From positions 1 through 35,507 of the forward strand of contig JAFGKV010000155.1 in assembly GCA_016928395.1 (NCBI GenBank): DNA of 35,507 bases, written 5' to 3'. The notes beneath the pieces were generated by a model. The model saw only the letters and a list, made by a program, of their open reading frames with translations, ran no database searches and was not told the origin of the DNA. The position numbers and the translations under genes are program-made. The stretch comes from Candidatus Fermentibacterota bacterium. Lineage in GTDB: Bacteria; JAFGKV01. Below, piece after piece: positions 1-35,507 of the stretch; positions within the stretch are counted from its first letter, which is position 1, and every line of letters starts with the position of its first letter.

Positions 1-240
1 GAGGGCAGGGGCTTCGGTATCGGTATCGCTATCGCCATCGAGAGGCGTACATCGAGTACGAGTGCGTGGATGTACTCTCAAACGAGTTTTGAGTTCTGAG
101 TTCATGGCTGATTGGCTGCTGTCGACTGGAGACTGGTTCCGGTATCGCCATCGAATCGACGAGCCGGGTATTCGAGTACATGTACGCGTAGGGGAGCCTC
201 ACTTGTCCGCTCAAACAAGGGTTGGGGCCGGGCCTCCTTC
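1..240. repeat. Intergenic ATCG-periodic repeat, copy 1; no gene in 1-349
   Basis: No convincing coding sequence is seen in the first 349 bases. The stretch holds a hexamer-periodic run (TATCGG/TATCGC) at about 13-40 and again at about 140-165, runs of GAGTACGAGTGCG type, and the block TGTACTCTCAAAC at 71-83. A partly similar CTCAAACAAGGGTT block lies near 208. The same building blocks recur at 12.7-12.9 kb and 16.4-16.5 kb and, inverted, at 7.26-7.35 kb, so this is one member of a dispersed intergenic family. Short open frames here are low-complexity artefacts. Confidence 0.6.
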
Positions 241-349
241 ACTTCTTCACCTCACAGAGTCCGCTATTCCGGAGGCCCTGAGCGAAGTCGAGAGGCGTGA
301 CATCCCCGTTTCTGATTTCGGAATTCGTGCGTCGAATCTCCAGCCCCTC

Positions 350-628
350 CTACTCCCTCTCGGGCCACGGCCTTCCTAAAGGGTTCGCCAAGAGACGCTC
401 TTTGCAGGCCGGACAGACCAGGTAACTTCGACGACAGTGAACGTCGGCGACCACAATCTCCTCGGGCAGAGCTCCACGGCAATGGGCTACGTCTGCCATC
501 GCCTGGGCAATACCATCCCAGGGGCCGGCGACGAGTTCGTCATTCACCCGGGCAACCACCCACATCCACACCAGGTAGGCGACGTCATCAGGCCCAATCG
601 CCCGATCGCAGCGGTCACACCTGCTCAT
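350..628 (-). CDS. Small CxxC/CxxC protein coupled to rhomboid gene
   Basis: This is a 92-residue protein of unknown function. It has an N-terminal CDRC pair (residues 4-7) and a C-terminal CPAC pair, the usual layout of a small zinc ribbon or zinc-binding knuckle. No signal peptide or membrane segment is seen, so it is probably cytoplasmic. Its ATG overlaps the TGA of the upstream rhomboid gene as ATGA, and a GAGGAAAGA Shine-Dalgarno lies inside the rhomboid 3' end, which points to translational coupling. The two products may work together, but that is inference from coupling only. No catalytic motif is visible; it could be a zinc-stabilised adaptor. Confidence 0.65.
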   Translation of the reverse strand: MSRCDRCDRAIGPDDVAYLVWMWVVARVNDELVAGPWDGIAQAMADVAHCRGALPEEIVVADVHCRRSYLVCPACKERLLANPLGRPWPERE

Positions 629-1284
629 TCTTTCCTCCTCCAGCGCTCGGCCGCAATGCAGCCGACAATGAATCCGCCCAAGTGCGCGAAGATGGCCACC
701 GCTGTCTCACCGGCCATCAGCGCGGCGACTGCGTGAAACACGACCCATACGCCGATGAACGCACCCGCAGGAACATCGACTGTTGATAGGAAGATGATCA
801 GGACAAGCAATGATCTGATCCGGCCCTTGGGAAACAGGCAGAGGTAGGCACCCAAGACGCCGGCTACGGCGCCGGATGCTCCGATTGCGGGAATCAGGGA
901 GTCCGGGTTGGTGTACGCGTGAGCCACCATGCCGACGACGCCCGAAGCGATGTAGAGGCTCAAGAAACGCCCTCGGCCCAGGCGGTACTCGACGCCGGGG
1001 CCAAAGACCCAGAGGTAGAGCATGTTGCCGGCCAGGTGAATGAGGCCCCCATGGAGGAAGATTGCCGCAATGAGAGTCAGGCCGGGGTGAAGACGCGATG
1101 CTACCTCCAGCGACCGGCCACGGGCGATCTCCCAGGGGATGACGCCTCCTTGCCAGACGCTGCGGTGCATGCCCATTGCCAATTGGACCACGAATGCCCC
1201 GGCATTCATGCCGACTATCATGGCGAGGACCGGCGAACGCGTTCGAGGCTTGTGCACATCACGTATGGGGAGAAGCACAACCAT
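625..1284 (-). CDS. Rhomboid family intramembrane serine protease
   Basis: This 219-residue polytopic membrane protein has the rhomboid signatures in order: HLAGNM (His83 and Asn87, oxyanion region), GASGA with the nucleophile Ser137, and AHLGG with catalytic His201. Six or so hydrophobic segments match the basic bacterial rhomboid fold. The family cleaves transmembrane helices of substrate proteins within the membrane; the substrate here is unknown. The N-terminus (VVLLPIRDVHKPRTRSP) is typical of the GlpG-unrelated 'LPIRD' bacterial subgroup. The ATG at 1284 sits directly on a GAGGG; a GTG two codons downstream has better Shine-Dalgarno spacing and could be the real start. The gene runs divergently from the nucleotidyltransferase gene and is coupled to the small CxxC gene. 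Confidence 0.93.
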   Translation of the reverse strand: MVVLLPIRDVHKPRTRSPVLAMIVGMNAGAFVVQLAMGMHRSVWQGGVIPWEIARGRSLEVASRLHPGLTLIAAIFLHGGLIHLAGNMLYLWVFGPGVEYRLGRGRFLSLYIASGVVGMVAHAYTNPDSLIPAIGASGAVAGVLGAYLCLFPKGRIRSLLVLIIFLSTVDVPAGAFIGVWVVFHAVAALMAGETAVAIFAHLGGFIVGCIAAERWRRKE

Positions 1285-1349
1285 CCCTCTGCTTGACGCG
1301 TGTGGCCGACATGACTATCCTCGATTCCCAGTCAGCCCAAGGAGCCCCT

Positions 1350-2645
1350 GTGAACGCAACAAACGCACTCACGAGCGAAGAGCAACTCGTCCTGGCGGCA
1401 GTCGGCGCCGGTATATCAGCCGAACACCAGGAAACGGTCAACCACACGCTGGAACAGGGTGTGGTATGGCGCGGCGTGCAATTCCTCGCGGAACGAAACA
1501 ATGCCGGTTCGTTTCTGCACCGGGCATTGCGCAATGTACCCGGCGAACTCGTCCCTGAGCAAGTCCAGACGAAGTTCCGCCAGATCTACTTGGCGACGTT
1601 TCAGAGAAACCAGGAGTTTGCCCACGTAATCTCCCATCTCAGTGAGACTTTCGGCCGGGCGGATACCAGGGCGGTCTTTCTTCGAGGGCTGGTACTGGCG
1701 GAACGCGTCTACGGCAACCCCTCGCTCCGCCGATTCGCCGATATCGATGTACTCGTACAGAGAGACGATGTTCCCCGGGCACTCCTGGCCCTGGAGGGCG
1801 CGGGGGGCGTTCCTCGCAGGGGTACGCTGAGCAACGGCTATTACTACCGGAACCACTTCCATCTGGAACGCGTCATGGGCAATGGGCAAGGATCCACGGT
1901 GGAGCTTCACTGGAACCTGGATCACCGCTACACCCTCTTCACCATCGACGTGGCGGGTCTGATCGATCGCTCACTTTCAGCCCAAGTCGGCTCCGCGTGC
2001 GTGCAGGTACTTTCGCCTGTTGACGACATCCTAGGCCTGTGTCTTCATGCGGTGAAGCATTGCCCCGCAATCCGGCACTTCCCGTCCTCTCCGCTTCTGC
2101 CGCGGCGTATCCTCCTGGACGGATGGCTGACCCAGCTTGTCGATGTCGCCATGGCCTTGCGATGGTACACGACGCTGGATTGGGACCTCGTGGTGGCATC
2201 AGCCAGGTCATGGGGCGCGGAAGCTTCGGCGTCTGGGGCATTCACCGCGGTGCAGTCCATTCTGGGCATATCGCCACCAGAACCGGTGCTGCAGCAACTT
2301 CGAATGGCCGCCAAGCCGGCTCGCTTCGGCCGAAGCTTGGTGAGAGCCTTTGTCGATCCGGCCACGACGCTCCAACCTCTGGATCAGCGGAGGCCGCTTA
2401 CCAGGCTCATCCTGACCAGATGGCGGTTTCAGGAAGATGCGGTATTCCACCCGGTTCGATTGCTGGATCTTCTGAACTACTTTGCCCCCAGCCGTCAGGA
2501 CTTGGCTCGATGGTTCGGCAAACCGCGCCTCCGCCCCTTCTGGTGGTGGTGGGCACGACATGCGGCCGTCAGTAGCCTGCGCTTGCTCGCGGGGCTCGTG
2601 GATCTTGTGGCAAGCCGTCTCGCCGTCACGGTCAGGAACCGCTAA
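1350..2645 (+). CDS. Nucleotidyltransferase family protein (NTP_transf_5-like)
   Basis: The protein is about 431 residues and belongs to the uncharacterised nucleotidyltransferase family seen in exopolysaccharide and peptide clusters. The key motif is RRFADIDVLV, with the metal-binding Asp pair at residues 131 and 133, followed by VELHWNLDHRY. Both are characteristic of the family, which is thought to transfer a nucleotidyl group to an unknown acceptor. The C-terminal third is rich in Arg and Trp and lacks a clear domain. I chose the GTG at 1350 because AAGGAG lies five bases upstream; an in-frame ATG at 1311 lacks a Shine-Dalgarno and would add 13 residues. No partner gene in the window reveals its substrate. 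Confidence 0.8.
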   Translation: MNATNALTSEEQLVLAAVGAGISAEHQETVNHTLEQGVVWRGVQFLAERNNAGSFLHRALRNVPGELVPEQVQTKFRQIYLATFQRNQEFAHVISHLSETFGRADTRAVFLRGLVLAERVYGNPSLRRFADIDVLVQRDDVPRALLALEGAGGVPRRGTLSNGYYYRNHFHLERVMGNGQGSTVELHWNLDHRYTLFTIDVAGLIDRSLSAQVGSACVQVLSPVDDILGLCLHAVKHCPAIRHFPSSPLLPRRILLDGWLTQLVDVAMALRWYTTLDWDLVVASARSWGAEASASGAFTAVQSILGISPPEPVLQQLRMAAKPARFGRSLVRAFVDPATTLQPLDQRRPLTRLILTRWRFQEDAVFHPVRLLDLLNYFAPSRQDLARWFGKPRLRPFWWWWARHAAVSSLRLLAGLVDLVASRLAVTVRNR

Positions 2646-3111
2646 CGCAAATCTGCCTGCCACGCCGGATGGTTCGAAGGATTCGGGGTCAGGCTTCAAG
2701 CTTCGGCCGGCCTCCGACGGCATGCGTCCTACGGGCTCTCGATGGGGCCAGAGTACGCCGCGGGGCGACGCGTAGGAGCGACGGCCTCCGCGACTGGTTC
2801 ATGTCCCTTTCGTGACAGGAGGTCGGGAGGGACTCGGCCGGACTATGAACGCTGGTACGATGGTAAGGTCTCGAGTCAAGGCAGCCCGCTCGAGCAACTA
2901 TTCTAAATATAGAATAGTCTAGATCGCACGCCCCTGAGCCACGCGTGAGCGTGCTTCGATGGGGCCGGAGCCCCTATGTGATTAACTCTCTTGTCCAGTA
3001 GCTAGCCATGCAATCAACGCAGAGAGACCGCCGCTGCCGGGGGGCTGTCTGGCCTCGCCACGATTACGGATCGATGCGCAAAGCGCGATCGCCAGCCCAG
3101 CGCCAGCGTCG
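2646..3111. other. Gene-free stretch between convergent genes
   Basis: This 466-base stretch lies downstream of both flanking genes, which converge on it. No coding sequence is supported. The only clear structure is a perfect palindrome at 2897-2918, listed separately. No T-run hairpin that would make a convincing terminator was found. Confidence 0.5.
2897..2918. promoter_or_regulatory. Palindrome ACTATTCTA-N4-TAGAATAGT, copy 1
   Basis: This is a perfect inverted repeat with 9-base arms around AATA, AT-rich in a GC-rich setting. A near-identical palindrome (CTATTCTA...TAGAATAG) occurs at 29354-29375. A repeated symmetrical AT-rich site is typical of a dimeric repressor operator, for example of the ArsR or Fur/PerR type, but no adjacent gene start explains this copy. 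It could also be part of a small dispersed element. Confidence 0.45.
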
Positions 3112-4014
3112 TCACGAAGCGCTGCTCCCCTCCCACGCAGGGCTTCGTGTGTGGAGCGTCAAATAGAATCCCTCGACCTTACGGCGGAGGAGCTTCCCCG
3201 CAGATCGAAGTTGCCACGAGCTGGGGAACTCGATCTCATCCTTGCGGAGGTGCAACGCGCCGGAGCGACCCTTGCCTTTCTTGTTGTACCCCATGGCCAT
3301 CGCATATCGAACGTCATCCAGCCGGAACAGGGCAAGGCTGTTGACCGTCATATCGTCCACCGACCCGCCCAGCAGTCGATCGATGAACGCATCAATGTCG
3401 ATGCCGATCCTCCCCTCATGCACAGCCCAGACATAGCAGTCATCCAGGGCAAAAGACCCCCGACCCCGCTCGGTAATCACCACCCGGCCCACATGCCACT
3501 CCACAAGCTCGATCCTCCGGTGTATCAGGACAGAGCCCGGATGATAGCCCAGAAGTGAATACGGGGCCGGCACCTTGCCGTCGCGGGTCAACCAGAATGA
3601 GACAATCCGCGTGTCCGGCGACGGCCCCTGCCCTCTTCCCATCCTCTCCAACAGCTTCAGAGGGATCAGCGTCGACCGCCTTGATTGTGCCGTCACGCGC
3701 CGTATGTCGTCTCCCTCCAAAGTATCGAGGATGTCGTCGCGCAGAAGACCGACCAAGAACGACAGCACGGGATCACGCACGTCGGCCGCGGGCTCGACAC
3801 GCAGGGCCGGGGCTTCCTCGGTGTCGCAGGCCGTTGACTCCTGCGCGGCGGGCTCGAGAGGAATTTCGTTCGTCGCCCATGCTCCCGAATGCGGCAGGCC
3901 ACCGCCAAGAAGGCTTGTCAGCGCCAGTCCGAGAAGGCAACCCCCACGACAGCATCCGCCCTGCCACGAGAGGCGTCGCCGCACGCCTTGTTCGGATGCG
4001 TTCCGGGTTCTCAC
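3112..4014 (-). CDS. Hypothetical exported protein
   Basis: The product is about 300 residues and I do not recognise its family. The N-terminus has an Arg-rich stretch (about residues 12-14) followed by a hydrophobic segment and Ala-Trp-Ala, which resembles a signal peptide and suggests export. The remainder is soluble, with a stretch near residues 75-110 (DPVLSFLVGLLRDDILDTLEGDD) and a central beta-rich part. The start is GTG at 4014, with GAGGAG nine bases upstream. The gene stands alone and converges on the nucleotidyltransferase gene across an empty intergenic region. No catalytic motif is apparent. Confidence 0.65.
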   Translation of the reverse strand: MRTRNASEQGVRRRLSWQGGCCRGGCLLGLALTSLLGGGLPHSGAWATNEIPLEPAAQESTACDTEEAPALRVEPAADVRDPVLSFLVGLLRDDILDTLEGDDIRRVTAQSRRSTLIPLKLLERMGRGQGPSPDTRIVSFWLTRDGKVPAPYSLLGYHPGSVLIHRRIELVEWHVGRVVITERGRGSFALDDCYVWAVHEGRIGIDIDAFIDRLLGGSVDDMTVNSLALFRLDDVRYAMAMGYNKKGKGRSGALHLRKDEIEFPSSWQLRSAGKLLRRKVEGFYLTLHTRSPAWEGSSAS

Positions 4015-4401
4015 GACGGGATGCTCCTCGTCGGCGGTCGCGCCACAACCTCACGTTCCCTTGCCATGATCACACGCCTCAATCCTGCCGTTGTGCGCCT
4101 GAGGCTCATTAGGATTCCTGTTGCCCGGCACGTTGAAAGACACAGCGAGAATGCTGGGCACCAAGGCACACGACGGGCCCGAATTTGTCAACACGCCGGC
4201 GCAGCGACCGCCATGGTGACCGCGCGCGGAGAGCGCGCTCGAGCGCTGGCGCGGCCCTCTGTTCCGGGGCGACCGGTGTTCCACGTTTGACGATTGACGC
4301 GCTATGTTCGACCTTCTGCCCCAAACAGCAGGCTTTGCCTGCGCGGTTGCCCCAACACACCCAGGCGATGCGTGCGCGCCTCGCCAACACGGGAGGAACG
4401 T
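4015..4401. other. Divergent intergenic region
   Basis: This 387-base spacer lies between the divergent exported-protein and nitroreductase genes and must hold both promoters. It contains a small GC palindrome (AGCGC-GCTCGA-GCGCT, 4232-4247). No clear -35/-10 pair and no gene could be supported. Confidence 0.4.
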
Positions 4402-4929
4402 ATGGATTTCTACGAAGTAGTACGGCGTCGACGAAGTGTCAGGTCATTCCTGCCGCGGGACGTATCAGACGAGAAAGTGCGCCGGATCATCGCAACCGGG
4501 CTCGCGGCCCAGTCGGCGAAGAACCGACAGCCCTGGCGTTTTATCGTGGTACGGGATGCTGCTGCCAAGAAGGCCCTAGCCAAGGCGGCCAAGAACCAGC
4601 ACTTCATCGCCGAGGCGCCCGTGGTGCTTGCCGCCTGCGCAGTAGATACCGACTATGTGATGACCTGCGGGCAGCCCGCCTACACGGTCGATGTGAGCAT
4701 TGCTGTTGACCATATCACCCTGGCTGCCGTAGTGGAAGGCTTGAGTTCTTGCTGGATCGGGGCCTTCCATGAGGATAAGGCCAAGGAGGTGCTGGGTGTT
4801 CCAGACACTGCGCGTATTGTGGCATTGTTGCCCATGGGCTATGCCGCATCCAGCCCTGAGCCGACGTCCCGGGGGTCGTTCGAAGACCGGGTGGCAAAGG
4901 ACACGTGGCCCGAAGCCTGGAATGCGTGA
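4402..4929 (+). CDS. Nitroreductase family protein
   Basis: This is a 175-residue FMN-dependent nitroreductase-fold protein. The N-terminal VVRRRRSVRSFLPRDV is the classical phosphate/FMN-binding start, AAQSAKNRQPWRFIVV is the conserved family block, and VDHITLAAVVEGLSSCWIGAF matches the dimer/flavin segment. Such enzymes use NAD(P)H to reduce nitro groups, quinones or enones, and the physiological substrate cannot be read from sequence. The start is the ATG at 4402, preceded by GGGAGG at good distance; an in-frame upstream extension lacks family similarity. The gene ends 70 bases before the spermidine-synthase-like gene and may be cotranscribed with it. Confidence 0.9.
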   Translation: MDFYEVVRRRRSVRSFLPRDVSDEKVRRIIATGLAAQSAKNRQPWRFIVVRDAAAKKALAKAAKNQHFIAEAPVVLAACAVDTDYVMTCGQPAYTVDVSIAVDHITLAAVVEGLSSCWIGAFHEDKAKEVLGVPDTARIVALLPMGYAASSPEPTSRGSFEDRVAKDTWPEAWNA

Positions 4930-4999
4930 CGCTGACACGGCAGCGCCCGGCGGCGTAGCCCGCGTGTGCCGCCGGGCGATCTGACCACCTTGTGAGACC

Positions 5000-7171
5000 A
5001 TGACCACCACCACCGTCAGCGGGACCCAGGGGAATCTCCCACCTGCGGGGGTCACCCGGATCGGCCTGAGGGCCTATCTGTTCGCGGCCGGGCTCGGCGT
5101 CTTCACTTTGGGCACCCAGGTTATCGTGGCGCGGGAGCTCCTTGCCACCTTCTCGGGTACGGAGCTCGTGCTGGCGTTCTTCTACGCGATTTGGCTGGCC
5201 AGCTTTGGCGCTGGCTCGTGGCTGACGCGGCGGCGCGGAGGCTCTGGCACGCTTCTGTTCGCATCGCTAGCCCTGATGGCGCTCCCCCAGTGGTCCATCG
5301 CCGCGCTCCGGCACGCTCCCGGATTGCTGGGCCTCAGCGCCGGCGAAACCCCGCCCCTGTGGGCCGCGTTGGCCAGCCCCCTGATCATAGCGCCCTGGGG
5401 AATCATCGCCGGCATGGTGTTCCCTCTGGGGGCACGGTTTGTCGGCGAACCGCAACGATTAGGCCGTTTCTATGCCGCGGAGGCGCTCGGCGGCCTCGCA
5501 TCAGGCGCGTTCATCTCATTGTGGCTCCTCGAACGGGCAGGCTCGTTCCAGGCCTTGGCGCCCCTCACCGCCTGTTTCGCGCTGGCGGTATGGGCTGTGG
5601 CTCGAGCCGCGTCCCACGGTGGCATCGGCTTCCGGCTGGCCTTCATTGGGATCCTCCTGCACAGCATCGTATGGAGCTGGCAGGGCAACATCCTGGATGC
5701 GGTACGCTGGCACGCGACCGTGGGTGGAGGTTCTCTCGTGTGGAGCGGCGACTCTCGCTACGGCCACCTGACGGTCGGGCAATTCGACGAACGCTTCTCG
5801 TTCTATGTTGACGGCACCCTTGCCTTCTCCTGCCCCGCCGATCCCCTTGAACTCCTGGAAGCAAGAACCTTTCTCCAGTTGCCGGGCGCAATCCGGGCCG
5901 TCGGTGTGGCCAACCATCCCAACCCGCCACTACACGCCGTGCTTCCTCCTACCGCGACCCTCTACGCTGTGCAGGAGGATGCACTCGTGGGTGCGGCGGC
6001 GGCCAGGCTGTGCGACGCCGCGCTCGGCGTCGCTGCCGATCCTCGCGAATGGCTCCGGTCGGTGGAGAACACGCTTGATCTCCTGGTGGTCTATGCGCCC
6101 GAGCCCTTGACGGCCGTGGCGAATCGGTACTCCACGGTAGACTTCTTCCGTGTCGCCGCGAAGGCCCTGGCGCCCGGGGGTGTCCTGGCGCTGTCTGCGC
6201 ATCTTCCCGGGGCGCTGCTCTCGGGCACCCAGGCGACGGTCGCCTCCGGTACTTACCAGGACCTGCGCTCAGCCTTTGCCTCCGTCCTGGCAAGCCCCGG
6301 CCCCGGCGGGTGGTTCTTTGCAGGAGTTGACTCGTCGTTTTCTCTCGCCGAAGTGCGGGGCAGAGCAGCCCTTCGTGACGATGGCGGCCTGTCCGTCGCC
6401 CATGTAGACCTCCTCTTTCCCCCGGCCGAGACCGCGGCCTTGAACGAAGCGTTGTCTTCGTTGCCTGCCCTGCCCTCCAATACCGACCGGCATCCACGAG
6501 CCTACCTGCGACAACTCCAGGTGTGGCTGGAACGATCGGGGATTCCTGCGGCTTCTATCCGGAGGCCCGCCGGCGCGACACCGGCGGTGTGGGTGGTCAT
6601 CATCGCCGGTGCGCTGCTGTGGTCGTGGAGGTCACGAAGGAGTGCGGAATCAGGCGCCACCGGAACCATAGTCACCACAGGGTTTGTGGCATTCGCGGGC
6701 AGCATGCTGGTGCTCTTGGGGTTCCAGCACGCCGTGGGCACGCTCTACGGAAGAATCGCCTTGCTCAACGGGTTGTACATGGCGGGCCTGGCCGTTGGCG
6801 CATGGTCGGGGGCACGGTATGCCATTCGGCTGTGGGTCGGCGATCTCTTTCTGATCGGCGTCTTCTCTGCCTGCGCGGCCGTGCTCCCGTCGATGCATCA
6901 CGCCTTGGCGTACTATGCAGCCTCGATTTCGATTGCCGTCGCGGCCGGATGGCAGTTCGCGGCAGCCGCGGGGGTTGTGGAGCGCCAGGGTCGAGCGCAG
7001 CGGGCAGCAGGGCTGCTGGAAGCGGCAGACCACGCCGGCGCTACCATAGGCAGCATTGCCGGGGGCCTCATCATTCTTCCTCTCTGCGGCTTCGGGGGCG
7101 GCTTCCTCTTGCTGGCGAGTGTCAAGCTGATCTCGGCGGTATCGAGTCTCAGCGCCCGTTCAACCCGCTGA
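5000..7171 (+). CDS. Membrane protein with degenerate spermidine-synthase-like domain
   Basis: The 723-residue protein has a three-part layout: about six membrane helices (1-225), a soluble SpeE-like domain (about 235-500), and a second helix bundle (about 580-720). This is the architecture of the widespread fused MFS/spermidine-synthase family. SpeE hallmarks remain in SRYGHLTVGQFDERFSFYVDG (near residue 253) and in the RYSTVDFFRVAAKALAPGGVLALS segment. The glycine-rich AdoMet-binding loop, however, is replaced by GVANHPNPP near residue 300, and the acidic residue that binds the ribose is not seen. Polyamine synthesis therefore seems unlikely, and a membrane transport or sensing role is possible. 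The start at 5000 has only a weak Shine-Dalgarno. Confidence 0.82.
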   Translation: MTTTTVSGTQGNLPPAGVTRIGLRAYLFAAGLGVFTLGTQVIVARELLATFSGTELVLAFFYAIWLASFGAGSWLTRRRGGSGTLLFASLALMALPQWSIAALRHAPGLLGLSAGETPPLWAALASPLIIAPWGIIAGMVFPLGARFVGEPQRLGRFYAAEALGGLASGAFISLWLLERAGSFQALAPLTACFALAVWAVARAASHGGIGFRLAFIGILLHSIVWSWQGNILDAVRWHATVGGGSLVWSGDSRYGHLTVGQFDERFSFYVDGTLAFSCPADPLELLEARTFLQLPGAIRAVGVANHPNPPLHAVLPPTATLYAVQEDALVGAAAARLCDAALGVAADPREWLRSVENTLDLLVVYAPEPLTAVANRYSTVDFFRVAAKALAPGGVLALSAHLPGALLSGTQATVASGTYQDLRSAFASVLASPGPGGWFFAGVDSSFSLAEVRGRAALRDDGGLSVAHVDLLFPPAETAALNEALSSLPALPSNTDRHPRAYLRQLQVWLERSGIPAASIRRPAGATPAVWVVIIAGALLWSWRSRRSAESGATGTIVTTGFVAFAGSMLVLLGFQHAVGTLYGRIALLNGLYMAGLAVGAWSGARYAIRLWVGDLFLIGVFSACAAVLPSMHHALAYYAASISIAVAAGWQFAAAAGVVERQGRAQRAAGLLEAADHAGATIGSIAGGLIILPLCGFGGGFLLLASVKLISAVSSLSARSTR

Positions 7172-7537
7172 CCTGTCAGGCGGGCACCTCCCGGCGGAGA
7201 ACCTATCCCCCCGCGGTCGCCCCTGAGTATTCGAGAGAGCGCGGGCAGGTCGTACCCATACTCGGATGGCCGGCGTGGCGATTACGACAACGACAACGAT
7301 AGCGATCCAGAGGCGCCGGCGGGCGACCAGGGGCGAGCATGGACAGAGTAGGAGGGCCTTCAGGCCCGACAGGGGTCGCGCACCGCGGCTGAAGCCGGTT
7401 GCCACAGAGAAGCCGTGGCATCGCGCCCGCCCGGCTGCGCGGCAAACTCCCGCCCTCGAAGAATCTGAGTGCGCCCTCGCCGTCAGAGACCCGACTGAAC
7501 CCTGGTGCCCTTTAGTCCCCCTCCCCCCAAGGCCCTG
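7172..7537. repeat. Gene-free stretch with inverted copy of the intergenic repeat
   Basis: No gene is seen in these 366 bases between convergent genes. At about 7262-7345 lies an inverted copy of the ATCG-periodic family. Read on the minus strand it gives GGTCGCCCGCCGG followed by CTATCG/TTGTCG/TAATCG hexamers, the same order as at 12.74-12.82 kb on the plus strand. Confidence 0.55.
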
Positions 7538-8881
7538 TCAGACCTTACGCGGATCGTGTGGTGCATTCCGTTCCGGTGGGTCGAAAGAGAAGACTCCAGA
7601 TGCCTTGCGGTTCATGAAGACCGCCAGAGTGGTGAGGCTGATGAGCGTGGCCAGGGCCGCACCATACGCCCCGAACTGCCGGATCAGGATGATATCAAGG
7701 ACGAGGTTGAGCCCCGCGATGGCGATCCTGGCGCCGAAGACAAAGGAGGGCACACCCGCGGCGTTGATCAGGTTCTGCGCCAGCGCAGTCCAGGGAACCG
7801 TGAGCCCCGTGAGCGACAAAACCGCCAGGAGCGGGCCGGCGGAGGGGTACTTGCCACCGTAGAAAAACCTGACCATGGGGATCGCCACCAGGGCCAGCCC
7901 CACGGCCAACGCCCCGCATGCGGCGGTGGAACCGACAAGCAGCCTTCGGTATACACGCCGGAGTTCCTCCCTCCGCCGCTGCGACCAGAGCCGGCAAAAC
8001 AGTGGGAACAACACCAAAGCCGCCGTGTGGTGGTAGATGTCGAACAACCGCACGAACACCTTGCCGACGCCGTACGCCGCCACTTCGGCAGGCGATCGGA
8101 AGGCGGAGAGGATGACCACATCCACCCGCGTGAACACGACCGCGCTGACACTGGTACCCAACGTATACTTCCCATACTCGTACATGCGCCGGAGCTCACC
8201 TCGCGACACCCTCGGCCCAAAGAACCCCCGTGGTGTCAGGACAGCCGATGCCACGGATGACGAAACCGCGGCCCACACAGTCGCCTGCAGAAGCTGTCCT
8301 GCATGCACCGCACCGGTAGTGAGCGCATGGGCCGCGATGACGCCGATCAAAGTCACATGGTACACGGCATTGATGAGGAATACCTGGCGCGTATGGTGCA
8401 AGGCCTGAAAGATCGCCATTCGAAGCTCGGCCACTGCCCCCAGAAGCACCGCGGCGGCTACGAGCCAGATCAGATCGGGCAGCGGAGGGCACCCCAGAAT
8501 CGCGGCTGCCTGATGCCGGAACCCGATGAGCAGGCCCAACGCAGCCACTTGGAACAGAACCGTCAAGACCGTGCTGCTGCCCACCACGGCGCCCCGCCGC
8601 TCCTCTTCGAAGAAGTGCCGCACCAGAGGCGTGTACCCGAAGTTCCTGGCCAACTGGACGATCATCAGGTAGATGGCCTGCAGCACGAGATAGGCCCCGA
8701 GTTCTCCCTCGGGAGTTGCGCGGAACACCACCAGAATGGCGAAAATGCCGTAGGCGGGAATAAGCAAGCTATTTCCCAGGCCCCAGGCGCCGATCTTCAT
8801 GGTGTCCTGCCGGGCGTTCACCACCGACACTGCTTGTCTCCACCACGAACGGATCGATTTCACGCCAACCTGCCGGTTCAT
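7538..8881 (-). CDS. Polysaccharide/oligosaccharide flippase (MOP superfamily)
   Basis: This roughly 447-residue integral membrane protein has 12-14 predicted hydrophobic segments. It is of the Wzx/RfbX type that flips lipid-linked glycans across the inner membrane. The pattern of paired helices and the GKVFVRLFDIYHHTAALVLFPLF segment fit the polysaccharide-biosynthesis branch of the MOP superfamily. The N-terminus before helix 1 is about 40 residues. The ATG at 8881 is my choice; a TTG at 8914 and an ATG at 8800 with nearby AGGA are alternatives. It runs divergently from alr over about 156 bases. No glycosyltransferase lies next to it, so the exported glycan is unknown. Confidence 0.88.
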   Translation of the reverse strand: MNRQVGVKSIRSWWRQAVSVVNARQDTMKIGAWGLGNSLLIPAYGIFAILVVFRATPEGELGAYLVLQAIYLMIVQLARNFGYTPLVRHFFEEERRGAVVGSSTVLTVLFQVAALGLLIGFRHQAAAILGCPPLPDLIWLVAAAVLLGAVAELRMAIFQALHHTRQVFLINAVYHVTLIGVIAAHALTTGAVHAGQLLQATVWAAVSSSVASAVLTPRGFFGPRVSRGELRRMYEYGKYTLGTSVSAVVFTRVDVVILSAFRSPAEVAAYGVGKVFVRLFDIYHHTAALVLFPLFCRLWSQRRREELRRVYRRLLVGSTAACGALAVGLALVAIPMVRFFYGGKYPSAGPLLAVLSLTGLTVPWTALAQNLINAAGVPSFVFGARIAIAGLNLVLDIILIRQFGAYGAALATLISLTTLAVFMNRKASGVFSFDPPERNAPHDPRKV

Positions 8882-9037
8882 GTTCTCGGGATGCGCTCCA
8901 GCCCTCTCGGGCAAGAGACCTTTGGCGAAGGAAGGTAGCCACCGCTTCGCGGCCCGGCAACGACCCGCATCGGTTGACGCGCCCGGTTTCGCGCCTTGGT
9001 TGACTCCCCCCTGTATGCACAGAGAAAGGCCGTCGTG

Positions 9038-10192
9038 ATGGAAGAGCTAAAATCGGCGATGCACACATGGATCGAGATTGACGCGGAGTCACTCCGCCAC
9101 AACCTCGCCTCGTTTCGAGCACGGCTACCCATGCCAACCCGGCTCTGCCTCGTGGTCAAGGCCAATGCATACGGGCACGGCGTAGAGCCCATCGTCAGCT
9201 GCGCCCTGAAGTCGGGATTGGTGGATTGGTTTGCAGTGCATTCTCTGCCCGAGGCACGTCAAGTGGTGGCGCTGACCGAACTCCCTGTGCTCGTTCTCGG
9301 CTATGTACCGATCGCGGCGATAGACCAGGCGATCCACCCCCAGCTTCGCCTGACGGTATGGAATGCCGCCACGGTTCGCGCCTTGGCTGCCAAGGCTGAG
9401 GCGTGCGGCACAGTGGTCCCTGTGCACATCAAAGTCGAAACCGGCACCAATCGCCACGGCGTACTCCCTGGTGACGTGGTTGACTTCGCCCGGCTGATCA
9501 CGTCGTTGCCCGGCATCACCCTGGAAGGGCTATCTACCCACTACGCCAACATTGAGGATACGACCGACTACTCGTTCGCCGCCCGGCAGACAGAGGTCAT
9601 GGAGGAGGTCCGGCGCCAAGTTTCGCCCTTGGGTGGCGACCTGATCGTGCACACGGCCTGTTCCGCAGCGGCCCTGCTCTTCCCGGCCACCCATCACGAT
9701 CTCATTCGACTGGGCATCGCGGGCTATGGGCTCTGGCCGTCCAGGGAGACGCTGGTGAGTGCATCCTCACTTCCCGAATTCACGCCCCTGTGGCCGGTGC
9801 TGTCGTGGCGGGCGCGCCTCAGCCAGGTGAAGATTGTTGCGGCCGGGCAGTTCATCGGGTACGGCCTTACGTATCGCACGACGCGTACGACGGTGCTGGG
9901 GGTAGTGCCGGTGGGCTATGCCGAAGGCTACCCGCGAAACCTCTCGAACACCGGCCACGCCGTGGTCAGGGGAACTCGCGCACCGATTCGCGGCAGAGTC
10001 TGCATGAACATCATCATGGTGGATCTGACCGACATCCCCGGTGCGACCTTGGAGGATGTCGTCACGTTGATCGGTCGTGATGGCGACGAGGAAATCGGCG
10101 CGGCCACCCTCGCGGCCCAGAGCGGCACGATCCCCTATGAGATTGTCGCCCGGCTGAGCAGTTCCATTCCTCGATGTGTGACGGGAGCGTGA
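9038..10192 (+). CDS. alr: Alanine racemase
   Basis: This 384-residue PLP-dependent enzyme interconverts L- and D-alanine for peptidoglycan synthesis in the cytoplasm. LVVKANAYGHG carries the Schiff-base Lys41, and GYGLTYRT carries the catalytic Tyr275, followed by VPVGYAEGYPRNLS and GRVCMNIIMVDLTD, all in family order. In the last motif Asn replaces the usual Asp (CMD), and the overall length is normal. The ATG at 9038 follows AAAGG at good spacing; TTG at 8996 would add 14 unsupported residues. The stop codon is three bases from the next gene, encoding a CvpA-type membrane protein, so the two form an operon. Confidence 0.95.
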   Translation: MEELKSAMHTWIEIDAESLRHNLASFRARLPMPTRLCLVVKANAYGHGVEPIVSCALKSGLVDWFAVHSLPEARQVVALTELPVLVLGYVPIAAIDQAIHPQLRLTVWNAATVRALAAKAEACGTVVPVHIKVETGTNRHGVLPGDVVDFARLITSLPGITLEGLSTHYANIEDTTDYSFAARQTEVMEEVRRQVSPLGGDLIVHTACSAAALLFPATHHDLIRLGIAGYGLWPSRETLVSASSLPEFTPLWPVLSWRARLSQVKIVAAGQFIGYGLTYRTTRTTVLGVVPVGYAEGYPRNLSNTGHAVVRGTRAPIRGRVCMNIIMVDLTDIPGATLEDVVTLIGRDGDEEIGAATLAAQSGTIPYEIVARLSSSIPRCVTGA

Positions 10193-10195
10193 ACC

Positions 10196-10747
10196 ATGGG
10201 TACTCTGGATGCCGTGCTGATCGTCATCGCGGCGGTAGCGGCTGTCATCGGCGCCGTCAAGGGTCTGGTCAGGCAAGTCGGAATCGTCGTGGCCGTCGTG
10301 GCAGGCATCGGCCTTTCCCTCCGGTATGGGACGGCGGTGACGGGATGGCTCGGCCGCTGGATCGGCTCTGCTCAGGTGCGCGGCGTGCTGGGCCCGGCGC
10401 TGGTGTTCCTGGCGGTCTATCTGGTCGTCATCCTCTGCGCCTCGCTCCTGCACCGCCTCCTGTGCGCCGCCTCTCTCGGCTGGATGAACCGGCTTGCCGG
10501 CGCAGCCCTGGGCGTGATGACCTCGGTTCTGCTTATCGGCGCCATCTTGCTGGTGCTCACCGCCCATGTCCCCTCCTTCCGGCCCGCTGTGGCCCGGTCA
10601 CCAGTGGCAATCGAGATAATGCGGGGGGCACAGGGCATGGTCTCCCTCGTCCCCCACGAAGTCCGCGAGGCATTCAGCCATGGGTGGGATGAAGTGCAGA
10701 AGCTCATCGCCCGGTATCGGAAGCTCCCTCCTCCGCCCGTCGTCTAG
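10196..10747 (+). CDS. CvpA family membrane protein
   Basis: This 183-residue protein has four hydrophobic segments, beginning with MGTLDAVLIVIAAVAAVIGAVKGLVRQVG. The D-x3-(hydrophobic)-GxxKGLVRQ pattern is typical of the CvpA (colicin V production) family. Members are inner-membrane proteins linked to envelope stress tolerance, but their biochemical function is unclear. The gene starts three bases after alr and is probably translated from the same mRNA. The short C-terminal tail (KLIARYRKLPPPPVV) is soluble. Downstream at 10749-10800 two short overlapping hairpins share GAGGCG, but no strong T-run follows. Confidence 0.85.
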   Translation: MGTLDAVLIVIAAVAAVIGAVKGLVRQVGIVVAVVAGIGLSLRYGTAVTGWLGRWIGSAQVRGVLGPALVFLAVYLVVILCASLLHRLLCAASLGWMNRLAGAALGVMTSVLLIGAILLVLTAHVPSFRPAVARSPVAIEIMRGAQGMVSLVPHEVREAFSHGWDEVQKLIARYRKLPPPPVV

Positions 10748-10971
10748 CCGCCTCGCCACTAGTCTTCGGAGGCGTATTTCGCCCGGGTTTCCCACGCCTC
10801 GTCACTTTGTGATCCCCAAACCGTGAGGTCGCAGTTGTCTGCACGAGGTCTTCCCGATTAGTTACAGTGCAGGTCGTTCTTGATGCAGCCGCGTCCCTCG
10901 CCCCGAGCGTTGTAGTCGTTGTGGCGATGAGAGCCGGCGGCCAGGCTTCACAATGGTAAAGGAGGCATTCC

Positions 10972-11457
10972 GTGCGCGTGGTACGTGTGGCACTACTTCT
11001 CTGTGTGATGCTCGTGGTAATGGCGCCTCAATGCAGTGAGGATGAAACCCGGCAGGCACAGCCGGCCCCTTCCCCCACCCCGACCGAGCCTGTCACCCTG
11101 TATGGTGTTGTTCGCGGTTCACCGCCCAGGGGCATGCCTCCGTCTGAGACTCCAAGCCTCGGATCAACCGTACCGGATGCACTGGTGGCTCTGCACACGT
11201 TCTCGGCCCGCGAAGACGCTGCCGGAGAGGTCGTGGTCTCCACCCGGACCGATAGCGTTGGCGCATATCGGCTCCAGGCACCTCCAGGAACATACTATCT
11301 GGCCGTCAGCCACGCCATGATACCCTATACGTCGTTCACGCAGGGGTACATGGACAAGAGCTTCGCCCCGGAGGACAGCATTCAGACGTTCCGTATCTTG
11401 GAGGTTTCCGCAGATCAAGAAGAGAACATCATCGTCCCGCAACGGTGGCCTCAGTAG
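10972..11457 (+). CDS. Exported carboxypeptidase-regulatory-like beta-sandwich protein
   Basis: This 161-residue protein has an N-terminal signal-like helix (VALLLCVMLVVMAPQC), a Pro-rich linker, and one domain reading VPDALVALHTFS...TRTDSVGAYRLQAPPGTYYLAVSH. That domain is the typical core of a carboxypeptidase regulatory-like (SdrD B/CarboxypepD_reg) fold. The Cys after the helix has Gln at -1, so it is not a standard lipobox, and the protein may be periplasmic or a membrane-anchored variant. The start is GTG at 10972 with a strong AAAGGAGG seven bases upstream. No enzymatic motif is seen; the role is probably structural or binding. Confidence 0.75.
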   Translation: MRVVRVALLLCVMLVVMAPQCSEDETRQAQPAPSPTPTEPVTLYGVVRGSPPRGMPPSETPSLGSTVPDALVALHTFSAREDAAGEVVVSTRTDSVGAYRLQAPPGTYYLAVSHAMIPYTSFTQGYMDKSFAPEDSIQTFRILEVSADQEENIIVPQRWPQ

Positions 11458-11490
11458 CGCGGTGTCGCGGGTGGTGATCCGGAAGCGAGG

Positions 11491-11535
11491 ATGATGGGAG
11501 TTTCCCTCGTGCGCCCGCGCGTGCTCCTGAAATGA
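11491..11535 (+). other. Possible 14-codon leader ORF overlapping next start (ATGA)
   Basis: A mini-frame beginning ATGATG after a GAGG runs 14 codons and stops at TGA inside the ATGA that contains the next gene's ATG at 11532. The downstream gene has no Shine-Dalgarno of its own, so translational coupling through this frame is possible. It could equally be chance. Confidence 0.25.
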
Positions 11536-12539
11536 CGCCGTTCAGTGTTCCTCTTGCTGCGTTTCTGGGGATCTCGACCGTAGCGGGAGTGCCGCCCGTC
11601 GAATGCGCCAGACTGCTGTGCGCCCTTCTCGCACTGATCGTACCTCATAGGGAACTAGTTCTGGCTTTGGTGGGATTGGCTTTGCTGCGGCGTGGGCGCA
11701 ATGGAATGCTCGACGGCCCATCGCTGGGCTGGGGAATGCTCCTGGCGGCTCACGCTGTCAGTACGTGGGCATCTCCTCGTTCACCGGCGGTATTCGTGTT
11801 CCTGGGAATGGCCGCATTCCTCCTGGGAGGAGTGTGGCCATTCTGCGCGTCATGGCTTGCCTCTGACGAGGGATGGGGCAGACGGGTTGGCCGGGGAGTG
11901 TTGTCGATTCACTTCCTGGGGATCGTGCTCCCCTCAGTGAACCCAGTCGCGGTAGAGGCCTGGGCGCCATGGGCTTTGTTCATGCCGGCCCTCGGTCTGG
12001 TTTGGGGAGGCGCCCTGGCCTTGTCTCCCTCGGGCCAGCGTTCCTCCCTGAGCCTGCTGTGGTTCTATGAGCTGCAGCTTATGGCTCTGTTCATCCTGGG
12101 AACCCGGGGAGGCCGTCCCGAGACGGCCGTCCTCCTCCTGTGGGCAATCATCCTGCCCATGGCAGTGCTTGTGGCGACGCAGGCAGGAAGTGGCCGCTCG
12201 GCAACTGGCCATAGAACGGCCCAGTGCGCAGCCGGCTTTGCATTGGCCTCTCTGATGGCTGTTCCCGGTCTGGTAGGGTTTGCCGCTCGGTTCTCCGCCG
12301 TGGCAACCCTTCTCGGCAGCAGCCCTGCAGGGCTGGCCTGCTATGCGGCTGGACTGCTGGTTCTGCCTGCGCTTTTGCGCCCGCTCCGGGATGAGATGCG
12401 TTCTGCCTCGCTCACGCTGAGGACCGCCGCAACAACTGCGGCGGCGACGATAGGCGTCATCCTCTTGGGAGTCCTGCCAGGCCTCTCCTCCGGAACCTGG
12501 CGTGGAGCCGGACTGTGGCGGTTCCTGCTGAAGGGGTAG
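11532..12539 (+). CDS. Orphan NuoN/NuoM-like membrane protein
   Basis: This 335-residue protein has about nine to ten hydrophobic helices. Two stretches resemble antiporter-like complex I subunits. FLLGGVWPFCASWLASDE (residues 97-113) corresponds to the PFHFWLPDA region, and ASLMAVPGLVGFAARFSAV (239-257) corresponds to the S-x-AG-x-PP-x-GF-x-xKF region. The length is shorter than NuoN (about 480), and the conserved charged residues of those loops (His, Lys) are missing. Proton translocation by itself is therefore doubtful. No other complex I, Mrp or hydrogenase gene is nearby. The start at 11532 lacks a Shine-Dalgarno and overlaps a possible leader frame. Confidence 0.6.
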   Translation: MTPFSVPLAAFLGISTVAGVPPVECARLLCALLALIVPHRELVLALVGLALLRRGRNGMLDGPSLGWGMLLAAHAVSTWASPRSPAVFVFLGMAAFLLGGVWPFCASWLASDEGWGRRVGRGVLSIHFLGIVLPSVNPVAVEAWAPWALFMPALGLVWGGALALSPSGQRSSLSLLWFYELQLMALFILGTRGGRPETAVLLLWAIILPMAVLVATQAGSGRSATGHRTAQCAAGFALASLMAVPGLVGFAARFSAVATLLGSSPAGLACYAAGLLVLPALLRPLRDEMRSASLTLRTAATTAAATIGVILLGVLPGLSSGTWRGAGLWRFLLKG

Positions 12540-12982
12540 ATTCCCGACAGCGACGCCGAAGCCGGGTGACAGAAGGCACGTAAAGGTAGGAAGGTTCAGG
12601 GTTCGGTCGGGCCTCTGAGGACGCGGGGCGCACTCAGGGTTTTCGGGGATGAGAGAAAGCCGCGCAGCGGGCGGGCACAGAGTCCCGCCCCTACAGAGCT
12701 CTGCGAGCAACCGTTGCCTCGTAGGGGCGACCGTCTCTGGTCGCCCGCCGGGGTGGGGTTCGGGGCCGGTATCGCTATCGTTGTCGTAATCGTAATCGAC
12801 GAGCCGAGGCAGCCGAGCACGAGTACGAGCACGGCTTTGCATGTACTCTCAAACAAGGGTTCAGGGTTCAGTCAAGCCTCCGAGAGTGTACGCCAGGCTG
12901 AATTCTGGCTTCTGACTCCTGGATTCTGAATTCTGACTCCCCGAGTTGTCGCCTGCGTGCGTCTTCACGTCACAATTCCCAT
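12540..12982. repeat. Repeat-filled intergenic region, copy 3 of the dispersed family
   Basis: This 443-base gap between convergent genes contains no gene. It holds two GC hairpins: GGGCGGG-N8-CCCGCCC near 12668, and GGCGACC-GTCTCT-GGTCGCC near 12726. These are followed by GGGGTTCGGGG, a run of TATCG/CTATCG/TTGTCG/TAATCG hexamers (about 12768-12800), GAGTACGAGCACG, and TGTACTCTCAAAC at 12841. Tandem ATTCTG/ACTCCTGG units lie at about 12898-12942. The order matches the repeat tracts at 1-240 and 16.4-16.5 kb. Confidence 0.65.
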
Positions 12983-14038
12983 TCATTCCAGGGGAGTCAG
13001 GGGAACCTCTCTCACCTGTAGTTCGCGCGGGTGCTGAATCCTTATACCAGCGCGGCCCAGCAGGGCCTGCACACGCTCCGTCTTCACGCAGTACGTAACG
13101 CCGTAATCATGGCTCTTGAAATCCTCTGCGACGATGGATGAAGGGTCAACTTCGTCAAGGTGTGATCCGGGCAATATTGAATCGTCATATCCCCACACCT
13201 TAACCCTCTGGCCTCCCGTTCCCGTGACGATTCCCACCAGCTCAAATGCACCCGTGGCACGAACCGTGGCCAAGACGATTCCGCCGCTGTAGCCCGGCGG
13301 GGTCGCGGCGGCCACGAGAAAGTTCGCATCGTCATGGGGAGTCGCCACGCCCCAGGTCAACTGGAACAGACCCCTGGGCGAACCGAGAATGTATAGGCCG
13401 TCGCCGGGCCTGATGGCACTGCCCTGTCCAATGCCATAGGGAATTGGCGTAGGCAGGACACTGAGCAGCGAGGCATCGGCCCTGAGTATAGCCAGGTCGT
13501 CCTGTTCGGAGTACGCGACCATCCGGGCCGCGACCTGCCCGTGGCCGGGCCTGCCGATGAGGGTCTGCTGCGCCTTACGCAGCGCCGAACCGATCAGCAG
13601 CCGGCCAGTAGTCGTGAGCGTGGTGGAGATCTCGGTGCGCACCGTTGGTGGGAAGTCCACCACATGGAGACAGGTGAGAATAAGGCACTCACTCCCGTCT
13701 CTTCGGAGGATCACGCCCGCTCCCCGGATGTTCTCGCTTCGCCGCTCCAATGAGGTGCCTCCGGGGGAAGGGAGCAGCCGAAACCCAGTGGGGCTGGTGG
13801 AGTCAGCGGGGATACCCTCAGGGCCAACCTCGTGGCGGTAGTGCGTGACCTCGTATTGGGCATGGGTCATCACCGCCACCATGAAAGGCGGCGGCCACTC
13901 ATCCCATCCGGGGGCGGCGGGCGCGGAAGAGTATCTCCCCGTACCCGCCGCCTTGGGATCGATCAGGAGAGTGGACACCGAGCAGGAGACCAGAAGCACA
14001 AGTGCCAGGCTTCCAAGACTCGCTGCCCGTCTACTCAT
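12983..14038 (-). CDS. Trypsin-like serine protease lipoprotein
   Basis: This 351-residue protein of the HtrA/trypsin-like class has a catalytic triad readable in order: His125 in LTCLHVV, Asp181 in EQDDLAIL, and Ser251 in PPGYSGGI. The N-terminus is a signal peptide ending in LVSC with Cys19, a plausible lipobox, so the enzyme is probably membrane-anchored on the periplasmic side. No PDZ domain is visible; the C-terminus has about 90 further residues. The Tyr in GYSGG, where Asn is usual, is mildly atypical. The gene starts nine bases after the ahcY stop and would be the last gene of a sahR-ahcY transcript, an unexpected partner for methyl-cycle genes. Confidence 0.8.
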   Translation of the reverse strand: MSRRAASLGSLALVLLVSCSVSTLLIDPKAAGTGRYSSAPAAPGWDEWPPPFMVAVMTHAQYEVTHYRHEVGPEGIPADSTSPTGFRLLPSPGGTSLERRSENIRGAGVILRRDGSECLILTCLHVVDFPPTVRTEISTTLTTTGRLLIGSALRKAQQTLIGRPGHGQVAARMVAYSEQDDLAILRADASLLSVLPTPIPYGIGQGSAIRPGDGLYILGSPRGLFQLTWGVATPHDDANFLVAAATPPGYSGGIVLATVRATGAFELVGIVTGTGGQRVKVWGYDDSILPGSHLDEVDPSSIVAEDFKSHDYGVTYCVKTERVQALLGRAGIRIQHPRELQVREVPLTPLE

Positions 14039-14047
14039 GGGTCAGCC

Positions 14048-15301
14048 CTATGTCCCTTCCTCGTAGCTGTCGCGGTAGGCGATCTGATCCGGCGTGAGCT
14101 GGTCGAGGTGTGCGCCCATGGTTTCAAGCTTCACTCCTGCGATCTCCTGATCCTGCTCCTCGGACACGGTGTAGACCTCATGGGACAGGGTGGACCCGTG
14201 CTCCCGGAGATAGAGCATGGCCATGAATTGATTGGCGAAGCTCATGTCCATCACCTCACTGGGATGGCCTTCGGCCGCGGCCAAATTGACGAGACGACCC
14301 CGGGCGAGGAGGTAGATACGGCGGCCGTCGGGCAGAACAAACTCCTCGCAGTTGGGCCGGATTTCCATGACTGATGAGGCTTGGGCCTCCAGATCAGGAA
14401 TCCGGAGTTCGCAATCGTAATGGCCTGTATTGCAGACGATGGCGCCATCCTTCATACTCTCGAAGTGGCGGCCCACAATGACATCCTTCATGCCCGTGGC
14501 AGTGATGAAGATGTCGCCCAAGGATGCTGCTTCGTCCATCGGCATAACCCTGTATCCGTCAAGCATCGCCTTGAGTGCCGCGGTCGGCTTGATCTCGGTC
14601 ACGATGACATTGGCGCCCTGGCCCTGGGCCCGGCGCGCACAGCCGCTTCCACAGCGCCCATAGCCGGCGACCACTATGGTCTTGCCCGCGAAGAGAACGC
14701 TGGTGGCACGTAGAATGCCATCAAGAGAAGATTGGCCGGTCCCATACACATTGTCAAAGTCCCATTTCGTCTCCGCATCATTCACGGCGATCACCGGATA
14801 CAGGAGCTTGCCGGCTTTCGCCAAAGCGCGGAGCCGATGCACCCCTGTGGTGGTCTCTTCGGTGCCCCCCAAGATGCCGCCGGCCAGTTCAGGGGCAGTA
14901 CTGTGAACCCGGAAGATGAGATCGCAGCCGTCGTCCAGCGTCAGGGTCGGCTTCAGATCAAGGGTACGGTCAATGGCCCAGTAGAACTCGTCTTTGGACA
15001 TACCGTGCCACGCAAACACGGGAATGCCGTCGGCAGCCAATGCCGCGGCGACATCGTCCTGGGTTGACAGCGGGTTGCATCCGCTCCAGGCCACCTCGGC
15101 TCCGGCGGCCACCAAAGTCTTGACCAGGACCGCAGTCTCCTTGGTCACGTGCAGCGATCCGGAGATCCGCATCCCGGCCAGCGGCTTCGTCCGGCTGTGA
15201 AGTTCCCGCAGGCGCATGAGCACAGGCATCCGTGACTCGGCCCACCTGATTTTCTTGTGGCCCACCTCGGCCAATGACATGTCGGCGACCTTGAAATCCA
15301 T
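14048..15301 (-). CDS. ahcY: Adenosylhomocysteinase
   Basis: This 417-residue cytoplasmic NAD-dependent enzyme hydrolyses S-adenosylhomocysteine to adenosine and homocysteine, relieving product inhibition of methyltransferases. Family blocks are intact: SLHVTKETAVL, AWSGCNPLSTQDDVAAAL, WHGMSKDEFYWAI, VNDAETKWDFDNVYGTGQS, the Rossmann loop VVAGYGRCGSG, and NTGHYDCEL. It is the short form, without the roughly 40-residue insertion of the long class. The ATG at 15301 follows GAAAGGAG by about six bases; the upstream in-frame extension is not homologous. It lies 98 bases downstream of the SahR-type regulator gene on the same strand, consistent with regulation by SAH. Confidence 0.96.
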   Translation of the reverse strand: MDFKVADMSLAEVGHKKIRWAESRMPVLMRLRELHSRTKPLAGMRISGSLHVTKETAVLVKTLVAAGAEVAWSGCNPLSTQDDVAAALAADGIPVFAWHGMSKDEFYWAIDRTLDLKPTLTLDDGCDLIFRVHSTAPELAGGILGGTEETTTGVHRLRALAKAGKLLYPVIAVNDAETKWDFDNVYGTGQSSLDGILRATSVLFAGKTIVVAGYGRCGSGCARRAQGQGANVIVTEIKPTAALKAMLDGYRVMPMDEAASLGDIFITATGMKDVIVGRHFESMKDGAIVCNTGHYDCELRIPDLEAQASSVMEIRPNCEEFVLPDGRRIYLLARGRLVNLAAAEGHPSEVMDMSFANQFMAMLYLREHGSTLSHEVYTVSEEQDQEIAGVKLETMGAHLDQLTPDQIAYRDSYEEGT

Positions 15302-15324
15302 GATTTCTCCTTTCAATACTCCTC

Positions 15325-15371
15325 GCATCCCCACGGGATGCTCTGGTAGTACACACATGGGTGAAACACCC
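15325..15371 (-). promoter_or_regulatory. Two perfect hairpins in the ahcY leader
   Basis: Between the regulator gene and ahcY lie two uninterrupted inverted repeats: GCATCCC-GTG-GGGATGC (15325-15341) and GGGTG-TTT-CACCC (15359-15371). The first ends about a dozen bases before the ahcY Shine-Dalgarno. No T-run follows either, so they are not classical terminators. They may stabilise or tune ahcY translation. The conserved sequence of SAH riboswitches was not found. Confidence 0.4.
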
Positions 15372-15399
15372 GAATGAATGCTCAGTGGCGCCGCTTCCC

Positions 15400-16323
15400 C
15401 TAGTCCCTCCTGGCCTGCACGGCGATGAGGCCAAGGCCCGCCGGCGGAGTCCGTGTCTCCGCGGAGAGCATGGTAAACCCGCTGGAGGCCACCCATTGGG
15501 CCATCTCAGATTCCGAGAATCCCATCCACAATCCGCCCAGCTCATCCCGGGCGTGTTCATTGTGATGCGCGAGAGGCTCGATCACCGTGAGAGTGCCCCC
15601 CGTCTCGCACACGCGGGCCGCTTCTTCCAAGGCCGCCTGGGGATCGGGCACACTATGGAGCACGAGCCCGATGAACACGGCGTCCACCTCGCGCTCTCTC
15701 AGGGGAAGGTGCTCCAATTCGCCCAACCGGAACTCGCAGCCTGGGATGCCGGCATCCCGGGCCCGCTGGCGTGCCTGGTCCAGGATCTCGGGCGAGTGAT
15801 CAACACCGATGACACGCGACGCGATAGCGGAAAGAGTTGGCAGGAGCCATCCCGAGCCGCAGCCAAGGTCAGCCATCGTGCCCCCGGGGGGAACCAGCGC
15901 CGCGACCGTGGTGCGGTACGCATCCAGATCGATCCAGGCAGCCAGGTTCTCCGGCCAGGTCCGCGCCAGAGTGGCGAAGAAGCCGCGACGTTCGGCCTTG
16001 CGATCCGCCAGAAGCCGGGCCGCCCGCAGCCTGTCGGCGCGAACCGTCGGATCGTCCAGCCGGGCTATTGCCGCGTCTGCCAGCCGGACGGGCTCTCCCC
16101 TGGACTCCCGGGCGTAGTAGGCACGCACGCCTTCCCGGCGAACCCGTACTAGGCCACAGCGCAGGAGTATGGCCAGATGATGGGAGACCCGCGGTTGGCT
16201 CAACTCGAGGCAGGTCACCAGCTCCGAAACAGCGAGGCTCCCCTCGCCCAGCACGGCCAGAAGGCGAAGCCGGGTCGCGTCAGCCAGCGCGCTCAGGGCT
16301 GCTATGGTGGTAATGAGATTCAT
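15400..16323 (-). CDS. sahR: ArsR-methyltransferase fusion regulator, SahR type
   Basis: This 307-residue protein has an N-terminal ArsR winged helix (LAVSELVTCLELSQPRVSHHLAILLRCG) fused to a class I AdoMet-fold domain (MADLGCGSGW and GVDHSPEILDQA, with GFSESEMAQWV near the end). This is the architecture of SahR, described in Proteobacteria as an SAH-responsive repressor of methionine-cycle genes including ahcY. Its position immediately upstream of ahcY on the same strand fits that role. The ATG at 16323 is preferred over 16350 because the latter would lie inside the promoter. There is no Shine-Dalgarno, and the predicted transcript start falls almost at the ATG, so translation may be leaderless. 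Confidence 0.85.
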   Translation of the reverse strand: MNLITTIAALSALADATRLRLLAVLGEGSLAVSELVTCLELSQPRVSHHLAILLRCGLVRVRREGVRAYYARESRGEPVRLADAAIARLDDPTVRADRLRAARLLADRKAERRGFFATLARTWPENLAAWIDLDAYRTTVAALVPPGGTMADLGCGSGWLLPTLSAIASRVIGVDHSPEILDQARQRARDAGIPGCEFRLGELEHLPLREREVDAVFIGLVLHSVPDPQAALEEAARVCETGGTLTVIEPLAHHNEHARDELGGLWMGFSESEMAQWVASSGFTMLSAETRTPPAGLGLIAVQARRD

Positions 16324-16332
16324 AACGACATA

Positions 16333-16360
16333 AAGATAGATAGATATCATGTCCTGTCAA
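16333..16360 (-). promoter_or_regulatory. Sigma-70-type promoter with operator-like spacer for sahR-ahcY
   Basis: Read on the minus strand, a perfect -35 TTGACA (16360-16355) is followed after 16 bases by TATCTT (16338-16333) as -10. The spacer and -10 carry AT-rich GATATC/ATCT repeats flanked by ACAT/ATGT half-sites, which look like a repressor operator. The predicted start of transcription is within a few bases of the ATG at 16323. A repressor bound here would block polymerase, consistent with autoregulation. Confidence 0.6.
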
Positions 16361-16399
16361 CACCGCATGCCCGACCGACTGCGCCGGGAGAGGTTGGCA

Positions 16400-16530
16400 T
16401 CGCCCATCCCATCGGTATCGCTCTCGCGGTTGACGTGGAGGATCCTGGGGCGATACTGATACCGATACCGAACCCCACCCCCAGGGCCGTACTCTCAATC
16501 CTTGAGAAATCGGACCGAACCCCATGGCCT
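16400..16530. repeat. Intergenic ATCG-periodic repeat, copy 4
   Basis: This tract holds ATCGGTATCGCTCTCG at about 16409, then GATACTGATACCGATACCG ending in AACCCC (about 16453-16483), and GTACTCTCAATC near 16489. The central part, read on the minus strand, gives GGGGTTCGGTATCGGTATC, the same block as at the left end of the window. It lies between the sahR promoter and the 3' end of the next gene. Confidence 0.6.
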
Positions 16531-16555
16531 CGGTGGCCGCACTCAACCCTGAACC

Positions 16556-17233
16556 TCACGACCCCTTCGTACTGCCGGGCTCATTCCTCCGGAGGATGGT
16601 GACGCGGATCTCATCCCTCCAGACGGTGGCAAAGCCAAAGCGCGTGCACATGAAGGCGAAGGAATCGGCGTGGTAGAAGACGACGTGGGTCGGATCGCGT
16701 GGGTAATGCCAGGAACCAAATCGATCAACGCTCACCCACCTTTCGGTCATGATACCCAACAGCCCGCCGGGCTTGAGCAATGGGCGTATCCGACCGATCT
16801 CTCCGGCCGGATCGCAGAAGTGCTCAAAGCATTCGCTCGAAATGACGAAATCGTACGGCGGCCGCGGCGGACTGTCTGCAAAGAACGGATCGTAGTCGTC
16901 GCAAACGATCCCCTGCTGTCGCACCAACAATGACAGCACGGGCACGGGGCCCGAGCCGTAGTCGAGCCCCCGCATCGTTCGGTCGAGGTGCGGGAGCATC
17001 GGGTGGAGCAGGCGATTCAGATGCCGGACGTACCCCGGGTCTTCGATGCTGTTCTTGTGCGTTTCGTAGCGCGCCCGCTCTTCAGCCTGAGGCAGATGAT
17101 GCGGTGGCTCCACGAAAATCACCGAGCAGTTGCCGCAGAGGTGGTAGCGGCGATCGTCCGGGCCGCGTACCGGTGTCGTCTGCCCGGAAATGCGGCATAA
17201 CGGGCAGGAGGCCGGATCTGAAGTGAACTTCAA
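16556..17233 (-). CDS. Class I methyltransferase with N-terminal CxxC zinc knuckle
   Basis: The protein is about 225 residues. An N-terminal CPLC...CGNC pair forms a zinc knuckle, followed by a methyltransferase core with GLDYGSGPVPVLSLL, the acidic DDYDPF, SSECFEHFCDPAGEI, and LLKPGGLLGIMTERW. Such proteins (Methyltransf_23 type) occur with glycan or metabolite modification; the substrate is unknown. No ATG exists near the N-terminus. I place the start at TTG 17233 so that the CxxC pair is kept, although GGAG lies about 12 bases away. A TTG at 17350 would overlap the upstream gene by 59 bases. The boundary is uncertain but the function class is clear. Confidence 0.72.
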   Translation of the reverse strand: MKFTSDPASCPLCRISGQTTPVRGPDDRRYHLCGNCSVIFVEPPHHLPQAEERARYETHKNSIEDPGYVRHLNRLLHPMLPHLDRTMRGLDYGSGPVPVLSLLVRQQGIVCDDYDPFFADSPPRPPYDFVISSECFEHFCDPAGEIGRIRPLLKPGGLLGIMTERWVSVDRFGSWHYPRDPTHVVFYHADSFAFMCTRFGFATVWRDEIRVTILRRNEPGSTKGS

Positions 17234-17291
17234 AAAATAAAGCTTCTCCGTGAACTCGGCGGCGTTTCTGTCGGTTTTCCCTCTGGCCCCA

Positions 17292-18818
17292 CTAGAACAA
17301 TAGGCCGCCGCCCGCGAAGAGGTGAAGAATGCCGAGAATGATGCAGGCAATGCCCAACGGTACCTGGTGGCGTTCGATCTGATCTATCTGGGCTTCGTGC
17401 GTACGAAGCATCTCCTGAGCCTTGGCGGCGGCCCCGGCTGCCTTCTCCTGGGCTGACGAGGGTTCCTCCCCGGGCACGACCCCCGCGGGCTTCTTCAGCA
17501 GAATCTCCTTGCCGAGGAAAAGACCGCCGACAATGATCGAGAGCTGGGGCAGGATATCGGCAAATGGGGAAAAGAAGAACATGAGGGCCCGCAGGAACGC
17601 GACAATGCCAAGGACCAAAGCGATGACGCCCAAGCTGTTCCGAAGCGGCAGAATCCGCGCATACACCGCGTCAAGCTGGGGAACCTTCGGCTTCAAGTAC
17701 GAGACTGCCAGCAGCAGGCCGACCACGATGTTGGCGATCACCAGCGCCAGACGGAAGAGAACGCCGAACAGGCCGCCGCGTGAGCTCCTCCCTCCTCCCA
17801 TCTTGGGCACATTGGATATGCGCATTCTCATGATGTCGCCGACCCAGACGGTGGTCCACGGGGGCGCCTTGTCGATGCCCGCCTCCTCTTTGGTCAGGAT
17901 TGTCAAAGAGAAGACCCGCGCCACATTCTCCTTCTTCTCGGCCTGATTATGACAGGCGGCCCAGATGGGAAGGCCCCATTGGATGGTCTGGCCCAAAAGA
18001 TTCTTCTTGGCGCTGACCCAATCGCCGCGCACCGCCACCGCGAAGGTATGATCGGGGTCCTTTCCGGTGCGGAACGATTCGTCGTTCTGCAGCCACTCCA
18101 TGGCCGATTTGGCCAGCTTGTCGGGATTGCCGGGCCCGGCGAAGCTCTTGTAGTGCCCGGGCCAGCGCGCCTCATCGATGGCCTTCTGGATGCCCGCCAT
18201 GGCTTTCTTCATGTCCTTATCGACGCGCCCTATCCACTCCTTGGCCTTGGCATTGTCGGGATCGAAGCGCAGGGCCAATGCCAGCTTGTCCTTCAACTCG
18301 ACGAAGTTGGCCTCCGTGACTTGGGATGAGAAGCTCGAGATCCGTTGTTCTACCCCCTCGGCCTCGCGGACCAGTGCCTCCGCCTTGTCCAGCCGGGCCT
18401 GCCGGATATTGGCGATCCACTTCGCCAGTTCCTCGTAGATGGCGCCGGCGGTCTCCGTAGGGTGCTTGCCGCTGCGCCAGTCGAACGTCACGATAGACTT
18501 GAACACATCATCGATCTCAGAACGAGAACTGCCGTACCTCTTTGAGAATGCCTCCAGAGACTTCGTGATCCCGGGGATATCCTTCTTCGTAACGTCGTCG
18601 AGAACCGGCAGGATGCGTTCATACTCATCGCCGATGATGTTCGGCGCATAGCTCGGAACGATGTTCTCCACTTTCTCTTTGAGGCCTTCCCGCAGCGCAT
18701 GCAGATCATTCCAATCCCGAATCGCTTCATCCTCAGTAGGCGCCGCAAAAACTGGGACGGGTTGAGCAAGGAGAAGGGCACACACGACAGTTGAGGCCAC
18801 CCGAAACCAGAAACTCAT
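17292..18818 (-). CDS. Hypothetical secreted/membrane protein with four C-terminal helices
   Basis: This 508-residue protein of unknown family begins with a signal peptide (FWFRVASTVVCALLLAQPV...AA). A long, mostly helical periplasmic region follows (about 26-330), with a TPR-like patch around LKDKLALALRFDPDNAKAKE. Four hydrophobic segments lie in the last 160 residues, with an Ala/Glu-rich coiled coil between the third and fourth. The ATG at 18818 has AAGGAG seven bases upstream; an extension to 18899 is not supported. It lies downstream of an MscS channel gene on the same strand, 154 bases away. A role in envelope sensing is conceivable, but no motif proves it. Confidence 0.72.
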   Translation of the reverse strand: MSFWFRVASTVVCALLLAQPVPVFAAPTEDEAIRDWNDLHALREGLKEKVENIVPSYAPNIIGDEYERILPVLDDVTKKDIPGITKSLEAFSKRYGSSRSEIDDVFKSIVTFDWRSGKHPTETAGAIYEELAKWIANIRQARLDKAEALVREAEGVEQRISSFSSQVTEANFVELKDKLALALRFDPDNAKAKEWIGRVDKDMKKAMAGIQKAIDEARWPGHYKSFAGPGNPDKLAKSAMEWLQNDESFRTGKDPDHTFAVAVRGDWVSAKKNLLGQTIQWGLPIWAACHNQAEKKENVARVFSLTILTKEEAGIDKAPPWTTVWVGDIMRMRISNVPKMGGGRSSRGGLFGVLFRLALVIANIVVGLLLAVSYLKPKVPQLDAVYARILPLRNSLGVIALVLGIVAFLRALMFFFSPFADILPQLSIIVGGLFLGKEILLKKPAGVVPGEEPSSAQEKAAGAAAKAQEMLRTHEAQIDQIERHQVPLGIACIILGILHLFAGGGLLF

Positions 18819-18972
18819 GCGATTACTCCTTGACGAGAGAGCAGACCGAAAGACCTTGCACCGAAACAGACGTGACGCCTTGAAGAATAGACCAAGCATT
18901 CGCCCCTGTCAATCAAACCAGCTCTCGAACACCCGGAATCCAGCATCGTGATGAGTCCGGCCCGGCGTACCC

Positions 18973-19773
18973 CTATCGCTGGTGCACTACGACGTGTGGG
19001 AAGGGTATCTCTATACCCTGCGCGTCAAGGGCCTCCTTGATGCGTCGGGTGGTGTCGAACTTCACATCCCAGTAGTCGGCGGTCTTGCACCAAGGACGAA
19101 CCACAAGGTTCACACTGGAGTCGGCCAGGTCAGCCACGGCGATCTGCGGCGCCGGATCACCGAGAATCCGTTCGTCGCTATTCACGACGTCGCGGATGGT
19201 GGTGATGGCCTTCTCGATTGACGCTCCGTAGGCAATGCCGATCAGCAGATCTACCCGCCGGGTATCCTCCGCCGTCACGTTCTTGATGGTGTCACCGAAG
19301 ACCTTTCCGTTGGGCACGATGATACGGATATTGTCCGGAGTCACGATCATCGTCGTGAAGAGATGCATTTCCTTCACGACTCCCGCCACGCCGCCCGCCT
19401 CCACATAGTCACCGATCCGGAAAGGACGAAACAGCAGGAGCATGACTCCTGCCGCGAAGTTTGCCAGCGAACCCTGTAGCGCAAAGCCCACCGCAAAGCT
19501 TGCTGCACCGAGAACAGCGACCAACGATGCCGTTTCAACGCCGAATTTGCCCAAGGCTGCCAATGCCGCCACCGTGAGCACCAAGAAGTAGACAAGGCTC
19601 CCGACGAAACCGGCGACCGCGGGATCGGTCTTGGACTTGGCGAGACCACGCGTGGCACCTGCTCTGGCCCAGTTGGCGAAGATCCGGCCAACAAGGAGAA
19701 TCAGGATCGCGCCGACGATGCGGATTCCGTATGATGTGGCGAACGAGATCAAGGTCTCTGTCACCCGTTCCAT
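18973..19773 (-). CDS. Small-conductance mechanosensitive channel (MscS family)
   Basis: This 266-residue inner-membrane channel opens under membrane tension to release osmolytes. Three N-terminal helices are followed by the pore-lining TM3 and beta-domain motif AASFAVGFALQGSLANFAAGVMLLLFRPFRIGDYV, then the VPNGKVFGDTIKNVT signature and the cytoplasmic alpha/beta vestibule ending HVVVHQR. The length matches the compact MscS form. The ATG at 19773 follows GGAGGGG at good spacing. It may be cotranscribed with the downstream unknown membrane protein gene. Confidence 0.95.
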   Translation of the reverse strand: MERVTETLISFATSYGIRIVGAILILLVGRIFANWARAGATRGLAKSKTDPAVAGFVGSLVYFLVLTVAALAALGKFGVETASLVAVLGAASFAVGFALQGSLANFAAGVMLLLFRPFRIGDYVEAGGVAGVVKEMHLFTTMIVTPDNIRIIVPNGKVFGDTIKNVTAEDTRRVDLLIGIAYGASIEKAITTIRDVVNSDERILGDPAPQIAVADLADSSVNLVVRPWCKTADYWDVKFDTTRRIKEALDAQGIEIPFPHVVVHQR

Positions 19774-19855
19774 GGTGTCCCCTCCTTAGGTCATTCCAAG
19801 ACCCGGATAGTGATGTCGCACTACGGCAAGCGGAGCGTGAGAGGCCACCCGCCTC

Positions 19856-21670
19856 TCAGTCGCCCGCCGGTGGTTGATTGATGTGGTACTCGTCATCCGG
19901 GATATCCAGAATCTCGAGGCGCCGACCCTCGAATCCCCTCTTCTCGGCGACCACGCGATAGTCGAACGAAACAGACGAGGCGCCCCCGTTCAACTCAACT
20001 ACCTCGAACCATGTCGTGCCCTTTTCGACGTACACACCGTTGCAGGGACCGCTCAACTGCACGAACACCTTCATCGGATGGGCCTCATCGCTGCGTACGG
20101 TCTCGAGGAAGAGCGGGTCCAGCGGTACGTGTGCCCGACCGTTCTCAAGACGCCCGGCGCCGAAGTCTTCGACCCAGTTGCCGGCCGCGGTCATGACATC
20201 CAGCGCCGTCGTACCGTGCGACGTGCGGATCATGTTACGCATGAGACCGCTCCCACCGATACCGCCTATATAATAGACGCCATAGCCGCTGGGTGACGAA
20301 CTGATGCCCATGACACCATAGTTGATGTGATCATCCTCACCGTAGACTTGGGCTCTGACGGCGGTGCCGTTGGGTGCCCAGGTGTAGGCGGAAAGCCCAT
20401 TTCCACTGCCCGATGTCGCTGACGCGCTGGCAACCACACCAACACCACCCACGGCCGAAGAAGTGCCACGCACGCCGTTGATTCCCTCGCCATAGACGCC
20501 ATACCCTGCCGTTGAAGTGGCCTTCCCGTAGACACCATAGGTAGTGCCGGACCCGGCCTCCGCGTGCCCGTAGACACCATATCCGGCAGATGAGCTGTTC
20601 ACGGCTCGCACCGCATAGGTGGTCCCGATCGACGATGTCGCGTCGGCGTGAACCGCAAAGCCGGAGGTGCCCGAGATCCTTCCGTAGACGCCGTAGGAGC
20701 CCCAGGTTGTCGTGCTGATGCCCATGACGCCATAGCCGCCGGGATAATCGGTCACGCCGATGACCCCGTTGCGGCCACCAAAGAAGCCTCCCGGCGCATA
20801 GTATGTCCCGAGATCGCTCTCGTCGTAGCCCTCATGCACGCCGATGACGCCAAAGCCATCATCGGAGTCGGTGCGGCCGTACACACCAAAGCTCGTCCCG
20901 GTCGACGCGTCGGCGAAACCATAGACACCCGTGCCGCTGGGGGACTGAGTCTGGAAGTAGCCCGCGTAGTTCGGCCCGGTGGAGTTCAGGGCATAGCCGA
21001 ACACTGCCTGGCCAGTTGATGATGCGCTATACGCATACACGCCGTAGTTGACGCCGGTGCTGGCGGTGCAATACCCGACGACTCCTCTTCCCGCTGTCGA
21101 ACTGCTGACTCCGGTCACGCCAGTGGTAAGTCCTGTGGTGGCCGTTGCCCACCCGTACAGCCCCCTACCCTCCGTCGAACTCACTTGACCGTAGGCGCCG
21201 TAGGTGGTGCCGGTGGTGGCCGTATTGACCGTAGCAAGCACGGCCCCTGAGCCGGTCGTCACCGATCCGGAGATCTGTGTCCCCGGCACCAGCCCGCTGG
21301 CCATATAGGCATAACCCACAGAGGCGAGTCGCGAACGTGGCGACACTGTGGTGCCGGAGAAGGTTACCGAAAGCCAGTAGTCCGTGGTGAAATCCAGTGT
21401 GATGGCCGGCTGCGGGCTCTCGCCGAGCAAGACATTGAAGATGCCTCCGCTGACCGCCACGGTTTGGGCATTGCTGTCCCATCTCAGTGTTCCACCGCTC
21501 TCGGCATCGTAGACCCGGAAACGCATGGAGTAGCTCGCATCAGGCACCGGGTTGCCCGCCGTGTCGGTAACCTTGCCCTGATAGCTGATAACCTGGGGGA
21601 TCTCCGCGTGGGAAGAAAAGACAAGGAAGAGCAAGGTGACAACTGCAGAAAACAGAAGAGTGAGTCGCAT
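19856..21670 (-). CDS. GVYG-repeat surface protein, paralogue 1
   Basis: This is a 604-residue secreted protein. After the signal peptide (LTLLFSAVVTLLFLVFSSHA) comes an N-terminal domain of about 130 residues starting IPQVISYQGKVTDTAGNPVPDAS. Next are about 15 imperfect units of 20-30 residues built on TGTTYGVYG and SSTAGYGVYG, likely a repetitive beta structure like phage tail fibres or adhesins. The C-terminal domain (GVYVEKGTTWFEVVELNGG...FDYRVVAEKRGFEGRRLEI) differs from that of paralogue 2 at 25.2 kb, although the N-terminal domain is closely shared. The ATG at 21670 has GGAGG five bases upstream. It is probably exposed at the cell surface; the ligand is unknown. Confidence 0.8.
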   Translation of the reverse strand: MRLTLLFSAVVTLLFLVFSSHAEIPQVISYQGKVTDTAGNPVPDASYSMRFRVYDAESGGTLRWDSNAQTVAVSGGIFNVLLGESPQPAITLDFTTDYWLSVTFSGTTVSPRSRLASVGYAYMASGLVPGTQISGSVTTGSGAVLATVNTATTGTTYGAYGQVSSTEGRGLYGWATATTGLTTGVTGVSSSTAGRGVVGYCTASTGVNYGVYAYSASSTGQAVFGYALNSTGPNYAGYFQTQSPSGTGVYGFADASTGTSFGVYGRTDSDDGFGVIGVHEGYDESDLGTYYAPGGFFGGRNGVIGVTDYPGGYGVMGISTTTWGSYGVYGRISGTSGFAVHADATSSIGTTYAVRAVNSSSAGYGVYGHAEAGSGTTYGVYGKATSTAGYGVYGEGINGVRGTSSAVGGVGVVASASATSGSGNGLSAYTWAPNGTAVRAQVYGEDDHINYGVMGISSSPSGYGVYYIGGIGGSGLMRNMIRTSHGTTALDVMTAAGNWVEDFGAGRLENGRAHVPLDPLFLETVRSDEAHPMKVFVQLSGPCNGVYVEKGTTWFEVVELNGGASSVSFDYRVVAEKRGFEGRRLEILDIPDDEYHINQPPAGD

Positions 21671-21909
21671 CGGATCCTCCGAGCCTGAGTGAGAGGGACA
21701 TTCAATGCCGGAGCAAATGCCCCGGCCGTCAGATGCGAGAGCCTCCTTTGACCTCGCGCATGACTGCAACATGTCGCGGCGTGAGTCCCATCGCAACCCA
21801 AGGGCGATGGACTTGTCGCATCGAGTGCGCGGCCTCTTCCCTCTCGAGGCAGGAGCCAGCGTCCCTCCCCGTGCGCCACTCGACCCTCATGTGTCTCGGT
21901 CTATGCCGA

Positions 21910-22563
21910 TCAACCCGCCCTGTGCCCTGTACGAAGGGGCTCCATGACAAAGACGCCGCCACACCTCGAAACCTGCGTGTACGTCACATGCAGTCCCGCG
22001 ATCTCGCAGGCCTCGGCCGCCTCATCCGCTGCCCAGTAGTGCTCGTCTTCATCCCATAGGTCCTCCCACTCCCCGTGGGCGCGCTCCCTCTCCACTGTGG
22101 TCGAAAAGGCCACATCACCAATGACAATCATCCCCCCTGGCGATAGATGGCCCTCGGCCAGCCGGCAGAGCAGGTGCACCTGTGTTGCCAGGTCAAACTC
22201 GTGTAGAACATACGCCGACACAATCCGGTCGAAGCGACGCGCAAGCTCGTTGGGCCAAGGGCGTAGAAGGTCGGCCTGCACCAGGACGGCCCGCGGCAGT
22301 CTCTCCCTTGCCTTCGCAAGCATCTCACTGGAGAAGTCCATGCCCCAGAGGTCACACTCCAGAGCCGCGAACCGGGCCGCCAGATTCCCCGTGCCGACCC
22401 CCAGATCAAGAACCGTCATGCCAGTATGCGCGCCCGCGGCTCTGGCGATTTCGTCCAGCACCCTCTCGTATCCGTCGAAGGGAAACTCACCGGCCTTCTT
22501 TACTGACTGATCGTATCCCCTCGCCCACTCATCGAAGAGCCTGACTCGATGTGGTTGCTCCAC
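21910..22563 (-). CDS. YrrT-like AdoMet-dependent methyltransferase
   Basis: This 217-residue class I methyltransferase is similar along its length to the Bacillus YrrT group. The N-terminal FDEWARGYDQSV, motif I VLDLGVGTGNLAARF, post-I MDFSSEMLAKARERLP, the SAYVLHEFD block, and the C-terminal HVTYTQVSRCGGVFVMEPL all align in order. YrrT sits in a methionine-to-cysteine operon in Bacillus, but its substrate is not firmly known. The start is GTG at 22563 behind a perfect GGAGGTGA. It lies between the C10 peptidase and repeat-protein genes on the same strand, with no functional link evident. Confidence 0.87.
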   Translation of the reverse strand: MEQPHRVRLFDEWARGYDQSVKKAGEFPFDGYERVLDEIARAAGAHTGMTVLDLGVGTGNLAARFAALECDLWGMDFSSEMLAKARERLPRAVLVQADLLRPWPNELARRFDRIVSAYVLHEFDLATQVHLLCRLAEGHLSPGGMIVIGDVAFSTTVERERAHGEWEDLWDEDEHYWAADEAAEACEIAGLHVTYTQVSRCGGVFVMEPLRTGHRAG

Positions 22564-22696
22564 GCTGCCTCACCTCCACGAGCAATCCGCGGAAACGACA
22601 GGATTCAGGGATGCTCCGCCCGCATGGCAGCCGGACTCGCCTCTTTGCCTTGAGAAAGGAACGCCCTCAACTGTGTGGGCCTGGTACGATGCCTCC

Positions 22697-24937
22697 CTAC
22701 CGCAGGAGCACACACGGCTGCTCCGCGGTATAGTCTGCGGTAGCCATGCGGCACACGTAGATCCCCGGAGAGACCCGCTGCCCCTTCATGCCGGTGCCGT
22801 CCCACAGAACCGAATGCGCGCCCTCGGCCGCGCTGCCCCGCACCAATGTCCGGACATGCCTGCCTGTAAGATCGTGGACCGTTACCGTCACCTCCGTTTC
22901 GCCGGCCAGCGAGTAGCGAATCCACACGGCGCCAAGAGAGGGATTCGGGTAGGATCCGTGAAGACGCGTGACGGCGGGAGCGGGGTCATCCTCCGCATCC
23001 ACCGGGGGCACCTCCACGGTGACTGTGTTGGACGGGCCGGATTCGCCACCTTGGTACACGGCGGTCACATGGTAGCCATACGCGCCGTCGGCAAGGCCGC
23101 GATCGTCGTACTCGGTCTCCACCACAGTCGAGGCGGTGATTCGCTGCTGATCGCGGTAGACATAATACCCCAGCAGCCCCCGGGACACACCCGCAGGCTC
23201 TCTCCATGCAAGGTGCACATCATGCCCGTACACCTCAGCATTCAGGCTCTCCGGGCAGGCAAGGCCGCCGGTGATCTCTATACTCAGCAGGTATGCGCCG
23301 ATGAGCTCTCCACCTGCGGGAGGGTCGGCGCAGGCCACTCTCAGGAAGTAGTATCCCTGCTGCGGCGTGGTGTAGCTGATCTCGGGCTGCAAATCGCCGT
23401 GGCTGTTGTCATCCGATGCCACGAATGCCTCGGGATCAACGTCCGACCCGTCCTCAAGGTGCGGCCCGTACAGACGAAACTCCGCGTCTAGTTCGCACCC
23501 GGGAATGGTCTCCGTGAACATGCGGAGCTCGACTCCGCCCTCAGAGTAGAAGCGGAGCCAATCCCTGTCTCCCTCGCGGCAGATGGTCTGCGCCAGGTCC
23601 ACGACCTCCAGCGCGAGCAGGATTGCCGCCGACGGTTCGTCGTTGCCGTCAGGACAGGTCAGATCACTGCCGATATCCAGGATGACTCCCTCGATGACCG
23701 TCAGGTTGTAAGGAAGACCCTGGGGAACGAGATACCACGCATCCGCATAGCCACCCCATCCGAAGTTCAAGTGATAGTACCCGTTGGTGTTATAGCCGTC
23801 GACCACGAGGTTGTGTCCCGCATTCCACTGAGGCGTCACCACGGCCAGGTGAGCGGGCAGCGCGTCGATCATGTTGAGGGCAAGATGCCGGTGGAGCAGG
23901 GGGGCTGCCGGGCCCGCCAGCTCGACCTCATCGTGGCCGAACCGCAGGTAGGCCTGATGCGCCTGGTCTACACTGAAGGTGCCGGAGCCCTGAGAGCTGT
24001 ACACTTGACGGGCGGCAATGCCGCACCCGAAGACGACGGCGGCCTTGTCGGTGTTCGTCATCGCCGTGGCGCTTTCGTAATGGGCGGTGAGCGTATCCAG
24101 GTAGACGTTCAGCTCAGGAAATGAAGGGAAGCCATGGGGTTCATGATCATCATCGATCCAGTACTGGCCCGCATAGTTGTGGAAGTAGTCATCCGCATCG
24201 GAAAAGCGGGTGTCGTTCAATGATCCGTGATAGGTGAGTATCTGGGCCATGGCCACGGCGGGGCAGCCCGCAAGACTCCTCTGGCCCGTGGTCGGATCGA
24301 CCGGGCAGAGGTTGTTGTACGGCGGATCCTGCGTCCACCTGGTGGCGACCCACCCGCCGGTGGAGGTGGTCCCCGGCGGAGGCCATTGATGAAACTCCCT
24401 GCCGAAGACTGAGGCCCCGGCCGCCCGAACACCCGCGTCCCACATCTGGCGGATCTCGGTGCGCGGGGAGTCCCGGAGCCCCTGGCCGTGCGCCAGTCGA
24501 AGCTGTAGATCACTTTCTAGCAGAGCCAACAGCGGATTTTCTCCCTCGACTGGGGCATGGAGGGGGCTGTGCAGGGAATACGCGATCACGGGCGGCAGGG
24601 CATCGTCTGCCGCGATGATGATGAAACCCAAAGGTCTGATCTCGAACCCGTAGGCCAGGGTGTTCCCGGCATCATCCCGCACCGTCTCCGTGGCTGTGGC
24701 TAAGACCCGGCCCCCGCCCGGGGCCAAATCGCCGAGCGCGGCCTCTGCCACCCGCGCGGCGGTGGCCTCATCCACGGGCGCAGCCCGGAGAAACCCTCCC
24801 GGCAGCATGGCCAGGGCCGCCACGGCGATCAGGCCGACCACAGGCCGAGCGTGCGAGAAGGCCGATAACGGCCCCACCCGCCGGCCGGAAGGGGCAAATG
24901 GGAATCCCGCGAACCCAAAGACCTTCGTCGTACTCAC
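22697..24937 (-). CDS. C10 (streptopain-type) cysteine peptidase with C-terminal sorting domain
   Basis: The protein is about 746 residues. In order: a signal sequence (VVGLIAVAALAMLPGGFLRA), a propeptide (to about 170), and a C10 catalytic domain with Cys225 in LAGCPAVAMAQILTYH and His375 in NAGHNLVVDGY followed by HLNFGWGG. A PPC-like domain (about 425-545), an Fn3 module (about 555-645), and a terminal FlgD/T9SS-like Ig domain (YPNPSLGAVWIRYSL...VRTLV...SPGIYVCRM) complete it. The family degrades extracellular proteins after propeptide removal. The GTG at 24937 follows AAGGAG by six bases and is preferred to the ATG at 25006. It is divergent from repeat-protein paralogue 2. Confidence 0.9.
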   Translation of the reverse strand: MSTTKVFGFAGFPFAPSGRRVGPLSAFSHARPVVGLIAVAALAMLPGGFLRAAPVDEATAARVAEAALGDLAPGGGRVLATATETVRDDAGNTLAYGFEIRPLGFIIIAADDALPPVIAYSLHSPLHAPVEGENPLLALLESDLQLRLAHGQGLRDSPRTEIRQMWDAGVRAAGASVFGREFHQWPPPGTTSTGGWVATRWTQDPPYNNLCPVDPTTGQRSLAGCPAVAMAQILTYHGSLNDTRFSDADDYFHNYAGQYWIDDDHEPHGFPSFPELNVYLDTLTAHYESATAMTNTDKAAVVFGCGIAARQVYSSQGSGTFSVDQAHQAYLRFGHDEVELAGPAAPLLHRHLALNMIDALPAHLAVVTPQWNAGHNLVVDGYNTNGYYHLNFGWGGYADAWYLVPQGLPYNLTVIEGVILDIGSDLTCPDGNDEPSAAILLALEVVDLAQTICREGDRDWLRFYSEGGVELRMFTETIPGCELDAEFRLYGPHLEDGSDVDPEAFVASDDNSHGDLQPEISYTTPQQGYYFLRVACADPPAGGELIGAYLLSIEITGGLACPESLNAEVYGHDVHLAWREPAGVSRGLLGYYVYRDQQRITASTVVETEYDDRGLADGAYGYHVTAVYQGGESGPSNTVTVEVPPVDAEDDPAPAVTRLHGSYPNPSLGAVWIRYSLAGETEVTVTVHDLTGRHVRTLVRGSAAEGAHSVLWDGTGMKGQRVSPGIYVCRMATADYTAEQPCVLLR

Positions 24938-25237
24938 ATCTGTCTCCTTCCCTGCTGCCGTGGCAACAACCCCGCGAGAACCGGGGGATCGGCCTTTCGT
25001 GCTCATGTCGCACAGGAAACTCACCGGCGCTGCGGCTCGCAACCTCCGGGTGCGCTGCGGTCTCTTGACGGCGCGGAGGATCCTCGACCAAGGAGGCCGG
25101 GCGGAGAGAACAAATGTCGTCGCCCCCTCGCCGATGCTCCCATACCTTTGGGACTATCGAACAAGGTGGAGTACGTTCACCGGCGCCTGCCAGGACGCCG
25201 CGCGCGCCCGGGACCCTCACCAGAAAGGAGTGCCGCC
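24938..25237. other. Divergent intergenic region between peptidase and repeat-protein genes
   Basis: These 300 bases separate divergent start codons and must hold both promoters. An isolated TTGACG at about 25074 is the only -35-like match and has no convincing -10. Nothing else was recognised. Confidence 0.35.
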
Positions 25238-26917
25238 ATGAACTGGTCGCGCACCCCGCTTCTCTCGATAATGGCTCTCCTCGTGGTTCTCGGCGCCGCG
25301 GGCAATGCCGACATTCCGCAGGTGATCAGTTACCAGGGCAAGGTAACCGATACATCCGGGAACCCGGTGGCCAATGGCAGCTACAGTATGCGGTTCCGGA
25401 TCTACAACGCGGCGACAGGCGGGTCGCTGATGTGGGACAGCGGTGCCCAACCAGTGACGATCACCGGGGGCATCTTCAGTGTGCTCCTGGGAGAAAGCCC
25501 GCAGCCTGTCCTTACGGCCTCCTTCAGCTCCGATTACTGGCTACTGGTGACGGTCCAGGGGATTGACCAGAGCCCTCGGCAGCGAATGGCCTCGGTGGGC
25601 TACGCCTACATGGCCAGCGGCCTGGTGCCGGGCACCGAAGTCAGTGGAGCGGTGACCAGCGGAATCTGCGCCACTATCGCGGGCACCAACACGGCCACCA
25701 TCGGCATGGGTGTCTACGGTTCGGCAACCGCCACCACCGGCGCCACCTACGGGGTGTTCGGCCAAAGCTCTTCCTCCTCCGGCATTGGGGTCCAAGGCAC
25801 TGCTCCCTCCGCGACCGGGTCGACCTCCGGTGTTCTAGGCATTAGTTCCTCAAGCGGCGGTTATGGGGTCTGGGGAATCGCCGGTTCTACCACGGGCAAT
25901 GCCCGAGGGGTCTTCGGATATAGTGCCGCCAATTCCGGCCGGGGCGTCTACGGCTTGGCCACAAACGCGAGCGGCATGACCTACGGAGTCTACGGCGAGA
26001 GCGCCTCCACCAGCGGCACCGGAGTCTACGGTTTCGCCAACGCTACCACCGGCACCACCTACGGCGTGCATGGGAGAAGTGATGCCGTCTCCGGCAGGGG
26101 AGTCTACGGCTGGGTCAACTCGACCACAGGCACGAACTACGGGGTCTACGGGACGGTACTGTCTCCCTCCGGTTACGGCGGCTACTTCTCAGGCAGACTC
26201 GCGACCCTGGCAAACATCAACGGCGATGCGACTCCCGCAAACCATGTGGCCCTGATCCAGAACACCTCCTCGGGCACCAGCCCCGACGTGCTGGCCCTCA
26301 AGGTCGGCTACACGGGCAATCCCAGCTCTGCCGTCAACTACATCACCTTCTTCAAGGGCAATGATGCCGCTGTGGGCGCCATCGAGGGCAACGGAGCCGG
26401 CGGCGTGACGCTGCTGTCAGGCGGAGCCGACTTCGCTGAGTACCTGCCGCTCTTGTACGGTGAGAACCTGGAGGCCGGCGACGTGGTGGGGGTGTTCGAT
26501 GGAGGAGTCGCGAAGCGGACGGAGGGCGCCTCCGCGGTCATGGTAGTGAGCACCCGGCCCATCGTGGTGGGCAACAGCCCCAGAGAGGAAAAGTCATCGG
26601 CCCATGCCCGGGTCGCCTTCATCGGGCAGGTGGAGGTAAAGGTGCGCGGCCCGGTGACCGCGGGTGATCTGCTGATACCTTCGGGTTTAGGCGATGGGAT
26701 TGCCGTGGCACGCTCCCGCCAGGAGATCCGGGCCGCGCAGTTCGGCGCGGTGTTCGGCCAGGCGTGGGAGGGCACCGCGGACAACGGAGTGACTCGAGTT
26801 CGGGCCGCGGTGGGCCTGATGCTGCCCGACCCCACGGTGGCGCGTCTCGAATCGGAACTCCGGGCGACCATCGCTGACCTTCAGGCACGGCTGACCGCTC
26901 TGGAGCAAATGCGATAG
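25238..26917 (+). CDS. GVYG-repeat surface protein, paralogue 2, with peptidase-G2-like C-terminus
   Basis: This is a 559-residue secreted paralogue of the protein encoded at 19.9-21.7 kb. It shares the signal peptide style, the IPQVISYQGKVTDTSGNPVANGS domain (about 25-150), and some ten GVYG/GVFG units. The C-terminal part is different. From about residue 395, GGADFAEYLPLLYGENLEAGDVVG and the segments after it resemble the autoprocessing peptidase-G2/tail-fibre chaperone class, and a short coiled coil (ESELRATIADLQARLTALEQ) ends the protein. Such domains trimerise fibres and may cleave themselves; that activity is inferred. The ATG at 25238 has AGAAAGGAG seven bases upstream. Confidence 0.8.
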   Translation: MNWSRTPLLSIMALLVVLGAAGNADIPQVISYQGKVTDTSGNPVANGSYSMRFRIYNAATGGSLMWDSGAQPVTITGGIFSVLLGESPQPVLTASFSSDYWLLVTVQGIDQSPRQRMASVGYAYMASGLVPGTEVSGAVTSGICATIAGTNTATIGMGVYGSATATTGATYGVFGQSSSSSGIGVQGTAPSATGSTSGVLGISSSSGGYGVWGIAGSTTGNARGVFGYSAANSGRGVYGLATNASGMTYGVYGESASTSGTGVYGFANATTGTTYGVHGRSDAVSGRGVYGWVNSTTGTNYGVYGTVLSPSGYGGYFSGRLATLANINGDATPANHVALIQNTSSGTSPDVLALKVGYTGNPSSAVNYITFFKGNDAAVGAIEGNGAGGVTLLSGGADFAEYLPLLYGENLEAGDVVGVFDGGVAKRTEGASAVMVVSTRPIVVGNSPREEKSSAHARVAFIGQVEVKVRGPVTAGDLLIPSGLGDGIAVARSRQEIRAAQFGAVFGQAWEGTADNGVTRVRAAVGLMLPDPTVARLESELRATIADLQARLTALEQMR

Positions 26918-27411
26918 CCCCTCTGGGTGAGAACCGGGAGGCTTGGGGGCCTTCGCGTCGCACCTGTCTGCGTGCGGCCGCGCACAGGCAGACGGGAACA
27001 GGTAGTTCATTACTCCTTCACCGTGCGGTTCTTCCATTCGTTTGACCTGGTAGAGTGACCGGCGCCTTCCCAACGTTCCCAAAACCACCCACGTCCCCAT
27101 CCTGGGTGGCCAATGGGACAGAGGCGAGCGACCCCGAGGGGAGAAGGGCCGCCAGATCGAACTCACCGACTGGGCGTGACCTGCCCAGCTCGCCCCCCGG
27201 AAATCCACGGTGGTGATCCGGTAGAATACGTTCAAATAAGGGTTTCCGCTGCCTTTGTGGGGCCGCTGAGTGTCGACGCCGCCAAGGCGGAGCGTATCTT
27301 GTCCTGTGGACAAGTAGCAGCAGCGACACCCGGTCATTGCCTGGCGGCTGACAGGGCGAACTCCGCATGGCTATCCATTCACTTCCGTTCACTGGGGGCC
27401 ACGGAGGTAAC
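26918..27411. other. Gene-free stretch with one stable hairpin
   Basis: No gene is supported in this 494-base gap. A strong imperfect hairpin, GTCTG-C-GTGCG-GCCG-CGCAC-AGG-CAGAC (26966-26993), lies 49 bases after the repeat-protein stop. It could slow polymerase or protect the mRNA end, but no T-run follows it. Longer open frames here are noise. Confidence 0.4.
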
Positions 27412-27636
27412 GTGTTGCGGCACAGTCTTACCGCGGTGATCGAGCGAGAGGGAGAGGGGTATGTCGCTCTGTGCCCCGAGTTAGACATCGCCAGCCAGGG
27501 GGACACCGTCGAGGAGGCGCGCGGGAACCTTCAGGGAGCGGTGGAGCTGTTCTTCGAGACCGCGTCGGAGCATGAGATCCGGGAGCGTCTCCGCGCCGAG
27601 GTGTATGTGACCCAGCTGGAGGTTGCGGTTGGGTAG
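27412..27636 (+). CDS. hicB: HicB-like antitoxin
   Basis: This 74-residue protein has the partly degraded RNase H fold of HicB: LTAVIEREGEGYVALCPELDIASQGDTVEEARGNLQGAVELFFE. HicB binds and neutralises the HicA mRNA interferase and often represses its own promoter. The start is chosen at GTG 27412 (or TTG 27415), because a perfect GGAGGTAAC precedes them and HicB proteins begin just here; an ATG at 27367 would add 15 unmatched residues. The stop overlaps the beginning of a HicA-like frame, the usual hicBA order. The partner toxin looks degenerate, so this may be an orphaned antitoxin. Confidence 0.8.
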   Translation: MLRHSLTAVIEREGEGYVALCPELDIASQGDTVEEARGNLQGAVELFFETASEHEIRERLRAEVYVTQLEVAVG

Positions 27637-27850
27637 GCTCCAGGGCCTTTCAGGCAGGGAGGTCTGTGCGATACTCGCCGGGCATGGGTTTGGCGAGGTT
27701 CGAAGACGCGACAGCCACATCCGCTCCCTGCGTTGGGTGACGGGCGCTTCCGAGAGCGCTAAGGTTGTTGTGGACCCCGCTCCACTCGAATGTGCCAGAG
27801 GCGGATTCCGGTCTCCCGCCCTCCCTACGCAGTCTCGAGTTCCCTGCTAT
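27629..27850 (+). pseudogene. Degenerate HicA-like toxin
   Basis: A TTG-initiated frame overlapping the hicB stop reads LGRLQGLSGREVCAILAGHGF followed by GEVRRRDSH, a clear HicA N-terminus (double-stranded RNA-binding-like fold with the active His). In HicA the motif is normally RRxGSH; here Asp replaces Gly. After RWVTGASESAKVVV the expected PDH...GTLRSIIRQ end is scrambled (DPAPLECARGGFRSPAL), and the frame then runs on into the antisense of the next gene. I read it as a decayed toxin. A divergent but functional variant cannot be excluded. Confidence 0.55.
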
Positions 27851-28266
27851 CCGCCAAAACGCTCCAGCAGCGGGACAACGGTGGCGATGACCGCCAGCAC
27901 AACCAGCACCGCGACGAACAGCTTGTTGCGCGCACCGTACGCGTCCAGAAGCTGAGGGTCGTAGTAACGATCGATCTCCTGGTCCTTGTATAAGGCGATC
28001 AAGCCTCCCGTGAGCCTCGCCCGGGTGTGCCGGCCCGCGCGAAGAGCCTTGAAGCAGAAGAAGTTGATGAGAATAGTCGCCGCCACCAGCACGGCGAGAA
28101 TCAGATCCTTGGTGGCGTCTGCCTCGGCTCCCTGTGATGCGGCCACACCCCAGTTGATCCCGAGCACGACTAGATTGAAGAGCACGGCAGTGACCACGAA
28201 CACGGTGTCAGTGCGCGAGCTCTGCTGCAGTTCGCTGACCACATGGGTGTGCAGATGACTCAGCAT
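27847..28266 (-). CDS. Small three-helix membrane protein of unknown function
   Basis: This 139-residue protein has hydrophobic segments at about 22-43, 54-74 and 115-134. The N-terminus (SHLHTHVVSELQQSSRTDT) and the loop between helices two and three (YKDQEIDRYYDPQLLDAYGAR) are polar and probably cytoplasmic. I do not recognise the family. The ATG at 28266 follows TGGAGG by five bases; a longer frame upstream of it overlaps unrelated sequence. The neighbours are gene remnants on the other strand, so no functional context is available. Confidence 0.7.
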   Translation of the reverse strand: MLSHLHTHVVSELQQSSRTDTVFVVTAVLFNLVVLGINWGVAASQGAEADATKDLILAVLVAATILINFFCFKALRAGRHTRARLTGGLIALYKDQEIDRYYDPQLLDAYGARNKLFVAVLVVLAVIATVVPLLERFGG

Positions 28267-28390
28267 CTCAACCTCCAGGTTGGGGCAAGGCGCGGCGAAA
28301 TCCGGCAGCACCTTCCGGTGTGCGGGCACCAAGATAGCGGCGGCGGCGCCAGAATGCCCGGAGATCGTGTGTCCCGCAGTGACGAGGACC

Positions 28391-28663
28391 GGCAAGGGAG
28401 CGTTGGGGCCCGACGAGTTGGTCAAGCGGATAGAGGCCACGGGTCTGCGCACCATCGTTGCGCACCAGACACTCATCCTCCCGCAACTCGGCGCGCCCGG
28501 CGTCGCCGCCCATGAGGTGAAGAACCGAACCGGGTTCAGGATGGTCTACCCCGTGCGCTCTGCGGACCTGCTTCGGTTCCTCGATGCAGACCTGCAGGCA
28601 GACTCATCCATGCGTCGTGTCTCGTTCACGTTGCATGAGCTCCTTGCCGTGTGCCTGTGGTGA
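28391..28663 (+). pseudogene. Remnant of HgcA-like corrinoid protein
   Basis: The frame reads GKGALGPDELVKRIEATGL, then AHQTLILPQLGAPGVAAHEV, FRMVYPVRSADLLRFLDADL and MRRVSFTL. This matches the second half of the corrinoid-binding domain of HgcA-type proteins (mercury methylation corrinoid protein and its acetyl-CoA-synthase-gamma-like relatives). The sequence before GKG is unrelated, so the cap-helix motif NVWCAAGKG with its essential Cys is absent. The membrane helices expected after SFTL are missing too. It therefore cannot carry a cobamide in the HgcA way. The 3' end abuts a HAD remnant in the opposite orientation. Confidence 0.65.
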
Positions 28664-28849
28664 ATCCCCGGGCCTGCAGCGTCCGGGCGCAGGAGAGACG
28701 GCTCTTCAGCGTGCTGTTGGTCAGGAAGCGCAGCGCCACGCCACGCCCTCGCAGCGCCTCCAGCGTCTGGATGGCGCCATCCGGACGCTGCTTTGGTACA
28801 CCAAGACACCGTCCACATCGAAGATCACGCCTCTGATCGGTCCCGCCAT
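28626..28849 (-). pseudogene. Frameshifted, truncated HAD-IIA phosphatase
   Basis: From an ATG at 28849 with GAGGTGG upstream, the frame gives MAGPIRGVIFDVDGVLVYQ, the nucleophile motif of HAD phosphatases (DVDGV). The frame then breaks near 28795, and the continuation is found in another frame: DGAIQTLEALRGRGVALRFL, then TNSTLKSRLS and LQARGF. This is the cap/motif-II region of the NagD/HDHD2-like subfamily. Everything after residue 70 or so is lost, and homology stops where the corrinoid remnant begins. A clear dead gene. Confidence 0.7.
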
Positions 28850-28995
28850 CTGCCCACCTCATCGTGGTGGTCTGCTACATTCGGAATCGGAGAGAGGTAC
28901 ACAGCACCAAGGCGTGATTCATCCCTCACCCATCCGTCCATCCGTCTCTTCCCCCCTGGAACCCGCCGTACACCCCCGGGTATTATCAAATGCGT

Positions 28996-29089
28996 CCTCC
29001 ACGCCCGGACACACGACCTCTGATGAGACGAGCCGGGCACGAAGCAACGCCAAACGTGGGAAGAGGCACCGTCTGTGCGGTGCCTTTTT
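28996..29089 (+). promoter_or_regulatory. Structured 5' leader, possible regulatory RNA
   Basis: A TATTAT box at 28981 could start a transcript of about 95 bases whose leader folds well. CCACG (28999-29003) pairs with CGTGG (29055-29059) and encloses GCCCGG/CCGGGC (29003-29008 with 29033-29038) and a small CTC-TGAT-GAG hairpin. CCTC at 28996-28999 can also pair with GAGG at 29063-29066, which shares bases with the terminator stem. This is the mutually exclusive pairing of an attenuator. No known riboswitch class was recognised. Confidence 0.4.
29065..29089 (+). terminator. Intrinsic terminator 24 bases before the selenoprotein gene
   Basis: GGCACCG-TCTGTG-CGGTGCC followed by TTTTT: a perfect 7-bp GC-rich stem and U-tract on the plus strand. 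It ends only 24 bases before the GTG of the DUF6132-type gene. It either ends an upstream RNA or acts as an attenuator for that gene. Confidence 0.8.
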
Positions 29090-29113
29090 CCTTGGCTTGG
29101 AGACACACACATC

Positions 29114-29290
29114 GTGATCACGAAGCGACTCATTGCCGCCGCGGTCGGCGCGGGGTTAGGCTGGGGATTCAGCTATCTGTCCCGCTGCTCCGGCGGGGTT
29201 TGAGCTCTCACCTCCAACCCCTGGTCAGGGGTTCTGATCGGCGCACTCATCGGATATATGGCGTTCGGCCCACGCCCGCCATCCGACTGA
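29114..29290 (+). CDS. DUF6132-type membrane selenoprotein (Sec at codon 30)
   Basis: This is a 58-codon gene with an in-frame TGA at 29201-29203. Read through as selenocysteine (U), it gives two hydrophobic helices around YLSRCSGGVUALTSNPWSG, then VLIGALIGYMAFG. DUF6132-type small membrane proteins carry a GCSSGxCPITSNP motif, and the TGA falls exactly on the second Cys. Homology continues without a frame change to the true stop at 29290. The family is often near rhodanese and thiosulfate-transport genes, so a sulfur or selenium redox role is likely but unproven. The start is GTG 29114; GGAG lies 11 bases upstream, somewhat far. A SECIS-like hairpin follows the TGA. A nonsense mutation in a decaying region is the alternative. 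Confidence 0.75.
29216..29233 (+). promoter_or_regulatory. Bacterial SECIS-like hairpin 1
   Basis: AACCCC-UGGUCA-GGGGUU is a perfect 6-bp stem with a hexaloop. The loop starts 18 bases after the TGA and contains GGUC, with G at loop position 2. The E. coli fdhF SECIS has loop AGGUCU starting 17 bases after its UGA. This meets the general bacterial rule of a G in the first two loop positions at 16-37 bases from the codon. Confidence 0.75.
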
Positions 29291-29353
29291 GTTCCCCCAA
29301 TGCGATGGTAGTGCGCCCGCGGCGATTCACCGTCCAGCACCATCCTTGAGAGA

Positions 29354-29375
29354 GCTATTCTAATGTTAGAATAGC
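29354..29375. promoter_or_regulatory. Palindrome GCTATTCTAA-TG-TTAGAATAGC, copy 2
   Basis: This is a perfect inverted repeat with 10-base arms. It is AT-rich and nearly identical in its core to the palindrome at 2897-2918. It lies 63 bases after the selenoprotein stop and about 155 bases before the histidine kinase start, so it could be an operator for the kinase gene. Dimeric ArsR or Fur-like repressors use sites of this shape. Confidence 0.5.
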
Positions 29376-29531
29376 CCTCTTCCTGCCATGTCTCCCGGAT
29401 TCAAGGTGCTCCGCCGAACCCATAGGGAGCTTTCCGCTTGCAGGACGACAGCGGAGGCAGTACTATGCAGTCCCCGTCGGCTCAGAGATTCACACTGAGC
29501 ACAACGCGGTCGGCAATGCCGGAGGTTGACG

Positions 29532-31595
29532 ATGCAGCGAAAGCGCCTCAATCGGTCCGACAGCGAGACAGTCGCCGGCGGCACCCAGTCAAGCCCTCCC
29601 TTGGCTGAAGACCTCAGCCTGGCGGCCTCGGACATCCAACACCAGGCACAGATGTACCGAACATTGGTGGAGAACATCAACGATGTCATGTTCTCCTTGG
29701 ACGGCGAAGGGCACATCACCTATGTCAGCCCCGCTATCGACCGTCTAGGAATGTTCACTGTGGCTGAGGCCATGGGCCAGCCCTTCGCACGGTTCATCCA
29801 CCCTGAGGATCTTCAGGGTCTCATGGCGAGTTTCCGACGCACAATTGAAGGCACCCTCGAACCCTACGAGTTCCGGATCATCATAAAGGATGGATCGATT
29901 CGCCATGTGCGCACGTCCAGCCGTCCCTTGTGGGAAGGGCGCAACCTTGTCGGACTCACCGGTCTCTTGACCGATATCACAGAGCAGAAGAAGATCGAAG
30001 AAGAGCTTCAACGTGCCACCGAGGAGCTGGAACGCCGGGTCGAGGAGCGCACCGCAGAACTGCGGGAAGCCAATGAGCGCCTCGTCCGCGAGATCGAAGA
30101 GCGGAGGCGCGCCGATACGACCCTGCGGGAGAGCGAGGACCGGTGGCGGAGGCTGGTGGAGCACAATCCTGCATGCCTTGCGGTTCACCGCGCCGGCAAA
30201 CTGGTGTACGCGAATCCGGCCGGTATCCGGCTGTTGCGCATACCTGATGCGGAGCAGGTCGCAGGAAAGCCGCTCCTGGACTTCGTTCACCCGGACTACC
30301 GGGAACTTGTCCTCCAACGCGTCCGCAGGATGATGGAGGAAGACGTTCCGGCCGAGCCGATGGAGGAGAAGTTCGTGAGGCCCAACGGGGAGGTCATCGA
30401 TGTGGAGGTGACTGCCATTCCCATTACCTATATGGGACAGCGGGCCATCATGACAGTAAGCTGGGACATCACGGAACGGAAGCGTGCGGAGGCGGCACTG
30501 CGGGCCAGCGAGGAGCGCTACCGTCAGTTCTTCGAGATTGATCTGGCCGCGGACTACATCTCGACTCCGGAGGGAATCCTCACCGCATGCAATCCCGCCT
30601 ATGTCCGGATGTTTGGCTTCTCTTCGTACGATGAGGCGATGAGCACCAATGTAGCCCATCTCTATCCATGCCCCGAACAGCGGGTTGAATTCCTGGACCT
30701 CGTCCAATCCCGGCGCACCCTGATGGATCACCGGATGGAACTTCGACGCCTTGACGGTTCGCCGCTCCACGTTGTCGCCAATGTCGCCGGTCGCTTCGAT
30801 GAGGCGGGAAACCTGATCCAGATTCAGGGCTATCTCTTCGATGAGACGCCACGAAAGCTCTTGGAACAACAGTTCCTCCACGCCCAGAAGATGGAAGCCG
30901 TCGGACAGCTCGCGGGCGGAGTGGCCCATGACTTCAACAACATGTTGGGAGTGGTACTGGGTATATCGGATCTGATACTGGAGAAGATGCGGCCGGAGGA
31001 TCCCCTTCTCCAGAAGATCGAGACCATCCGCAATGCCGCCCTACGGTCGGCCGAGGTTGCCCGGCAGCTGCTCGCCTTTGCCCGGAAGCAGACCATCGAA
31101 CCGCGGGTCATCAACCTGAATGAGGTGATCGCGTCGTTTCGTCACATTCTCGAACGGCTCATCGGCGATCGCATTACCTTGAAACTGCGCCTGGCACCGG
31201 ATCTCTGGGATCTCAAGATCGATCCGACCCAGATCGATCAGGTCTTGGCAAACCTGGCCACCAATGCCCGCGACGCCATCGAGGATGCTGGCGAGATCAC
31301 CGTGGAAACCGGGAATATCACGACGGAAGAGGAGTATTGCCGCACCCACATCAATGCACTGCCCGGTGATTTCGTTCAACTGGCCTTCTCTGACAGCGGC
31401 AATGGCATGGACCGCGAGACCATTGGGCGCGTATTCGAGCCGTTCTTCACGACGAAGCCTGTCGGACAGGGAACCGGTCTCGGTCTGTCCACCGTCTATG
31501 GCATCGTGACCCAGAATGGCGGCTTCATCGATGTTTCCTCCGAGCCCGGGCAGGGCACGACCATGGCCCTCTTCTTTCCCCGGTCTGGGAGCTGA
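29532..31595 (+). CDS. Multi-PAS sensor histidine kinase
   Basis: This is a 687-residue soluble kinase. In order: PAS1 (about 40-155), a coiled coil ([20 protein letters not shown]), PAS2 (200-320), PAS3 (322-445), HisKA with the phosphoacceptor His466 in [11 protein letters not shown], and a HATPase domain with Asn578 (N box), DSGNGM (G1), FEPFFTTK and GTGLGLS. It has no membrane helix, so it senses a cytoplasmic ligand or redox state. No receiver domain or response-regulator gene adjoins it: it is an orphan. The ATG at 29532 has GGAGG six bases upstream, better than a TTG at 29526. The HDFNN-type kinase class often works with distant regulators. Confidence 0.94.
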
Positions 31596-31808
31596 TCCAG
31601 GTTGACCACGGAGGGACGGGGGCGTCTCGCTCAGTACATCCACCTTCAATCCTTGACCTTCACCGAGGGAAACCCGGCAAAGTCCGGTGGGTGCTCGCCC
31701 CGTGGTCGGTGACCGTGGAGTCGCTGACCCTGGTTGAGAACATGGGTGCGTACGAGGCCCCGATTGAACCCAGAACCACAAACCCTGCTTCCTGAACAGT
31801 CGCGACCC
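31596..31808. other. Spacer upstream of queA
   Basis: This 213-base spacer has GC-rich inverted stretches (GGGAAACCCGGCAAAGTCCGG near 31666 and GGTCGGTGACC near 31712). The first faintly recalls a cobalamin riboswitch core, but the B12 box is missing. No gene or clear promoter was found. Confidence 0.35.
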
Positions 31809-32834
31809 GTGGAACGAACAACAGACTACGACTATCCGCTTCCCGAAGAGCTTGTCGCACAGTTCCCATCAGCAACGCGCGGGAATGACCGCCTCTTGGT
31901 TCTCCAGCGCGCAACGGGTGAGATCGCCCATCACCAGTTCGCTGAATTGCCGGACCTCCTGCATCCCAAAGACCTGCTGGTCATCAACGAATCGCGCGTT
32001 CTGAAGGCACGAATTCTCGGAGCCAAAACCACCGGAGGGAGTGTAGAACTGCTCTTGGTCCGGCGCCTTGAAGCGGGGTGGCTCACCATGGTGCAGGCAC
32101 GCCGCGGCGTACGGCCTGGCATGCGAGTTCAGCTGGGGTCGGGCCGGTATGGTGAGCTGGTCAGTCGCCACGACGAGGGCCTGTGGGAGGTACGATTCCA
32201 GGGATTTTCCTCCGACGATGCCGTGCCGGATGAGGCGGGAGTGGTGCCCCTGCCTCCCTACATCAGGCGATCGGCGCAGTCCATCGACGATACGCGCTAC
32301 CAAACCGTATTCGCCCGAGAACCGGGATCGGTGGCGGCGCCCACCGCCGGGCTGCATTTCACCCCCGAGATCTTCGAGCGGTTGGCCGCTCGCGGCATCG
32401 AAGTCGCGTCGATCACGCTCCATGTCGGCCCGGGAACGTTCCGCCCTGTCAGGACGGAGTTGCTGAGAGACCACCGCATCGATCCCGAGCTCTTCTCCAT
32501 CACCGAAGCTGCTGCCCGCGCCATCCGTGCCGCTACAGATGAGGCAAGGCGGGTGGTGGCGGTGGGCACCACCGTGACCCGCGCCCTGGAAACGGCAGCC
32601 CGGAGCCAATGTGGGTTTGCCCAACAGACCTCCTGGACCGACCTATTCATCCACCCGCCCTTCCGGTTCCACGTAGTACGCGCACTCCTCACCAACTTCC
32701 ATTTGCCCCGCTCCTCGCTCATTGCGCTGGTTGCCACCTTCGCGGGCCGGGAGCCCGTACTCGCCGCCTATGCGGAAGCGGTGAAGGAGCACTACCGCTT
32801 CTACTCCTACGGCGACGCGATGCTGATAGTGTAA
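31809..32834 (+). CDS. queA: S-adenosylmethionine:tRNA ribosyltransferase-isomerase
   Basis: QueA, 341 residues, transfers the ribosyl moiety of AdoMet to 7-aminomethyl-7-deazaguanine in tRNA, giving epoxyqueuosine. Family blocks are complete: DYDYPLPEELVAQFPS near the N-terminus, NESRVLKARI, GSVELLLV, PLPPYIRR, RYQTVFAREPGSVAAPTAGLHF, LHVGPGTFRPVR, TTVTRALE, TDLFIHPPFRF, LLTNFHLPRSSLIALV. The GTG at 31809 fits the QueA N-terminus; TTG at 31734 would add 25 unmatched residues. The Shine-Dalgarno is weak. No other queuosine gene is in the window. The kinase gene ends 213 bases upstream, so an operon is doubtful. Confidence 0.95.
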   Translation: MERTTDYDYPLPEELVAQFPSATRGNDRLLVLQRATGEIAHHQFAELPDLLHPKDLLVINESRVLKARILGAKTTGGSVELLLVRRLEAGWLTMVQARRGVRPGMRVQLGSGRYGELVSRHDEGLWEVRFQGFSSDDAVPDEAGVVPLPPYIRRSAQSIDDTRYQTVFAREPGSVAAPTAGLHFTPEIFERLAARGIEVASITLHVGPGTFRPVRTELLRDHRIDPELFSITEAAARAIRAATDEARRVVAVGTTVTRALETAARSQCGFAQQTSWTDLFIHPPFRFHVVRALLTNFHLPRSSLIALVATFAGREPVLAAYAEAVKEHYRFYSYGDAMLIV

Positions 32835-33142
32835 CAGGCGGAGCAAAGCACGCTGACCATTCACCACGCGCCCCGAGAAATGGCAGGCCAAAAGCAGCGA
32901 GCATTCACAACGTGAAGGGTTGCCGTCTGTACCGGTTCTTGGATTTTTGGTCTCCGGTCCGCCCGCCCGTGGTCCTGAGCGGGGTCCGTTTGACAGACCG
33001 ATCCTGCCCAAGCTGATTGTCGGTTGGTCATCCGTGGGTGCGAACCGCGGCAGGTGCAGGTGCGTCTTGGAGTGCTCACCGCGTGGTGGGCTTTCGGGAA
33101 ACGACGCCAGAACGGGCCCGGCGCCCGCAGAAGGAGGGGTCC
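32835..33142. other. Gene-free stretch before the outer-membrane protein gene
   Basis: In this 308-base spacer no gene was recognised. A TTGACA at 32990-32995 could be a -35 box for the following gene, but the -10 at the expected distance (CTGATT) is poor. Confidence 0.35.
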
Positions 33143-33883
33143 ATGAGACCGATCATTGCTGTGTGCAGCGTGCTGGCGATCCTCGCCCCAGGTCAGCTCT
33201 GGGGCAAGGACTGGGCGCTTGAGCTGGAGGGATCATGGTGCGTAACTCATCTGGATGATGAGTTCTACGACCTGGAGGCCACCACCGCGGTGGGCCTCAG
33301 CGCGGCTGCCAACCTGTCGTACGGGAGGGCATACTCCCGTGTCGAGTACGCGCTGAGCTGGTCCTGCCATCCCGATGACCAGCACGGCCTGCAAGTCGAT
33401 CGCGGCGATGCCTTCGTCCTTCTCGGGTATCGGGTCCTGAATGCCCCACAGATCCTGCCGTACTTCGGGTTTCGCCACGTGTCGACCGGCGCAGGTCCCG
33501 GCAATCCCGGCGCGAGCACGCGTGACTCTCGGTATCAGGGCTGCGGCATAGGCCTCCGTGTCGAGAACGCCTCTGGCGAGAAAGGGATTGCGGGATTCGC
33601 CGACGGCTTCCTGCTCCCCTGGGGAAGTTGGGAGAGCGAACGGCACAACTCTTCCGTCATGCCAGGCGAGGGGCCGAGCGAATACTGGGAGGACGACTCG
33701 CCGCGTTGCTACGGCGGGAGTGTTGGCGCATCCTACCAGTTACCTCAGAGCAAGGCATCGCTCGTTGCAGACGTTCGGTTCGTAGTCACACGCCACGAAT
33801 CCGAGGAGCCGGGCACCTTTGATACGCAGCGCTTCGAACAGATCTGGCAGGGAGTCACCCTGGGCTTGAGGTACGAGTTCTAG
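33143..33883 (+). CDS. Outer-membrane beta-barrel-type protein
   Basis: This 246-residue secreted protein has a signal peptide (RPIIAVCSVLAILAPGQLWG). Alternating-hydrophobicity strands follow, such as ALELEGSWCVTH, FVLLGYRVLNAPQILPYFGF and GVTLGLRYEF. The C-terminal Phe is the usual outer-membrane insertion signal, so an eight- to ten-stranded barrel is likely. The function is unknown and the loops carry several Cys residues. The ATG at 33143 has AAGGAGGGG just upstream; an earlier frame from 33017 is not needed. It is followed at 33936 by a small lipoprotein gene on the same strand. Confidence 0.72.
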   Translation: MRPIIAVCSVLAILAPGQLWGKDWALELEGSWCVTHLDDEFYDLEATTAVGLSAAANLSYGRAYSRVEYALSWSCHPDDQHGLQVDRGDAFVLLGYRVLNAPQILPYFGFRHVSTGAGPGNPGASTRDSRYQGCGIGLRVENASGEKGIAGFADGFLLPWGSWESERHNSSVMPGEGPSEYWEDDSPRCYGGSVGASYQLPQSKASLVADVRFVVTRHESEEPGTFDTQRFEQIWQGVTLGLRYEF

Positions 33884-33935
33884 ACACAAGCCGACGACGA
33901 GGAGAAGCACTCAGAGCGGTGAACTGAGGAGGCCG

Positions 33936-34352
33936 ATGCGGGGGATCACAAGACGGATGCCGGCCATAATGCGACGGCTCGTGTGTCTCATGCTAGTTGC
34001 GACTACACTGAACGGCTGCGCCGGCCTGCGCAGTTCGCGCACCTGCACCATCGTGAGTAGTAAGGTGACGGCGAATCACGGCCCACTCTGGTGCTGGACA
34101 TCGTCACGGTCATCGTCTGCGGGCTCGTCGGCGTGGTCGGGAGCGCCCGATCCGGATGGGACCTGTATCACGATCGGCCAAGGAGACGACGCCTCGCTAA
34201 CGGGCACGACAGCGCACCCGCCATGTCACGCCGTCTGCGGCCAAGACGGAGCATCGAAGATCCGATACTCGGGGATGTCCCACCTTCGCGGACGGCAGGC
34301 AGCCTCGTTGGTGGGACACGTTCCATCGTGTCCGGTGCCCAATCGCGACTGA
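33936..34352 (+). CDS. Small lipoprotein, possibly frameshifted
   Basis: An ATG at 33936 behind GAGGAGG begins a signal peptide with lipobox LNGC (RRLVCLMLVATTLNGC), then GLRSSRTCTIVSSKVTANHG. Near 34092 the frame becomes unconvincing, rich in Ser, Cys and His. A hydrophobic stretch (VLDIVTVIVCGLVGVVGSA) appears in another frame at once. Removing two bases of the CTCT at about 34089 would join them as ...GPLVLDIV. Either the lipoprotein was recently broken or the tail is simply unrelated. The 5' part is credible, the 3' part is not. Confidence 0.45.
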   Translation: MRGITRRMPAIMRRLVCLMLVATTLNGCAGLRSSRTCTIVSSKVTANHGPLWCWTSSRSSSAGSSAWSGAPDPDGTCITIGQGDDASLTGTTAHPPCHAVCGQDGASKIRYSGMSHLRGRQAASLVGHVPSCPVPNRD

Positions 34353-34535
34353 AGTCGGCGGAAGACTCGCCCCGTAGAGCCCCGCCTCGCATCGCCTGTC
34401 ACGCTCAATCGTCGGGTGCGTCTTCGGATTCCCACGTTGGCACCCGACTCATTCAGTCAGACCACTGATCTTACAGTCAAGAAACGCACAGGGCGAGCCG
34501 TGAGGCCCGCCCTGGCGGACGATGCGGCGTAAACC

Positions 34536-35507
34536 CTACGGAGTTCCCCCGACCAGACCGAACTCATACTCGGAGACACGGTCTGACTGCCACATGCTCT
34601 GATCTTGGGGGTTCCTGGCGATGACCAGGTAGGTCCAGTTGGCGTCGGGATTATTAATGCCCTCGGCCGTTGACCAGGTGGTGGCCGGCGCCTGTACCAC
34701 CGCGACGCGATTGGAAAACGGCGGCCTGACATCCGGCAGGAAGTGCGGGGCATTCGCCACGCCGAACACCCAGTATTCCGTGGCCATGAACACCGGCGCC
34801 CAGGTGAGCAGGATCTCACCGTTGGCGACCTGCTCAGACAGGGAGTTGGTGACGCCATGCAGCAGAGCGCCCTGATGGATCACCCTGGTCTCGGGGTTTT
34901 GGAAGAAGCCCACGATGGTGCAGGACTTGTTCCTCCACCCCGTGCTCAACGTGAACTCCTGATCGATGACCTCGACGGACTCTCCCGGCGCCAGGGCAAA
35001 ACACGTATTCTCACCGAAGTCAACCTGCACTACCGTGTAGTACAGGTGCGTTTGATTCTGCCAAGTATACGCGGTGTCATCGCCCGTGGCATTGAGGTGA
35101 ATGCACCCGGTCACCTCGTTGTCACTAACATTGGTGACCTTCGCTCTGACCGTGCCGACGCCGTTTCGGGGGCTGTATGACTGGAGTTCGATGGACATGG
35201 CCACCGGACTGTCGATCACCTTTCGTGTATTGAAATAGGGCCAGTAGTTGATGGGATTGGTGTGGTTGCCGCCAAGGTGACGAATAGACCCATCAAACCA
35301 GACTTGAGGCGTTCCGCCGCCACCATAGTACTGGTAACGCGCGTCGCAGCCGGGTACCTCAAAGGGATCGGTACCGTAGGTGTGATACGCGATGGGAGCC
35401 AGGGAGTCACCCACGGCCGTGTGAAGATTGCGCAGGCCCATCACGGAGCCTGGACAGTAGTATCACCCGTTCCCGATGAACTCTTCCGCCACCACCACGC
35501 GCTGAAC
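34536..35507 (-). CDS. Omp28-like thioredoxin-fold selenoprotein (UxxC), 5' end outside window
   Basis: The gene continues past the window edge and 324 codons are visible. The frame reads VVVAEEFIGNG, then TGA (35465-35463), then YYCPGSVMGLRNL, then DSLAPIAYHTYGTDPF and YYGGGGTPQVWFDGS. This is the secreted thioredoxin-like/Omp28 family, whose active site is EEFT..x-C-xx-C-P; the TGA stands on the first Cys, giving UxxC. A C-terminal beta-sandwich of about 200 residues follows and ends at 34536. Secretion is expected but the signal peptide is not in view. A hairpin of SECIS type follows the TGA. Automatic calling would start at GTG 35444 and lose the active site. Confidence 0.82.
35433..35452 (-). 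promoter_or_regulatory. Bacterial SECIS-like hairpin 2
   Basis: CAGGCUC-CGUGAU-GGGCCUG is a 7-bp stem with one internal U-G pair. The loop starts 17 bases after the TGA, with G at loop position 2 followed by U. Distance and the loop G match the bacterial SECIS rule and resemble the hairpin at 29216-29233. Confidence 0.7.

Follow-up and report, generated by a model that had tools for sequence, protein, structure and literature searches.

The closest described relatives of the gene analyzed here are the cysteine forms of DUF6132 (PF19628), which share its length, its two helices and a GCxxGxCPxTSNP loop, and whose neighbors (thioredoxin, DUF302, OsmC) overlap with those of the selenocysteine (Sec) forms described below. 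The closest described decoding system is SelB with the SECIS element of E. coli fdhF, which carries GGUC in an apical loop lying about 18-19 nt after the UGA. Among selenoproteins, the FmdB-family, OsmC-like and YeeE/YedE proteins are known Sec families of thiol/sulfur proteins, and a putative mercuric transport selenoprotein, PF02411, bears the motif C/SxxU (Table 1, PMC13188914); FmdB itself is a Sec family in ocean metagenomes (PMC2398784). The sequence-only reading of this DNA knew of no described Sec form of DUF6132, and we could not find one either: DUF6132/PF19628 is missing from a 2026 catalogue covering 119 families of prokaryotic selenoproteins (PMC13188914), NCBIfam holds no model for a DUF6132 Sec form and gave no match near a cut-off, and the deep-Sep paper does not name DUF6132 among its new families. 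The sole literature match to a word beginning DUF6132 was false, concerning nucleotide sugar transporters. Description under another name remains possible, the families of Haft and Tolstoy (2025) having been compared only by way of that catalogue and the NCBIfam models, and the sequence of GOS_A (2008) lying outside the comparison.

The window, by which we mean the whole 35,507-nt stretch analyzed, is contig JAFGKV010000155.1 of a Candidatus Fermentibacterota bacterium (GCA_016928395.1). On its forward strand, the frame at 29114-29290 has a GTG start, then 57 codons, then a TGA stop (29288-29290), and GGAG at 29099-29102, 11 bases before the GTG, is a Shine-Dalgarno-like sequence of inferred role. 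Read-through translation recovers what the sequence-only reading had described, a 58-codon frame interrupted only by TGA at codon 30 (29201-29203), with no other stop or frameshift; the read-through protein is VITKRLIAAAVGAGLGWGFSYLSRCSGGV-U-ALTSNPWSGVLIGALIGYMAFGPRPPSD. PF19628 matches this protein at 33.1 bits (cut-off 23.2, E 4.4e-8), which bears out its proposed identity as a DUF6132-type membrane protein. Its loop, CSGGVUALTSNPW, fits CxxGxC[P/A]xTSNP between two hydrophobic helices, Sec replacing the second Cys, and the TGC at 29186-29188 encodes the partner Cys25 of the CxxGxU motif, at -5 relative to Sec. The window gene differs from the Cys form of DUF6132 in having Sec (UGA) for the second Cys together with a SECIS hairpin. 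Standard annotation would truncate or skip such a gene because it is short and has an internal stop.

An AlphaFold2 model of the window protein, of low confidence (pLDDT 68, pTM 0.36), places helices at 2-25 and 36-51, and a PDB sequence search returned one meaningless match (E 0.6). Mean K/R charges of 1.7 at the N-terminus, 0.5 in the 14-residue loop and 1.5 at the C-terminus favor, by inference, an arrangement with both termini inside and the loop on the outer membrane face.

Taken alone, the open frame and hairpin of the window are modest evidence, because the window, read in six frames, holds 317 frames that are interrupted by TGA and stay open for more than 24 codons to either side of it, and the hairpin by itself is not significant against synonymous recoding (p 0.11); the folding energy of the region around the TGA also equals that of shuffles (z -0.01). 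Relatives decide the matter. What lies beyond chance is the DUF6132 match, the position of the TGA exactly on the conserved Cys of the family, and the retention of both TGA and hairpin in relatives.

Genome contigs were scanned with a degenerate DNA pattern, C-x-x-G-x-(TGA)-[PA]-x-T-x-N-P, which gave 18 matches, six of them DUF6132-like: two contigs of one Delongbacteria MAG and one match each in an uncultured bacterium and in Calditrichota, Armatimonadetes and Pontiellaceae MAGs, so that independent Sec forms occur in MAGs carrying those four names. The other 12 were chance matches, by reading. An alignment of these pattern relatives with the window protein (A1) was searched against whole genomes with stops read through; including all searches, about 1,300 whole genomes were covered, plus the one pattern scan. 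The A1 search matched in 30 of 386 genomes of a domain-wide set, and in 54 of 132, 33 of 395 and 68 of 387 genomes from the phyla of the Calditrichota, Pseudodesulfovibrio and Pontiellaceae MAGs, respectively. The PF19628 profile alone matched in 4/98 genomes and detects divergent Sec forms poorly, A1 being much better. A single-query tblastn scan of genome contigs found no relative, its back-translated patterns allowing only Cys codons at the Sec site, and no convincing homologue turned up among plasmids or phages. Four viral-contig pattern matches proved by translation to be chance.

The codon at the Sec column was read in every fetched match. Across 146 homologues, a count that leaves out the near-copy L040 and two non-homologous matches that were set aside (L080, L122), the codon is TGA in 89, the window included, TGC or TGT in 57, and TAA or TAG in none, so the TGA does sit on a conserved Cys as had been claimed. 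For two sequences (L160, L162) the automatic alignment was off by one codon, and the Sec column was put right by direct inspection. In the first homologue set TGA was scored as Cys, which favors TGA, and in the second all stops were neutral X; the codon result was the same under both. TGA occupied 30/30 loci read in the phylum of the Pseudodesulfovibrio MAG, and Cys codons 28/30 in that of the Pontiellaceae MAG. The only invariant columns in 74 diverse homologues are G16 and Cys/Sec30.

The conservation of residues 3′ of the TGA, namely the SNP motif and G47 in helix two, resembles that of the residues preceding it. This conservation bears on the possibility that the UGA is a regulated stop, with a 29-residue peptide as the usual product and read-through rare and regulatory. 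Sec insertion in bacteria does compete with termination and depends on selenium supply, but conservation beyond the UGA, and the Cys forms, which make the whole protein without any stop, leave this explanation very improbable.

The hairpin that the sequence-only reading had noticed, perfect, with loop UGGUCA and 13 bases after the TGA, lies at 29216-29233 (arms 29216-29222 and 29227-29233, loop GGTC 29223-29226). Written AACCCC-TGGTCA-GGGGTT, its stem starts at the 13th base after the TGA, with 19 nt from TGA to loop. It resembles the fdhF element in its place in the coding region just after the UGA, its GGUC loop and its spacing; it differs in having a shorter and simpler stem, in belonging to an uncultured host lineage, and in lying within the gene of a protein that has no relation to formate dehydrogenase. 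With an energy of -9.9 kcal/mol and a GGUC loop it fits the published bSECIS constraints (loop of 3-9 nt, G in the first two loop positions, 16-37 nt after the UGA, energy <= -7.5; PMC13188914). No Rfam riboswitch or SECIS family matched here.

Among relatives a SECIS-type hairpin goes with the TGA and not with the Cys codon, and it is far stronger than synonymous codon choice would produce. The mean best hairpin of 52 non-redundant TGA forms was -7.24 kcal/mol, vs. -3.96 in synonymous recodings, none of 150 being as low, whereas 48 Cys forms had no hairpin excess (-3.22 vs. -3.01 kcal/mol; 41/150 as low). About half of the Sec forms lack a hairpin <= -7.5 kcal/mol under the simple model used. 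The loop is GGUC, 19-20 nt from the UGA, in 10 Sec forms with a strong hairpin; L083 and L079 keep it while their stems and encoded residues differ. Within the window subgroup (14 relatives), compensatory changes affect four of the seven stem pairs around the GGUC loop, with 12 cells changed on both sides, a level reached in 0/500 shuffles, and sliding the partner abolishes the signal.

These results weigh against a pseudogene, in which a DUF6132 gene would be decaying and the TGA would have arisen as a chance nonsense mutation. Frames broken by TGA are frequent in the window, and the gene is absent from both other same-phylum genomes examined (one of the same genus, one of the same family), so no close orthologue confirms the window copy. 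Against decay, the same codon is TGA in 88 relatives and TAA or TAG in no relative, the stem is preserved by compensatory changes, and the random stops or frameshifts that the sequence-only reading had named as the mark of a pseudogene are not seen in the window frame. We consider a pseudogene highly unlikely.

That reading had also made its claim depend on the genome holding selB and selC, and on this count it stands: the window genome has selB (342.4 bits, cut-off 242, with SelB winged-helix domains, and apparently the same gene order in two relatives, judged by eye from ORF starts) and a tRNA-Sec (76.8 bits, gathering score 47, anticodon TCA). A search for selA (PF03841) gave no match in this draft genome of 343 contigs and 94.2% completeness. 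An assembly gap or a different route to Sec-tRNA could possibly explain this, which is the main weakness of the selenocysteine case. In the domain-wide sample selB scored over the cut-off in 11/11 TGA genomes vs. 8/18 Cys genomes (Fisher p 0.002). The association is untestable within the Calditrichota-type phylum because most genomes there (113/132) have selB. Four TGA genomes (G098, G451, G480 and G444, the last three from the Calditrichota-type phylum), of unknown completeness, gave no convincing SelB match.

The same genome speaks to the idea that TGA is an ordinary sense codon, for Trp or Gly, with no Sec involved. A read-through frame exists, as that idea requires, but the genome's own PAS kinase, QueA-like protein and SelB lack in-frame TGA, the PAS kinase ends in TGA, relatives show TGA standing for Cys rather than Trp or Gly, and a tRNA-Sec with a TCA anticodon is present; we regard a sense-TGA code as excluded for practical purposes. 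The selenocysteine insertion first proposed from the letters alone is supported by the codon table, hairpin covariation, selB and tRNA-Sec, and we conclude that the UGA of the 29114-29290 gene is very probably decoded as Sec, in the absence of proteomic evidence.

Sec and Cys have exchanged repeatedly. On a tree of 98 non-redundant proteins 12 Sec/Cys changes are required, and well-supported branches force at least four of them; the tree rests on 62 columns and is poorly resolved in parts. The window protein groups in it with Sec forms L063, L160, L043 and L188. The lack of the gene in same-genus and same-family genomes makes its distribution in this lineage patchy, and by inference it may have been acquired horizontally. 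Two contigs of Delongbacteria MAG UBA12480 carry near-identical Sec copies (L028, 1038-1256, and L040, 41-265, reverse). No convincing SelB was found in UBA12480; its relative, the L038 genome, has SelB.

Exactly one partner Cys accompanies the Sec column in 84/89 Sec forms and in all 57 Cys forms. In Sec forms it lies at -4 to -7 or at +4; one form has both, and four have no Cys nearby. Among L095-L136 and L164-L186, the usual Cys at -5 has disappeared from most of the Calditrichota-type Sec forms and from many of the Desulfobacterota-type ones, which carry a Cys at +4 instead (GST-U-xxx-CNP). The partner at +4 in many Sec forms is a further difference from the DUF6132 Cys form, and with the replacement of one Cys by the other the partner has changed sides relative to Sec. 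Such an either/or partner would be expected of a redox pair, or of a two-ligand site.

The genes adjoining Sec forms in the first set (n = 50) encode DUF302 (20), FmdB-type zinc ribbon (12), OsmC (9) and thioredoxin (5) proteins, and in the second (n = 33) thioredoxin (6) and zinc ribbon (3). Next to Cys forms (n = 32) are thioredoxin-like (10), rhodanese (2), DUF302 (2) and OsmC (1) genes, with peroxiredoxin-type, YgaP-like TM, sulphur-transport and ArsR genes as further neighbors. Genes for FmdB and OsmC, and in one case for a YeeE-type sulphur transport domain, adjoin DUF6132 genes; the Sec families of those names differ from DUF6132, as they include no two-helix membrane peptide with CxxGxU or UxxxC. 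The Sec gene is often followed directly by one for an FmdB-type zinc ribbon, as in L091, L098, L102, L106, L165, L167 and L181. In L055 (L140), L059 (L141) and L075 (L146) an OsmC-like gene directly follows Sec DUF6132 and is itself followed by a small gene, ArsR-like by its start as read by eye; L055 and L075 also have a thioredoxin-like gene upstream. None of the thioredoxin, OsmC or DUF302 neighbors stands beside the window copy, which is flanked by genes of other kinds.

We suggest how such a protein might work. Recoding at the codon, the SECIS element, Sec/Cys exchange and the single partner Cys are demonstrated insofar as sequence comparison can do so, and to these the redox pair, outer-face loop, substrate and direction of electron flow are added by inference. 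SelB and Sec-tRNA would read UGA at codon 30, directed by the hairpin 13-30 nt downstream, giving a predicted 58-residue membrane selenoprotein of two glycine-rich TM helices (about 2-25 and 36-51) whose loop presents Cys25 and Sec30. Sec30 may attack a disulfide, persulfide or peroxide-type substrate and then pair with the partner Cys as a selenenylsulfide, which a thioredoxin-type reductant would reset; the setting may be one of OsmC, DUF302 and rhodanese-type proteins handling oxidised or sulfane sulfur. This membrane thiol/selenol redox-relay role is inferred; it is the likeliest role we can name, and we hold it tentatively, as a possibility falling slightly short of an even chance.

Its main rival grants the recoding and makes the Cys/Sec pair the ligands of a soft-metal or persulfide site, binding or sensing mercury, copper or persulfide, with no redox relay. 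A pair of chalcogen ligands placed in the loop that joins two TM helices is reminiscent of the MerT-type transport proteins. ArsR-family regulators lie near some copies, and a connection with organomercury exists for other Sec families (Table 1, PMC13188914). The putative PF02411 protein is listed there as a transport selenoprotein with a Cys/Sec motif, but its Pfam family and motif are other ones, and no scanned Sec-form protein matched PF02411. Moreover, it is thioredoxin, OsmC, DUF302 and FmdB, rather than metal pumps or MerR/MerA, that make up the commonest neighbors, and a ligand site seems unlikely to us, though it cannot be dismissed.

Beyond the sequence-only reading, the comparison reveals a widespread Sec form, a partner Cys that can change sides, and a thioredoxin/OsmC/DUF302/FmdB context for relatives. 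We think it somewhat probable that these genes represent a large undescribed family of two-helix membrane selenoproteins of about 55-70 residues, which would rank with the smallest selenoproteins of membranes and which several phyla, most of them uncultured, share; in this family Sec would be fixed, while the partner Cys has moved from about -5 to +4, and the protein would serve as a membrane-embedded selenol relay in sulfane-sulfur/thioredoxin-linked redox. A widespread family appears thereby to be added to the prokaryotic selenoproteome, and the otherwise uncharacterised DUF6132 can now be linked to a likely catalytic residue with its partner Cys and to a pathway context, which opens its function to testing. 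With Sec and Cys exchanged repeatedly and the partner Cys switching sides, the family offers a compact natural experiment on what cells gain from selenium, and searching Pfam families with stops read through can reveal selenoproteins missing from current lists.

Two further features surround the window gene. Just upstream, on the forward strand, an inverted repeat at 29058-29091 with a T run (T5) forms an intrinsic-terminator-like hairpin of inferred role, in which a strongly folding leader (28985-29100, z -3.46) ends. A consensus terminator scan of the window did not include this hairpin among its matches, and Rfam gave no match over the gathering score for the leader at 28985-29091; by inference the hairpin may mark the end of the upstream transcript or be part of an attenuating leader of the Sec gene. 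About 60 bases 3′ of the gene, a second inverted repeat (29349-29380, AGAGAGCTATTCTAA/TTAGAATAGCCCTCT), with 15-nt arms 2 nt apart, is possibly a terminator or a regulator site.
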